Assembly (NCBI GenBank): GCA_016874535.1
Contig: VGUA01000006.1
Location: forward strand, 1-55,533
From: Gammaproteobacteria bacterium
GTDB lineage: Bacteria; Pseudomonadota; Gammaproteobacteria; Ga0077536
Direction: 5' to 3'
Length of the DNA: 55,533 nucleotides
Made by a program: the position numbers and the translations under genes. Below, piece after piece: positions 1 to 55,533 of the stretch. Below the pieces are notes generated by a model. That model was not told the DNA's origin. It was given only the letters and a program-made list of their open reading frames with translations, and ran no database searches. Numbering within the stretch: position 1 is the first letter of the stretch; every line of letters starts with the position of its first letter.

Positions 1-311
1 AGCTGGAAGAGATCAACCCCAGGGTTGTCGGGCAGCCGCAGACCGATGGGGGTCACCAGCGAGAGGCTTCGCAGGCGTCTCGGGTAGAACGACGCAAATT
101 CAGCTGCCGCCCAGCCGCCCATCGAATACCCAACGAGATGAACCGAATCGAGCCCGAGCCGGTCGAGAAATTCATCGAGCAGCAGGGTGAGGTCATCGAA
201 GCAGCGGAACCATTTGGGCGCGGGAGTCTCACCAAAGCCCGGAAGCTCGGGCGCGATGAAGTCGACCTGCTTTGCCATGGTCTCGTACAGCGGAATCCAG
301 CTTCGGGAATT
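1..311 (-). CDS. Alpha/beta-hydrolase fold protein, internal fragment
   Basis: Reading the minus strand from about 311 down to the window edge gives an uninterrupted alpha/beta-hydrolase core. It runs through a W-I-P-L-Y segment, the strand-loop [10 protein letters not shown] typical of the region after the oxyanion loop, and the nucleophile elbow GYSMGG with the presumed catalytic Ser. The C-terminal part (acid and His) lies beyond position 1. The N-terminal part with the HG oxyanion motif is missing, because near 300-311 the sequence passes into a dehydrogenase gene on the other strand. Substrate unknown. The fragment cannot be functional as seen. It is either a real rearrangement scar or an assembly chimera. 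Confidence 0.6.
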
Positions 312-1581
312 GCTGGAGCGGGATGCCGCCATGATTGCCGGCCTGATCACGGATGAGCATGGCAAGACCTTGCCCGATGCGCTCGGCGAGGTGCAGCGAG
401 GCTTGGAGGTCGTGGAATTCGCGTGCGGCGCGCCTCAACTGTTGAAGGGCGAGCATTCGCACGGCATCGGCGGCGGGATCGATCATTGGGCGCAACGCAT
501 GCCTCTTGGCGTGGTGGCCGGCGTCACGCCATTCAATTTTCCGTTCATGGTCCCCATGTGGATGGCGCCCGTCGCGATCGCTTGCGGCAACGCCTTTGTG
601 CTCAAACCCTCGGAGCGCGACCCTTCCCCATCGTTACACATCGCTCGCCTGTTCGCCGAAGCCGGTTTGCCCGCAGGAGTCTTCAGCGTGATACAGGGTG
701 ACAAGACGGCCGTAGACAGACTGCTGGAACATCCGGAGATTCAGGCCGTCTCCTTCGTGGGCTCAACGCCCATCGCGCGCCACGTGTATGAGACGGCTGC
801 CCGTCACGGCAAACGCGCGCAGGCGCTGGGCGGTGCCAAGAACCACCTGGTGGTGCTGCCGGATGCCGATCTGGACCAGGCGGCTGATGGCCTGATCGGC
901 GCCGCTTACGGCTCCGCGGGTGAACGCTGCATGGCCATCTCCGTCGCCGTGCTGGTGGGTGACATAGCCGACGTGGTGCTTGAAAAGGTGCGCGCGCGCG
1001 CCGCTACGCTGCGCATCGGTTCCGGCAGGACAGAGGGTGTGGACATGGGGCCGCTGGTCACGGCGGCTCACCGCACACGGGTTCTCGACTACATCGACTC
1101 CGGCGTGGCCGAGGGTGCCAGACTGCTTCTGGATGGTCGCCACAATCTGCCGTCCGCGTGCGCCGGTGGGTTCTTCGTGGGGCCGACACTTTTTGATGAA
1201 GTTCGCCCTGAAATGCGCATCTATCAGGAAGAAATCTTCGGGCCGGTGCTGTGCGTCGTCCGGGTACGGACGCTGCGTGAAGCGGTGGAACTCGTCAATC
1301 GCCATCCGCTCGGAAACGGTGTTTCACTCTACACCCGTGACGGGGGCGCGGCCCAAGCCTTCTGCCGCGAAATACAGGCCGGAATGGTCGGCGTGAATGT
1401 CCCCATTCCTGTCCCCCTCGCGTGGCATTCGTTTGGTGGCTGGAAACAAAGCCTGTTCGGCGACCATCATGCCTATGGTGAGGAGGGTGTGCGCTTTTAC
1501 ACCCGCTACAAGAGCATCATGCAGCGCTGGCCGGAGGGAGACGCCAAAGGGCCTGAATTCGTGATGCCGGTCAACGGCTGA
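187..1581 (+). pseudogene. mmsA: Methylmalonate-semialdehyde dehydrogenase, N-terminally truncated
   Basis: CoA-acylating methylmalonate-semialdehyde dehydrogenase of valine and inositol catabolism, an ALDH-superfamily enzyme. Family-typical segments are [18 protein letters not shown], the LKPSERDPS cofactor-binding stretch, [18 protein letters not shown], the catalytic-Cys segment [23 protein letters not shown] and the MmsA-specific tail [18 protein letters not shown]. Homology begins only at L-R-E-L-L-E-R near position 298-301, so roughly the first 75-85 residues of the normal ~500 are missing. The 37-38 codons before that are antisense to an alpha/beta hydrolase and are not MmsA-like. Possible in-frame ATGs at 187 and 256 have no convincing ribosome-binding site. 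The catalytic domain is complete, but the lost N-terminus contributes to the NAD-binding fold, so activity is doubtful. Confidence 0.85.
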
Positions 1582-1587
1582 ACCCTC

Positions 1588-1605
1588 GCCGCGGGTCACC
1601 GCGGC
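1588..1605 (+). terminator. GC-rich hairpin after the dehydrogenase gene
   Basis: A perfect 7-bp stem (GCCGCGG / CCGCGGC) closes a 4-nt GTCA loop 6 nt after the stop codon at 1579-1581. There is no U-tract, so it is not a classical intrinsic terminator. It could act as a transcript 3'-end stabiliser or a Rho-assisted terminator. Confidence 0.4.
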
Positions 1606-1719
1606 CCACCCTGCCTGCTGGTTCGAACCTCTGTCTTGCATTACTGCCATGGAAAACCGTCGGGTGGCGTGCGCGCAGATCTCGGCTACCATCCCGCCAT
1701 CGCTCCAATGGCTGCCTTC

Positions 1720-2112
1720 ATGACCGCCCGCATCGAAATCTCCTATGGTGAATTGCTGGACAAGATCACCATTCTTGAAATCAAGTCCGAGCGCATCGGG
1801 GATCCAGCCAAGCTCGCCAATGTGGGCATGGAACTGGCTGCTCTCAACGCCGTGTGGGCGGAAATCCCCGTGAATCTGCAGGGCCCGGAGCTCCCAGCCC
1901 TGCGTGCCGAATTGAAAGCAACCAACGAGAAGCTGTGGGAAATAGAAGACGACATCCGTGAGCTGGAACGGCAACAGCGCTTCGATGAGGCCTTCATCGA
2001 GTTGGCCCGCAGTGTCTATTTCACCAATGATCGCCGGGCTGCCTTGAAGAAGAAGGTGGACCAATGCCTCGGGTCGCGCTTCTCCGAAGAAAAATCATAC
2101 AAGCCCTACTGA
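1720..2112 (+). CDS. DUF6165 family protein
   Basis: Small cytoplasmic protein with the DUF6165 signature: an N-terminal ISYGELLDKITILEIKSERI motif, then KLANV, then a charged helical stretch (residues ~55-105) that looks coiled-coil. The family has no established biochemical role and commonly lies in LPS/O-antigen gene clusters, as it does here directly before two GT9 genes. The start is uncertain: ATG at 1708 or 1720 fit family length (about 130 residues), and neither has a good Shine-Dalgarno. The longer frame from 1636 adds a non-conserved leader. The stop codon at 2110-2112 lies one base before the GTG start of the next gene, so translation is probably coupled. Confidence 0.7.
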   Translation: MTARIEISYGELLDKITILEIKSERIGDPAKLANVGMELAALNAVWAEIPVNLQGPELPALRAELKATNEKLWEIEDDIRELERQQRFDEAFIELARSVYFTNDRRAALKKKVDQCLGSRFSEEKSYKPY

Positions 2113-2113
2113 A

Positions 2114-3079
2114 GTGCCTTCCCTGCTGTTCCACACTGCAGAAGATCTTTTGGGTGACGCGCTGATCAAACTGCCCTCCATCCTGGCGCTCAAACGGGCA
2201 CGACCCGATGTGCATCTGGTGTGGAGCGCAGGGCGGGGCGGGAGCGTGTATGCGAATGTTCTCAGACCACTGATAGAGGGCGTCATCGACGAGATCCACC
2301 CTCAAACCGGCCTCGGCACGCGCTGGTCGCAGGTGGTGCGACCCTTCTGGCCCCGTCATTTCGATGTAATCATCGCGAGCGAGCGCCGTCTGTTGCCAAC
2401 ATTGGCGCTGCGCCGACTGGCTCATGACACTTTCATCGCGCCCATGGGGAACTTCCGCTTTTCCACACACAAGCCAGGCGGCGGATTCGTGCAGGAACCG
2501 CTGCACAAACAGATACAGACGCTCTTCGAGTTGGCAGTGGGAACGCCACTCAATCCTGCCCGCGAGCTGCCAGTTCCCCCTCAATACACACGACTCGCGC
2601 AGGAACTCCTGCCCGCGGGCCCCTGCTATGTGGGGCTTGCGCCCGGGGCTGGTGGCAAGGACAAATGCTGGCCCTTGGCGAACTTCGTCGACGTGGCATG
2701 CGCACAGCTGGATGCCGGGCGAGTCCCGGTGTTTTTCCTCGGCCCAGCGGAGCGCGAATGGTTGGAGCCTTTGCGTGCGGCTGTCCCCGCGGCGCTCTTT
2801 CCAGAAAGCGATCCGCGCGCGGAGCTGCGCGGGCCTCTTCTGGCGATTGCACTGGCTGCTCGCCTCAGTCTGGCGCTCGCCAATGATTCAGGTGCTGGCC
2901 ACCTGCTGGCGGCAGGCGGCAAACCGCTGGTCGCCCTTTTCGGGCGCACCAATCCGACTAAATTCGCCCCACCCTATGGCCAGCGCATCGTCATACGGGC
3001 GGTGGAACTCGGAATGATGACCGTGGAGGAGATCCCGGTAGCCCACGTACAGCACGTGATGGAGAACGCCTTTGGATAA
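2114..3079 (+). CDS. Glycosyltransferase family 9 (heptosyltransferase-like)
   Basis: Cytoplasmic ADP-heptose:LPS heptosyltransferase-type enzyme of 321 residues. The N-terminal GT-B half carries the G-D-A-x6-P-x5-L-K motif. The C-terminal half carries VGLAPGAGGKDKCWP and the nucleotide-sugar binding signature NDSGAGHLLAAGG (from residue ~257). GTG start at 2114, one base after the preceding stop. The 3' end overlaps the next GT9 gene by 8 bp, which implies one operon with the DUF6165 gene. The exact acceptor sugar cannot be told. It is less similar to classical WaaC/WaaF than to the diverse GT9 enzymes of non-enteric LPS loci. Confidence 0.85.
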   Translation: MPSLLFHTAEDLLGDALIKLPSILALKRARPDVHLVWSAGRGGSVYANVLRPLIEGVIDEIHPQTGLGTRWSQVVRPFWPRHFDVIIASERRLLPTLALRRLAHDTFIAPMGNFRFSTHKPGGGFVQEPLHKQIQTLFELAVGTPLNPARELPVPPQYTRLAQELLPAGPCYVGLAPGAGGKDKCWPLANFVDVACAQLDAGRVPVFFLGPAEREWLEPLRAAVPAALFPESDPRAELRGPLLAIALAARLSLALANDSGAGHLLAAGGKPLVALFGRTNPTKFAPPYGQRIVIRAVELGMMTVEEIPVAHVQHVMENAFG

Positions 3080-3983
3080 GAGCGAGCCGCGGCTGCTCTT
3101 TGTCACCCTGAGCAACATTGGTGATCTCGTGCTCACCACACCCACTCTGGAAGCCCTGCATCGAGCATGGCCGGAGCATCTCATCGACATCGTGGCAGAT
3201 GCACGCTCCAGCGATTTGCTGCGCGCATGCCCTTATCTGGGCACCCTTTATCACCGCGACAAACGTGCAGGCATGGCAGGGACCCTCAAGCTGATTGCCG
3301 CGCTCCGTGCCCGCCGCTATACCGCCGTGGTGGATCTGCGCACGGATTTCCTGCCTTGGCTGTTGCGCGCAGACGCCCGTTCCGCCCGCTGGCGCCGGGG
3401 CGCGCATGGTCCACACGCTGCCGAACAGCACTTCGCGGTTGCAGCGCGAATACTGCCGAGCCCGGCCGATATCCCTGCTGCCCGTATCTGGATAACGCCG
3501 GAGGATGCTGAATTCGCCACACAGGTGCTGATTTCCCTGCCCGGCCCGCGCCTGCTGGCGATCGCGCCGGGCGCAAACTGGCCGGGCAAGATATGGCCTG
3601 TAAGCCACTTCGAGGCTCTCCTCGAGCGGACTGCTGGCCTTTTCTCAGGCGTCATCCTGCTCGGCAGCCGGCAGGATCGCGCCATTACGGCAGCCCTCAA
3701 GGAGACCAGTCCACTGCCGGCTCTGGATCTCGCTGGGTCCACCACCCTCCGGCAGGCCGCCGCACTACTGGATGCCACCAGCGTCTTCGTCGGCAATGAT
3801 TCGGGTCTCGGGCATCTCGCGGCGGCACGTGGCATCCCGTCGATCACGCTGATCGGGCCAGGCCGTCCTGAGCGTTACCGGCCTTGGGGGCCGCAGGCCC
3901 GCTTGCTGGAGGCACCCCAACGTCAACTGCCTCTGCTCTTGCCCGAAACGGTCGCCACCGCCCTGCATGAAATTCTTGCTTGA
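3072..3983 (+). CDS. Glycosyltransferase family 9 (heptosyltransferase-like)
   Basis: Second GT9 enzyme (303 residues), predicted to add a heptose or similar sugar to the LPS core from the cytoplasmic face. It has the N-terminal SNIGDLVLTTPTLEAL motif, the mid-domain IAPGANWPGKIWP and the family signature VGNDSGLGHLAAARG (from residue ~240). The start is TTG at 3072, inside the end of the preceding gene (8-bp overlap). The next ATG would remove the SNIGD motif, so this start is well supported. The tandem arrangement with the preceding GT9 suggests sequential additions to one glycan. Confidence 0.85.
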   Translation: MDKSEPRLLFVTLSNIGDLVLTTPTLEALHRAWPEHLIDIVADARSSDLLRACPYLGTLYHRDKRAGMAGTLKLIAALRARRYTAVVDLRTDFLPWLLRADARSARWRRGAHGPHAAEQHFAVAARILPSPADIPAARIWITPEDAEFATQVLISLPGPRLLAIAPGANWPGKIWPVSHFEALLERTAGLFSGVILLGSRQDRAITAALKETSPLPALDLAGSTTLRQAAALLDATSVFVGNDSGLGHLAAARGIPSITLIGPGRPERYRPWGPQARLLEAPQRQLPLLLPETVATALHEILA

Positions 3984-4029
3984 GTAGCCTCCACTCGCAG
4001 GAGTCTTCCGGCTATCATGCGCGCCGCCG

Positions 4030-4053
4030 GGCTGACGAGATGAGAGGTCAGCC
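4030..4053 (+). other. Hairpin upstream of the small-gene pair
   Basis: Perfect 7-bp inverted repeat (GGCTGAC / GTCAGCC) with a 10-nt purine-rich loop, between the GT9 stop at 3983 and the small gene at 4074. A -10-like TATCAT lies upstream at 4013-4018 without a clear -35. It may be a leader hairpin or an operator. No U-tract follows. Confidence 0.35.
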
Positions 4054-4073
4054 GCGAATGCAGAGGAAAATCC

Positions 4074-4298
4074 ATGGCCAAGTACCGTGAAAGCTTCCAA
4101 CTCACGCCGCGGGATATCGAACTGATAGAAACCGCTTTGCGCAGTGAGCAGTCACGCCACGCGCGCACCATCCTTGACGCAGCACCCCCCGCGGAATTCA
4201 GCACCGCCGCGCGCGAGATCAACCATCTGCTGGCCAAAATCTTCCACCAGAAGGTGTTCTACTCCCAGGTCAAGCGCACAGGCTTTCCCGGGGGATGA
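4074..4298 (+). CDS. Small conserved-looking hypothetical protein, 74 aa
   Basis: Unrecognised 74-residue soluble protein, charged and mostly helical, with no signal peptide or membrane segment. An AGAGGAAAA Shine-Dalgarno lies just upstream of the ATG. The 3' end overlaps the following small gene by 4 bp (ATGA), the hallmark of a translationally coupled real gene pair. The C-terminal segment (INHLLAKIFHQKVFYSQVK) looks conserved and helix-rich. It follows the LPS GT9 genes but has its own 90-bp upstream gap, so it may not belong to that operon. Function unknown. Confidence 0.65.
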   Translation: MAKYRESFQLTPRDIELIETALRSEQSRHARTILDAAPPAEFSTAAREINHLLAKIFHQKVFYSQVKRTGFPGG

Positions 4299-4477
4299 AC
4301 GATTACCAGGTGACCGTGGAGCGTGACGGGCGCCGGGAGGTCATGGAGCTTTCCGCAGAGAACATTCGCCAGCTGGAAACGCTGGTGCCAGAGGACGCGG
4401 ATATCGTGAAGGTCCAGTTTCTGCGTGCGCGCGGCTTCAGCTGCCGCCCCTTGGGGACTCCCAGGCGCGGGATCTGA
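4295..4477 (+). CDS. Small hypothetical protein, 60 aa
   Basis: Unrecognised 60-residue protein, starting at an ATG that overlaps the stop of the 74-aa gene (ATGA). The N-terminal half reads as alternating polar/hydrophobic strands (YQVTVERDGRREVMEL) followed by an acidic helix, compatible with a compact alpha/beta fold. The C-terminal ~12 residues are basic and Gly/Pro-rich. It ends 3 bp before the convergent stop of the thioredoxin-fold gene. The pair probably act together, but no function can be assigned. Confidence 0.55.
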   Translation: MNDYQVTVERDGRREVMELSAENIRQLETLVPEDADIVKVQFLRARGFSCRPLGTPRRGI

Positions 4478-4480
4478 CGC

Positions 4481-5107
4481 TCAGCTCTTCGCGGTGAGAT
4501 GTTCCTCGACGCGCGACAGGCGTTCCGCCCCCCAGTAAAGCTGCCCGTCCACCCACCAGCTGGGAACGCCAAACACGCCGCGATCCTCAGCTTCACTGCG
4601 CAGTGCCGCCAGGCGATCAGCACCCTCCCCAGCACAGAAGGCAGGAAAGTCCTCGGCGGGTAGTCCGGTTTCGGCCATCAGGCCCTGCACTATGGCCATG
4701 CTCTCCACGTCCAGCTCGCGCCGCCAGAAACGCTGGAACACCTCCGCATGAAAGCCGCGGAAATCACCCCGCGAGCTGGCAAAAAGAAAGCCCATGTGCA
4801 CAAGGTCGGTATTCCAGATCTTGCGCGGGCCGCGGATTACGAGGCCGCGACGATTGGCTTCGCGCCGGCAATCCATGTAGCTGTAACGCACTCGCCGCCA
4901 TTGGTGGGCGCTGCGCGTGCCCAAGGTGTCCCGGTCATTGTCGTCCAGCGCCGCCTCGCCCAGGAAATCGCCGATGTGCAAGCTGTAAGGGACGCGTGTC
5001 ACGCGACATTCGAAGTGCGTTTCGAGTGCATCAGTGGCGGCCTGCGCCAGATAGGCGTAGGGGCTCTTGTAATCGAAGTAGTGGATGACTTCTTTCATCA
5101 GGACCAT
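4481..5107 (-). CDS. DsbA-family thioredoxin-fold protein / 2-hydroxychromene-2-carboxylate isomerase-like
   Basis: Kappa-GST/HCCA-isomerase branch of the DsbA superfamily. The N-terminal strand-loop YFDYKSPYAYLA is typical: FDY-x-SPY replaces the CxxC of true DsbA. The C-terminal cis-Pro region is GVFGVPSWWVDGQLYWGAERL. No signal peptide, so it is likely a cytoplasmic glutathione-dependent isomerase or oxidoreductase, not a disulfide isomerase. ATG at 5107 (or 5098) is chosen because both keep the whole domain and begin just after the upstream wecB stop at 5118. The longer frame from 5146 would overlap wecB. It is the last gene of the minus-strand group GT9-GT4-wecB, and its link to LPS is unclear. 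Confidence 0.75.
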   Translation of the reverse strand: MVLMKEVIHYFDYKSPYAYLAQAATDALETHFECRVTRVPYSLHIGDFLGEAALDDNDRDTLGTRSAHQWRRVRYSYMDCRREANRRGLVIRGPRKIWNTDLVHMGFLFASSRGDFRGFHAEVFQRFWRRELDVESMAIVQGLMAETGLPAEDFPAFCAGEGADRLAALRSEAEDRGVFGVPSWWVDGQLYWGAERLSRVEEHLTAKS

Positions 5108-5117
5108 TGTCCCGGTT

Positions 5118-6248
5118 TCACCGGGAGTCATCCAGCTGTCGTGCAATCAGTTCGGCAATACGTTCAGCGGCGTGGCCGTCCCCGTACACGGGAGCGGCTA
5201 CTGCATGAGCGCTGTAGAAAGCCGGATCAGTGATGAGCCTCTCCGCCGCTTCCTCGATTCGTTGCGCTTCCACGCCCACCAGAATCGCTGGCCCCGCCGC
5301 GACACCTTCGCCGCGCTCAGTCACCCGGCGCAAGACCAGCACAGGCTTCCCGAGATCGGCACATTCTTCCTGGATGCCCCCCGAATCCGTCATCACGAAG
5401 AGGCTTCTGCCAAGGCAGTGAACGAAGGCAGCGTAGTCCAGCGGTGGCAGGAGATGGATGTTGTCGCGACCAGCCAGATGACGGCGCACCACTTCCCCGA
5501 CGTTGGGATTCAGATGCACGGGGAAAAGAAAGACGAGTGACGGATGGCGCGCAGCCAGACTGGACAGTGCCCGCATGATGCCTTCCATATCCTCACCGAA
5601 ACTTTCGCGGCGATGACAAGTGATGAGCACGAATGGGGCGGCGAGCAGCTTGAGCAAACCCGAGTTGCTGGCGAGTGAGGTGTCCTCGATTGGTCTCTGC
5701 AGGGCGAGCCGCAGTGCGTCCACCGCAGTATTACCTGTCACGAAGACGCGCTCCGCGGGCACGCCCTCGCGCAACAGGTTTTCCCGCGCGAGATCGGTGG
5801 GGGCACAGTGCAGATCGGCAAGATCCGCCGTGAGGCGACGATACATTTCCTCCGGATAGGGCGAGAACTTGTCCCCCGTACGCAAACCGGCTTCCACGTG
5901 CACGACAAGTGTCTTGTGCATGAATCCAGCGAGCGCCCCAACAAAGGTGCTGCAGGTATCCCCTTGCACGATCACGCAATCGGGCCGTTGTTGCGCCAAC
6001 ACTCCGCCAATGGCAGGCAGCATTGCGCCCACCAGATCGGCCTGCTGCTGACCCTCGCGCATCAGATTCAGCTCGTGATCTGGCGTCAGCGCGAAAACCT
6101 CCAGCGCTGAGGCCAGCATCTCCCGGTGCTGCCCTGTCGAAAGCAGTTGAACGCGAAATCCGCCGTGCTCGCGCAGCGCCTGGTGCACGGGTGCGAGCTT
6201 GATGGCTTCTGGCCGGGTGCCGACCACGATGAGCGCGCTTTTGGTCAA
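5118..6248 (-). CDS. wecB: UDP-N-acetylglucosamine 2-epimerase (non-hydrolysing)
   Basis: Interconverts UDP-GlcNAc and UDP-ManNAc in the cytoplasm, supplying ManNAc-type precursors for enterobacterial-common-antigen-like or O-antigen sugars. 376 residues, normal length. Signatures are GTRPEAIK (residues 10-17), the catalytic acidic segments QGDT and VHVEAGLRTGD, PEEMYRRLTADLAD, TCHRRES (the family usually has N where this has S), and DSGGIQEE near the C-terminal UDP site. The segment TERGEG replaces the more common TERPEG. The start overlaps the GT4 stop by 4 bp. No UDP-ManNAc dehydrogenase (wecC) is in the window, so the onward pathway is not visible. Confidence 0.93.
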   Translation of the reverse strand: MTKSALIVVGTRPEAIKLAPVHQALREHGGFRVQLLSTGQHREMLASALEVFALTPDHELNLMREGQQQADLVGAMLPAIGGVLAQQRPDCVIVQGDTCSTFVGALAGFMHKTLVVHVEAGLRTGDKFSPYPEEMYRRLTADLADLHCAPTDLARENLLREGVPAERVFVTGNTAVDALRLALQRPIEDTSLASNSGLLKLLAAPFVLITCHRRESFGEDMEGIMRALSSLAARHPSLVFLFPVHLNPNVGEVVRRHLAGRDNIHLLPPLDYAAFVHCLGRSLFVMTDSGGIQEECADLGKPVLVLRRVTERGEGVAAGPAILVGVEAQRIEEAAERLITDPAFYSAHAVAAPVYGDGHAAERIAELIARQLDDSR

Positions 6249-7354
6249 GGGGCGATCCTGAAGTGTCTCGAAAGCGTCTCACCGTAGACGCGCGTCGTCT
6301 GTTCCGCAATCCGCTCCCACGAAAATTCGCGCTCCACACGGGCGCGTGCCGCCGCTCCCATCCGTGCACAAAGCGCTGAGTCCGAGGCGAGACGATTCAC
6401 CGCGAGAGCCAGTGTCGCGGGATCCCGCGGCGGGACGAGAAGGCCGGTCACACCCTCATCGATGAGCGCCGGAATCCCTCCGACCAAGGTGCCCACCAGC
6501 GCGCGCCCGCAAGCCATGGCCTCCAGGCCGGCAATGCTGGTGGCTTCCATATGTGACGGCAGCAGACAGAAGTCGGCTGCATGGTAGACATCGGGCATTT
6601 GGGGATTGGGTACCCCGCCGATGAAATGCGCCCGGGACTGCACGCCAGCCTCGGCGATCACGCGCGCCATCCCCTCTTTTTCCGGCCCATCCCCGGCAAA
6701 AACAAAGTGCACATCGGGTGTTGTCTCCGCCAATGCACGGGCTGCATCCATCACGCCATTCTTCGGCACGAGCCGACGAGCCAGAACCACAACACGGGCT
6801 CCCTCGGGAATTCCCCAGGCGGCGCGCAGTCCACGCTCCGCTGACGGATGAAAGCGCGCGGCATCCACTCCGTTTGGAACATACGTGGCTGAACCCTCGT
6901 AACCCGCTTCGCGGGCAGCCGCGACAAGCTCCTCACTCGGTGCAATGACGTGGCTACAACGGGAAATCAATGCGCCGAGACGTCTGAGACGTCGGCCACC
7001 GAGCGCCACGGTTTGCAGGAAGCCCGAGGTATGGTTGGTGAAAACCACCGGCAGACCAGTGGAAAGCGCCGCACGCAGCGGACGCAGCCCATGCACGTGC
7101 AGAAGATCGCAAGGGTTGCGTGCCAGCCACCGCCGGCACCAGACGCCCAGCAGCCAGTCACTGAACGGTTGTGCACGAAGCCGGGGCGAATATCGAATAA
7201 CACCGGATTCCGGATCAGCTCCCACGGGCTTGGCGGGCGCAAGGACCGTCACTTCATGTCCGAGTGAGCGCACTGCGTGTGTGAGCTCGGCAACAAGGGT
7301 CGCCACACCGCCAATGCGCGGCGGATACTCGCTGGTCAGCATCAGGATACGCAC
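6245..7354 (-). CDS. Glycosyltransferase family 4
   Basis: GT-B retaining glycosyltransferase of 369 residues. The N-terminal domain opens with MLTSEYPPRIGGVATLVAEL, the glycine-rich acceptor loop. The C-terminal GT4 domain carries VVLARRLVPKNG, FAGDGPEKE and the nucleotide-sugar E-x7-E region EATSIAGLEAMACGRALVGT. It acts at the cytoplasmic face on LPS or O-antigen. It overlaps the upstream GT9 by 13 bp and wecB by 4 bp, so it belongs to one tight operon. Donor and acceptor cannot be deduced. Confidence 0.88.
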   Translation of the reverse strand: MRILMLTSEYPPRIGGVATLVAELTHAVRSLGHEVTVLAPAKPVGADPESGVIRYSPRLRAQPFSDWLLGVWCRRWLARNPCDLLHVHGLRPLRAALSTGLPVVFTNHTSGFLQTVALGGRRLRRLGALISRCSHVIAPSEELVAAAREAGYEGSATYVPNGVDAARFHPSAERGLRAAWGIPEGARVVVLARRLVPKNGVMDAARALAETTPDVHFVFAGDGPEKEGMARVIAEAGVQSRAHFIGGVPNPQMPDVYHAADFCLLPSHMEATSIAGLEAMACGRALVGTLVGGIPALIDEGVTGLLVPPRDPATLALAVNRLASDSALCARMGAAARARVEREFSWERIAEQTTRVYGETLSRHFRIAP

Positions 7355-8370
7355 GTCACCCCCGCTGCTCCAGACGTCAGTACGCGTATCGCTTCCAGCA
7401 CCTCATCCACACCCAGTTGCTCCAACACGGGTCGCTGCAAACAGGTCACTCGCGAGCCCAGCGGCGCAATAAACCCGGGATCCGACTCCTGCGAATACAG
7501 CACCACACTCGCGCAGTCGGTGGCTGCGATCACGTGCATCGGCCCGGTGTCGTTTCCCACCGCAAAGCGCGCTTCACGCGCTAGGCTCGCAAGTGCCGCG
7601 AGAGAGGTTCTGCCGGTGAGATCGATGGCACCGGGTACGACGCCCGCTATTTCCCGGTTGGCCTCGGCATCGACCGCTGTACCGATCAATACGGGCTTCA
7701 TTTCAGGTGCGAGGGCTTTGAGCAGCGCAATGTAGCGCTGCGTTGGCCAACGCTTGCCCGGTCGATGGGCCGATCCTCCTGCCGCTACCAGGCAGTAGGA
7801 AGACGGTAATGCCCACGTTCGGATCTCGGCGTGCAGCCATACGGGATCCGCAGACGGAGGCACCGTGATGCCGAGCGTCTGCAGTTGAGCCGCATACCAC
7901 TCACAGCGATGGGCACCCGGCGGGCGCGGTGGCCTCGGCAATGCACAACCCCGCACAGGGCCCGCCCACTCAGGTGCGTGCCGGCCTATCAAGCGGAAAT
8001 ACCAGGCGGTACGTTTCGTGCCTTGAAGATCGTAGACACGATGGCAATCCATGTTCCTGATGAGCCGCGCCATCCGCCAGTGACCCAATGGAAACGCTGC
8101 CTTGGGGTCCTCGAAGACGGCATCAAAGAGACCGGAATCCCGCGCGAGACCGGCAAGAGCCGGGATGGTCAGCAAATGCAGGGGTCTGTCCGCATGATGG
8201 TCGCGCACCGCGCGCATGGCGGGCAGGGCCATGAAAAAGTCACCGAGCGCGCCCAGCTTGATGATGAGCACCGGTGCAGGCGCGCGCTGGAGTTTGCGGG
8301 TTGTGCTGACCTGTGGGCGGCGGGACAAGTGGGATTCCACGGAAATGGGGTAAACCCCGTGGCCGGGCAT
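7342..8370 (-). CDS. Glycosyltransferase family 9 (heptosyltransferase-like)
   Basis: Third GT9 enzyme of the locus (342 residues). N-terminal IIKLGALGDFFMALPAMRAV gives the family G-D-x6-P motif. C-terminal LVAAGGSAHRPGKRWP and the signature VGNDTGPMHVIAA (from residue ~271) form the nucleotide-sugar site. The first ~30 residues before the core are basic and not conserved, so a start internal to the ORF (a GTG about 20 codons in) is possible. It is the first gene of the minus-strand group leading to wecB and is divergent from the GT39 gene across 93 bp. A -10-like GATAAT is present on the minus strand at about 8390-8395. Confidence 0.85.
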   Translation of the reverse strand: MPGHGVYPISVESHLSRRPQVSTTRKLQRAPAPVLIIKLGALGDFFMALPAMRAVRDHHADRPLHLLTIPALAGLARDSGLFDAVFEDPKAAFPLGHWRMARLIRNMDCHRVYDLQGTKRTAWYFRLIGRHAPEWAGPVRGCALPRPPRPPGAHRCEWYAAQLQTLGITVPPSADPVWLHAEIRTWALPSSYCLVAAGGSAHRPGKRWPTQRYIALLKALAPEMKPVLIGTAVDAEANREIAGVVPGAIDLTGRTSLAALASLAREARFAVGNDTGPMHVIAATDCASVVLYSQESDPGFIAPLGSRVTCLQRPVLEQLGVDEVLEAIRVLTSGAAGVTCVS

Positions 8371-8463
8371 GTTAATGGCGAGGCCCTCCCATTTCCATTA
8401 TCCTCGCGCTCCCCAGCCGGTTACTCCAGCTCTCCATCCTGTCCAGGCCAGGTTATTCATCCG

Positions 8464-9909
8464 ATGCTTCAACCTGATCAGAACACGCTGCCACGCGCGG
8501 CTTTCCTGGTACTCGCGGCCATGGCCGTGCTGATGACCTTCGGTGACGTCCTCATTCAGGAATTGCACGGGACGGCGGCCTTCTACGCGGCCTTGTCCCG
8601 CGAGATGCTGGAGCTTGGCGATTTCGTGGCCCCATTCAAGGGGGAGCAGGCCTATCTCCTCAAACCGCCGTTGGCATTCTGGTTGAGTGCAGTCAGTGCC
8701 TGGGCGCTCGGTATCAACGATTTCGCCATGACTCTGCCATCGAGGCTTGCAGGCCTCGGTTGTGTCTGGATGACCTTTCTCATCGCCCGCCGGCTGTTCG
8801 GTACGCCCGCAGCCTGGTATGCCGCGTTGATCATTCCGACCAATGGTCTCTACATCCAGTTCACGACCAATTTCCGTATCGATTCCTTGATGACCCTGGG
8901 CGCGCTCCTGATTTTGTGGGGCTACCTGCAGTTCAGGGATGGCAAAGGCATGGGTCCTTTCTGTGCCGGCCTCGCGCTGTCGATTCTGACCAAGGGGCCC
9001 ATGATTTTCGCGATGCTGCTGGCCTTCCTGCCGCATCTTTTCTTTTGTGGCAGGCGCCCTGCTTTAGCCGCGCAACAATTGAGCTGGACCCTGCTGCTCC
9101 TGCTGCCAGCCGCGTGGTTCGGGTATCTGTGGTGGCTGCACGGCAACGCCTTGTCCTCGCAGTTGAATCATGATTTCTGGAGAGGTGACACGGCCGTGGG
9201 ACTCTCGGCCTTGGACTCCGCCCTGCTTGAATATCTCTACAAACCCTTGCGCAGACTCTGGCCGTGGTTACCGGTCCTCATCGCCGCCATACCCTTTGCT
9301 CTGGTTCAGATCTTCTCGCGCGTCAAGGCTCGCGAGTACCGGGCCGATGTGGCCCTGCTGCTCGTGCTTTTTCTCATCAACTATTTCATCGCGGCCATCA
9401 AGCCCGATCCGGATGTGCGCTATCTCTATCCCTCGCTGCCCTTGCTGGCAGTGCTGGCGGGTGGTCTGCTCGCGGGATTGAGTCGAGGCCTCCTCCCGCG
9501 CCCGGTGGTGCAGGTGACTTGGGGCCTGCTCGCCCTGACACTGGTCTACGCCGGCCTCATCAGTGCGCGGGGTTGGGAAGATGCGAGGGGCCTGAAACAG
9601 ATCCGCACCTTGGCCGAGGAGGCCACGATCACCCCGGGCAACTCTGCGGTGATTGTCGATTTCATTCCGCAACCGGACATGCCTCGGCGCAACGATCCGC
9701 TGCCGGACAGCCTTTACTACTACCTCGGTTTCGTGCCCGCCCGCGTGAGCCCGCCGCAGGCGCTTGCAGAATTGCCGGCAGATACCCGTTACGTTCTCAT
9801 CCGACGGAAAAAGGTGGAGGTCGCGCGCCTGGAGGCAATGGGCCTCCGCATGCTGGCTCAGTCAGCCCGCCTGTCGTTGCTTGAAGTGCCTGCCACCATC
9901 ACTGATTGA
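8464..9909 (+). CDS. GT39/ArnT-type membrane glycosyltransferase
   Basis: Polytopic inner-membrane GT-C glycosyltransferase (about 481 residues) that uses a polyprenyl-phosphate sugar donor in the periplasm. It has an N-terminal membrane segment, the luminal acidic/His region, and the KPPLAFWL motif typical of ArnT/PMT enzymes. About ten further hydrophobic helices follow, then a soluble C-terminal tail of ~110 residues. ATG at 8464 is chosen because the first membrane helix begins there; the frame is open to 7831, but that part is antisense to the GT9 gene. It may transfer an amino-sugar or hexose to lipid A or core. The last 48 bp overlap the convergent O-antigen ligase gene. Confidence 0.82.
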   Translation: MLQPDQNTLPRAAFLVLAAMAVLMTFGDVLIQELHGTAAFYAALSREMLELGDFVAPFKGEQAYLLKPPLAFWLSAVSAWALGINDFAMTLPSRLAGLGCVWMTFLIARRLFGTPAAWYAALIIPTNGLYIQFTTNFRIDSLMTLGALLILWGYLQFRDGKGMGPFCAGLALSILTKGPMIFAMLLAFLPHLFFCGRRPALAAQQLSWTLLLLLPAAWFGYLWWLHGNALSSQLNHDFWRGDTAVGLSALDSALLEYLYKPLRRLWPWLPVLIAAIPFALVQIFSRVKAREYRADVALLLVLFLINYFIAAIKPDPDVRYLYPSLPLLAVLAGGLLAGLSRGLLPRPVVQVTWGLLALTLVYAGLISARGWEDARGLKQIRTLAEEATITPGNSAVIVDFIPQPDMPRRNDPLPDSLYYYLGFVPARVSPPQALAELPADTRYVLIRRKKVEVARLEAMGLRMLAQSARLSLLEVPATITD

Positions 9910-11055
9910 TCCGAGCGCCACAGCGCCAAATAGCAACCAGCACACCCAGGTGCTGCGCCATAGGGGATAACCCACCAGCCAGATGGCGAGCGCACTGGCG
10001 ATGAGCGCAAGGCCGGCACTGCGGGCAGCAGGCGGCAGCGCGATGGCTGCTTTCAGCAAGAGTGCCAGGAAGGCGTAGAACAGCAGCATCCCCGGGATGC
10101 CGAGTTCAAGCTGAACCTGCATCAGGATGTTGTGGGGGTACAAAGGAAACTCCCGAGGCAGGCCCGTCAATGTCATAGCGCCTTGCTGTGCGGGTATGGC
10201 GCCACTGTTGCTGAAGCCGTAGCCACCCCAGGGTCTTTCCGCCGACAGCTCTCCGGCCAGCGCCCAGATATCCATTCGGTGCTGGATGGAGGGCTCCACG
10301 CTCCTCGCGAGATCCAGGCTCTGCAGGCGGGGAGCCGCAAAATGTGCGGCTACCACGCCCGTCATCACGAGCGCGGCGCAGGTCATAGGTGTCAGCCGAG
10401 CAAGCAGAAAGCAGAAAGCGCCCGCTGTGAGGGCGAGCACCGGCGCCAATCCATCCCCCGCCAGCGTACAGATGCCGATCACCACCATTACCAGCAGGCA
10501 CAGCCAGCGCTGAACGCCTGCAAGGTGCGAGCGCGCCAGTGGCAGAACCCACGCCAGGATGGCGAGTGCTGCGCCAGGCACGTTGGTCTTGATGGCCGCA
10601 TTCAGTGTTTCGCGACCCAGCAACGGGTCTCTCAGCAACACATCGCCAAAGGTCTGCCAGGCCAACAACCCTGTGCCCGCGATCATCCCCCACAGAAACA
10701 GGCGTGCGCAGACTTGGGCGTCTGTTCCTCGCACGCGAAGAATCTGCGCCGCCCACAGGGGTGGCAGGCACACCAACCCGAATTTGAGGGATTTTTCGAG
10801 GGCGAGCGACCCATCAACCGCCCACAGACTGCTGAGTGCGCCCCATGCGACAACGGCCATGATGAGCAGCGACAGAGGCGAACGTACCGCCTGCCAGCAC
10901 ACGAACCGCTGCGGCCGAAAACCCAGCCAGATGAGTGCGTACAACGGCACGAACACACCGACTGTCGCGGGACTCAGGGCCATCAGACCGGGGGTGATTA
11001 CCAGCAAGGGGGCCAGCCCGCGCCAAGCGAGGGTGCTTGGGGGCGTGTCGCTCAT
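9862..11055 (-). CDS. O-antigen ligase / polymerase-like membrane protein (WaaL/Wzy family)
   Basis: Inner-membrane protein of 397 residues with 10-12 hydrophobic segments and one large periplasmic loop in the C-terminal half. The loop contains HRMDIW, PWGGYGFSNSG and YPHNILMQVQLELGIPG. The P-H-N histidine region and the LE-x-G-x-x-G step are hallmarks of the Wzy_C/WaaL family. Expected role: join undecaprenyl-linked O-antigen (or a sugar) to lipid A-core in the periplasm. Wzy polymerase cannot be excluded. ATGA overlap (4 bp) with the upstream GT4 gene. The tail overlaps the convergent GT39 gene by 48 bp. Confidence 0.82.
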   Translation of the reverse strand: MSDTPPSTLAWRGLAPLLVITPGLMALSPATVGVFVPLYALIWLGFRPQRFVCWQAVRSPLSLLIMAVVAWGALSSLWAVDGSLALEKSLKFGLVCLPPLWAAQILRVRGTDAQVCARLFLWGMIAGTGLLAWQTFGDVLLRDPLLGRETLNAAIKTNVPGAALAILAWVLPLARSHLAGVQRWLCLLVMVVIGICTLAGDGLAPVLALTAGAFCFLLARLTPMTCAALVMTGVVAAHFAAPRLQSLDLARSVEPSIQHRMDIWALAGELSAERPWGGYGFSNSGAIPAQQGAMTLTGLPREFPLYPHNILMQVQLELGIPGMLLFYAFLALLLKAAIALPPAARSAGLALIASALAIWLVGYPLWRSTWVCWLLFGAVALGSISDGGRHFKQRQAG

Positions 11056-12191
11056 GCTGGTGTCCTCCGCGTGCCTGGGGGCTGGCAGAGTTCTTCATAG
11101 ACCGCGAGGGTCTCGGCCTGAAGACGCTGCAGGGTGAAGGGTTGTTCACGCGGCACGGGAGGGCAGTTCGCAAGTAGCTCGGCCGTCAGGCACGCAGCGG
11201 CAGCGACATCACCAACCGGCACGAGTCCTGAGGGAAACACCTCGCGCAGGATCTCAGCCGTGCCACCATGATCGAAACCGATCACCGGTCGACCCAGGCT
11301 CAGGGCCTCGACCGTGGTCCGGCCAAAAGCCTCGGGTTCGCGCGTAAGCGAGTACACCACGTCAGAGACCGCGAGCAGCTCGCGCATGTCGCTGCGTTGT
11401 CCCAACAGCTGCACGTGATCCGAGAGCCCCAATGCCGCGATACGGCCTTTCAGTTCCGTCTCGAACTCCCGCTTGCGCGGGTGCGGACCGCCCACCAGCA
11501 AGCCATGCACGGGCAGACCCTGTTCCACCAGCAAGGCCATCATCGCAATGAAATCGAGCTGGCCTTTCCAGCGGGTGAGGCGTGCCGGTAGGGTCAGGAT
11601 GAATCGCCCCGTCGGCGGCCCCTCGATGGCCCAGCGCGCCAGCCATTCCGCGGAGGGACGATATCCCCACGGAAACCGCTGCGGCGACACTCCTCGCGGA
11701 ATCATGCGGATGTGTGCGCGCGGCGTTTCCGGCCAGGCGCGCACGATGTAGTCGCGGATGAATTCGGAGATCGCAATCACGCGCTCCCCGCGCGCCATGA
11801 TCCGGCTGTAGCGATTCACCGTGTAAGGCCCGTGTACCGTGGTCACCCAGTGCGGCCGCTGCGCTGCCGGCATGCCACGCAGCGCCAGATGTCCCAACCA
11901 CGCCGGCAGGCGCGAGCGCGCATGCACCACATCCACGGCCTCGGCAACAAACAACGCGCGCAGGCGGGGGATCAGGCCCAAGCTGGACAGGCGCTTGCGG
12001 CCGATGGGAAGTTGCACATGTCGTGCGCCTGCGGCCTCCAGCGCCGGGACCAGGCGGCCGCCACCAGAGACCACGATCGCTCGATGACCCGCTGCCACCA
12101 GCGCTTCCGCAATCTCCAAGGTTCCTTGCTCCACGCCGCCGACTTCGAGCTCCGGCAGCAGCTGCACCACAGTCAGGGCCCGAGCATTCAC
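11052..12191 (-). CDS. Glycosyltransferase family 4
   Basis: GT-B enzyme of 379 residues. The N-terminal motif is LLPELEVGGVEQGTLEIAEAL (a G-G-x-E acceptor loop similar to LPS core GT4s). The C-terminal domain carries LPARLTRWKGQLDFI, LLVGG and the REPEAFGRTTVEALSLGRPV nucleotide-sugar region with the two conserved acidic residues. Expected to add a sugar to the LPS core at the inner face of the inner membrane. It overlaps both neighbours by 4 bp (ELM1-family gene upstream, ligase downstream), so the three are co-translated. Confidence 0.88.
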   Translation of the reverse strand: MNARALTVVQLLPELEVGGVEQGTLEIAEALVAAGHRAIVVSGGGRLVPALEAAGARHVQLPIGRKRLSSLGLIPRLRALFVAEAVDVVHARSRLPAWLGHLALRGMPAAQRPHWVTTVHGPYTVNRYSRIMARGERVIAISEFIRDYIVRAWPETPRAHIRMIPRGVSPQRFPWGYRPSAEWLARWAIEGPPTGRFILTLPARLTRWKGQLDFIAMMALLVEQGLPVHGLLVGGPHPRKREFETELKGRIAALGLSDHVQLLGQRSDMRELLAVSDVVYSLTREPEAFGRTTVEALSLGRPVIGFDHGGTAEILREVFPSGLVPVGDVAAAACLTAELLANCPPVPREQPFTLQRLQAETLAVYEELCQPPGTRRTPA

Positions 12192-13141
12192 GACCAGCGC
12201 TCGAGGATGAGCTCTGCACAGCGGGCAGCTTCCGCGAGAGGCGGCGCAGGCGCCTGCAAGGCCTCACCCGCCTGCCAGTCCGCGAAGCTCGTGATTTGAC
12301 CGGAATGCGCGAGCAGATCCGTGAGTCGGGTGATGCGGTCCTCACGGCGTCGCGGCACTTCCAGCAAACCGACGCCCGCGCCGGCGGTAAGGGCTTCGAA
12401 GATCATCGAGACACTGTCCGCTGTCACCCATACTGTGCGCGCACCGGCAAAGGCGCCGCGCAGCCAGTCCGAGGGACTGGCTTCGGCAGCATGGAAGCTG
12501 ACCTCCGCCCGCGTCATCTGCGCCAAGCGTCGCAACAAGGCGTCTCGTGTGCGTGGCGGTGTTCGCCGCGAGTCACCCACCAGCATCGGCCCCTCCGTGC
12601 GTGCGATCACGGCCTCAATCTGCGCGAGGAGGGTAGTCTCGTCCCAGCCATGATGGCGCGAGGGGCCTCCCACCAGCAGGAGGCTGTGGGTTTTCGGCTC
12701 CCGGCCGGTCAGTGTGATGTCGTTCAACACACCCACTGTCGGCTCGACGTGGGATCCGCGGCGGGGATTGTCGTGTTGGGGGATGAGGCAGAGATCGAAC
12801 AGCTTGGTGGGCAGCGCTGGTTTCATGCAGTAGATGCTGCGCCCACCGAGCGCGCGCGCCGCGGCCAGCATCGGCCACTGGCAGGCTCTGCCAGCGCCCA
12901 CGATCAGATCGGGTGGATGTTCCGGTGTGGGCTCCGGCCAGCTGGCGCGCAGCCAGTGCCAAGGGGCCCAGGAGATTTCCTCGGTATTGAGGGTGTGTAC
13001 GCGCAGGGGAGTGCGGCTCTCCAAGGCCGCGACCAGCCCCGCGGTCTGGCGCTCATGGCCGGGCTTGCCGTCACAGAAGCGCCAGAGGGTGAGCGGGCTG
13101 CTCACCGTTCCGGAAGTGCTCAGTTGCAGAGGGTGAGCCAT
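12188..13141 (-). CDS. ELM1/GtrOC1 family putative glycosyltransferase (DUF1022)
   Basis: Protein of 317 residues with the ELM1 (DUF1022) layout. It opens with RFCDGKPGHERQTAGL (D-G-K-x-G-H motif). In the middle are PDLIVGAGRACQWP and LIPQHDNPRRG, then LLLVGGPSRHHGWD. The C-terminal motif VTADSVSMIFEALTAGAGVGLLE parallels the nucleotide-sugar site of GT-B enzymes. Bacterial members lie in LPS loci and are presumed glycosyltransferases; the plant homologue is known from mitochondrial fission. Its ATG is 22 bp inside the end of ilvE, and the end overlaps the GT4 gene by 4 bp, so it is coupled to both. Confidence 0.78.
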   Translation of the reverse strand: MAHPLQLSTSGTVSSPLTLWRFCDGKPGHERQTAGLVAALESRTPLRVHTLNTEEISWAPWHWLRASWPEPTPEHPPDLIVGAGRACQWPMLAAARALGGRSIYCMKPALPTKLFDLCLIPQHDNPRRGSHVEPTVGVLNDITLTGREPKTHSLLLVGGPSRHHGWDETTLLAQIEAVIARTEGPMLVGDSRRTPPRTRDALLRRLAQMTRAEVSFHAAEASPSDWLRGAFAGARTVWVTADSVSMIFEALTAGAGVGLLEVPRRREDRITRLTDLLAHSGQITSFADWQAGEALQAPAPPLAEAARCAELILERWS

Positions 13142-14043
13142 CCATCCGGGCAGGGACGGCGGCCCTGCACAGTATCGAGGTAGGCCTGCTGCAGGAGCTT
13201 GGTGATAGGGCCGGGTGCCCCGCTGCCGATCATGCGGTTGTCGAGCTCACGAATCGGTGTGACTTCGGCTGCGGTGCCGGTGAAAAAAGCCTCGTCGGCG
13301 ATATAGAACTCATCGCGCGTGAAGCGTTTTTCCACCACAGGAATGCCCTCTTCTCGGGCCAGCAGCATCACGGTTTCGCGGGTGATGCCTTCCAGTGCGC
13401 ACACGGGATCAGGCGTGTAGAGCGTGCCATTGCGCACGATGAAAATATTCTCCCCACTGCCCTCGGCGACCATTCCGTCGTGGTCCAACAGCAGCGCTTC
13501 GTCGTAGCCATCGCGGGAGACTTCCTGCAAGGCCATGATGGAATTGAGGTAGTTGCCCGTGGCCTTGGCCTTCGAAAACACACTGTTCACATGGTTGCGG
13601 GTAAAGGAGGAGGTCTTGATGCGAATGCCCTTCTCGAGCGCCTCGCCACCCAGGTAGGCTCCCCAGAACCACGAGGCCACCATCACATGCACGGAGAGAT
13701 TCGACGCATGCAAGCCCATGCCCTCGGAGCCGTAATAAGCCAGGGGCCGCAGGTAGGCGGTCTCCAGCTTGTTGTGCTTTACGCAGTCCACACAGGCCTG
13801 GTTCACGGTGGCCTGATCAAAGGGAATCTCCATCCCCAGGATTTTAGTGCTGTTGAACAGGCGGCGGGTGTGATCCGCTAGTCTGAAGATCGCCGTGCCC
13901 TTGGGGGTCTGGTAGGCACGCACGCCCTCGAAGGCGGCGGTGGCGTAATGCAGGGAATGGGTCAGGACGTGGGTGTTCGCCGAACGCCACTCCACCATTT
14001 TCCCGTCCATCCAGATGACGCCATCACGATCGGCGTAACTCAT
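13120..14043 (-). CDS. ilvE: Branched-chain amino acid aminotransferase
   Basis: Fold-type IV PLP transaminase of 307 residues, the last step of Ile, Leu and Val synthesis and the first of their breakdown. Visible motifs: HYATAAFEGVRAYQT, YLRPLAYYG, the PLP lysine in SKAKATGNYLNS (K160), EGSGENIFIV, the GITRETV phosphate-binding turn and FFTGTAAEVTPI. Full length. It lies 12 bp after glnE, and the LPS genes follow it with overlap, an arrangement seen in several gammaproteobacteria. The ATG at 14043 has a GGAGAAG-type ribosome-binding site. Confidence 0.96.
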   Translation of the reverse strand: MSYADRDGVIWMDGKMVEWRSANTHVLTHSLHYATAAFEGVRAYQTPKGTAIFRLADHTRRLFNSTKILGMEIPFDQATVNQACVDCVKHNKLETAYLRPLAYYGSEGMGLHASNLSVHVMVASWFWGAYLGGEALEKGIRIKTSSFTRNHVNSVFSKAKATGNYLNSIMALQEVSRDGYDEALLLDHDGMVAEGSGENIFIVRNGTLYTPDPVCALEGITRETVMLLAREEGIPVVEKRFTRDEFYIADEAFFTGTAAEVTPIRELDNRMIGSGAPGPITKLLQQAYLDTVQGRRPCPDGWLTLCN

Positions 14044-14055
14044 GACTCTTCTCCT

Positions 14056-16947
14056 TCACCGCTGGGTTTGCATCACGCGGGCCCACACGGCCGCGACCGC
14101 CTGGCGCTCCTCGTGGAAGCGTGTTGATTCGACAAGACCATCGATTTCCTGCAGCGCGCAGCGATGCAATTCGGCGCGGTATGCGAAATAGGCCGCACGG
14201 AGCACGTCACTGTCCGCACGCGAAATGAGGCCGAGATCAGCGATCAAATCGAGGAGGCGCAGGTTGTCGGTGTAAGCGCAGAGGACCGGATATTCACAAG
14301 CCCAGCGCAGCACTGCGTATTGCACCACAAATTCGATATCGGTAATACCGCCCACCCCGTGCTTGAGGTCGAAGTTGGCGCCGGTGGAACGGTCGAGTTC
14401 CTCGCGCATGCGCAGGCGCATGCCGATGATTTCCGCGCCCAATTTCGCAGGGTCGCGGGCTCGACGCAGCGTCTCCCGGCGAATGTGCTCGAACCGCGCC
14501 CGGGTTTCCGGATCCCCGGCTACGGCCCGGGCCCGCACCAGCGCCTGATGTTCCCAGGTCCAGGCTTCGCGCTGCTGGTACTCCGCGAAGGCCTCGATGG
14601 ACGTCACGAGCATGCCGGCCGCACCGCTGGGTCGCAGGCGAACATCCAGTTCGTAGGCGATGCCTCCGGGTGTGCGGGTGGCCAGCAGATGGATGATCCG
14701 CTGCACCAGCCGGGTGAAGAACACATCGTTCGCCACCGGGCGCGCGCCCTCCGCCTCGCTGCGAGTCTGTCCTTGGGCCACCAGGGTGTCGTGCAGGAAT
14801 ACGAGGTCCAGATCGGAGCCGTACCCGAGCTCCAGTCCACCCAGCTTGCCGTAGGCGATGACGGCAAAGCCGGCTTCGCGGGTCTTATTCCCGTGGGTGA
14901 TGAAGGGGCTGCCGTGTTTTTCGGCCAACGCCTGCCAAGCGATGGCGCGCGTGCGGTCAATCAACACCTCGGCAATCCACGTGAGATGGTTGCTCACTTC
15001 CGCAATCGGGAAACCGGCCATCAGGTCGCTCGCCGCCACGCGCAGTACTTGCTGATGCTTGAACACGCGCAGGGTCTCCATCACGTGTTCCAGACCCTCC
15101 GCCCGGGTATTGGCGAGCATCTCATCCAGCTGTCGTTCCAGCACCCGGCGGGCGGGCGGTGAAAAGAGGTTGCGGCTGTCCAGCAGCTCATCGAGGAGGA
15201 TGGGGCTGGTGGTCAGTTCGCGCGCTATCCAGAGGCTTGCACTACACAGCGCGACCAGCCGTTTCAGGGCACCGGGATTGTCCGCCAGCAGCGCGAGGTA
15301 GACGGAGCGTCGCGCCACCGCGCGCACCAGTTCGCCGAGCCGCGCGAGAGTTTCGGTGGCGGCTTGGCGCCCCGCGCAGGCGGCCACCAGTGCAGGCATG
15401 AGGCGATCCAGCCGCACCCTGGCCTCCTGGCTCAGGCGACCCAGAAAGCGCGAATCCTTGAGCTGAGCCAGTACCTCCGCCGTACGCGCGAGATCCTCGA
15501 AACCGGCCGCCGACAGGATGTCCTGAGTGCGATCCGGGTCGAGCCCGTCGCGCCACAGCAGCTCAGAGCCCGTCTCGACGGGCGCTTGCTCTTCACTCGG
15601 GTTGAGCAGTGCCGCAAAGCTGTGGCGTACCCGCGCCCGGTGCGTCTCCAGCGCAGCCAGGAATTCCGGCCAGGACCCAAAACCCGTGGAGAAGGCGACC
15701 CGCGCACGCTCCTCCATGCTTTCCGGCAAGGCCTGGGTCTGTTCATCACGCACCTGCTGCAGGCGGTGCTCGGTAATCCGCAGGAAGCGGTAGGCCTCGA
15801 TCAGTCCCGCCACTTCCTCCGGCGGAATGAGATCGAGTTCGGCGCAGACTTCCAGCACCGCAACGATGCCGCGCTGGCGCAGCCTGGGTTCACGCCCGCC
15901 GCGAATGAGCTGGAACATCTGGCCGATGAACTCGATTTCGCGGATCCCGCCCGCGCCACGCTTCACATCGTGCTCCATGCCATAGCGCGCCACTTCGGCG
16001 TTGATCAGCGCCTTCATCTCGCGCACCGCCTCGAGCGCCCCGAAATCGAGATAGCGCCTGAATACGAAGGGACGGGTGATGGCTTCCAGCTGCTGCACAT
16101 CCCGTGCATCGCCGTTGATCACGCGACCCTTGATCAAGGCGTAGCGCTCCCAATCCCGGCCATGCACGCTGTAATAGTGCTCGAGCGCGGTGAAGCTGGT
16201 GGTCAGCGCCCCACTCTCGCCAAACGGACGCAGCCGCATGTCCACGCGGTACACGAAACCGTCAGCCGTCACGTCATTGAGTGCCGCAATGAGTTTCTTG
16301 CCCAGGCGATCGAAGAATTCCTGGTTGGCGATGGCCCGGGTGCCGCCGCGCGTCTCGCCCTGGGCGCGGAACAGGAAGATAAGGTCGATATCGGAGGAGA
16401 AATTGAGCTCCCGGCCGCCGAGCTTGCCCATGGCAAGCACGAGAAAATCCACCGGCTCACCCTGCTCATCCACCGGCGTGCCGTAGCGCTCGATCATCGG
16501 AGCCCGCAACCACGCAAATGCGCCCGTGATGAGCGCGTCCGCCAGATCCGAGATCTCGGCGAGCACGGTCGTCAGGTCAGCGAGACCCAGCAGATCCCGA
16601 CAAGCGATGCGGACCAGTTGTGCGTTGCGTGCACGGCGAAGTCTCCGCCGGAAGTCGGGCTCATCGCTGGCTTCAGCCAACTCCGCTGCCAGTCCGGTGC
16701 GGAAGGCCTGCGGATCAAAACCCTCGCACAGGGCCGCCGGCTGAATCGACGCGTGGAACCCGGCGGGTTCACGCAGGGCGTGCCCGGCGATGAAGGGGCT
16801 GGCGACGAAGAGCCTGCCCAGCAAGGACTCATCCAGATCAGGCGACAGGCCGGCAGCCTCGAGCGCCGAGGCAAAGGCCATGAGGGAGCGCCGGGCATCC
16901 TCGCCCAGCGCGGAGGGCAGGCCTTCGAGGCTGGTGCCGGGAATCAT
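14056..16947 (-). CDS. glnE: Bifunctional glutamine synthetase adenylyltransferase / deadenylase
   Basis: Attaches or removes AMP on glutamine synthetase in response to PII and glutamine, and so controls nitrogen assimilation. 963 residues, matching the ~950 of the family. There are two nucleotidyltransferase domains. The N-terminal deadenylylase contains AMGKLGGRELNFSSDIDLIF (residues ~172-191). The C-terminal adenylyltransferase contains AYGKLGGLELGYGSDLDLVF. Each is followed by a helical GlnD-PII-type domain, including KRGAGGIREIEF and KHGVGGITDIEF. The start at 16947 is divergent from an aminotransferase gene across 68 bp. Confidence 0.96.
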   Translation of the reverse strand: MIPGTSLEGLPSALGEDARRSLMAFASALEAAGLSPDLDESLLGRLFVASPFIAGHALREPAGFHASIQPAALCEGFDPQAFRTGLAAELAEASDEPDFRRRLRRARNAQLVRIACRDLLGLADLTTVLAEISDLADALITGAFAWLRAPMIERYGTPVDEQGEPVDFLVLAMGKLGGRELNFSSDIDLIFLFRAQGETRGGTRAIANQEFFDRLGKKLIAALNDVTADGFVYRVDMRLRPFGESGALTTSFTALEHYYSVHGRDWERYALIKGRVINGDARDVQQLEAITRPFVFRRYLDFGALEAVREMKALINAEVARYGMEHDVKRGAGGIREIEFIGQMFQLIRGGREPRLRQRGIVAVLEVCAELDLIPPEEVAGLIEAYRFLRITEHRLQQVRDEQTQALPESMEERARVAFSTGFGSWPEFLAALETHRARVRHSFAALLNPSEEQAPVETGSELLWRDGLDPDRTQDILSAAGFEDLARTAEVLAQLKDSRFLGRLSQEARVRLDRLMPALVAACAGRQAATETLARLGELVRAVARRSVYLALLADNPGALKRLVALCSASLWIARELTTSPILLDELLDSRNLFSPPARRVLERQLDEMLANTRAEGLEHVMETLRVFKHQQVLRVAASDLMAGFPIAEVSNHLTWIAEVLIDRTRAIAWQALAEKHGSPFITHGNKTREAGFAVIAYGKLGGLELGYGSDLDLVFLHDTLVAQGQTRSEAEGARPVANDVFFTRLVQRIIHLLATRTPGGIAYELDVRLRPSGAAGMLVTSIEAFAEYQQREAWTWEHQALVRARAVAGDPETRARFEHIRRETLRRARDPAKLGAEIIGMRLRMREELDRSTGANFDLKHGVGGITDIEFVVQYAVLRWACEYPVLCAYTDNLRLLDLIADLGLISRADSDVLRAAYFAYRAELHRCALQEIDGLVESTRFHEERQAVAAVWARVMQTQR

Positions 16948-16981
16948 GGAAGCCAGGAACCCGTGATGCCCCGTGGGGGCT

Positions 16982-17009
16982 TTGGGCTGTGCATCACATT
17001 CACGATAAT
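16982..17009 (+). promoter_or_regulatory. Predicted sigma-70 promoter, possibly leaderless
   Basis: TTGGGC (16982-16987), a 16-bp spacer and GATAAT (17004-17009) point toward the aminotransferase gene. The -10 ends 6 bp before the ATG at 17016, so transcription would start about at the start codon. No Shine-Dalgarno precedes that ATG. Confidence 0.4.
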
Positions 17010-17015
17010 GCGTCC

Positions 17016-18167
17016 ATGAGCCTCAATGTTAACAGCAAGCTTCCGCACGTCGGGACGACCATCTTCACCGTCATGTCCGCACTGGCGGCGGAACACGGTG
17101 CCATCAATCTTTCGCAGGGTTTCCCGGATTACGACGGACCGGCGGCGCTGAAAGACCGCGTCAAGCATCACCTCGATGCCGGGCATAACCAGTATCCGCC
17201 CATGGCCGGAATCCTGCCCCTGCGCGAGGCCATCAGGGACAAGGTGGCCGACTTCTACGACGCCCGCGTTTCCGCCGAGACCGAAGTGACCGTCACGCCC
17301 GGCGCAACGGAGGCAATCTTCTGCGCCGTCACGGCCGTTTGCCGGCCGGGTGACGAAGTCATCATGTTCGACCCGGCCTACGACTGCTACGAGCCGGCGG
17401 TCACCCTGTGCGGCGCGCGGGCCGTCCGTCTGGCCCTCGCAGCCCCCGACTATCGCATCGACTGGCAGCGTGTAGTCGCTGCGATCTCGCCCCGCACGCG
17501 CATGATCATGGTCAACACCCCGCACAACCCGACCGGCATGGTGATGTCGGCCGACGACATGCGCGAACTCGAACGACTGGCCGCACGGCACGATCTCATC
17601 GTGTGTTCAGACGAGGTCTATGAGCATCTGGTGTTCGACGGGGTGCGTCATGAAAGCGTGCTGCGCTATCCGGCGCTGGCGGCGCGCGCGTTTGCGGTCT
17701 TTTCCTTCGGCAAGACCTATCACGTCACCGGCTGGAAGACCGGCTACTGCGTGGCGCCGGAAGTCCTCACCCGGGAGCTGCGCCGTGTCCACCAGTTCGT
17801 GACCTTCGTCGGCATCACGCCCATCCAGTGGGCGCTCGCGGACTTCATGCGCGCGCAGCCGGAACATCTGGCAAGCCTGCCGGGTTTTTACCAGCGCAAA
17901 CGGGATCTGTTCGTGGGGGCGCTTGCCGGCTCCCGATTCCGCCTCAAACCCTCGGCCGGGACTTTCTTCCAGATGGTGGACTACAGCGCCATCAGCGATT
18001 TACCCGATCAGGAGTTCGCCCGCTGGCTGACCTCTGAAAAGGGGGTGGCCGCAATTCCCACCTCGGTGTTCCACGCCGAGGACCCCGGTGAACGCTCGGT
18101 GCGTTTCTGCTTCTGCAAAGAGGATGAGACCTTGCGCCGCGCTGGGGCCGTGCTCACGGCCCTGTGA
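17016..18167 (+). CDS. PLP-dependent aminotransferase (YbdL/methionine aminotransferase-like)
   Basis: Class I/II aminotransferase of 383 residues. N-terminal FTVMSALAAEHGAINLSQGFPDYD is typical of the YbdL/kynurenine-aminotransferase-like subgroup, which transaminates methionine and aromatic amino acids. Also seen: HNQYPPMAGILPLREA, NTPHNPTGMV, CSDEVYEHLVFDG, the PLP-lysine region FSFGKTYHVTGWKTGYC and a C-terminal VRFCFCKEDETL with the substrate-carboxylate Arg. The start at 17016 keeps the conserved N-terminus; the frame opens at 16989. Exact substrate not determinable. It may serve methionine salvage. Confidence 0.88.
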   Translation: MSLNVNSKLPHVGTTIFTVMSALAAEHGAINLSQGFPDYDGPAALKDRVKHHLDAGHNQYPPMAGILPLREAIRDKVADFYDARVSAETEVTVTPGATEAIFCAVTAVCRPGDEVIMFDPAYDCYEPAVTLCGARAVRLALAAPDYRIDWQRVVAAISPRTRMIMVNTPHNPTGMVMSADDMRELERLAARHDLIVCSDEVYEHLVFDGVRHESVLRYPALAARAFAVFSFGKTYHVTGWKTGYCVAPEVLTRELRRVHQFVTFVGITPIQWALADFMRAQPEHLASLPGFYQRKRDLFVGALAGSRFRLKPSAGTFFQMVDYSAISDLPDQEFARWLTSEKGVAAIPTSVFHAEDPGERSVRFCFCKEDETLRRAGAVLTAL

Positions 18168-18213
18168 CCCGCAACCGCCCCGTCGAGGCTATCTGGCCCG
18201 TACGCTGAGGGCA

Positions 18214-18219
18214 TACAAT
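18214..18219 (+). promoter_or_regulatory. Candidate -10 element for dsbD
   Basis: TACAAT (5 of 6 to consensus) lies 50 bp before the GTG of dsbD, in the 101-bp gap after the aminotransferase gene. The -35 region (about 18190-18196) is a poor match, so this is tentative. Confidence 0.3.
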
Positions 18220-18268
18220 CCCGCTCCCGCCTGCGGAAACGCTGGCGTGTCAAACAGGAGTCTCTTGC

Positions 18269-20128
18269 GTGATTGTCCGGCGCAGTACGCTGAGTTTCTG
18301 GCTGGTGCTCTGGCCGCTGCTGGCGACCGCCGGTGCGGCTGGCCTGCTGGATGGCCTGGACAATCTGGGCGGCAGCAAGCCCGCCCGGCAATTCCTGCCG
18401 CCGGTCGCCGCCTTCCGCTTCACGCATGAGGCAAGCGCTGACGGCCTCACGCTGCAGTTCGAGATCGCCCCGGACTATTACCTCTATCGCGACAAGCTGC
18501 AGGTGGAAGCCCTGTCACCGGGGCTCGCCGTTGGCGCCCTGCAGCTGCCCGCCAGTGAGCCCAAGGATGATCCCGAATTCGGTCGGGTGGAGATTTATCG
18601 CGATACCTTGGTGGTTCCTGTCGCAGTGACGCGCGCGGACCCGGCGACGGAGGCGAGGGTCAAGGTCACCTATCAGGGCTGCGCCGAAAACGGGATCTGC
18701 TACCCCCCGATTCGCAAGGAGATCGCGCTGGACGGGGAGACGGGAGCCCCGGTGGCGGGCGTGACGGAACCGGCAGCTGCGAGTGACCAGCCAGCTTCAG
18801 GCGCGCCGCTGGGTGAGACCGACCGCATCGCAGCCGATCTCGCAAGCCGTTCCCTCGGCGCCACGGTGCTGTGGTTCCTGCTCGCCGGGCTCGCGCTTGC
18901 CCTCACGCCCTGTGTTTTCCCCATGGTGCCCATCCTCACGGGAATCATCGTCGGCCAGCAGCGACCCCTGTCGGGCGCCCGCAGCTTCGGCCTGTCTCTG
19001 GTCTATGTGCTCGCGATGGCGAGCGCCTACGCGCTGGTCGGGCTGGTGGCCGGCATGTTCGGTCGCAATCTGCAGGCGAGCTTCCAGCACCCGGCAATCC
19101 TGATCGGCTTCAGCCTGCTGTTCGTGGTGCTGGCGCTGTCCATGTTCGGCTTTTTCCATTTGCAGGTGCCTGCCTTCATCCAGACCCGGCTGGAGGCCAC
19201 CAGCCGACGTCAGCGCGGCGGCAATCTGCTGGGGGTTGCCGTGATGGGCGTCCTGTCTGCGGTCATCGTGGGCCCCTGTGTTGCACCGCCGCTGGCGGCA
19301 GCCCTGCTCTACCTCAGCCATCAGGGCAGCCCCGTGACCGGGGGGCTCGCCCTCTTTGCGCTCGGTCTTGGCATGGGCGCGCCATTGCTGGTGCTGGGCG
19401 CCTCCGCCGGCCGTCTCCTGCCGAGGACCGGGCCGTGGATGGAGGCCGTGAAGCAGGGTTTTGGGGTGGTCTTTCTGGCGCTTGCCGTTTGGTTCCTGGA
19501 GCGCCTGATTCCCGCCCCGGCCACCCTCGCGTTATGGGCGGTGCTGGCCATTGCCGCGGCTATCTACCTGGGCGCGCTGGAGCCCCTGCGTGAAACGGCC
19601 ACCGGCTGGCAGCGATTCTGGAAAGGCATCGGCCTGGCCCTGCTGTGCTATGGCGTGGTCCTGCTGGTGGGCGCGGCCGCGGGCGCAACCGATCCCCTGA
19701 AACCGCTGGGGCCGCTCGCCGGAGGGCGGGCCGCCCATGCGGAAACCCCGCTGGAGGCCTTCCAGCCGGTCAAGGGCGAAGAGGGTTTTGTTGCAGCACT
19801 TGCTGCAGCAAAAAACGCGGGCCAGCCCGTGCTGCTCGACTTCTACGCAGACTGGTGCATCGAGTGCAAACGTCTGGAGCGCAACACTTTCTCAGATCCT
19901 TCGGTACAGACGGCGTTGGCCGGTTTCCGTCTCCTGCGGGCTGATGTGACACCGGGTGACGCGGCTGACCAGGCCCTGCTCAAGCGCTTCGATCTCCACG
20001 GGCCACCGGCTGTCCTGCTGTTCAATGCTGCAGGCGAGGAGCAGCGTCAGCACCGCCTGATCGGCTACCTCGACGCTGCAGCATTCCGCGAGCTGCTGAC
20101 CCGATTCAAGGGAGAGCGGCAATCATGA
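18269..20128 (+). CDS. dsbD: Protein-disulfide reductase DsbD
   Basis: Carries electrons from cytoplasmic thioredoxin across the inner membrane to periplasmic DsbC, CcmG and similar partners. 619 residues with all three domains. A signal peptide (residues 1-~24) leads to the periplasmic alpha domain with Cys pair CAENGIC. The eight-helix beta domain has its redox pair in TPCVFPMVP and GPCVAPP. The C-terminal thioredoxin-like gamma domain has DFYADWCIECK. GTG start at 18269, preceded by AGGAG. The end overlaps the TlpA-like gene by 4 bp, so the two periplasmic thiol proteins are co-translated. It may also support cytochrome c maturation for the Sox cytochromes in this genome. Confidence 0.95.
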   Translation: MIVRRSTLSFWLVLWPLLATAGAAGLLDGLDNLGGSKPARQFLPPVAAFRFTHEASADGLTLQFEIAPDYYLYRDKLQVEALSPGLAVGALQLPASEPKDDPEFGRVEIYRDTLVVPVAVTRADPATEARVKVTYQGCAENGICYPPIRKEIALDGETGAPVAGVTEPAAASDQPASGAPLGETDRIAADLASRSLGATVLWFLLAGLALALTPCVFPMVPILTGIIVGQQRPLSGARSFGLSLVYVLAMASAYALVGLVAGMFGRNLQASFQHPAILIGFSLLFVVLALSMFGFFHLQVPAFIQTRLEATSRRQRGGNLLGVAVMGVLSAVIVGPCVAPPLAAALLYLSHQGSPVTGGLALFALGLGMGAPLLVLGASAGRLLPRTGPWMEAVKQGFGVVFLALAVWFLERLIPAPATLALWAVLAIAAAIYLGALEPLRETATGWQRFWKGIGLALLCYGVVLLVGAAAGATDPLKPLGPLAGGRAAHAETPLEAFQPVKGEEGFVAALAAAKNAGQPVLLDFYADWCIECKRLERNTFSDPSVQTALAGFRLLRADVTPGDAADQALLKRFDLHGPPAVLLFNAAGEEQRQHRLIGYLDAAAFRELLTRFKGERQS

Positions 20129-20706
20129 GCAAGACCACCTTGTGGGCCCTGACCGCTCTGGTTGCCCTGGCGGCCGGGGCTGCGGGCCTCTGGTTGGGAC
20201 AGCGCAATGCTGCACCGATCACGGCACCAGCCTCAACGGCTGATCCGCAGCAAAATGCTGCACCCGAGGGCGCAGCACAACCCGGGGAAATTGCGGTGAG
20301 CGACCTTTCCGGCCAGCCACACAAACTCTCGGAATGGCGAGGCTCGGTGGTGGTAGTGAACTTCTGGGCCACCTGGTGCCCGCCCTGCGTGACCGAAATC
20401 CCGGCTTTTGTGCAGCTGCAGCAAGAATGGGCCCCGCGCGGCCTGCAATTTGTGGGAATCGCGCTGGATGACCTGGAGCCGGTCAAGACATTCGTCGCAA
20501 CTCACGCTGTGAACTACCCCATACTCGTCGGCGAGAACGAGGTCATGCAGATGATGCGGGAGATGGGCAACGCCATCGGCGGGCTGCCTTACACGGTGGT
20601 CCTGGACCGTTCGGGGAATCAGGTCCATGCGCATCAGGGCGAGTGGAGCCTCGCGGAGGCGCGTCGGACCCTCGAGCCCCTGCTGGCACCCGAGACTGCC
20701 CCCTGA
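20125..20706 (+). CDS. TlpA/ResA-family periplasmic thioredoxin
   Basis: Membrane-anchored thiol-disulfide reductase of 193 residues. One N-terminal signal-anchor (residues ~5-25) is followed by an Ala/Pro-rich linker (~30-53). The thioredoxin fold has NFWATWCPPCVTEIPAF (C85-x-x-C88) and cis-Pro region IGGLPYTVVLDRSG. The ATGA overlap with dsbD indicates it receives electrons from that protein. Likely roles are heme-ligation thiol reduction (CcmG-like) or general periplasmic thiol repair. Confidence 0.88.
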   Translation: MSKTTLWALTALVALAAGAAGLWLGQRNAAPITAPASTADPQQNAAPEGAAQPGEIAVSDLSGQPHKLSEWRGSVVVVNFWATWCPPCVTEIPAFVQLQQEWAPRGLQFVGIALDDLEPVKTFVATHAVNYPILVGENEVMQMMREMGNAIGGLPYTVVLDRSGNQVHAHQGEWSLAEARRTLEPLLAPETAP

Positions 20707-20833
20707 TCGTCGGCGGACCCGAAAACCCCATAAAAACCCGAGAAATGTCGCGAACACGCTCGCTTCGTGGCTTTTCCTGTGCTAGCGTCCGCGCCGCCGC
20801 AAAAAGCGGTCGTAGACACACGAGGTGGGGATA

Positions 20834-21277
20834 GTGGCCAGCCTGCTGCTCATCAACGGACCCAATCTCAATCTTCTCGGCACCCGTGAGCCGGAAAAGT
20901 ACGGGCATGACACCTTGGCGACCTTGGAAGCCGCCGCGGCGCGGCATGCCGAAACGCTCGGCCACACCCTCGCATGCTTCCAGAGCAACGCCGAACACGC
21001 GCTCATCGACCGGATACATGCCGCCAAAAGCGAACAAATTGCTTTCATCATCATCAATCCCGGCGCTTATACCCATACCAGCGTTGCGCTCAGGGATGCC
21101 CTGCTGGGGGTGAACATCCCGTTCATCGAAGTCCATTTGTCCAACGTGCATGCCCGCGAGCCTTTCCGGCAGCACTCCTACCTGTCTGATTGTGCGGTCG
21201 GCGTGATCACCGGGCTGGGCGGACAGGCTTATGAATTTGCCATCAGCGCCGCGGCCAGACGCCTCGCGCAGGACTGA
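20834..21277 (+). CDS. aroQ: 3-dehydroquinate dehydratase, type II
   Basis: Third step of the shikimate pathway: dehydration of 3-dehydroquinate. Motifs: [21 protein letters not shown] with the catalytic Arg and Tyr, [31 protein letters not shown], and [20 protein letters not shown] with the catalytic His. About 147 residues, normal size. The GTG at 20834 is preferred over GTG 20825 because GAGG (20822-20825) lies 8 nt upstream. It opens the aroQ-accB-accC-prmA block, a common gammaproteobacterial order. Confidence 0.95.
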
Positions 21278-21309
21278 CCTCCGGCCACGAATTTTCAAGA
21301 GAGACACCC

Positions 21310-21765
21310 ATGGATCTGCGAAAAGTCAAAAAGCTCATTGAACTGCTCGAGGAGTCCGGCATCGCCGAAATCGAGATCAAGGAAGGTGAGGAATCGGTCC
21401 GGATCAGCCGCATGATGCAGGGCGGCGCGATGATTGCGCCTGTCATGACGGCACCCGCGCCAATCGCCACCCCTGCACCCGTACCCGCGGCGGCCGCCGC
21501 CCCGCAACCCGCAGCGCCGGCCCGTCCGGACGGACATGTGGTCACCTCGCCCATGGTCGGCACCTTCTATGCTTCGCCCTCGCCGGAGGCATCCGCCTTC
21601 GTGAAGGTGGGACAGGTGGTGAAGGTGGGTGACCCGCTCTGCATCATCGAAGCGATGAAGATCATGAACCCCATCGAGGCCGACCGCGCCGGCACCGTAG
21701 TCTCGGTGATGGCCGAAAACGGCCAGCCCGTCGAGTTCGAACAACCGTTGTTCATCATCGCCTGA
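21310..21765 (+). CDS. accB: Biotin carboxyl carrier protein of acetyl-CoA carboxylase
   Basis: Carries the biotin that shuttles CO2 between AccC and AccAD in fatty-acid synthesis. 151 residues. The N-terminal helical part ([20 protein letters not shown]) is standard, followed by an Ala/Pro-rich linker (~45-72) and the biotinyl domain with EAMKIMNPI, whose Lys is residue 117. Its ATG follows an AAGAGAG ribosome-binding site. It lies 14 bp before accC. Confidence 0.97.
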
Positions 21766-21779
21766 GGCGCGGGTTTCGC

Positions 21780-23123
21780 ATGTTCGACAAAGTCGTTATT
21801 GCCAACCGGGGCGAAATTGCGCTGCGCATCCTGCGCGCCTGCCGGGAACTCGGCATCAAGACGGTGGCCGTGCACTCCACGGTCGACCGGGATCTCAAGC
21901 ATGTCCGTCTGGCGGACGAGTCGGTCTGCATAGGCCCGCCGCCGCCCGGACAGTCCTATCTGAACATACCGGCAGTCATCAGTGCGGCCGCGGTCACGGA
22001 CGCCGTCGCCATTCATCCCGGCTACGGGTTCCTCTCCGAAAATGCCGATTTCGCGGAGCGCGTGGAGCAGAGCGGTTTCATCTTCATCGGTCCACGCTCG
22101 GAAACCATCCGCCTGATGGGCGACAAGGTTTCCGCCATCACGGCGATGAAGGCAGCCGGCATCCCCTGCGTGCCCGGCTCAGGCAAACCGCTGGGGGACG
22201 ATCTCGAGGAGAACGCCCGCATCGCGCGCGAAATCGGCTACCCCATCATCATCAAGGCCGCGGGCGGCGGCGGTGGCCGCGGCATGCGCGTGGTGCATGC
22301 GGAGGCTGCCCTGCGCAATGCCCTCCAGCTGACCAAGAGCGAAGCCTTGGCAGCATTCCAGAACGATGCGGTCTACATGGAGAAGTTCCTGGAGCATCCG
22401 CGGCATATCGAATTCCAGGTGCTGGCGGATCATCACGGCAATTGCGTGCATCTGGGCGAGCGCGACTGCTCCATGCAGCGCCGGCACCAGAAAGTGATTG
22501 AAGAGTCACCCGCACCTGGCCTCGATCCGGAAACACGGGCCCGCATGGGTCAACGCTGTGTGGAAGCGTGCAAGGCTATCGGCTACCGGGGCGCGGGCAC
22601 TTTCGAATTCCTCTACGAGAACGGCGAGTTCTTCTTCATCGAGATGAACACGCGCGTGCAGGTGGAGCACCCCGTGACTGAAATGGTCACCGGCATCGAC
22701 ATCGTGCGTGAACAACTCTGTGTGGCTGCGGGCGAAAAGCTGTCGATTCGCCAGGAAGATGTGGTGCTGCGCGGCCATGCCATCGAATGCCGCATCAATG
22801 CTGAAGATCCCAAGACTTTCCGGCCCTCACCCGGCCGCGTGAAGACTTTCCACGCGGCAGGTGGCCCGGGCGTGCGCGTGGATTCCCATCTCTATGATGG
22901 CTACCTCGTGCCGCCCAATTACGATTCCCTGATCTGCAAGCTGATCACCCATGCACCAACGCGTGCGGGAGCGCTGGCGCGCATGTCAGGCGCCCTCAAC
23001 GAGATGGTGGTGGACGGCATCGATACCAACATTCCTCTGCACAGGGAGCTGGTGCACGATGGGGCCTTCATCCAGGGTGGAACCGATATCCATTATCTGG
23101 AACGAAAGCTCGCACAGGAGTGA
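21780..23123 (+). CDS. accC: Biotin carboxylase subunit of acetyl-CoA carboxylase
   Basis: ATP-grasp enzyme that carboxylates biotin on AccB with bicarbonate. 447 residues. Seen: the N-terminal [20 protein letters not shown], the ATP-binding glycine loop [30 protein letters not shown], and [18 protein letters not shown] with metal-binding and catalytic residues. The C-terminal barrel-sandwich part is complete. The stop overlaps the GTG of prmA by 4 bp. Confidence 0.97.
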
Positions 23124-24019
23124 GCGGGGAAGCCTGGCGCACGCTGTCGCTTCCTGCGCGTGACGAGGAAGTCGAGCGACTGGAAACGACGCTCCAGGCA
23201 CTTGGCGCGCTGGCCGTGACGGTCGAGGCCATGGATGACCGTCCGGTGTTCGATCTGCTGGATGGCAGCGAACCACCCCTGTGGTCTAACTGCTGCGTGG
23301 AAGCACTCTTTCCTGCCGAGCAGGAAACCGAGGGCGTCATCGCCGCGCTCGCGACGGCCGGCTTCTCCACTCTCGGTGCGCGTCAGCGTCTGGTCGCGGA
23401 TCAGGACTGGCAGGCCGCCTTCCGCGCCCATTTCCCGCCGCTGTGCTTCGGTCGGTTGTGGGTGGTGCCGAGCTGGCGCGAGCCGCCAGCCGAGGCCGAG
23501 CACATTCTGCATCTCGATCCGGGCATGGCTTTCGGCACGGGCACCCACCCCACCACGGCTCTGTGCCTCGCCTGGCTCGCCGATTTTGCCTGGACGCCCT
23601 CCACGCGTGTGCTGGACTACGGATGCGGCTCGGGCATCCTCGCCATTGCGGCAGCCAAGCTGGGCGCCCCGCAGGTGGCCGCAGTCGACATCGATCCCGC
23701 CGCCTGCGAAGTGACTCGTGAGAATGCGCTGCGCAATGAGTGCGCGGACATCACCATCGGCTTGCCTTCGCAACTGCCTGCCAAAGATTCCGAAACGGGA
23801 CGTTTCGATGTGATCGTGGCGAATCTCCTGCTGCAACCCATTCTTGCCCTGCGCGATGAATTCGCGGCCAGACTGTCGACGCGAGGGCAGCTCGCACTCT
23901 CGGGCCTGATGCTGGACCAGGTGCCCAAGGTGCTGGCGGTCTATGACGAGGTGTTTGAAATGGACGAGCCCCGGAGCAATGCGGACTGGGCGCTGCTCAC
24001 AGGCCGCTTGCGGCGCTGA
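23120..24019 (+). CDS. prmA: Ribosomal protein L11 methyltransferase
   Basis: SAM-dependent enzyme that trimethylates ribosomal protein L11. 299 residues. The N-terminal recognition domain opens with WRTLSLPA. The methyltransferase domain has [15 protein letters not shown], the SAM motif [19 protein letters not shown], the acidic AVDIDPAA and post-motif VANLLLQPI (N-x-x-L variant of the usual NIL). GTG start overlapping accC (GTGA). Standard context between accC and dusB. Confidence 0.94.
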
Positions 24020-24025
24020 CCGTCC

Positions 24026-24718
24026 ATGCTCACGCAGTGCCCCGCCTGTGAAACCGTCTATCGCATAGAGCAGCGGCACCTCGAAGCCGCTGCAGGCTAT
24101 GTCACCTGCGGCGAATGCGATCATGTGTTCGATGCGCGCGAGCGGCTCGCCGAAGAACCGCGCGCAGCCGACGGCCGGGCTCTGGATCTTTCGGCCGTTC
24201 CTGCGATCCTGCGCGATGAGGTCGTGGGCTTGAACCAGCGCCGCCCACCTTGGCAAGCGTTATGGGGGGCGATCATCATCATCGCCTTGCTGGGGCTGGC
24301 GGCCCAGTCTGTCTGGTATACCCGCGACCACTGGTATGCCCGCATGCCACTCCTTGCAGAGACCACGCGCAGCCTGTGCGCGCTGCTGAACTGCGAGTCA
24401 CAGCTGCCCCGCCGTGCGGGTGAGTTCCAATTGGTCGCGAGAGAGATCAGGGTGCATCCGCACCACCACGGTGCCCTGCTCGTCATTGCCTTGTTCGTCA
24501 ATCGTGCGCCGCACCTTGCCGACTATCCGATCCTGCAGCTTCGTTTTGAAGACGGAGACGGCGAGCTCGCGGGAGTGAGACGTTTCGAGCCGCGTGAATA
24601 TCTTGAACAGGGGCTTGACATCGCCGCTGGCGTGGACGCGGATGCCAAAGTGCATGTGCTGCTGGAAGTGATGGAACCCGGGAGCGGCGCGCAGAATTTC
24701 GAGATCAGCTTTCTCTGA
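24026..24718 (+). CDS. Zinc-ribbon DUF3426 membrane protein
   Basis: 230-residue protein. The N-terminal zinc ribbon has two CxxC pairs (CPACETVYR and CGECDHVFD). A linker and one membrane segment (~residues 82-102, IIIIALLGLAAQSVWY) follow, then a periplasmic DUF3426 beta-rich domain. Role unknown. The family commonly sits beside prmA and dusB-fis in beta- and gammaproteobacteria, as here. It starts 6 bp after prmA, so it is probably in the same operon. Confidence 0.85.
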   Translation: MLTQCPACETVYRIEQRHLEAAAGYVTCGECDHVFDARERLAEEPRAADGRALDLSAVPAILRDEVVGLNQRRPPWQALWGAIIIIALLGLAAQSVWYTRDHWYARMPLLAETTRSLCALLNCESQLPRRAGEFQLVAREIRVHPHHHGALLVIALFVNRAPHLADYPILQLRFEDGDGELAGVRRFEPREYLEQGLDIAAGVDADAKVHVLLEVMEPGSGAQNFEISFL

Positions 24719-24945
24719 CGCAAGCCTCGCGGTTCGGGCGCTTTCTTGCCTCGATTTTTGTGGTTATCATTTGGCCAACTCCTGCTTCAGCCTCACTTCG
24801 ATCGGGCGGGCAGGTAGCAAGTGGTGCACGCACAGCACCACCGTTCTGATCGAAGACATCAGCATCTGAACTCACCGGACGCGCTGTTCGCAGCGCGAGG
24901 GCAACCATTCCCTTTCCGGAGTTGTGCACCACAAGAAATAACAAG

Positions 24946-25926
24946 ATGCAGCTCGGCCCATACACGTTCGACAAGCCCTTGATTCTTGCGCCCATGGCGG
25001 GCGTGTCTGATCGCGTGTTCAGAAATCTCTGCCGCGCGGAAGGCGCTGACTATGCGCCTGCCGAAATGACGTCGGCAGATCCCGTGCTCCGCAATTCAGA
25101 GCAAACCCGCCGCAGACAGGATGTGAGCGAGGACCATGGGCCGCGCATCGTGCAGATAGCCGGTGCAGTTCCGGCGGACATGGCAGAGGCCGCGCGCGCG
25201 GCGGTCGCACAGGGTGCGGAAATCATCGACATCAACATGGGTTGTCCCGCGAAGCGCGTTTGCCAGCGCCTCGCCGGCTCGGCCCTGCTGCGGGATGAGC
25301 CGCTGGTGGCGCAGATTCTCGCAGCGGTGGTGCAGGCTGTGTCCGTGCCGGTGACGCTGAAAACCCGCACGGGTTGGGATCCCTCCGAGCGCAACGCCGT
25401 GCGCATCGCGCGCCTGGCCGAAGACCTCGGGATACAGGCGCTCACCCTGCATGGTCGCACGCGCGCCTGTGGCTACGGTGGCGCCGCCGAATACGACACC
25501 ATTGCAGAAGTGAAGCAGGCGGTGCGCATTCCGGTCATCGCGAATGGCGACATCACCACTCCGGCGCAAGCCGCCCATGTGCTGGCCCATACGGGTGCAG
25601 ATGGTTTGATGATAGGCCGCGCAGCGCAGGGCGATCCCTGGATTTTCCGCCGCATCCAGGCCCGGCTGAAAGATGGCACGATCCTCGCTGGTCCCGGTGA
25701 GGATGCGTTGCGCACGACCCTGCGTGCGCATGTTTCCGGACTGCACCTGCTCTATGGCGAGATCATGGGCTCGCGCATCGCCCGCAAGCATGTCGGCTGG
25801 TATCTCCAGCGCTGGCATGCCGACGGGCATGGATTGCGCGCCGCCTTCAATCGTCTGCAGAGTGCTGCAGCCCAGCTCGACTTTCTCAACCATTACAATA
25901 ACGACTGTTACGGAGACGCGGCATGA
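24946..25926 (+). CDS. dusB: tRNA-dihydrouridine synthase B
   Basis: FMN-dependent reductase that makes dihydrouridine in the tRNA D-loop. 326 residues from ATG 24946, which gives the conserved start [20 protein letters not shown]. The longer frame begins at a TTG (24922). Motifs: [33 protein letters not shown] with the catalytic Cys, [29 protein letters not shown] and [15 protein letters not shown]. The 227-bp gap upstream probably holds the promoter of the dusB-fis-purHD block. A TATCAT at about 24765 is the best -10 candidate but has a weak -35. The stop overlaps the fis ATG by 4 bp. Confidence 0.95.
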
Positions 25927-26222
25927 GCAGCCCAGCCAAGCCGATTGCAACATCCACCGCCCAGATTGTGAGCATGCTTCAGGAGCGAGAGGCGCAGCCT
26001 CTGTCCCACCATGTGAAGCAGTCGCTGGAGCGCTACTTCAATCAGCTCAACGGACATGATCCGGGTGGGCTTTATGATTTCGTGCTGGCCGAAGTGGAGC
26101 GTCCACTGCTGGAGGTGGTGATGAAACGCACGCGCGGAAACATCTCCAAGGCCGCCCAGTATCTCGGCCTCAATCGCGCCACCCTGCGCAAGAAACTCGA
26201 ACGCTACGGCTTGAATCCCTGA
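25923..26222 (+). CDS. fis: DNA-binding protein Fis
   Basis: Nucleoid-associated homodimer that bends DNA and activates growth-linked promoters such as rRNA operons. 99 residues, equal to the family. The core helix region has [37 protein letters not shown]-type sequence, and the C-terminal helix-turn-helix is [20 protein letters not shown]. The coupled dusB-fis arrangement is the classic one. Expression is therefore probably set by the dusB promoter and growth phase. Confidence 0.96.
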
Positions 26223-26246
26223 AACACCGGAAAGGCCCACACCTGA

Positions 26247-27809
26247 ATGATCAAGATTAGACGCGCGCTGATCAGCGTCTCCAGCAAGGAAGGTCTGCTG
26301 CCTTTCGTCTCCTCCCTCGTCGCCCATGGCGTGGAAATCCTCTCGACCGGTGGCACGGCGAAACTGCTCGTGCAGGCCGGGGTCAAGGTCCGGGAGGTCT
26401 CGGATTACACCGGCTTCCCGGAAATGATGGATGGTCGGGTCAAGACCCTGCACCCCAAGGTGCACGGGGGACTGCTCGGGCGTCGCGGCACGGATGATGC
26501 CGTCATGGCCGAGCATGGCATCGCGCCCATCGACCTGCTCGTGGTGAACCTCTACCCCTTCCGGGAAACCATCGCCCAGCCAGGCTGCGATCTCGATACC
26601 GCCATCGAGAACATCGATGTGGGCGGGCCCGCCATGTTGCGGGGGGCGGCCAAGAATCACGCGCACGTGGCAGTAGTCGTGGATCCGGCCGATTATCCCG
26701 CTCTCGCAGCCGAGCTCGATGCAGGATCGGCAAGCCTCGCGCCCGCCACCTGCTTCCGGCTGGCGGCCAAGGCTTTCGCCCACACCAGTGAATATGACGC
26801 CGCGATCGCCGCCTATCTTGCACAACAGGGCGACGCGGAAGAGCGCTTTCCGCCGCGCATCGCGCCGGCCTTCAGCAAGCGCCAGGATCTGCGCTATGGC
26901 GAGAATCCACATCAGTCTGCGGCTTTTTATGCCGAGGCCAATCCGCCCTCCGGCTCGATCGCCGCGGCAACCCAGCTTCACGGCAAGGAACTCTCCTTCA
27001 ACAACATCGCGGATACCGACGCAGCACTCATGTGCGTGGCGGCCTTCGAGGGTCCAGCCTGCTGCATCGTGAAGCATGCCAATCCCTGCGGGGTTGCCGA
27101 GGCCGCCGACATCGAAACGGCCTACGAACTCGCGTGGGCTACCGATCCCACTTCCGCCTTCGGTGGCATCATCGCCTTCAATCGCGATCTGGATGCCGCC
27201 ACCGCGCTGAAGATCGTTGAGCGCCAGTTCGTGGAAGTGATCGTGGCCCCGGGAGTGAGTGTTGAGGCGCGCGAAATCTACCAGCGCAAGCGGGATCTAC
27301 GTCTGCTGATTGTCGGGCCCTTTGCACTTGATGAACCCATGCTGGACTACAAGCGCATCACCGGTGGCATGCTGGTGCAGGATCGGGACGCAATTCCCTG
27401 CACGCTCACTACCTCCGATCTGAAAATCGTCACGCGTCGCGCGCCGACGGCGGAAGAGCTCCGCGACCTGATGTTCGCCTGGCGGGTGGTGAAATGCGTG
27501 AAATCCAACGCCATTGTCTACGCTCGTGACTCCCGCACCATCGGCATTGGTGCCGGCCAGATGAGCCGCGTCTACAGCGCGCGCATCGCTGGCATCAAGG
27601 CCGCGGACGAGGGCTTGGTAGTCAAGGGTTCGGTGATGGCCTCGGACGCCTTTTTCCCGTTCCGGGATGGCATCGATTCTGCCGCCGAGGTAGGCATCAC
27701 GGCGGTCATCCAGCCCGGTGGCTCGGTGCGCGATGCTGAAACCATCGCTGCCGCCGACGAGGCGGGCATGGCCATGGTCTTCACCGGCATGCGTCACTTC
27801 CGCCACTGA
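26247..27809 (+). CDS. purH: Bifunctional AICAR transformylase / IMP cyclohydrolase
   Basis: Catalyses the last two steps of IMP synthesis. 520 residues. The N-terminal MGS-like IMP cyclohydrolase domain (1-~190) has [32 protein letters not shown] and [12 protein letters not shown]. The C-terminal transformylase has [46 protein letters not shown] and the end motif [11 protein letters not shown]. It lies 24 bp after fis and 21 bp before purD, so all three are likely co-transcribed with dusB. Confidence 0.97.
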
Positions 27810-27830
27810 TCAAGCGAGGCTCTCCCGACC

Positions 27831-29114
27831 ATGAATATCCTGATCATCGGCGGTGGTGGCCGTGAGCATGCGCTGGCCTGGAAATGCGCGCAGTCACCGG
27901 CCGTGCGCAAGGTTTTCTGTGCGCCCGGCAATGCGGGCACCGCGCTCGAGTCGCGCGTCGAGAATGTGACCATCGGCGCGGAAGACATTCCCGCCCTTGT
28001 TGCGTTCGCTCGTCGCCAGCAGATCGCCCTCACCATCGTAGGCCCGGAGATCCCGCTGGTCGCCGGTGTGGTGGATGCCTTCGAGGCGGCCGGTCTCAAA
28101 TGTTTCGGCCCGCGCGCGAATGCCGCCATCCTCGAGGGTTCCAAGGCTTTCACCAAGGATTTCTTCAAGCGCTACGGTATTCCCACCGCCCGTTATGAGA
28201 ATTTCGCCGAACTCTCCGCCGCCGAGGCCTACATCCGCGCCCACCCGTTGCCGGTGGTGGTGAAGGCGTCCGGGCTCGCTGCCGGCAAGGGCGTGGTCAT
28301 TGCCCATTCCACCGAGGAAGCGCTCGCTGCTGCCCGGGAAATGCTGAGTGGTGAGGCCTTCGGTGACGCCGGCAATGAAATCGTCGTGGAAGAATTCCTG
28401 GTAGGCGAGGAGGCCAGCTTCATCGTCATGACGGATGGGGTTCATGTCATCCCCTTCGCCTCCGCTCAGGATCACAAAGCGGTGTTCGACGGCGACAAGG
28501 GATCCAATACCGGCGGCATGGGCGCCTACTCGCCGGCGCCGGTGGTCGACCACGCCCTGCATGCGCGAGTCATTCGTGAGGTCATCAAACCGACGCTGGC
28601 GGGCATGGCCGCCGAGGGCCGGCCCTATCTCGGTTTCCTCTATGCCGGGCTCATGATTTCACCCTCCGGTGAGCCCAAGGTGCTGGAATACAACTGTCGG
28701 TTCGGGGATCCCGAAACCCAGCCGATGATGATGCGCCTCCAATCCGACCTGGTGCTCGCCGGCCTCGACTTGCTCGAGGGGCGCGGGGGCCGGGTCAAGC
28801 TCGACTTCGATGCGCGCGCCGCACTTGGTGTGGTGCTCGCCTCCGGCGGTTATCCGGGCGAGATCTCCAAGGGCCATGCCATCAGTGGTCTCGGAGATTC
28901 CGTGCCTGATACGAAAGTCTTCCATGCGGGGACCGCGCTGCGGGATGGGGCAGTGGTGAATACCGGCGGGCGTGTGCTGTGCGTGGTGGGCTTGGGTGAT
29001 TCCGTCGCCGCGGCTCAGGCCAGGGCTTACGAGCGCGTCGATCAGATTCGGTGGCAGGACATGCATTGTCGTCGTGACATCGGCTACCGCGCAGTGGCGA
29101 GGGAGGGCAGGTAG
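27831..29114 (+). CDS. purD: Phosphoribosylamine-glycine ligase
   Basis: ATP-grasp ligase of purine synthesis that joins glycine to phosphoribosylamine. 427 residues. N-terminal NILIIGGGGREHALAWK, then VVKASGLAAGKGVVIA, EEFLVGEEASFIVMTDG, DHKAVFDGDKGSNTGGMGAYSP and the metal-binding LEYNCRFGDPETQ. Full length. It ends the dusB-fis-purHD block, and tandem 92-bp repeats begin about 20 bp after its stop. Confidence 0.97.
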   Translation: MNILIIGGGGREHALAWKCAQSPAVRKVFCAPGNAGTALESRVENVTIGAEDIPALVAFARRQQIALTIVGPEIPLVAGVVDAFEAAGLKCFGPRANAAILEGSKAFTKDFFKRYGIPTARYENFAELSAAEAYIRAHPLPVVVKASGLAAGKGVVIAHSTEEALAAAREMLSGEAFGDAGNEIVVEEFLVGEEASFIVMTDGVHVIPFASAQDHKAVFDGDKGSNTGGMGAYSPAPVVDHALHARVIREVIKPTLAGMAAEGRPYLGFLYAGLMISPSGEPKVLEYNCRFGDPETQPMMMRLQSDLVLAGLDLLEGRGGRVKLDFDARAALGVVLASGGYPGEISKGHAISGLGDSVPDTKVFHAGTALRDGAVVNTGGRVLCVVGLGDSVAAAQARAYERVDQIRWQDMHCRRDIGYRAVAREGR

Positions 29115-29135
29115 CTCGCACTGAGTTTCCGCTCT

Positions 29136-29342
29136 CGCGCCGGCATTCCCTGCGGGCTTCGCACTGCGTGAGGCGCCCTTCGGGAACGACCGCCGCGTGC
29201 GCTTGGGCTGCGTGCGTTGTTCGCGCCCGCGCCGGCATTCCCTCCGGGCTTCGCACTGCGTGAGGCGCCCTTCGGGAACGACCGCCACGTGCGCTTGGGC
29301 TGCATGCGTGGTTTGCGCCCGCGCCAGTATTCCCTCCGGGAT
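29136..29342. repeat. 92-bp direct tandem repeat, two full copies plus a ~23-bp third
   Basis: Copy 1 is 29136-29227, copy 2 is 29228-29319, and a partial copy 3 is 29320-29342. Each begins CGCGCC(G/A)G(C/T)ATTCCCT. Copies 1 and 2 differ at only a few positions. Inside each unit a nested fold is possible: TTCCC pairs with GGGAA, GGGC with GCCC, and CGCA with TGCG around a 1-nt gap. It fills the gap between purD and the SnoaL-like gene and may attenuate read-through. Confidence 0.85.
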
Positions 29343-29384
29343 TTGGCGCTACACTCGGACTCCTTATCCTCTCAGGAGTGCGTC

Positions 29385-29795
29385 ATGCCCAAGATCACCG
29401 GGACCTTCGAGGATCGCGAGGAGATTCGCGAACTTTATGCGCGCTATGCCATCTTCGTGGACAGCTCCCGCTTCGACGACTGGATCAATTGTTTCACCCC
29501 GGACGGTGTGTTCGAGAGCCCGGTCATGGGCACCTTCAGGGGCCACGAGGAGCTGCGCCGCTTCACCGGTCAGTATCACGCGTCGTGGGACGGCGGTGGC
29601 GTGCGTCACATGATGGTGAATGTCAGCTTCGACATCGCCGGCGAAACGGCCAAGGGCACTTGTGCGCTCATCTACTTCAAGGTGCACGATGGCAAGAGCG
29701 AATACCTGCTCACCGGCGGCTACCACGACACCCTGCGCAAGGAAAAAGGCGAGTGGCGATTCACCCATCGCCGTGTGTACATCGACGGCCGTTGA
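29385..29795 (+). CDS. SnoaL/NTF2-like (nuclear transport factor 2 fold) protein
   Basis: 136-residue protein with the small conical NTF2-like fold. N-terminal helices EDREEIRELYARYAIFVDS, then DDWINCFTPDGVFESP, then alternating strands to the end (HMMVNVSFDIAG..., CALIYFKV, EWRFTHRRVYI). Members are ring-hydroxylating dioxygenase beta-like proteins, polyketide cyclases or dehydratases; substrate unknown. ATG at 29385 with AGGAG at 29374-29378 sets the start, and the open frame upstream covers the tandem repeats and is not coding. The neighbouring SDR dehydrogenase suggests a small catabolic pair. Confidence 0.85.
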   Translation: MPKITGTFEDREEIRELYARYAIFVDSSRFDDWINCFTPDGVFESPVMGTFRGHEELRRFTGQYHASWDGGGVRHMMVNVSFDIAGETAKGTCALIYFKVHDGKSEYLLTGGYHDTLRKEKGEWRFTHRRVYIDGR

Positions 29796-29831
29796 GGCAC
29801 GGCAAGGCCGAAGGCCCGCCTCCCCGGCGTC

Positions 29832-29859
29832 CTGATTCGGTAATAAACTCCTGAATCAG
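29832..29859. promoter_or_regulatory. Inverted repeat before the SDR gene
   Basis: Perfect 7-bp arms (CTGATTC / GAATCAG) spaced by 14 bp with an AT-rich centre (TAATAAACT), 23 bp before the SDR start. Runs of A, not T, follow on the plus strand, so it is not a terminator for the upstream gene. It resembles an operator over a -10. Confidence 0.4.
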
Positions 29860-29881
29860 AAAAAACCGAAGGGCGCGTGAC

Positions 29882-30649
29882 ATGGGCAGACTCAGCAACA
29901 AAACGGCATTGATCACCGGCGGAGCTGCAGGCATTGGGCTCGCCACCGCGCGGCTCTTCGTGGCGGTAGGCGCCAAGGTGATGCTGGTGGATCTCGATGC
30001 CGCCCAATTGCAGGCTGCGGTCGACGAGCTCGGTGCCGAGAACTGTGCCTCCATGGTGGCGGACGTGAGCGACCCGGTGCAGACCGAGGCCTATGTGAAG
30101 GCGACGGTCGCGCGCTGGGGTCGCATCGATGTGTTCTTCAACAACGCCGGCATCGAAGGGGCCGTGGCCGGCATCCCTGAGTACCCGCTTGAGATGTTCG
30201 ACCGCGTGATGGCGGTCAACGTGCGGGGTGTGTGGCTGGGCCTCAAGTATGTCATCCCCGAGATGGCGCGCACCGGCGGGGGTAGCATCATCATCACCTC
30301 TTCGCTGGGGGGCCTGAAGGGCATGCCACGCCTGTCTCCTTATATAGCAGCCAAGCACGCGGTGGTTGGCATCATGCGCTCGGCGGCTCTGGAGTGCGCC
30401 CCGCTCAACATCCGCGTGAACACCATCAACCCCTCGCCGATTGCCACGCGCATGATTGAGTCCATCGAACAGGGTTATGCCCCGAACGCTCCAGAGAAAG
30501 CCAAGGCCCGCTTCGCAGCCGGCGTTCCGATGCGGCGCTACGGCCAGCCGGATGAGGTCGCCCGCCTCGTCCTGTTCCTCGCCAGCGACGAGAGCAGCTA
30601 CTCCACCGGCACGACCTTCCCGATTGATGGAGGCATGTCGGCCTCGTAA
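29882..30649 (+). CDS. Short-chain dehydrogenase/reductase (classical SDR)
   Basis: NAD(P)-dependent oxidoreductase of 255 residues. Rossmann motif TGGAAGIGLATARLF, the acidic residue after strand 2 (VDLDAAQ) that favours NAD+, NNAGIEG, the catalytic Ser in SIIITSSLGG, and Tyr/Lys in YIAAKHAVVG, and C-terminal SDESSYSTGTTFPIDGGMSA. Substrate unknown. The combination with the SnoaL-like protein upstream hints at catabolism of an alicyclic or steroid-like compound (inference). Preceded by an inverted repeat that may be its operator. Confidence 0.92.
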   Translation: MGRLSNKTALITGGAAGIGLATARLFVAVGAKVMLVDLDAAQLQAAVDELGAENCASMVADVSDPVQTEAYVKATVARWGRIDVFFNNAGIEGAVAGIPEYPLEMFDRVMAVNVRGVWLGLKYVIPEMARTGGGSIIITSSLGGLKGMPRLSPYIAAKHAVVGIMRSAALECAPLNIRVNTINPSPIATRMIESIEQGYAPNAPEKAKARFAAGVPMRRYGQPDEVARLVLFLASDESSYSTGTTFPIDGGMSAS

Positions 30650-30667
30650 CCCCTAATCGATAAGGCG

Positions 30668-32002
30668 TCACACCGTTATCCGAGCCCAGTCCCTCCGCAC
30701 CCAGAAAAGGCTGAACAGTCCGGCCTGAAGAATCCGGTACGCCACCTGGCATAGCCAGATTCCGGTCAGCCCGTAGCCGAGTATCGGGCCCACCAGGTAG
30801 GCCGCCGGCATGAACAGGCACCATTGGTTGAAGATGGCGACCTTCATCACGCGGCGTGTATCGCCCGCTCCCAGCAGGGCGTTCTGCAGGATGGTGCCGA
30901 CCGCTTCAAAGATCATGCTGAGCCCGATGAGTCGCAGCGGCCACAGCGCAATCTCCAGGGTGCGTGCATCCAGGGTGTAGATGGCAGTGAGCAATTCCCG
31001 CGGAATCAGCACCATGGGCAGACCGAGAATGGTGAGGCCGACGGCCGCAATCTTCACCACATCCCAACCCCAGCGCGCGGCCTCCTCCGGATTCCTGCGC
31101 CCCAGCGCCTGGCCCACCAGGGTGGAGGCGGCCAGCCCCAGACCCATGCCCGGCAACCAGGCCACCAGCATCACGTTCACCAGCACATTGCCGGCGGCAA
31201 CTTCCGAGGTACCCACCTTGCCGATGATCCAGAATAGCCCGAGCCAGCCTGCGGAAAAGAAAATCTGGTGCACGCCACTCGGCACCGAAATTTTGATGAG
31301 ACGCTTGATGTCCGGGCGCGAGGGCAGGCGCTTGAGGAACCCGAAGTCACGCGCAAAGCGCAGGCCGAACAGGAAATACAACGTGCTCCCGAAGCAGAGT
31401 GCGCAGATGGAGGCGAGTCCTGCGCCCTGCACGCCCATGGCGGGCGCGCCAAGGTTGCCGAAGATGAAAACCCAATTCAGAAAGATGTTCAGGCTGTGCA
31501 TCAGGATCAGCGTGAACATGTAGAGCCGAGTCATGTCGATCGCGTTCCAGTAACCCCGGAACGAGAAATTCATGGCAACGAAAATGATGCCGAAGGCCCG
31601 AATCTGCAGGTAGGGAATGCCGAGCGCCAGCACGTCCGGATCGTTGTTGATCAGCGGATACACATAGGGAATGGCAAGAATGAGCAGCAGCGAGATCACC
31701 GGCGCCACCAGCGCGATGATGAGCAGCGCCGCATTGAGGAACCAGGCGGTCTCGCTGGTGCGGCCTTCGCCCTTGCGCCGCGCAGCCGCGGCCAGCACGC
31801 CGGTGGAAAGACCCAAGATGATGGACTGCGCAACAAAGAGTGCGAACCCGCCATAGCCAACGGCGGCGAGTGCCGCGTCGCTGTGGTCGAGCCGGCTCAC
31901 CATGGCGGTATCCACCAGGTTCAGCACGTTCTGGGAGATCATGCCCGCGATCACGGGCAGCGCGAGATCGAGGATGCGGCGGACCCTGTCCTGAGCGACC
32001 AA
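30668..32002 (-). CDS. MATE family efflux transporter
   Basis: Twelve-helix cation-coupled multidrug/toxin exporter of 444 residues. N-terminal LALPVIAGMISQNVLNLVDTAMVSRL is diagnostic, and two homologous six-helix halves can be followed (second half at about residue 230: KISVPSGVHQIFFSAGWLGLF). Probable TTG start at 32002; no ATG upstream gives the conserved N-terminus. It is convergent with the SDR gene and lies 63 bp downstream of the CsoR-like gene on the same strand, so read-through from the sox operon is possible. Substrate unknown. Confidence 0.9.
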   Translation of the reverse strand: MVAQDRVRRILDLALPVIAGMISQNVLNLVDTAMVSRLDHSDAALAAVGYGGFALFVAQSIILGLSTGVLAAAARRKGEGRTSETAWFLNAALLIIALVAPVISLLLILAIPYVYPLINNDPDVLALGIPYLQIRAFGIIFVAMNFSFRGYWNAIDMTRLYMFTLILMHSLNIFLNWVFIFGNLGAPAMGVQGAGLASICALCFGSTLYFLFGLRFARDFGFLKRLPSRPDIKRLIKISVPSGVHQIFFSAGWLGLFWIIGKVGTSEVAAGNVLVNVMLVAWLPGMGLGLAASTLVGQALGRRNPEEAARWGWDVVKIAAVGLTILGLPMVLIPRELLTAIYTLDARTLEIALWPLRLIGLSMIFEAVGTILQNALLGAGDTRRVMKVAIFNQWCLFMPAAYLVGPILGYGLTGIWLCQVAYRILQAGLFSLFWVRRDWARITV

Positions 32003-32065
32003 GCGACGGCTTTCTGGGGGTGGGGAGACTGCCGCGGATTCTAGCAGCTCCCGGCAGCTCGAACG

Positions 32066-32386
32066 TCAGCCGTACTTGGCGAGGATCCTCGTGACCTGAA
32101 TGCCGGCCGCCTTGGCGGCGGTGGAGTTGGCGGCGGATTCGACTTCCGCCTCCAGCGCGCAGGCGATGATTTCGAAGAAGGCCTTGTCCAGTGCACGACG
32201 TGCCGCAGCCACTTGCTGGGCCACCGGCTCACAGCCGGCATCCTGCTCGATCATCCCCTGGATACCGCGCAGCTGGCCTTCAATCCGGCGCAGGCGGGCG
32301 ATCATGCGCTGCTTGTGCTCCGCCTGTTGGGCGCTCGCCTCCGGCGTCGTCTTTTTTCGGGGCATGACCTTCTCCGCTACGGGCAT
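32066..32386 (-). CDS. CsoR/FrmR-family transcriptional repressor with rearranged cysteines
   Basis: 106-residue all-helical DUF156 (CsoR/RcnR/FrmR/CstR) repressor. The helix-1 signature RMIARLRRIEGQLRGIQGMI (residues 27-46) is clear. C52 aligns with the first ligand Cys of the family. From there the usual pattern is His at +25 and Cys at +29; here +25 is Ala, +29 is Glu, and a Cys (C76) sits at +24. So copper or nickel coordination of the known type is not possible, and the usual CstR pair (+0/+29) is also absent. It starts 10 bp after soxB with GAGGA overlapping the soxB stop, so it is the last gene of the sox operon. Inference: thiol-based sensor of sulfur species acting on the operator at 38764-38781. 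Confidence 0.88.
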   Translation of the reverse strand: MPVAEKVMPRKKTTPEASAQQAEHKQRMIARLRRIEGQLRGIQGMIEQDAGCEPVAQQVAAARRALDKAFFEIIACALEAEVESAANSTAAKAAGIQVTRILAKYG

Positions 32387-32392
32387 GGGTAG
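32377..32392. promoter_or_regulatory. Second candidate operator over the repressor start codon
   Basis: CTACGGGCATGGGTAG has 4-bp inverted arms (CTAC/GTAG) around a G-rich centre. Its core TACGGG-N3-GGGTA is shared, at the same spacing, with the site at 38764-38781 read on the minus strand. It overlaps the ATG of the CsoR-like gene at 32384-32386. Confidence 0.35.
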
Positions 32393-32395
32393 TCC

Positions 32396-34105
32396 TCAGC
32401 TCAGTCCGGGATTGCCGTCCATGCCGACGAGGGTCGGCAGGTTCACGGCGGGTGCGGCGAGGGTCTTGTGGGCCTGCAGGTACTCCGCCACCACATCCCA
32501 AATTGCCGGGCCTTCGGCATTCTCCGCCACGGAGGCCCAACCCGCCACCCGGTAAGTCTTGGCGGCATCCAGCGGCTCACCGCCCAGCTGCAGATTGGAG
32601 ATGCGTGAACCGGCCGCGGCACCCGGTTCGCAGGTGTAGCTGAGTCCGCCCACGCGCACCATGTCGCCGCCCTGCTGGTAGTAGGGATCGGGATTGAAGA
32701 GGTTGTCCGCCACGTCTTCCAGAATCGCCTTGATGCGCTCGCCGGTGAAGCTGTTCACGGTGACGGCGGGGTAGGTGATGGCGGTCATGTCCATCAGCCG
32801 CTCGCGCGTGATGGTGTCGCCAGGCAGCAGGCTGGTGCCCCAGCGGAAGCCGGGCGAGAAGGCAATTGGCGTCGCCTGGGTCTCCATCAAGGCATCCAGA
32901 ATCACCTGATCAAAACTGCCATTGAAGTTGCCGCGGCGGTACAGCAGCCCCTCCGTGGTGGCCAAGGGCTCGGCGAGCTTGCTTGCGAAGGGTGCGCGTT
33001 GGGCCGCGATCACTTTCTCCATGGCCGTATCTGCCGGCAGCAGATTCGCGAACACCGGCAGCAGGCGGTACTGGATGGTCTTGATCACGCCATCCTTCAC
33101 GTCGAAGTCCATCACGCCCAGGAACTTGCCATTGCTGCCGGCATTGGTGACCAGAGTCACGCCGCCTGCATTCTTGACTTCCACCGGATGCGGGATGCCG
33201 TCGTGGGTATGGCCGCCGAGGATGGCATCCAGGCCCTGCACGCGGGAGGCGAGCTTGAGATCCACATCCATGCCATTGTGGGACAGGAGTACCACCACCT
33301 GAGCGCCTTCACTGCGCACTTGGTCGATCAGGGTCTGCAGGCGCTCTTCCTGCACCCCGAAGCTCCAGCTCGCTACCAGATGCCGCGGATTGGCGATGGG
33401 CGTGTAGGGGAAGGCCTGACCGATGATGGCCACATTCACACCGTTCATTTCACGCATCACATACGGTGGAAACACGGCATCCCCGAAATCGTTGTCCACC
33501 ACGTTTTGCGCGACGAAGGCGATGCGATCCTTCAACGGACCGTCGATGAGCTCGCGCACCCGGTCCATGCCATACGTGAATTCCCAGTGTGCGGTCATGA
33601 TGTCCACGCCGAGCTCGAGCTGGGCGGCGACCATGTCCGCGGCCTGCGTCCACAGCGAGGTGGCGGAGCCTTGCCAGGTATCGCCCCCATCGAGCAGCAG
33701 GGCACCCGGCCGGCTCGCCCGCAGACGCTTCACCAAGGTCGCAAGATGGGCGTAGCCACCCACCTTGCCGTAGGTGCGTGCCGCCGCCTCGAAGTCGAGG
33801 CAGGTGAGCGCATGGGCCACTGCCGTGTCGCCCTGCAGCTTGTAATGCTTGAGGAAATGCTCGCCGGTGAGGTGGGGTGGGTGACCGCGCCACTCCCCGA
33901 GCCCGAGGTTCACGCGCGGTTCGCGGAACCAGATGGGCAGCAGCTGGGCGTGCGCATCTGTGTAGTGCAGCAGGCTCACATTGCCGAAGGGCGGAACCTC
34001 ATAGAGTGCGGAGCCCTCCGCGTTCGCGAGCGCCGCCGGGCTGTGCAGATTGAAGCCACTGGCGCTTGCCACCGCCAGCAGCTGCATGAATTCGCGACGG
34101 TTCAT
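32396..34105 (-). CDS. soxB: Thiosulfohydrolase SoxB
   Basis: Periplasmic dimanganese enzyme that hydrolyses the sulfonate from SoxY-bound thiosulfate as sulfate. 569 residues. A Tat signal starts MNRREFMQLLAVASASG. Metal-site motifs: YTDAHAQ (D50, H52), LLDGGDTWQGS (138-147), TAHWEFTYG (171-179), LLSHNGMD (273-280) and GGHTHD (297-302). The 5'-nucleotidase C-terminal domain follows. ATGA overlap with soxX. Near-universal marker of the Sox pathway. Confidence 0.97.
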   Translation of the reverse strand: MNRREFMQLLAVASASGFNLHSPAALANAEGSALYEVPPFGNVSLLHYTDAHAQLLPIWFREPRVNLGLGEWRGHPPHLTGEHFLKHYKLQGDTAVAHALTCLDFEAAARTYGKVGGYAHLATLVKRLRASRPGALLLDGGDTWQGSATSLWTQAADMVAAQLELGVDIMTAHWEFTYGMDRVRELIDGPLKDRIAFVAQNVVDNDFGDAVFPPYVMREMNGVNVAIIGQAFPYTPIANPRHLVASWSFGVQEERLQTLIDQVRSEGAQVVVLLSHNGMDVDLKLASRVQGLDAILGGHTHDGIPHPVEVKNAGGVTLVTNAGSNGKFLGVMDFDVKDGVIKTIQYRLLPVFANLLPADTAMEKVIAAQRAPFASKLAEPLATTEGLLYRRGNFNGSFDQVILDALMETQATPIAFSPGFRWGTSLLPGDTITRERLMDMTAITYPAVTVNSFTGERIKAILEDVADNLFNPDPYYQQGGDMVRVGGLSYTCEPGAAAGSRISNLQLGGEPLDAAKTYRVAGWASVAENAEGPAIWDVVAEYLQAHKTLAAPAVNLPTLVGMDGNPGLS

Positions 34106-34734
34106 TGATTCACCGGCGAGGCGGGATCAAACAGGAAGGCCATCACATCCTTCAACTGTTGCTCGGTGAGTATCCCCCGGTGGCCGAAGCGCGGCATGTT
34201 GGAACACGGCGCATAGCTGTTCGAGTTGTAGACCATGCTCCACGCATAGGCGAGCACGGCGGGATCCTGACCGCGCAGCTTGCCGTAATGCTTGAGACTG
34301 GGCCCGAGGGTGCCATAGGCCATCTCAGTCGGAGAGAGCTCATGGCAGGCGTAACAGTTGCCGCCGTTGGGCTTGGCGGGATCATCACTGGACTGCAAGC
34401 CGGTGCCCGTGTTGGCAATGACTTCGCCGTTCTGCCAGTCGCCCAGGTACTGGCCGTCAGCCGGCGGCTTGACCGTGGCCAGATTGATCTCTGCGATCTT
34501 CTTGGCGACTACCGCCGGCAGAGCCTGATCGCGGGCCTCCGTGCAAAGTTTCTGGGTCTCGTCCTGATCGAGCCGATCCAGAGTGGCTTGGCGTTTGTCC
34601 TCGAAGGCGGATTTCATGATGGCCGTGATGTCCCGAGTGGCATCTGTCGGCTCGGCCGCGGCAAGGCCCATCGGCGCAGCGCACGCCACTGCGAGGAGCA
34701 TCTTGCGGCAGCGGGAACTCTCGAGAGTCTTCAT
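34102..34734 (-). CDS. soxX: Cytochrome c subunit SoxX
   Basis: Monoheme partner of SoxA in the complex that couples thiosulfate to SoxY and takes two electrons. 210 residues. Signal peptide 1-~27, an N-terminal extension of about 90 residues, then heme motif GGNCYACH (CYACH 127-131), a GTLGPSL segment and NSNSYAPCSNMPRFG, whose Met is the likely distal ligand. The long N-terminal extension is seen in the ~200-aa SoxX type. It starts 14 bp after soxA. Confidence 0.93.
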   Translation of the reverse strand: MKTLESSRCRKMLLAVACAAPMGLAAAEPTDATRDITAIMKSAFEDKRQATLDRLDQDETQKLCTEARDQALPAVVAKKIAEINLATVKPPADGQYLGDWQNGEVIANTGTGLQSSDDPAKPNGGNCYACHELSPTEMAYGTLGPSLKHYGKLRGQDPAVLAYAWSMVYNSNSYAPCSNMPRFGHRGILTEQQLKDVMAFLFDPASPVNQ

Positions 34735-34748
34735 AGGGGCTCCTCGGC

Positions 34749-35564
34749 TCAGCGCTTGATGGACGGTGCGACCATCTCACCGCCCTCGGCCTTGCGTGCA
34801 AGATAGAGGGTGAGACCGATGGCGACATCGGAACCGTATTTGAGCTGGGGTAGACGCTGCTGGCGGAAGCAATCCTGCAGGCGCCATTCCATGGTGCGCA
34901 GCTCGCCCTGTGACACCCGATAGGCCGGCCAGCGGGTATACGCGGCCTGGGCGCCTTCCTTGGTCGTGAGCTGCGGCAAGGTCTGCAGGCGGATGCGCTT
35001 GCCGGATTCGCTGTGGCAGGTGGCGCAGGCAAAGTCATGCGGTCCGGCCCGATAGAAAAACACACTCTCGCCCAGTGCGTAGGCCGCTTTTTCCGCAGGA
35101 TGATCGAGAGGAATGGAAATTCGACTGCCGCGTGAGGCGGCAACCACATAAGCCGTGAGCGCCTCCAGATCCGATTTGCGCTCCCCGTCACCAAATTTGA
35201 TGGCGAACACCTCGGATTCCGGCAGGCCCTGTAACGTAGTCATGCAGGTCACGAGCCGGGACTCCAAGTCCTGCACCTTGCCCGTATCCTCGAACCAGCG
35301 CGGGAGCTCCGCATAAGCGCCGGTAATGACACCAGGCCCCTTGCCCAGATCACAAGCCTCGAGGCTCACCTCGCGCGGTCCGCGTGGCGTCTTCCAGAGC
35401 TCTTCCCCGCGCAGTTGCCAGAGCTCGGCAGGATTCTCGTCGCCAAACATGGCGTGGTATTCGGCGATGGCTTCCTCCGAGGTCTGCTCGGCGGCGAGCG
35501 GCAGGCTCAGGGCCAGCAGCAGGCTTGCAATCAGCGAGCTTGTCGAACGTGCGGGCAAGGCCAT
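34749..35564 (-). CDS. soxA: L-cysteine S-thiosulfotransferase subunit SoxA (monoheme)
   Basis: Catalytic cytochrome of SoxAX. 271 residues, signal peptide 1-~25. Only one heme-binding CxxCH (CATCH, 180-184) is present. The N-terminal domain that binds a second heme in diheme SoxA keeps two isolated Cys (C71, C107) that could form a disulfide, so this is the monoheme type. The active-site/heme ligand Cys lies in DCFRQQRLPQ (C232). It is 24 bp after soxZ. Confidence 0.95.
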   Translation of the reverse strand: MALPARSTSSLIASLLLALSLPLAAEQTSEEAIAEYHAMFGDENPAELWQLRGEELWKTPRGPREVSLEACDLGKGPGVITGAYAELPRWFEDTGKVQDLESRLVTCMTTLQGLPESEVFAIKFGDGERKSDLEALTAYVVAASRGSRISIPLDHPAEKAAYALGESVFFYRAGPHDFACATCHSESGKRIRLQTLPQLTTKEGAQAAYTRWPAYRVSQGELRTMEWRLQDCFRQQRLPQLKYGSDVAIGLTLYLARKAEGGEMVAPSIKR

Positions 35565-35588
35565 GAATCCCCCTCTGCAAGCAGTGCG

Positions 35589-35900
35589 TCAGTTGATGGT
35601 GACTTCATCCGTGCGGGTGCCGCCGGCCGTATCCTTCCAGGTGATCGACAGCTTGTCGCCCTTGGCTCCGCCCTTGAAGCGGAAGGAGAAGTAGGGGTTC
35701 TTGGCCACGGAAGGCCCCCAGGCTGCACTCATGACCGTCTTGTCCTTGCAGGTGGCGGTGACTTCCGTGATGTAGTGCGCTGGCACCACATTGCCATCGG
35801 CATCCTTGCGCTGTCCGGTTTCCATCACATGGCTCATCAGGATCTTCACGTCCACCACTTCACCCATCATCACGGCGCGGATGCGCATCGGATCTGGCAT
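35589..35900 (-). CDS. soxZ: Thiosulfate carrier subunit SoxZ
   Basis: Ig-like beta-sandwich protein of 103 residues that pairs with SoxY. It has the family pattern MPDPMRIRAVMMGEVVDVKILMSH at the start, AHYITEVTATCKDK in the middle and KGDKLSITWKDTAG near the end. No signal peptide, as normal: it is exported as a complex with Tat-dependent SoxY. It lies 22 bp after soxY. Confidence 0.94.
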   Translation of the reverse strand: MPDPMRIRAVMMGEVVDVKILMSHVMETGQRKDADGNVVPAHYITEVTATCKDKTVMSAAWGPSVAKNPYFSFRFKGGAKGDKLSITWKDTAGGTRTDEVTIN

Positions 35901-35922
35901 TGCCCTGCTCCTCTCTGTTTGC

Positions 35923-36387
35923 TCAACCGCCGCAACCGCCCAAGGTGACTTTCACCACCTTGGCCGCATGAAACACCCCGGCATCGGTTTTCACCACGGC
36001 GTAGACATCGGAGGTCTCCGCCACCTTGAGGCGCGTGGAAACGAAAGCCTCTGTACCTTCGGGAATCATGAACTCGGCGGACATCTGGTGAGGGTTCTTT
36101 TCCACCAGCAGCGCGATCGAGCGGGTGCCGGGCAGCTTGCTGGTGACTTCCACCGGCACCACCGCCCCGTTCTCGGCAATATCCGGGGCCTTCAGGATGA
36201 TCTCGGCCGAGGCCTTGTGCTCGGTCACGCCAATGGAGGCGAGTGCCTCCTTGAAGCTCGTGGCTTCAAAGGCGGGTCGCGCATCCACGGCCTGGGCCAG
36301 ACGGCTGAAGAGGCCGGTGGCGAGGGTGGCGGCCGCCAGTCCCAGTTGGCCGGTCAAGGCGAGAAATCCGCGGCGGGTTTTTTTCAT
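35923..36387 (-). CDS. soxY: Thiosulfate carrier subunit SoxY
   Basis: Carries all Sox intermediates on the Cys of its flexible C-terminal GGCGG tail (ending VTLGGCGG). 154 residues from ATG 36387, which has GGAGG just upstream. The open frame reaching 36537 is non-conserved. Twin-arginine signal KKTRRGFLAL (residues 2-11). It is followed by soxZ, with which it forms the SoxYZ heterodimer. Confidence 0.96.
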   Translation of the reverse strand: MKKTRRGFLALTGQLGLAAATLATGLFSRLAQAVDARPAFEATSFKEALASIGVTEHKASAEIILKAPDIAENGAVVPVEVTSKLPGTRSIALLVEKNPHQMSAEFMIPEGTEAFVSTRLKVAETSDVYAVVKTDAGVFHAAKVVKVTLGGCGG

Positions 36388-36440
36388 GCAAGGCCTCCAG
36401 TATCGCGGGAGCAATGAACAGTGGAATGAAAGTGTGCGGG

Positions 36441-37418
36441 TCAGTCTGCGGGCGCGCCGGCGAGCAGCCAGGCCAACACCAGTGCGAGATCCGAATCCGG
36501 GATGGAAGCTTGGGCCGGCATCATCGCACCGCCCCACACGCCGCTGCCACCTGCACGTACCTTGGCGGTCAGCAGGGCGCTGGCCTCCGGGTTGCCGGCA
36601 TAGCGTTCGGCGATTGCAGTGAAGGCGGGCCCGACAATGGGTGTGTCCACGCCGTGGCAGGTGAGGCAGCCGTTTGCGGCAGCGAGCTCGGCGGGGGATT
36701 TGGTACCCGCATTCGTGGCCGGCGCCAGGGCAGTGGCCGGCAGATCGGTCAGGCCCGCGAGTGCGCGGAAGTGGGTGCGGATATCGCCATACATCTCCTC
36801 TGTGAAACCGGCAGGCAATTCGGAGCTCACCGTCACTTCACCCGTGCAGTCCTGCATGCAGGCCTTGGCCTGCACGTCCGGTTTGCCGTCCACCGTCATG
36901 AAACCGTGTGCTTGGGTAAAGCCCTCGCGGTTGGGCATGACGACTGCCGGCAGGGTCTTTTCATCCAGCGTCGCATCCATGGGCAGGATCTCGGCGAGAT
37001 TCAGCACATAGGCGGTGACGGCATACACCTCATCCACTGTCAGCACCTTGGAATGCGTGAACGGCATCGCGCGATTGATGTACTCCCAGAGTGTCGTCGC
37101 GTAGTCGAGCTTGCTCGCCACGGTCCGTTGCGGGGTGTCGCTCGCCAGAGTGCCTATGCCACCGGTGAGCGCGAGGTAGTCGTTGCTCTCGCCAAAGACC
37201 CCATGACAGCTCGCGCACTGCGCATCATAAAGAGTCTGGCCCTGCTCCACGCTGCCCTTGCCGGGCGGCAGTCCCATGCCATCGGGCCGCACATCGATAT
37301 CCCAGCTGGAGATCTCGCGCGCGGTGAGCGGCTCCCCCAGCGATTGCCAGGGCGTCGCCGCCGTGGCCGAGCCGGCACAGAGCAGCAGCGCGGCGAGCAG
37401 GGCGCTAGACCTGAACAT
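36441..37418 (-). CDS. soxD: Diheme cytochrome c subunit SoxD of sulfane dehydrogenase
   Basis: Electron-accepting subunit of SoxCD, which oxidises the sulfane sulfur on SoxY and raises the electron yield from two to eight per thiosulfate. 325 residues. Signal peptide 1-~20, first heme CASCH (68-72), second heme CLTCH (251-255) and a VGPAFTAIAERY / GGAMMPAQ distal-Met region. ATG at 37418 overlaps the end of soxC by 14 bp. The longer upstream frame is antisense-like and discarded. Confidence 0.92.
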   Translation of the reverse strand: MFRSSALLAALLLCAGSATAATPWQSLGEPLTAREISSWDIDVRPDGMGLPPGKGSVEQGQTLYDAQCASCHGVFGESNDYLALTGGIGTLASDTPQRTVASKLDYATTLWEYINRAMPFTHSKVLTVDEVYAVTAYVLNLAEILPMDATLDEKTLPAVVMPNREGFTQAHGFMTVDGKPDVQAKACMQDCTGEVTVSSELPAGFTEEMYGDIRTHFRALAGLTDLPATALAPATNAGTKSPAELAAANGCLTCHGVDTPIVGPAFTAIAERYAGNPEASALLTAKVRAGGSGVWGGAMMPAQASIPDSDLALVLAWLLAGAPAD

Positions 37419-38715
37419 TGCGCACCTCGCCGCTGGCCAGCACCTGCCAGGTCTGCACCGCGTTGTTGTGATAGATCGAGCGCGTGCCACGCACTTCGCG
37501 GAGTTGCTTGATGGACGGTTGCACATAGCCGGTGGCATCAATGCACCGGCTCTGCAGCAGCGCAGGCGAACCATCCCACACCCAGTCGAAGCGGAAACGC
37601 GTGAGCGCCTTGGGCAGTACCGGTGTCTGCAGGGTGGCCGTCTTCCAGTTGCGGCCGCCATCCACCGACACATCCACGCGCTTGATGCTGCCGCGCCCGG
37701 ACCAGGCGAGGCCGGTGATCTCGTAATAGCCGCCCTTGTCGAGCAAGGTCATCCCGCCCGACGGCGATGTGATCACGGACTTTGCTTCCTGAATCCAGGT
37801 GAACTGACGACTTTTGCCGTCAGGTAGCAGATCCGAGTAATGCAGGGTTTCTTCTCGCGTATGCCAGGGTTGATCGCCCACCTCGATGCGGCGCAACCAC
37901 TTCACGCTGGAGACGCCCTGCACGCCGGGCACGAACAGGCGCAACGGATAGCCGTTTTCGGGCCTGAGCATTTCGCCGTTCTGGCCATACACCACGATTG
38001 CATCATCCAAGGCCATGGCAAGCGGAATCGTGCGCGTGAGTGCTGCGCCGTCCGCGCCCTCCGCCAGCAGATAGCGGGCGCGCTTGGCATCGAAGCCCAC
38101 GTCTTCCAGCAAGGTCGACAGCAGCACCCCGGTGTATTCCGCGCAGGACAGCATGCCGTGCGTGAACTGCACCGTGGGCACGGCGGCATTGCCCCATTCC
38201 ATGCCGGTATTCGCGCCACATTCAAGGAAATGCACGCGCGACACGGACGGCATGCGGAGGATGTCTTCCATGGTGTACCGCTTGGGACGCGCCACCAGAC
38301 CGTGCAGCGCCAGCAGGTGCTGGTGGGGATCGACATCCGGCACGCCGGCGTGATCGCGCTCGAAGTGCAGACCGCTCGGCGTGATGATCCCGAAGAGATT
38401 CTGCAAGGGCGTGAAGGCGATGGAGGATTCGTTGGTGCGGGTGAGGCCTGGGCTTTGTCGGCGGACGACGTTCGCCTCGTGTGGCGAGGGCTGGCTGTAG
38501 GGCTGTGCCGCCACGGGCTTGCCGAGCCGCTTCATGGAGTCCGGCACCGGCAGCGGCTCTCCGGGCGTGAAGCCCGCGGCCGCACCACCGCTTGCCAGTG
38601 CTGCGGAGGCGCCCGCCAGGCCGCGCAGGAAAGCCCGTCGCGCCCCGGGCTGTGCGCTGCGCTCGACGACCGGCGCGTTGATCAACCGCCCCTGGAGCGT
38701 CTTTTTCTTGTCCAT
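37405..38715 (-). CDS. soxC: Molybdenum subunit SoxC of sulfane dehydrogenase
   Basis: Sulfite-oxidase-family molybdopterin subunit. 436 residues. Tat signal near GARRAFLRGLAGASAAL (residues 25-41). The Moco-ligating Cys is C166 in HFLECGANTGMEW. The C-terminal dimerisation domain (GRGSIKRVDVSVDGGRNW) is complete. First gene of the sox operon: a promoter, an operator-like site and an inverted repeat lie in the 131-bp gap before it, and GGGAGGT is its ribosome-binding site. Its cofactor need fits the modABC operon in the same window. Confidence 0.95.
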   Translation of the reverse strand: MDKKKTLQGRLINAPVVERSAQPGARRAFLRGLAGASAALASGGAAAGFTPGEPLPVPDSMKRLGKPVAAQPYSQPSPHEANVVRRQSPGLTRTNESSIAFTPLQNLFGIITPSGLHFERDHAGVPDVDPHQHLLALHGLVARPKRYTMEDILRMPSVSRVHFLECGANTGMEWGNAAVPTVQFTHGMLSCAEYTGVLLSTLLEDVGFDAKRARYLLAEGADGAALTRTIPLAMALDDAIVVYGQNGEMLRPENGYPLRLFVPGVQGVSSVKWLRRIEVGDQPWHTREETLHYSDLLPDGKSRQFTWIQEAKSVITSPSGGMTLLDKGGYYEITGLAWSGRGSIKRVDVSVDGGRNWKTATLQTPVLPKALTRFRFDWVWDGSPALLQSRCIDATGYVQPSIKQLREVRGTRSIYHNNAVQTWQVLASGEVRNVQV

Positions 38716-38740
38716 GCCGACCTCCCCGGTGCGCGGGGGG

Positions 38741-38761
38741 CCTGCGTCAAGTCAACGCAGG
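38741..38761. promoter_or_regulatory. Inverted repeat in the soxC leader
   Basis: Perfect 7-bp arms CCTGCGT / ACGCAGG with a 7-bp spacer, lying in the leader about 20 bp downstream of the predicted start and 26 bp before the soxC ATG. It could be an mRNA hairpin close to the ribosome-binding site or a second protein-binding site. Confidence 0.5.
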
Positions 38762-38763
38762 TG

Positions 38764-38781
38764 CATACCCCCACCCGTATG
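38764..38781 (-). promoter_or_regulatory. CsoR-family-type operator at the sox promoter
   Basis: Read on the minus strand the site is CATACGGGTGGGGGTATG: perfect 5-bp arms (CATAC/GTATG) around a G-tract. This is the known layout of CsoR, RcnR, FrmR and CstR operators (AT-rich arms flanking a G/C tract). It covers the predicted transcription start of soxC, so a bound repressor would block initiation. The likely ligand is the CsoR-like protein encoded by the last gene of the operon. Confidence 0.6.
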
Positions 38782-38787
38782 GCCGCG

Positions 38788-38816
38788 AGACTAGCGAAGC
38801 CCCGTCACGCCGTCAA
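38788..38816 (-). promoter_or_regulatory. Predicted sigma-70 promoter of the sox operon
   Basis: On the minus strand, TTGACG (38816-38811), a 17-bp spacer and TAGTCT (38793-38788). It faces soxC and sits between the EthD gene and soxC. Start expected near 38781, giving a leader of about 65 nt. Confidence 0.6.
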
Positions 38817-38846
38817 CGCAGCAACTTCGGCGCCGACTGCACGCGC

Positions 38847-39539
38847 TCACACGCCGGGCCAGCGCACCCGATGTTCTTCGGCCAGAAAGGCCGTACATCC
38901 TTCGCCCAGGAAGCGCGGTGCATCGTCCCCGAAAATCTGCTGGATGCGCGGGCTCGTCCAGTACCGCATGAAGGCATCCATGTCGGCAAACCAGAGCTCC
39001 GCCATGCCGTCATACGCCGGTGTACCGGACGCATACGTCTCCGGCACCTGATGGCATTGCACATAGCGCAAAACGCCCATGTCGCGCGGAATCTGCGGCG
39101 CGTGCCCGTTCTTCCAGTAGTCCTGAAACTGCGCGACGGTGAGGTCGGGGCGACGCTTGAGCAGGAATACCGCCTTGATCCAGCGCGTGTCGGCTTTGAG
39201 GGGCTCTTCCTCGAACATCAGATGCTCGTGCGTTGCCAGGAACTGCAGCTTGCTGGTGTCGATGAAATTGGGCTCATCCGCTTGCGCGCCGGTCACGTAT
39301 TCCGGGTTCTGGGCCATGCCGGTGAGATCAGCGAGGGAGTCGAACCAGACTTCCGCCACGCCGTCATAGGGCACGTTCTCGAAACCCGGCAACGGGGTAC
39401 CGAGCCGATGGCTCTGCACGTATTTGCGCAGTGCCGAGATGCGCAGCGCAATCGGCCCATGGACTTCCTTCCAGTAGCGATGGAACGCCGCGTCGTCCAT
39501 GCCAGCCTTTTTCGCCACCAGTGCAACACCTTTGATCAT
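38847..39539 (-). CDS. Tandem EthD-domain protein
   Basis: 230-residue cytoplasmic protein made of two EthD/dimeric alpha-beta-barrel repeats. Repeat 1 starts at residue 1 (IKGVALVAKKAGMDDAAFHRYW, then HGPIAL and LRKYVQSHRL). Repeat 2 starts at about residue 118 (IKAVFLLKRRPDLTVAQFQDYW, then HAPQIP and LRYVQCHQV). Each half has the ferredoxin-like strand pattern that usually dimerises, here fused in one chain. EthD is required in some cytochrome P450 systems, but most members are of unknown function. It lies upstream of sox on the same strand but is separated by the sox promoter. Confidence 0.85.
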   Translation of the reverse strand: MIKGVALVAKKAGMDDAAFHRYWKEVHGPIALRISALRKYVQSHRLGTPLPGFENVPYDGVAEVWFDSLADLTGMAQNPEYVTGAQADEPNFIDTSKLQFLATHEHLMFEEEPLKADTRWIKAVFLLKRRPDLTVAQFQDYWKNGHAPQIPRDMGVLRYVQCHQVPETYASGTPAYDGMAELWFADMDAFMRYWTSPRIQQIFGDDAPRFLGEGCTAFLAEEHRVRWPGV

Positions 39540-39682
39540 CTCCCCGCTCCTTGTCGTTATGGATGTGCTTGCCGAGGTACGTGAGCCAAGCGTAACGGCA
39601 GGACCCCGCCTCTGGCCACTTCACGCCCGCCGAAAGACTCACCGCGACTCAAGTCCAGTCGGCGCCGGCCGCTTTCTGCTGC

Positions 39683-41332
39683 ATGAATCCTGTCCGCCCC
39701 CAATTGCTCGTTATCGGCCTCGATGGTTACGACCCTGCGCTTGCCGAACGTTTCATGGCGGAAGGACGCATGCCGCACCTGCAGCAATTGCTGACCCGCA
39801 GTGCGCGTTTCACGCTGGAGCATGGGGAAGATCGCTACTCGGGGCTTTCCTGGGAGCATGTGAGCACGGGGCAGGGACCTGAACTCAGCGGACGTTGGTC
39901 TGCTGTCGATTTTGACCCCCGACGTTACACGGTGACCCAGGTGGCAACGCGCAGTCCGCCCTTCGTGGCAGGGCTCTCCGCCCGCACGGTTGTATTTGAC
40001 GCGCCTTATTTTGATCTGGCCCAGGCGCCCTCGGTGCGGGGACTGGTGAACTGGGGAGCCCATGATCCGGGTGTGGCCGCGCAGGCGAGCCCTCCTGCGC
40101 TGGCGGCGGAAATCGAGGCTCGTTTTGGCCCCTACGCCGCGCAGCGTTTCATCTACGGCTTCACCTGGCCCGATCCCGCGCTCACGCGTGAGGCCGGTGT
40201 CGCGCTCACCCGCGCAGTGGAACAGCGTGCAGCCGTGGCGCGCTGGCTGCTGCGCGAACGCTGCCCGGATTGGGATCTCGCGTTCCTGGTGGTCAGCGAA
40301 TTTCACTCGGTGATCGAGCCACTCTGGCATGGTGTGGATGAAGGTCATCCGCTCCATCATCATCCCAGTGCACCGGCTGCGCGGGCGGGCATCGAATCGG
40401 TCTACGCCGCTGCGGACGCGCTGATTGGCCAGCTGGCCGCTGATTTCCCCGAGGCCACGCTGGCGGCCTTTGCCATGCACGGCATGGGACGCAATGCGGC
40501 GGATGTTCCGGCCATGTTGCTGTTGCCCGAGCTGTTGCTCCGTGATTTCTTCGGTTCGGCACTGTTCTGCCCACCGTCGGCCTGGCGCGCAGCCGACCCG
40601 GTGCCCTTGGCCCCGGGTGAACGTTGGGAACAGGTCGTGCGTGCGCATTTCCGGCACTCTGGTGCGCCGGGTTTCATCAAACACCTTGGAGCTGCACTGC
40701 GCGGACGGCACCTGCCGCAGCCTCGCGCCACACAGGCCACGCATGATCCTGAGGCGGGCGCTTCCTTGGATTGGATGCCTGCCACCCAGTACGCGCGGTA
40801 CTGGCCGCAGATGGAGGTGTTCGCGCTGCCCAGCTTCTATGACGGACGCCTGCGCGTGAATCTCCGCAAACGAGAAGCGCAGGGGCGTGTATCACTGCAT
40901 CGGTATCCGGAAGTGCTCGCCCAGGTGCGCGCGCTGCTCCAAGCCTGTCTCGATCCGGCCACCGGCAAACCGGCAGTCGCCTCCCTCGAGATCACCCCCG
41001 GCGATCCTCTCCAACGCGGGCAATCGGAGGCCGATCTGCGCATTGTCTGGGCGGGGTCACCCACAGCTTTGCACCATCCGCGTCACGGCACCCTGGGTCC
41101 CGTACCGTGGCGACGCAACGGCGGCCACACCGGAGGTGCTGGCGTTGCCTTCTTCGCCGGAGCTGGAATCAAGGCCGGTGATTACGGGTGCCACAGCTCA
41201 ATGGACATCGTGCCGACCTTGTGTGCGCTGCTCGGTGACAAGCCTACGCGCGCCGTGTCTGGTCGTTCGCTACTCCACACCGGTTTTATTGCGCCGCAAA
41301 CACGCTTGGCGGAGACGGTTGCGGGCGTATAG
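39683..41332 (+). CDS. Alkaline-phosphatase-superfamily hydrolase (type I phosphodiesterase/sulfatase-like)
   Basis: 549-residue protein of the alkaline phosphatase superfamily. N-terminal LLVIGLDGYDPALAERFM supplies the first metal Asp; the Thr/Ser nucleophile would be in GLSWEHVSTG. A mid-protein HGMGRNAAD and a C-terminal GGHTGGAGVAFFAGAGI supply His ligands, followed by the MDIVPTLCALLG domain end typical of these enzymes. No signal peptide is evident, so it is probably cytoplasmic. Substrate (phosphodiester, phosphonate or sulfate ester) unknown. It is followed at 73 bp by the amidohydrolase gene, whose promoter overlaps its 3' end. Confidence 0.75.
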   Translation: MNPVRPQLLVIGLDGYDPALAERFMAEGRMPHLQQLLTRSARFTLEHGEDRYSGLSWEHVSTGQGPELSGRWSAVDFDPRRYTVTQVATRSPPFVAGLSARTVVFDAPYFDLAQAPSVRGLVNWGAHDPGVAAQASPPALAAEIEARFGPYAAQRFIYGFTWPDPALTREAGVALTRAVEQRAAVARWLLRERCPDWDLAFLVVSEFHSVIEPLWHGVDEGHPLHHHPSAPAARAGIESVYAAADALIGQLAADFPEATLAAFAMHGMGRNAADVPAMLLLPELLLRDFFGSALFCPPSAWRAADPVPLAPGERWEQVVRAHFRHSGAPGFIKHLGAALRGRHLPQPRATQATHDPEAGASLDWMPATQYARYWPQMEVFALPSFYDGRLRVNLRKREAQGRVSLHRYPEVLAQVRALLQACLDPATGKPAVASLEITPGDPLQRGQSEADLRIVWAGSPTALHHPRHGTLGPVPWRRNGGHTGGAGVAFFAGAGIKAGDYGCHSSMDIVPTLCALLGDKPTRAVSGRSLLHTGFIAPQTRLAETVAGV

Positions 41333-41333
41333 T
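41306..41333 (+). promoter_or_regulatory. Predicted promoter of the amidohydrolase gene
   Basis: TTGGCG (41306-41311), a 16-bp spacer and TATAGT (41328-41333) within the last codons of the preceding gene, 72 bp before the ATG at 41405. The -10 includes the stop codon of the upstream gene. Confidence 0.5.
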
Positions 41334-41404
41334 AGGCGCCAGCACGTTGCATGCAGTCCCGGACTGCATCGGCGCTCCCCCTACCAGCACAGAGAGACCC
41401 CGCC

Positions 41405-43087
41405 ATGACCTACGATCTCGTCATCAAGAACGGTACGGTCGTCGATGGCACTGGCGCGCCCCGCCAGCAAGCCGACATCGGCGTGAAGGACGGCATCATC
41501 GTGGATGTCGGCAAGGTGGCAGGCTCCGCCACCCGGACCATCGATGCTTCAGACCTCATCGTGGCTCCCGGCTTTGTCGATCCCCACACGCATTACGATG
41601 CGCAGATCTGCTGGGACGACATCACCACCCCCTCTTGCTGGCATGGCGTGACCACGGTGGTAATGGGCAACTGCGGCGTGGGCATCGCGCCCTGCCGGCC
41701 CGAGACGCGCGAAATCGCCGCCTGGGATCTGGTGAACGTGGAAGCCATCCCGTTCGACGTATTGAACAAGGGCGTGACCTGGGACTGGGAGACCTTCCCG
41801 CAGTACATGGATGCCGCAGAACGCCGCGGCTCCGGCCTGAATCTCGGCTTCCTCGCCGCGCTCACACCCTTCCGCCACTACGTACTGGGCGAAGAATCCA
41901 TGGAGCGGGCGGCCACGCCCGAGGAAACCGCAAAAATCAGCGGCCTCTTGCGGGAAGCCATGGAAGCCGGCGCGATGGGCTTCACTTCCACCTTCGCGGG
42001 CCAGCACATTGGTTATCAAGGGCGGCCGCTTGCCTGCCGCCTCGCGAGCGACTCGGAGCTGAAAGCCTACTCGAACGTGCTACGGGATCTGGGGCGCGGC
42101 GCCATCGAGATTGCGCTGACCAATGAAGTCTCGGTGCTCGATCCGCGCGAATATGAATTGCTCGACATGCTGCTTACGGAAAGCGGTCGACCCGTGACTT
42201 GGCTCGCATTGCTGAACCGCGAGGACAACCCGGAAGCCCCCCAGCGCACCTTGCGGGAAGCCGCTGATCTGCTGAAACGCGGCGCGCTGCCCCAGGTGAC
42301 CTGCCGGCCGATGATGACGCAGATCGATCTGCGCAAGCCTTTCCTCTTCGCCAACATGCCGTGCTGGAATCCGGCCTTCAATCGTCCGCCGGAAGAGCAG
42401 GCGCAGCTGTATCGGGATCAGAAATTCCGCGACGCTTTCCGCGAGGCGCTCAAGGTTCCGAAGATTTTCACCGGGGACTGGTCGCGCGCCATCATCCATG
42501 AAGTGGGCAACCCCGCGCTCACACCCCTCCTGGGACGCAATGTGGAGTCCGTGGCCCGCGAGCGCGGCAAGGATCCCATGGACACGTTCCTGGACCTCGC
42601 GCTCGAGGACAACCTCGAGATGCAGTTCACCTACGAACTGTTCAACTCGGACGAGAGCCGGATCCCTGAGCTCATCAAGGATCCGCGCACGATCATCGGC
42701 CTCTCCGATGGGGGCGCGCATGTGGATATGTTCTGCGACGCGGGCTACTGCACCTATCTGCTGGGCACCTGGGTGCGGGATCGCGAAGTGATGAGCCTGG
42801 AGCACGCGGTCAAGCGCATCACCACGGAGCCGGCGGCGCTCTTCGGGATCCAGAATCGTGGCCGTATCGCGCCGGGTCTTGCCGCGGATTTCGCCATCTT
42901 CGATCTGGCGCGCGTGGGCTCCAGCAAGCGTGGCGAGATGCGTCATGACCTGCCGGGTGGTGGACGCCGACTGGTCGTGCCGGCGCATGGCATCGAGTAC
43001 ACCATCGTCAACGGCACCCCGCTGTTCGAAGCGGGCCGGGATACCGGCGCTCGACCCGGACAGGTGTTGCGTTCAGGGCGGGCCTGA
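41405..43087 (+). CDS. D-aminoacylase-like amidohydrolase
   Basis: Metal-dependent amidohydrolase of 560 residues, N-acyl-D-amino-acid deacylase type (COG3653). N-terminal DLVIKNGTVVDGTGAP and the metal motif APGFVDPHTHYDAQ. The segment TTVVMGNCGVGIAPCRP has the conserved Cys. The C-terminal SDGGAHVDMFCDAGY carries the catalytic Asp, followed by ITTEPAALFGIQNRG and RLVVPAHGIEYTIVNG. ATG at 41405 gives the exact family start; the ORF opens at 41351. Substrate unknown, possibly acylated D-amino acids or hydantoin-like compounds. Confidence 0.9.
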   Translation: MTYDLVIKNGTVVDGTGAPRQQADIGVKDGIIVDVGKVAGSATRTIDASDLIVAPGFVDPHTHYDAQICWDDITTPSCWHGVTTVVMGNCGVGIAPCRPETREIAAWDLVNVEAIPFDVLNKGVTWDWETFPQYMDAAERRGSGLNLGFLAALTPFRHYVLGEESMERAATPEETAKISGLLREAMEAGAMGFTSTFAGQHIGYQGRPLACRLASDSELKAYSNVLRDLGRGAIEIALTNEVSVLDPREYELLDMLLTESGRPVTWLALLNREDNPEAPQRTLREAADLLKRGALPQVTCRPMMTQIDLRKPFLFANMPCWNPAFNRPPEEQAQLYRDQKFRDAFREALKVPKIFTGDWSRAIIHEVGNPALTPLLGRNVESVARERGKDPMDTFLDLALEDNLEMQFTYELFNSDESRIPELIKDPRTIIGLSDGGAHVDMFCDAGYCTYLLGTWVRDREVMSLEHAVKRITTEPAALFGIQNRGRIAPGLAADFAIFDLARVGSSKRGEMRHDLPGGGRRLVVPAHGIEYTIVNGTPLFEAGRDTGARPGQVLRSGRA

Positions 43088-43096
43088 GCGCCCGCC
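43075..43096. terminator. Strong GC hairpin between convergent genes
   Basis: Perfect 8-bp stem GGGCGGGC / GCCCGCCC with a 6-nt loop, overlapping the amidohydrolase stop codon and ending 13 bp before the convergent enoyl-CoA hydratase stop. No U-tract on either strand. Probably a shared bidirectional transcript end. Confidence 0.45.
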
Positions 43097-43108
43097 CCCC
43101 CGTAAGGC

Positions 43109-43900
43109 TCAGCGCTGGCCTGAGCCCGATTGATCCCGCCCGCGGGCCTGGATGGCGGCGCGGCGGGCGGCGACTGCCGCCGGGTCGACCGCCGCGTTCT
43201 CACGCAGCGCGACCTCGGCCTCGAATCGCATGGACTCGCTGAAGGACAGTCCGTAGCCGTCATCGATGAGCCGCTTGTAAGACACGAGCATCGCGGGCTC
43301 CAGACTCAGCATGTCCCGGGCAAGCTGCTGGCAGGTGGGTAGCAGCACCTCGGCCTCCACCACGCGATTCACCAAGCCCCAGCGCTCGGCGGTCGCGGCA
43401 TCCACGAAATTCCCGGTCAGACTCATTTCCTTGGCCCGATTCACGCCGATGAGGCGAGACAGTCGCTGACTCAAACCCCAGGCCGGGTGCACGCCCACCC
43501 GCCCATGAGTATCCGCGAAGCGCGCCGTGGGCGCAGCGATGAGCACATCGCAGCCGAGGGCAAGCTCGAAGCCGCCCGTGATCGCCACGCCGTTGATGGC
43601 GCCTATGACCGGGCCGGGGAAGGCCGCCATGGCACTGGTGGGATCGAAGGCCGGGTCGCGCGGGGTGCCGACCTGCGTGGCGCCGCTGCCCAGTTCCCTG
43701 AGATCTATGCCCGCACAAAAGGCCCGCCCCGTGCCGGTGAGAATCACCACCCGGACCTCGCCCTTGTCGGCCAGCGCCCTGAAAGTCTCGGCCAGCCGTG
43801 CGCGCAGGGCTTGGGACAGCGCATTCAGGCTGTCGGGCCGGTTGAGGGTGACGGTGGCAACACCGTCTTCCTGGCTGACCAGCAGGATGTCTTCGCTCAT
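43109..43900 (-). CDS. Enoyl-CoA hydratase/isomerase family protein
   Basis: Crotonase-fold protein of 263 residues. TVTLNRPDSLNALSQALRARL, the oxyanion segment GRAFCAGIDLREL, NGVAITGGFELALGCDVLIA, the glycine-rich RVGVHPAWGLSQRL, and the C-terminal trimerisation helix. The first catalytic Glu of true hydratases (after the GGF-E-LALGCD motif) is present, but the second acidic position (V-G-V-H-P) is not Glu, so the reaction could be isomerase or hydrolase type. ATG at 43900 with GGAGAG upstream; the longer frame to 44155 is not conserved. Confidence 0.88.
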   Translation of the reverse strand: MSEDILLVSQEDGVATVTLNRPDSLNALSQALRARLAETFRALADKGEVRVVILTGTGRAFCAGIDLRELGSGATQVGTPRDPAFDPTSAMAAFPGPVIGAINGVAITGGFELALGCDVLIAAPTARFADTHGRVGVHPAWGLSQRLSRLIGVNRAKEMSLTGNFVDAATAERWGLVNRVVEAEVLLPTCQQLARDMLSLEPAMLVSYKRLIDDGYGLSFSESMRFEAEVALRENAAVDPAAVAARRAAIQARGRDQSGSGQR

Positions 43901-44175
43901 GAGGCTCTCCGCTGCGGGGGGAGGAGGAACTATAACAAGCCGGTGGGGTCGCCCGGGGCGTGCTCCCAAAAGGGTCCGAGCCCTGCCAGAAATGCGGTTA
44001 TGGCCTGAGGTCGAAAAATTCTTGGCCCTGCAGCACTCTCGCGCCGCACAATCCCCAACGTAAAGAATCTGGAACCGCGGCCGAACCTTCCACTCGAAGA
44101 TTCCGCGCGAGGACGCCTCCGGTCGACCTCTCGTTAACCTGACCGGCACTGCCACTTTGGAGCCACTGAATTGCC

Positions 44176-45077
44176 ATGACCCATGTGCTGACGTATCTCG
44201 AACGGCTGGAAGCCGAAAGCATCCACATCATCCGGGAAGTCGTCTCGGAGGTGGAAAAGCCCGTCATGCTGTACTCCATAGGCAAGGACTCGGCCGTGAT
44301 GCTCCATCTGGCGCGCAAGGCCTTCTATCCCGCGCCACCACCCTTTCCGCTGCTGCATGTGGACACCACCTGGAAGTTCCGCGCGATGTACGAGATGCGC
44401 GGGCGCATGGCCCAGGAAGCGGGCATGGAGCTGCTGGTGCACCAGAATCCCGAGGCCAAGGCCCGAGGCATCAATCCGTTTGACCATGGTTCCCTGCATA
44501 CCGACATGTGGAAGACCGAGGGCCTGAAACAGGCGCTCGACCTGCACGGTTTTGACGCCGCTTTTGGCGGTGCGCGGCGTGATGAGGAAAAAAGCCGCGC
44601 CAAGGAGCGCATCTTCTCCTTCCGTTCGGCGAACCATCGGTGGGACCCCAAGAGCCAGCGGCCCGAGCTCTGGCGGCTGTACAACGCGCGCAAGCGCAAG
44701 GGCGAGAGCATCCGGGTGTTCCCCATCTCCAACTGGACAGAGCTCGACATCTGGCAATACATCCATCTGGAAAACATTCCCATCGTGCCCTTTATCTTGC
44801 GGCGCCCCGGCCGACGGTCTATCGCGATGGCTTGTTGCTGATGGTGGATGACGAGCGCTTCCCGCTGGCCCCGGGCGAAGAACCGGTGATGCGTTCGGTG
44901 CGCTTCCGTACCTTGGGCTGCTATCCGCTTTCCGGTGCGGTCGAGAGCACCGCCACCACGCTCACGGAAGTCATCCAGGAAACCCTGCTCACCACCACCT
45001 CGGAGCGCCAGGGGCGCGCCATCGATCACGATCAGGCGGCGAGCATGGAGAAGAAGAAGCAGGAAGGGTATTTCTGA
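44176..45077 (+). pseudogene. cysD: Sulfate adenylyltransferase small subunit, frameshifted
   Basis: PAPS-reductase-type small subunit of ATP sulfurylase, making APS from sulfate and ATP. Codons to 44790 encode a normal CysD ([61 protein letters not shown]). After CCC at 44788-44790 the frame is lost and a stop follows at 44841. The next frame continues exactly where expected: [26 protein letters not shown], then [24 protein letters not shown], to the TGA at 45075-45077. One missing C (GTGCCCCTTTAT expected) would restore a 300-residue protein. Either a real mutation or a homopolymer error. Confidence 0.9.
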
Positions 45078-46879
45078 TGAACACGGTCAATCCCGAATCC
45101 TCCTATCGCGCGCATGAGCTGATCGCCGAGGACATCGACGCCTATCTCCTGCAGCATCAGCACAAATCCCTGCTGCGCTTCATCACCTGCGGCTCGGTGG
45201 ACGACGGAAAATCCACGCTCATCGGCCGCCTGCTCTACGACTCGAAGATGATCTTCGAGGATCAGCTCGCCGCGCTGGAGGAAGACTCGCGCCGGGTGGG
45301 CACCCAGGGCCAGAACATCGATTTCGCCTTGCTGGTGGACGGCCTCGCCGCAGAGCGCGAGCAGGGCATCACCATCGATGTGGCCTACCGTTTCTTTGCC
45401 ACCGACAAGCGCAAGTTCATCGTGGCGGATACCCCTGGCCATAAGCAATACACACGCAACCTGGTGCTGGCCGTGAACAAGATGGATCTGGTGGGCTACG
45501 ACGAAGCCACTTTCAATCAAATCGTCGAGGACTACACCGCTTTTGCGACTTCGATCGGTATCACGGAATTCACCGCAATCCCGATCTCTGGCTACATGGG
45601 CGACAACGTCACCGCCGCCTCCACCAACATGCACTGGTATAGCGGCGTGACGCTGATGGAGCACCTCGAAACGGTCGAAGTGGATGTGACGGCGGACCAG
45701 GCACGGCCCTTCCGCCTGCCGGTGCAATGGGTGAGTCGGCCAAATCTCGACTTCCGAGGGTTCGCCGGCATGATCGCAACCGGCAAGGTCAGGCCGGGCG
45801 ATGCGGTACGCATCCTGCCCTCGGGCCGGGTCAGTACCGTGGCACGCATCGTGACCTTCGATGGCGACCAGCCGGAAGCATTCGCCGGCCAATCCATCAC
45901 CCTTACCCTCAACGACGAGGTGGACTGCTCGCGCGGGGATGTCATTGCGCTGGCCGATGATCCACCGGAAGTGGCCGACCAGTTCGAGGCCACGCTGGTG
46001 TGGATGTCGGATGAGGCGCTCATGCCCGGCCGACCCTACTGGCTCAAGATCGGCACCCAGACGGTATCCGCCCAGATCCATGCGCCGCGCTATCAGGTGA
46101 ATGTGAACACCATGGAGCATCTCGCGGCCAAGACACTCGAATTGAACGCCATCGGCGTGGTGACCCTGGCCACGGACAAGCCCATCATCTTCGAGCCCTA
46201 CGAGGCGAGCCGCGATCTCGGCGGCTTCATCCTCATCGACAAATTCACCAACGGCACCGTCGCCGCCGGCATGCTGAGCTTTGCCCTGCGTCGCAGCCAG
46301 AATGTGCACTGGCAGGCGCTGGAGATCACGCGTGAGGCGCACGCTGCGCAGAAGCACCAGCAGCCACGCCTGCTCTGGTTCACGGGCCTGTCCGGCGCCG
46401 GCAAATCCACCATCGCCAATCTGGTGGAGAAGAAGCTCTACGCGCTTGGCAAACACAGCTTTCTGCTGGATGGGGACAACATCCGGCACGGACTCAATCG
46501 CGACCTTGGTTTTACGGATGAGGACCGCGTGGAAAACATCCGGCGGGTGGGCGAGGTGGCAAAGCTCATGACCGATGCCGGACTCATCGTGCTGACTGCC
46601 TTCATCTCGCCCTTCCGGGCGGAGCGCGAGATGGTGCGGGCACTCTTTGGGCCCGGTGAGTTTGTCGAGGTGCATGTGGATACCCCGCTTTCAGAAGCGG
46701 AGCGACGCGATGTGAAAGGGCTCTATCGCAAGGCGCGGGCCGGCGAGTTGAAACACTTCACCGGCATTGATTCGCCCTACGAAGCCCCGGAGAATCCTGA
46801 GCTCAGGATAGACACCACCAAACTCTCCGCAGAAGACGCTGCCGAAACCATCGTGGAGTGGTTGTTGCGGGCAGGCTGA
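45077..46879 (+). CDS. cysNC: CysN-CysC fusion (ATP sulfurylase GTPase subunit + APS kinase) with internal deletion
   Basis: 600-residue fusion that drives APS formation by GTP hydrolysis and then phosphorylates APS to PAPS. CysN part: P-loop [19 protein letters not shown], switch [13 protein letters not shown]3 [12 protein letters not shown], then immediately [14 protein letters not shown] (G4). CysC part from ~430: [44 protein letters not shown] and [13 protein letters not shown], intact. In normal CysN about 39 residues lie between YTRN and the VVLAVNKMD strand; here they are missing in frame (junction about 45455-45461). DTPGHE is DTPGHK. The GTPase is therefore probably dead, while the APS kinase may work. 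It starts at the TGATG overlap with cysD. Confidence 0.9.
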
Positions 46880-46892
46880 AGAAAGGATCGCA

Positions 46893-48629
46893 GTGACTCC
46901 AGCCACCGAGCCGGCCGCGCATGCGGCGCTGCCCCTGCTCGGTGAGCTGCTGCTGTTCTGTGCCATCGCAGGGATTCTGATTCCGCTGGTCCGGCGCTTC
47001 CGTCTGAGCCAGGTGCTGGCCTTCCTCATCGTGGGCGCTGTCATCGGCCCCTACGGCCTTGGCAGCCTGATTGCACCGGACTCATTCATCCGGCACTTCA
47101 CCATCACGGATCTCGAGGGCACTCGCGCCATCGCCGAGTTTGGCGTGGTGTTCCTGCTGTTCACCCTGGGACTCGAGATGTCGATCTCCAGGCTCTGGTC
47201 CATGCGGCGCTGGGTGTTTGGTCTCGGCAATGTCCAGATTCTGGTGACTGCCGCAGTCATTGGCTCGCTGGCCTATGCCTTTGGCAATACCGGGGGTGCC
47301 GCACTGGTGCTGGGCCTTTCGCTGGCCCTGTCTTCCACCGCCATCGTGATGCAGCTGCTGGCTGAGCGGCACGCCATCGCAACGGCGGTGGGGCGTGTCG
47401 CCTTCGCCGTGTTGCTGATGCAGGATCTGATGGTCGTGCCGTTGCTGGTGCTGGTGGATCACGTGGGCGAGGAAAGCGGCATGGCGCTGGTCCACGCCAT
47501 GCTCATTGCCGCCGGCAAGGCAGCTGTTGCCGTCAGCGCAATTGCCGTGCTCGGCAAACGCCTGGTGCAGCCTCTGTTCCACCGGGTTTCATCGGCCCAT
47601 CAGTCGGACGCCTTCATGGCGTTGATTGTGCTCGTGACCCTGGGCACGGCAGCACTGACCTGGGCCGCCGGCCTCTCCCTTGCCCTCGGTGCTTTTCTGG
47701 CGGGATTGCTACTGGCGGAAACGGCTTATCGGCATCAGGTGGAAGTCACCATCGAGCCCTTCAAGGGCCTGCTCATCAGTCTGTTCTTCCTGTCTGTTGG
47801 CATGGGCGTCGATTTGCGGGCACTGGCTGCGGATCCCCTCTGGGTGCCCTTATCCATTCTGGGTCTGTTTCTGATCAAGATAGTGCTGGCAACCGGTGCC
47901 CTGCGCCTCTTCGGTGTGCGTTGGTCTACGGCGGTGGAAGGCGGTTTTCTGCTCGGCCAGGGTGGCGAGTTCGCTTTCATCGTCATCGGTATCGCGCTCA
48001 CCCGGGGCCTGCTGCCGCAGGAAGCGGGGCAGTTCATGCTCATCGTGGTGGGTTTCAGCATGCTGGCGGCGCCGGCAGTGGCGCGCCTCGGTCGCTGGCT
48101 GGGAGGGCAGCTGGAATCCTCACAGGATGACCCGGAGATGGCGCTGGATGACCTGCCGGATCTATCGGGGCACGTCGTCATCGCCGGTTTCGGTCGCGTG
48201 GGTCAGCTGCTGGGAGAAATCCTCGACCGTGAAAGAATTCCCTACATCGCTCTGGACCGCGATGCCTCACGGGTGAGAACGCTCTCCGCGCGTGGCGCCA
48301 GCGTGTACTTTGGTGATGCCGCTCACCCTGACTTGCTGCCCGGCAAGCTCACCGAGGGTGCCATGGCGATAGTGATCACTTTGGATGACCCGCATGTGGC
48401 TGCGGAGATGGCCGAGCGCATCAGCCGCGCACAACCCGGACTGCCGGTGCTGGCGCGCGCGCGGGACGAGCAGCATGCCGCGGTGCTGCGCGAACATGGC
48501 GCAGTGGAAGTGGTGCCGGAAACACTGGAAGCTGCCCTGCAACTGAGCGGTCATGTGCTCGAAGTGTTGGGCTACAACACCGATGCCGCCCAGCACCTGT
48601 TGCAGGCTGTAAGACTGGAACGCCAGTAG
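46893..48629 (+). CDS. CPA2 family cation:proton antiporter with TrkA-N domain (Kef/YbaL-like)
   Basis: 578-residue inner-membrane protein. Twelve or so hydrophobic helices (residues ~15-385) form the Na+/H+ exchanger fold, with ALSSTAIVMQLLAE, the LMQDLMVVPLLVL motif and GFLLGQGGEFAFIVIG. A cytosolic TrkA-N/RCK domain follows with Rossmann motif VVIAGFGRVGQLLGEIL (~residue 430) and DRDASRVRTLSARG. Members export K+ or protons under nucleotide or glutathione control. GTG start 14 bp after cysNC, so perhaps co-transcribed. Confidence 0.88.
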   Translation: MTPATEPAAHAALPLLGELLLFCAIAGILIPLVRRFRLSQVLAFLIVGAVIGPYGLGSLIAPDSFIRHFTITDLEGTRAIAEFGVVFLLFTLGLEMSISRLWSMRRWVFGLGNVQILVTAAVIGSLAYAFGNTGGAALVLGLSLALSSTAIVMQLLAERHAIATAVGRVAFAVLLMQDLMVVPLLVLVDHVGEESGMALVHAMLIAAGKAAVAVSAIAVLGKRLVQPLFHRVSSAHQSDAFMALIVLVTLGTAALTWAAGLSLALGAFLAGLLLAETAYRHQVEVTIEPFKGLLISLFFLSVGMGVDLRALAADPLWVPLSILGLFLIKIVLATGALRLFGVRWSTAVEGGFLLGQGGEFAFIVIGIALTRGLLPQEAGQFMLIVVGFSMLAAPAVARLGRWLGGQLESSQDDPEMALDDLPDLSGHVVIAGFGRVGQLLGEILDRERIPYIALDRDASRVRTLSARGASVYFGDAAHPDLLPGKLTEGAMAIVITLDDPHVAAEMAERISRAQPGLPVLARARDEQHAAVLREHGAVEVVPETLEAALQLSGHVLEVLGYNTDAAQHLLQAVRLERQ

Positions 48630-48646
48630 CCGCGGCGAGCTTGAAG

Positions 48647-48667
48647 CGCCAGCGTGCTGACGGCGCG
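48647..48667. terminator. Weak hairpin between convergent genes
   Basis: GCGCC / GGCGC arms with an inner AGC/GCT pair, in the 49 bp between the antiporter stop and the convergent GT2 stop. No U-tract. Low support. Confidence 0.25.
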
Positions 48668-48678
48668 CGGTGGGTGAC

Positions 48679-49629
48679 TCAAGGCCAACGCACAGCCTCC
48701 TTGAGGGCCTGCACCAAACGTCCCCGCAGATAGGCGCAGTGCGCGCGGTCGGGCAGCGACTGCCGTCTTGCATGCCACCACAGACGGCGCGGTGACAGCG
48801 ACCCACCGGTATGCGCCAGCCACAGCGCCTTCAGCAGGGACCCCCAACGCTCGCGCGATGACTGGGCGCCCGCCAATTTCAGTCGCCGCTCCATGATGAC
48901 ATCCGAAATCCCCTGCCAATAGTGACGCTCGAGCACCCATGCGGGTGAGAGTCTTTCAGGCGCGATACGGTGATGGAGCCGTGCTTCTGCGCAGTACCAG
49001 AAGCGGTGGCTCTTTGCCTTGAGGCGCCTGCAGAGTTCGGTCTCGTCATTGGAGAGCAGGTTGGTTCCACGACGACCGAGATCTATCGCGAACCCACCTG
49101 AGGCCAGCAGCACTTCGCGCCGGAAAGCCATGTTGACGCCATAGGGAAATTCCAGGGGCCGCATCCACCGCGAGTGCTCGCCGAGGCGCGAGCAGCCATA
49201 CCAGGTGATGAGGCGGTCGTAGAACCAGTCGGGTCGCGGGCCGGGAAAGCGGGGGTCGGTGCGGCCACCAAGCACATCCATCTCTGGCTGCGCCCGGAAG
49301 CTTTCCACCACGGCATCCAGCCAACCGGCCTCGAAATCCACATCGTCATCCACAAAGGCGATGAAGGGAGAATCTGCGTGCGCCAGCCCCAGATTGCGCG
49401 CATGCGAGAGGCCGCGACGGGGTTCTCGCAGCAGGCGCACACCGGGCTCGCGCGCGGCAAAATCGTGCAGCACCGCGGAAGTCTTGTCCGTACTGCCATT
49501 GTCCACCAGCAGCACATTGCTGGCATGTCGCGCGGAATTCCTCATGCGGCTGAGGCTCGCCAGCGTCTCGGCCAGGCTCACGGCGCGGTTCAACGTGCAC
49601 AAGATGAGGGTGATGTGTGGTGCGGCCAT
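48679..49629 (-). CDS. Glycosyltransferase family 2
   Basis: GT-A fold glycosyltransferase of 316 residues. N-terminal ITLILCTLNRAVSLAETLASL, VLLVDNGSTDKTSAVL, RGLSHARNLGLAHADSPFIAFVDDDVDFE (metal-binding D-x-D) and later GVNMAFRREVLLASGGFA and NDETELCRRL. The C-terminal ~100 residues are basic and amphipathic, consistent with membrane association. ATG at 49629 is chosen from the domain start, but the ribosome-binding site there is weak, and GGAGGAA lies ~20 bp upstream. It stands apart from the LPS locus and is convergent with the antiporter gene. Product unknown. Confidence 0.85.
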   Translation of the reverse strand: MAAPHITLILCTLNRAVSLAETLASLSRMRNSARHASNVLLVDNGSTDKTSAVLHDFAAREPGVRLLREPRRGLSHARNLGLAHADSPFIAFVDDDVDFEAGWLDAVVESFRAQPEMDVLGGRTDPRFPGPRPDWFYDRLITWYGCSRLGEHSRWMRPLEFPYGVNMAFRREVLLASGGFAIDLGRRGTNLLSNDETELCRRLKAKSHRFWYCAEARLHHRIAPERLSPAWVLERHYWQGISDVIMERRLKLAGAQSSRERWGSLLKALWLAHTGGSLSPRRLWWHARRQSLPDRAHCAYLRGRLVQALKEAVRWP

Positions 49630-49753
49630 ACCCGGGATGAGGAAAGAAACTTCCTCCGGGTTAGCGGCCGGCGAGGACGGGCTTGAAGTGCGGCTGCACG
49701 CGCGATTTTGAGAACGCTTTGCGGGTGTCTGGTGTGGCTCTTGCCCGCGGTAA

Positions 49754-49782
49754 TTGTCTGCCTTCCCCTTGCTGGCTAGCAT
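49754..49782 (+). promoter_or_regulatory. Predicted promoter of modABC, possibly leaderless
   Basis: TTGTCT (49754-49759), a 17-bp spacer and TAGCAT (49777-49782). The -10 ends 7 bp before the modA ATG at 49790 and no Shine-Dalgarno is seen, so the transcript may begin at the start codon. No ModE-type palindrome was recognised. Confidence 0.4.
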
Positions 49783-49789
49783 CGGCCAC

Positions 49790-50596
49790 ATGATTCGTAT
49801 GCCTTCCTTGGATCTCCCCCGCCGTTTCGCGTGCGTTTGCCTCGTGCCAACGCTCCTGTTGCTGATGGGTATGAAGCCGGTACAAGCGCGGGGCCCGGTG
49901 GTGGCAGCGGCCGCCGACCTGCAATTTGCGCTGCCTGAGCTCGCTGCCGCGTTCCAGCAGGAAACGGGGCATGAGGTGCGTCTGGCTTTCGGCTCCTCCG
50001 GAAATTTCGCGCGCCAGATTGAACAGGGGGCACCGTTCGAGCTTTTCCTGTCGGCGGATCAGGCCTTGGTTGAGCGCCTGGCTCGGGCCGAGCTCACGGT
50101 GGATGACGGGCAGCTCTACGGCGAGGGACGTCTCGCGCTCTTCGTTGCCGCCAGTTCCGGGATTGCAGTGGATTCGGACCTCTCGGGCCTGGCGGCCGCC
50201 GTGAAAGCGGGGCAGGTACGCCGCTTTGCAATCCCAAATCCCGCCCATGCCCCCTATGGTCAGCGGGCAGAAGAACTTCTGCGCGCCAAAGGATTGTGGG
50301 AGGCCCTGGAACCGCGTCTGGTGCTGGGTGAAAACGCGGCGCAAGCCGCCCAGTTCGCGCTGTCCGGCAGCGTGGACGCCGGCATCAGTGCCTGGTCTCT
50401 CGCGCGCGCACCCGGTCTCACGCCCGAGGCCAAAGTAGTCCTCTTGCCCGCAGACGACCATGCTCCACTCCGCCAGCGCATGGTGCTGCTGAAGTCCGCG
50501 GGCCCTGTCGCCCGCCGCTTTCATGACTGGCTGCTGGGGTCCGAGTCCAGGGCCGTGCTGGCGCGCTACGGCTTCGATCTGCCGGCTCAGCCCTGA
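49790..50596 (+). CDS. modA: Molybdate ABC transporter, periplasmic binding protein
   Basis: Captures molybdate (or tungstate) in the periplasm. About 268 residues from ATG 49790, which gives a clean signal peptide (basic start, hydrophobic core ACVCLVPTLLLLMG, cleavage near VQARG). Then VVAAAADLQFALPELAAAFQQ, LAFGSSGNFARQIEQGAPFELFLSAD with the oxyanion-binding Ser residues, and FAIPNPAHAPYGQRAEELL, all typical of ModA. It precedes modB by 8 bp. Mo supply fits the SoxC molybdenum enzyme in this window. Confidence 0.92.
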   Translation: MIRMPSLDLPRRFACVCLVPTLLLLMGMKPVQARGPVVAAAADLQFALPELAAAFQQETGHEVRLAFGSSGNFARQIEQGAPFELFLSADQALVERLARAELTVDDGQLYGEGRLALFVAASSGIAVDSDLSGLAAAVKAGQVRRFAIPNPAHAPYGQRAEELLRAKGLWEALEPRLVLGENAAQAAQFALSGSVDAGISAWSLARAPGLTPEAKVVLLPADDHAPLRQRMVLLKSAGPVARRFHDWLLGSESRAVLARYGFDLPAQP

Positions 50597-50604
50597 GCGC
50601 ACTC

Positions 50605-51279
50605 GTGGACTGGAATGCTCTGAAGCTCTCCTTGCTGCTCGCGGCCGCAACCTTGGGCGTGCTGCTGCCGCTTGGTGTGTGGTTGGGCCGTCTGCTCGCC
50701 TGGCGCCGGTTTCCGGGCAAGGTTCTCGTGGAGGCCGCGCTTGCCTTGCCGCTGGTTCTGCCCCCCACCGTTCTCGGCTTCTACCTGCTGGTTGCCATGG
50801 GCGGAGACTCCCAGCTGGGCCAGTGGTATCAGGCGCTGGCGGGTCGGCAGCTCGTGTTTTCCTTTGATGGCCTCTTGATTGCGTCTCTCATATTCAACCT
50901 GCCCTTCGCGATTCAGCCCATGCAGCGGGCCTTCGAAGCGATTCCCATAGAGGTGCGCGAGGCCGCGCGTTGTTGCGGGATGTCGGCGTGGCGTCGACTC
51001 TGGCGCATAGAGCTGGCCCTGGCTTGGCCGGGGATCCTGTCTGCGGCGGTGCTGACTTTTGCGCACACGCTGGGCGAGTTCGGTGTGGTGCTGATGGTGG
51101 GTGGCAGTATTCCTGGAGAGACGCGCACGCTTGCCATCTCCATCTATGACCGCGTGCAAGCCTTCGATACCGCAGGTGCTGCGACCATGTCCGCCGCCTT
51201 GCTCGCCATTTCGCTGGCGGCGATTGCCATCTCCTATCTCGCCCTCAATCGTGTGTTGCGGCATGCACGCCATGACTGA
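50605..51279 (+). CDS. modB: Molybdate ABC transporter, permease
   Basis: Inner-membrane channel subunit of 224 residues with five or six hydrophobic helices. It carries LALPLVLPPTVLGFYLL near the N-terminus and the EAA cytoplasmic loop IPIEVREAARCCGMSAWRRLWRIELALAWPGI that contacts ModC. FAHTLGEFGVVLMVGGSIPGET is the ModB-specific segment. GTG start 8 bp after modA. The end overlaps modC. Confidence 0.95.
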   Translation: MDWNALKLSLLLAAATLGVLLPLGVWLGRLLAWRRFPGKVLVEAALALPLVLPPTVLGFYLLVAMGGDSQLGQWYQALAGRQLVFSFDGLLIASLIFNLPFAIQPMQRAFEAIPIEVREAARCCGMSAWRRLWRIELALAWPGILSAAVLTFAHTLGEFGVVLMVGGSIPGETRTLAISIYDRVQAFDTAGAATMSAALLAISLAAIAISYLALNRVLRHARHD

Positions 51280-52408
51280 GCACGAAGCTGGCCTGCGGGT
51301 TTCACTGCATCAGGCGGCGCCTATCCCTCTGGCGGTGGAGCTGACTTGCGGGCCCGGCGAGGTGCTGGCGCTGGTCGGCCCTTCGGGCAGTGGCAAGTCG
51401 ACAGTCCTGCGTTGCATCGCGGGCCTGCACACTCCGGCCGAAGGGCGGATCACCTGCAACGGTGAGACCTGGCTGGACACACGGGCACGGCACGCGAAGC
51501 CCACGGCTGCCCGCCGCATCGGCATGGTGTTCCAGAACTATGCGCTCTTTCCGCACCTCTCGGCGCTCGACAATGTGCGCGAAGCCTTGCCAGACCGATG
51601 TGCCTCGGATGCGCGGGAGCGGGCTACCCGCCTCCTCGCCAAGGTCAACCTGCAAGGCCTCGAGCATCGCCGGTCCCACCAGCTCTCCGGAGGGCAGCAG
51701 CAACGTGTGGCGGTCGCACGCGCTCTGGCGCGCGAACCTAGGGTGTTGCTGCTCGATGAGCCGTTCTCCGCAGTGGACCGCGCCACGCGCGAAAAGCTCT
51801 ATGGTGAACTCGCAGAGCTGCGTCGCGAGCTCGCCATGCCGGTGATTCTCGTCACCCATGATTTGGAAGAGGCGGTGATGCTCGCCGACCGCATGACTTT
51901 GCTCTCGCAAGGCAGCTCGTTGCAGACAGGTCCGCCGCTGACACTCATGCGTGAACCGGACAGTTTGGACGTCGCCCGACTGGTGGGCCTGCGCAACCTG
52001 CTGGAGGTGCAGGTGGAGGCACATGAAGCGGATTACACCCGATTGAGGTGGGGCGCGCTCGCCTTGCGGGTCAAACGCCAAGCGGATGCGCCAACGGGTG
52101 CTGTCACCACGGCCTGCCTGCCCGCTGAAGGTGTGCTGCTGCTTGCGGCCCGGGCCGAGCGTGAGGCTGACGAAACCCATCTGCCGGATGGTTTCGACAA
52201 TCCAGTCAGCGGGATTGTGCGTCGTTATCTGTCGCTCGGCGATCGCGTGCGGATGACGCTCGAGGTGCCGGACGCCGCAGGCGCGCTGCTCTCCATGACC
52301 CTGCCAAGGCACCTGGCAGACAGGCTCTCACCAACGGAAGGCAGTGCCATAGCTCTCAGATTGCGGGGTGCGGTCATACATCTGATTCCCACTACCCGGA
52401 AGGGCTGA
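51263..52408 (+). CDS. modC: Molybdate ABC transporter, ATP-binding protein
   Basis: ATPase that powers ModABC. About 381 residues. Walker A GPSGSGKST (39-47), Q-loop MVFQNYALFPHLSA, signature LSGGQQQRVAVARAL, Walker B VLLLDEPFSAVD, H-switch LVTHDLEEA. A C-terminal molybdate-binding TOBE domain (~290-380) gives feedback control in this family. Two possible ATGs at 51263 and 51272 both overlap the end of modB (17 or 8 bp). Confidence 0.94.
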   Translation: MHAMTEHEAGLRVSLHQAAPIPLAVELTCGPGEVLALVGPSGSGKSTVLRCIAGLHTPAEGRITCNGETWLDTRARHAKPTAARRIGMVFQNYALFPHLSALDNVREALPDRCASDARERATRLLAKVNLQGLEHRRSHQLSGGQQQRVAVARALAREPRVLLLDEPFSAVDRATREKLYGELAELRRELAMPVILVTHDLEEAVMLADRMTLLSQGSSLQTGPPLTLMREPDSLDVARLVGLRNLLEVQVEAHEADYTRLRWGALALRVKRQADAPTGAVTTACLPAEGVLLLAARAEREADETHLPDGFDNPVSGIVRRYLSLGDRVRMTLEVPDAAGALLSMTLPRHLADRLSPTEGSAIALRLRGAVIHLIPTTRKG

Positions 52409-52461
52409 TCCGGAAACCGGCGCTCCCCTAAAGTTGCCCCCTGTAGGGCCGCTGAAAGGAC

Positions 52462-54576
52462 ATGCTTCGTATCACTACAGCCTATCGGCCGGACATCGAT
52501 GGGCTGCGCCCCATTGCCGTCATCGCGGTGGTGATGTTCCACCTCGACCCCACATTCTTGCCCGGGGGCTTCACAGGGGTCGACGTCTTCTTCGTCATCT
52601 CCGGCTATGTCGTCACGGCCTCGTTGCTGAAGCGGCAAGGAGAAGCGCTTCCGGAGTTTCTGCTTGGATTCTACGGGCGCCGTATTGCGCGCATCGTCCC
52701 GGCATTGGCCGTCATGTTGTGCGTGAGCCTGCTGCTGTATATCTTGTTCATCCCCATGCTGCCGTGGCAGGAAAAGCCTGATTTCCTGACGGGCGCGTAC
52801 GCCTTCATAGGCGCCAGCAATATCTACTTGCTGCTGGCTGGTACGGACTATTTCTTCGGCCCTGCAAACCTCAATCCGTGGCTACACACCTGGTCGCTCG
52901 GCATCGAGGAGCAGTATTACCTGTTGGCTCCGCCGCTCGTGTTCTGGTGGTTGTGGCGCAGGGAGACAACGGGAACGTGGGCACTCCTCCCGCTCGGCCT
53001 GTGCGCACGGCTCTCTTTTGCCGCCTGCCTCTGGCTGCAGGGCGAGGACGCAAACCTGGCCTTCTATCTGGTGTTCACCCGCTTCTGGGAACTTGCGAGC
53101 GGAGCCCTGCTGTGCATGACCCAGGCCTCCGGCCCGGAGTCGCAGCGCCTCCCGCCGTGGGGCGTGACTGGCCTCGCGACCCTGGGTGTCGTGCTGCTGG
53201 CGATCACCCTGCAGACGACGGAAGAGATGGCCATGCCCTTGCCGGGCGCACTGCTGTCGGTCGCAGGGACTCTTCTGCTCCTATGCGCTGGCCGCCATGG
53301 CCCGACTGGTGTCTGGAGTCGAATGTTGAGCCTGCCGCCCATGGTGGCGATCGGCAGGATTTCCTATTCGCTCTATCTCTGGCATTGGCCTGTATTCGTG
53401 GGCCTGCGCTGGACGCTGGAACTCGAGTCCACCTCCGCGCGGATTCTTGCCGTGGTGCTTTCGTTGGTGCTCGCGATGCTGTCCTATCGCTGGGTGGAGC
53501 AGCCCACACGCCACGCAGCGTGGCTGACGCACGCACCTTCCGCGCGGGCGCTTGCCGCCAGCCTCCTGCTGATGCTGTCTGGCCTCGCCCTCGGGTGGGT
53601 CCTGTGGGAGGCGCGCACCCATCTCAGCTTCAGCAAGGTCACCACATGGAATGAACGCTGGAGTCGGATGTGGGATATGTCGGGCACCGACTATTCGCCA
53701 TGCTCGGTAAGTCACGAAGTCGAGGGACTCATCCGTACGCGCAAACCCGCCCACTGCGACCACACGGAATCATCGTTGCCGCTGCACGGGATGCGCCTCT
53801 TCGCACCGGGGGATTCCCACACAATGCACCTCGCCCCCGCATTCGAGCACCTTGCCAGCGAGGGCATGACCGTGACATCGCTGGCGAAGGCCGGCTGTGG
53901 CTACCTGCTGGCCGGGCGCCCCATGGCTTCACGGACGCCAGTCGACTGTCTGCATTTCAACGAGGCACGCATGCGTGAGCTTCTTTCGCGCACCCGGCCG
54001 GGGGATTGGGTTTTGCTCTCCAGCCTGCGAATGAAACGTTACGAGATCAGAGATTACTTGACGCCCACCACCTCGCTAATGGAAGACGAGGCTCGACTTT
54101 GGCTGGAGCCCCTGCTGGCGAAGGGGCTGCGCGTGATCATCACGGCGCCTCTGCCACTGTTTCCAGAGCGGGTGTGGCGCTGCGTGGACCCGTGGCTCGC
54201 CGGCAAATCTTCTTGTCGCACAGGACTCTCGCGAAAACGGGATGAATTGCTGGCACGTCGCGCCACCCATCTGACGGCACTGCAGGAATTGGTCGCACGC
54301 TATCCTGCAGTCCAACTCTGGGACCCATTTCCCCTGCTTTGCCCCGATGGTGAGTACTGCCGGGCGATCCAGAAAGGGATCCCTGTCTACTCCGATGGCG
54401 ATCACCTCACGCCTCATGGGGTCCGATTGATCTATCCTTCCTTGGTTGCGCTGCTAAGGAACACGCCTGATGAAGGAGAAGAATCAACCAGGTCACACGT
54501 GTTACCTGACCCGGACGGGTCTGGTGCTGGCCCTCATGATCGGGGCCTTCCTCGCGGGTCGAGCTTGGCAAACTGA
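52462..54576 (+). CDS. Acyltransferase 3 / SGNH-domain membrane protein (OafA-like)
   Basis: 704-residue inner-membrane O-acetyltransferase of the OafA/OatA type, predicted to acetylate LPS O-antigen or other glycans in the periplasm. N-terminal half: ten or so helices with YRPDIDGLRPIAVIAVVMFH (R-D), FTGVDVFFVISGYV and WSLGIEEQYYLLAP. C-terminal half: SGNH hydrolase domain with FAPGDSHTMHLAPAF (GDS-H) and the C-terminal acid-His pair in SDGDHLTPHG. ATG at 52462 with AAAGGA. Its last 36 codons run into the following SCO gene (107-bp overlap), and that tail looks non-conserved. Confidence 0.88.
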   Translation: MLRITTAYRPDIDGLRPIAVIAVVMFHLDPTFLPGGFTGVDVFFVISGYVVTASLLKRQGEALPEFLLGFYGRRIARIVPALAVMLCVSLLLYILFIPMLPWQEKPDFLTGAYAFIGASNIYLLLAGTDYFFGPANLNPWLHTWSLGIEEQYYLLAPPLVFWWLWRRETTGTWALLPLGLCARLSFAACLWLQGEDANLAFYLVFTRFWELASGALLCMTQASGPESQRLPPWGVTGLATLGVVLLAITLQTTEEMAMPLPGALLSVAGTLLLLCAGRHGPTGVWSRMLSLPPMVAIGRISYSLYLWHWPVFVGLRWTLELESTSARILAVVLSLVLAMLSYRWVEQPTRHAAWLTHAPSARALAASLLLMLSGLALGWVLWEARTHLSFSKVTTWNERWSRMWDMSGTDYSPCSVSHEVEGLIRTRKPAHCDHTESSLPLHGMRLFAPGDSHTMHLAPAFEHLASEGMTVTSLAKAGCGYLLAGRPMASRTPVDCLHFNEARMRELLSRTRPGDWVLLSSLRMKRYEIRDYLTPTTSLMEDEARLWLEPLLAKGLRVIITAPLPLFPERVWRCVDPWLAGKSSCRTGLSRKRDELLARRATHLTALQELVARYPAVQLWDPFPLLCPDGEYCRAIQKGIPVYSDGDHLTPHGVRLIYPSLVALLRNTPDEGEESTRSHVLPDPDGSGAGPHDRGLPRGSSLAN

Positions 54577-55138
54577 GGGGCTACCCGCACCCGCACCGGC
54601 TGAGGTGCCGGGTCTTTTGTGGCCCAATCCACCCCGGCTCGAACCCTTCGCGCTCACCGATGAACAGGGCAAGCCCTTCAATGAGGAATCACTCGAAGGG
54701 CATTGGACGCTGCTCTTCTTCGGCTATACCCACTGCCCGGACATCTGCCCGGTCACCCTTGCGGTGCTTAAGGCGGTGCGCGAGGGGCTGCGTGACTTTC
54801 CCGCCTTCGATGCACGGGCCCAGGTGTTTCTTGTCTCGGTGGATGGGGAGCGCGATACGCCAGAGGTGCTCAAACGCTACGTGCAGCATTTCGATCCCAG
54901 CTTCCGCGCTGCATCAGGAACCACGGAAGCGCTGCACCTGCTCACCCGTCAATTGGCAGCCGACTTCACGCGCATCACCACAGACGACTCCGGTGACTAC
55001 TGGTTCGATCATTCGCCTGCCATCCTGCTGGTCGCGCCTGACAAACGCGTGGTGGGCGAATTTCTGCCGCCGCACGTCCCTGAGGATTTGATCGGAGAAA
55101 TCCGACAAATCGTCACTTTTATCGACGAAAACGACTGA
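54470..55138 (+). CDS. SCO1/SenC family protein
   Basis: Membrane-anchored thioredoxin-fold copper chaperone of 222 residues that helps assemble the CuA site of cytochrome c oxidase or acts as a thiol reductase. One N-terminal membrane segment (~residues 15-31). Copper ligands: C89-P-D-I-C93 in FFGYTHCPDICPVTL, and a His in YWFDHSPAILLV (~residue 180). ATG at 54470, with AAGGA at 54456-54460, lies within the end of the acyltransferase ORF. Possible link to the respiratory chain that takes electrons from Sox. Confidence 0.92.
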   Translation: MKEKNQPGHTCYLTRTGLVLALMIGAFLAGRAWQTEGLPAPAPAEVPGLLWPNPPRLEPFALTDEQGKPFNEESLEGHWTLLFFGYTHCPDICPVTLAVLKAVREGLRDFPAFDARAQVFLVSVDGERDTPEVLKRYVQHFDPSFRAASGTTEALHLLTRQLAADFTRITTDDSGDYWFDHSPAILLVAPDKRVVGEFLPPHVPEDLIGEIRQIVTFIDEND

Positions 55139-55155
55139 GCCACTCACGCACCGTA

Positions 55156-55184
55156 TTGGAACGCATCACTTCGCTGGGTACCAT
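55156..55184 (+). promoter_or_regulatory. Predicted promoter of the last gene
   Basis: TTGGAA (55156-55161), a 17-bp spacer and TACCAT (55179-55184), just after the SCO gene stop, facing the partial gene at the window end. Confidence 0.45.
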
Positions 55185-55192
55185 GGGGGGGT

Positions 55193-55533
55193 ATGGCTAC
55201 TCCCAGTCGAGGCATCGGCAGCATGACAAGCAACTCCCGTCCCCGCATGGCAAGGTGTCTTGCCGCTGCATTCCTCTCGCTCACGGCCACACTCCCGCTG
55301 CCGGCTGCCGGCGGAAGGCGACATGAGTTACCTCGCCCTGCGCGAGTGGATAGACAACGCTCCTGCGGAAATTGCGCTCGAAGCGGGGACCACCGTCACG
55401 ACGGCGGATCGCCAAGCCCTGGAGCCTCTCATCCCGCGTACCGCTTGGGGCTACTACTTCTTCGATGGCATGGAGATGGAAATCGCCGCTACCGCCCATT
55501 ACCCCAAGCCACCAGGCTGGGGTGCCGACATGA
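55193..55533 (+). other. Partial gene, likely exported protein with a frame change
   Basis: Not recognised. From ATGs at 55193, 55223 or 55247 the frame gives a signal-peptide-like stretch (MARCLAAAFLSLTATLPLPA) but then turns into Arg/Ser-rich, non-protein-like sequence. In the next frame, from 55323 to the window end, the sequence looks like a real protein (MSYLALREWIDNAPAEIALE, then ALEPLIPRTAWGYYFFDGME). One extra G in the GGCGGAAGG run near 55308-55316 would join them into one exported protein. Alternatively a second gene starts at ATG 55323, which has GGAAGG just upstream. The 3' end is outside the window. Confidence 0.45.

Follow-up and report, generated by a model that had tools for sequence, protein, structure and literature searches.

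The window analysed here, positions 1 to 55,533 of contig VGUA01000006.1 from Gammaproteobacteria bacterium (GCA_016874535.1; genome of 3.08 Mb, G000 in our comparisons), carries a sox operon on its minus strand in the order soxC-D-Y-Z-A-X-B, followed by a gene for a DUF156 protein. The question raised by this locus is whether that protein controls the operon and, if so, from which site and in response to which signal. The features concerned are the following.

38811..38816, minus strand: -35 hexamer TTGACG (TTGA(C/T) at the same place in nine genomes)
38788..38793, minus strand: -10 hexamer TAGTCT, 17 bp from the -35 (a better -10, TATAGT, TATATT or TATACT, in several relatives)
38764..38781, minus strand: predicted operator CATACGGGTGGGGGTATG, core ATAC-N4-G-GGGG-TAT (11/16 core positions invariant in 9/9 promoters)
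37405..38715, minus strand: soxC, sulfite/sulfane dehydrogenase subunit (TIGR04555, 610 bits)
36441..37406, minus strand: soxD, cytochrome c, start codon not fixed (assigned by position, weak cytochrome c matches and its adjoining soxC in relatives too)
35923..36387, minus strand: soxY, likely start MKKTRRGF (TIGR04488)
35589..35900, minus strand: soxZ (TIGR04490)
34749..35564, minus strand: soxA (TIGR04484)
34102..34734, minus strand: soxX (TIGR04485)
32396..34105, minus strand: soxB (TIGR04486, 855 bits)
32066..32386, minus strand: DUF156 (CsoR/RcnR-fold) regulator of 106 amino acids with Cys52 and Cys76 (PF02583)

All Sox proteins of the operon except SoxD exceeded the curated cut-offs in the profile search. 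The DUF156 gene starts 9 bp past soxB and is the only PF02583 gene in the whole genome; the profile and the gene order bear out the earlier note on this DNA, which had taken a CsoR-family member to be the last gene of a soxCDYZAXB operon. A MATE-type efflux gene (30668-32002) follows on the same strand about 64 bp past the regulator, likewise in the closest relative (G003), and may or may not belong to the operon. In five relatives, a metallo-beta-lactamase-fold hydrolase gene with an HYHADH motif, absent in the window, lies between soxB and the regulator (L042, L043, L044, L047, L049).

The promoter elements described previously (TTGACG, 17 bp, TAGTCT, then a CATAC/GTATG repeat with a G-tract) were all confirmed, on the minus strand. 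The hexamers of the window are weak by themselves (8/12 matches), and a promoter scan at a threshold of 9 found nothing at the soxC promoter, but nine genomes share their geometry, which supports them, and the hexamers of the relatives reach up to 11/12 matches. The inverted repeat CATAC-GGGTGGGG-GTATG spans 38764-38781, and the predicted operator core ATACGGGTGGGGGTAT (38765-38780) lies 7 bp past the -10. The pattern ATAC-N8-GTAT, with a run of four G or C within the N8, was found in 0/20,000 dinucleotide shuffles of the 176-bp promoter piece. Across the genome, ATACSSSNSSSSGTAT has a single perfect match, which is the sox promoter site, and ATACNNNNGGGGGTAT occurs twice, at the sox promoter and at C20:19836. 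A chance origin of the site was ruled out by the shuffles and these match counts. TGCGTTGAC is likewise present twice, at the -35 and in the soxC leader.

Orthologs of the regulator in related genomes are 59-95% identical, and nine genomes (G000, G003, G002, G005, G004, G011, G027, G010 and G032) have the regulator on a sox-bearing contig and a soxC upstream region that could be inspected; in G010 and G032, soxC is on another contig than the regulator, which soxB adjoins. The site was present in 9/9 soxC promoters tied to the regulator (this genome and eight relatives), following the pattern ATAC, four variable bases, G or A, GGGGTAT, although the sites of G004, with an A in the tract, and G010 were picked up by a looser motif scan. 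It lies 3-10 bp past the -10 in these promoters, and the flanks barely align. The site was absent from all 16 soxC-like genes that have no regulator linked to them (Fisher p = 5e-7). This p value is a guide only, since shared ancestry links the counts and the sixteen are mostly more distant soxC-like genes, including some second copies. All nine promoters belong to a single family and so cannot count as independent; metagenome assemblies make up at least two of the nine genomes. Overall, the check proposed earlier, conservation of the site in relatives that bear the regulator, came out in favour of the pairing, and the suggested regulator-operator pair and its autoregulation are well supported by this comparison. 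In several genomes of the family there is also an additional soxCD-like pair, less closely related (45-57% identical), that has neither the site nor a linked regulator.

The most telling control for co-occurrence is G001, a member of the same genus with a complete soxCDYZAXB and a soxC that is 70-74% identical. This genome has no close DUF156 ortholog and no operator site; an ArsR gene lies just upstream of its soxC together with a divergent rhodanese gene. Outside the family, no sox genes were found near the regulator at the non-family matches whose surroundings were read, drawn from samples of 369 genomes of the class and 398 of the phylum, and no plasmid-borne relatives were found. A further copy of the site, ATACTCTCGGGGGTAT, covers a likely -10 (TATACT) ahead of a gene for a TPR-repeat protein in G000 (C20:19836-19851; L061, L063) and in G003 (C27:37621-37636; L055), and another, imperfect copy immediately precedes it. 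Non-sox site matches over the family were about as frequent as matches to a reversed-pattern control, so the TPR gene is no more than a possible further target of the regulator.

The protein itself scored 75.1 bits against the PF02583 profile (Pfam gathering score 22.8), and its AlphaFold model (pLDDT 85) shows the three-helix CsoR fold. The top 19 PDB matches in Foldseek were CsoR, FrmR, CstR and InrS structures, with probabilities of 0.99-1.00, TM-scores of up to 0.84 by target and E-values of only about 0.004, which is no surprise for a protein so short and helical. In the tree, sox-clade proteins (nine sox-linked and one whose contig is too short to show its linkage) lie on one side of a branch with a support of 95/98, apart from proteins with the metal-ligand pattern, while many inner forks are poorly supported. 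Cys52 and Cys76, 24 residues apart, are invariant in 10/10 clade members. Counted from the first conserved cysteine, position +25 is Ala, Thr or Ser and position +29 is Glu in all ten, whereas CsoR-type proteins of the same set carry His and Cys there, respectively; the arrangement of copper-sensing CsoR (Cys at 0, His at +25, Cys at +29) is thus not found. Identity with CstR was dropped on the cysteine spacing (24 instead of 29, with Glu at +29). The CsoR-type assignment proposed earlier therefore holds for profile and fold but not for the ligand residues, which are unlike those of standard CsoR or CstR. In an ideal helix, residues +24 and +25 face directions about 100 degrees apart, so that a bridge between Cys52 and Cys76' of facing protomers is a candidate only. 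With ATAC/GTAT arms and a G/C tract in 9/9 soxC promoters, the site has the pseudo-palindromic sequence of a CsoR/RcnR-family operator.

Evidence for the signal came from relatives of the regulator outside sox operons. Among 12 such DUF156 proteins with the +24 cysteine, six (G107, G174, G060, G573, G753, G643) are encoded within approximately 10 kb of SQR, PDO, YeeE, TauE or SulP genes, and no sulfur gene was found near the other six. Within 5 kb of the 12 regulators there are nine ATAC-N8-GTAT sites, compared to 0.12 expected: one lies directly upstream of YeeE-PDO-regulator in G107, one between divergent SQR and PDO genes in G060, and others just upstream of the regulator gene in G042 and G174. 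These neighbourhoods and sites speak for the assigned operator as well as for a sulfur signal to the regulator. Because the site tracks the regulator, and because related DUF156 proteins are found near sulfur genes with the same kind of site, the DUF156 protein and the site are likely a repressor-operator pair that responds to sulfane sulfur.

Our preferred reading, to which we assign a probability of roughly 0.72 on comparative sequence evidence, is that the operon-encoded CsoR/RcnR-fold repressor binds ATACGGGTGGGGGTAT and is released by sulfane sulfur, allowing soxCDYZAXB to be expressed. The repressor would sit over the expected soxC transcription start and block RNA polymerase sterically, and since its gene lies within the operon, the circuit would be autoregulated. 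Oxidation of thiosulfate or sulfide would raise cytoplasmic sulfane sulfur (persulfide or polysulfide), by which Cys52 and Cys76 would be modified or bridged, and the protein would then leave the site. What was observed directly is the site and how it tracks the regulator, the geometry of the promoter, the protein fold, a pair of cysteines that does not vary, and sulfur-oxidation genes around several relatives of the regulator; we infer binding, repression, inducer and cysteine chemistry. As Sox works in the periplasm (PMC10318464), the sulfur signal must be generated in or imported to the cytoplasm; the abstract of PMC11582611 ties YeeE-like SoxT import to such signalling, and YeeE-like genes on contig C84 could encode possible importers.

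Those genes, together with a PDO-like gene of the metallo-beta-lactamase fold, adjoin the only ArsR (PF01022) gene of the genome (C84:2210-2344 and around, L120), the product of which has cysteines typical of BigR/SqrR-like proteins. The earlier statement that no ArsR-type SoxR is present is correct for the sox locus, though this one ArsR gene lies on another contig, and sulfur-responsive repressors of two different families may be at work in the cell. An alternative explanation is that this ArsR protein controls sox in trans, as ArsR-type SoxR controls sox genes elsewhere (PMC10451225, PMC12423496), and that the DUF156 gene has another role. However, no sequence of more than 8 bases is shared between the C84 ArsR-PDO intergenic region and the sox promoter, and the conserved promoter element tracks the DUF156 gene, which makes this highly unlikely; joint control by both proteins may occur. 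A reading of the inverted repeat as an RNA element, or as a chance palindrome with no protein to bind it, is barely credible. A hairpin (CCTGCGT...ACGCAGG) does lie in the leader 3' of the predicted operator (window 38690-38763), and G003 has one of different sequence at the same place, but primary sequence and not just pairing is kept in the nine promoters, and the element is absent where the regulator is. The leader hairpin or riboswitch reading was dropped, as Rfam gave no match and the leader folding was no stronger than the range of shuffles.

Other readings accept a repressor bound at the site and differ in what it senses. The inducer might be thiosulfate, sulfite or a general disulfide or oxidant signal; the CsoR-family protein TTHA1953 of Thermus thermophilus HB8 no longer binds once oxidised by Cu(II) or H2O2, and is unresponsive to NaHS in vitro (PMC10318464). 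We consider this rather improbable here, given that sulfane sulfur is the signal sensed by CstR and YrkD (PMC9774590, PMC9918477) and that related regulators adjoin persulfide-handling genes. Sensing of a metal (copper, nickel) or of formaldehyde, as in CsoR, RcnR, InrS or FrmR, would agree with the G-tract, which is typical of operators of metal-sensing members (PMC10318464), and with the best curated-profile matches (RicR, FrmR and RcnR), although all of these are far below cut-off. It appears distinctly unlikely with the His at +25 and the Cys/His at +29 replaced, and the neighbours are sulfur-oxidation genes, with no metal efflux gene identified among them; a metal-sensor assignment was dropped because the metal-ligand positions are lost in all ten clade members.

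Compared to known systems, sulfane sulfur-responsive repression of sox genes as proposed here resembles that by ArsR-type SoxR of alphaproteobacteria (PMC10451225, PMC12423496), which belongs to a protein family unrelated to DUF156; the studied genome has no ArsR helix-turn-helix gene at its sox locus. CsoR, RcnR, InrS and FrmR share the fold of our regulator, and CsoR and RcnR also a G-tract operator, but their metal or formaldehyde ligand positions are absent from it. CstR of Staphylococcus aureus and YrkD of Bacillus licheniformis are DUF156 repressors that are linked to sulfide/persulfide oxidation genes and sense sulfane sulfur by a cysteine pair (PMC9774590, PMC9918477). A comparable linkage was found here, with sox genes in the window and sulfur genes near half of the non-sox relatives. 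However, the CstR/YrkD pair (Cys31/Cys60) is 29 residues apart, and their targets are sulfide detoxification genes and not sox. Somewhat tentatively, and at slightly under even odds, the sox-linked proteins and most related DUF156 proteins outside the family could together be a hitherto undescribed branch, within proteobacteria, of sulfane-sulfur sensors with cysteines 24 apart; one of its lineages would have been recruited from sulfide-oxidation genes to a full sox operon, exchanging with ArsR-type control within one genus.

The earlier note knew of no described CsoR-family control of a full Sox operon, but such control is already known, as TTHA1953 represses the sox genes of T. thermophilus HB8 (Barrows and Van Dyke 2023, PMC10318464); we found no other case for sox genes in the open-licence literature, subscription papers being outside our scope. 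Sox regulation is known in few organisms, and the present locus adds a case outside Thermus in the form of a compact circuit that probably regulates itself, together with a 16-bp predicted operator defined by comparison and a natural control in a sister species that has another regulator type and no site. Similar to our regulator, TTHA1953 is a CsoR-family sox protein with two cysteines, which are important for DNA release (PMC10318464). It is encoded far from sox, however, whereas the regulator here is cis-encoded in the operon; its motif TACNNTACNNNNGTANNGTA lacks the G-tract (PMC10318464) that accompanies TAC-N8-GTA here; and its cysteines, C39 and C68, are 29 residues apart (PMC10318464), so that neither its motif nor its spacing was found in our system. 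The cysteine spacing, unlike that of both CstR and TTHA1953, makes the sensing chemistry of the family testable. As predicted from sequence, then, what would be new relative to known sox control is the operon linkage, the G-tract operator, the cysteine spacing and the exchange with an ArsR gene inside one genus.
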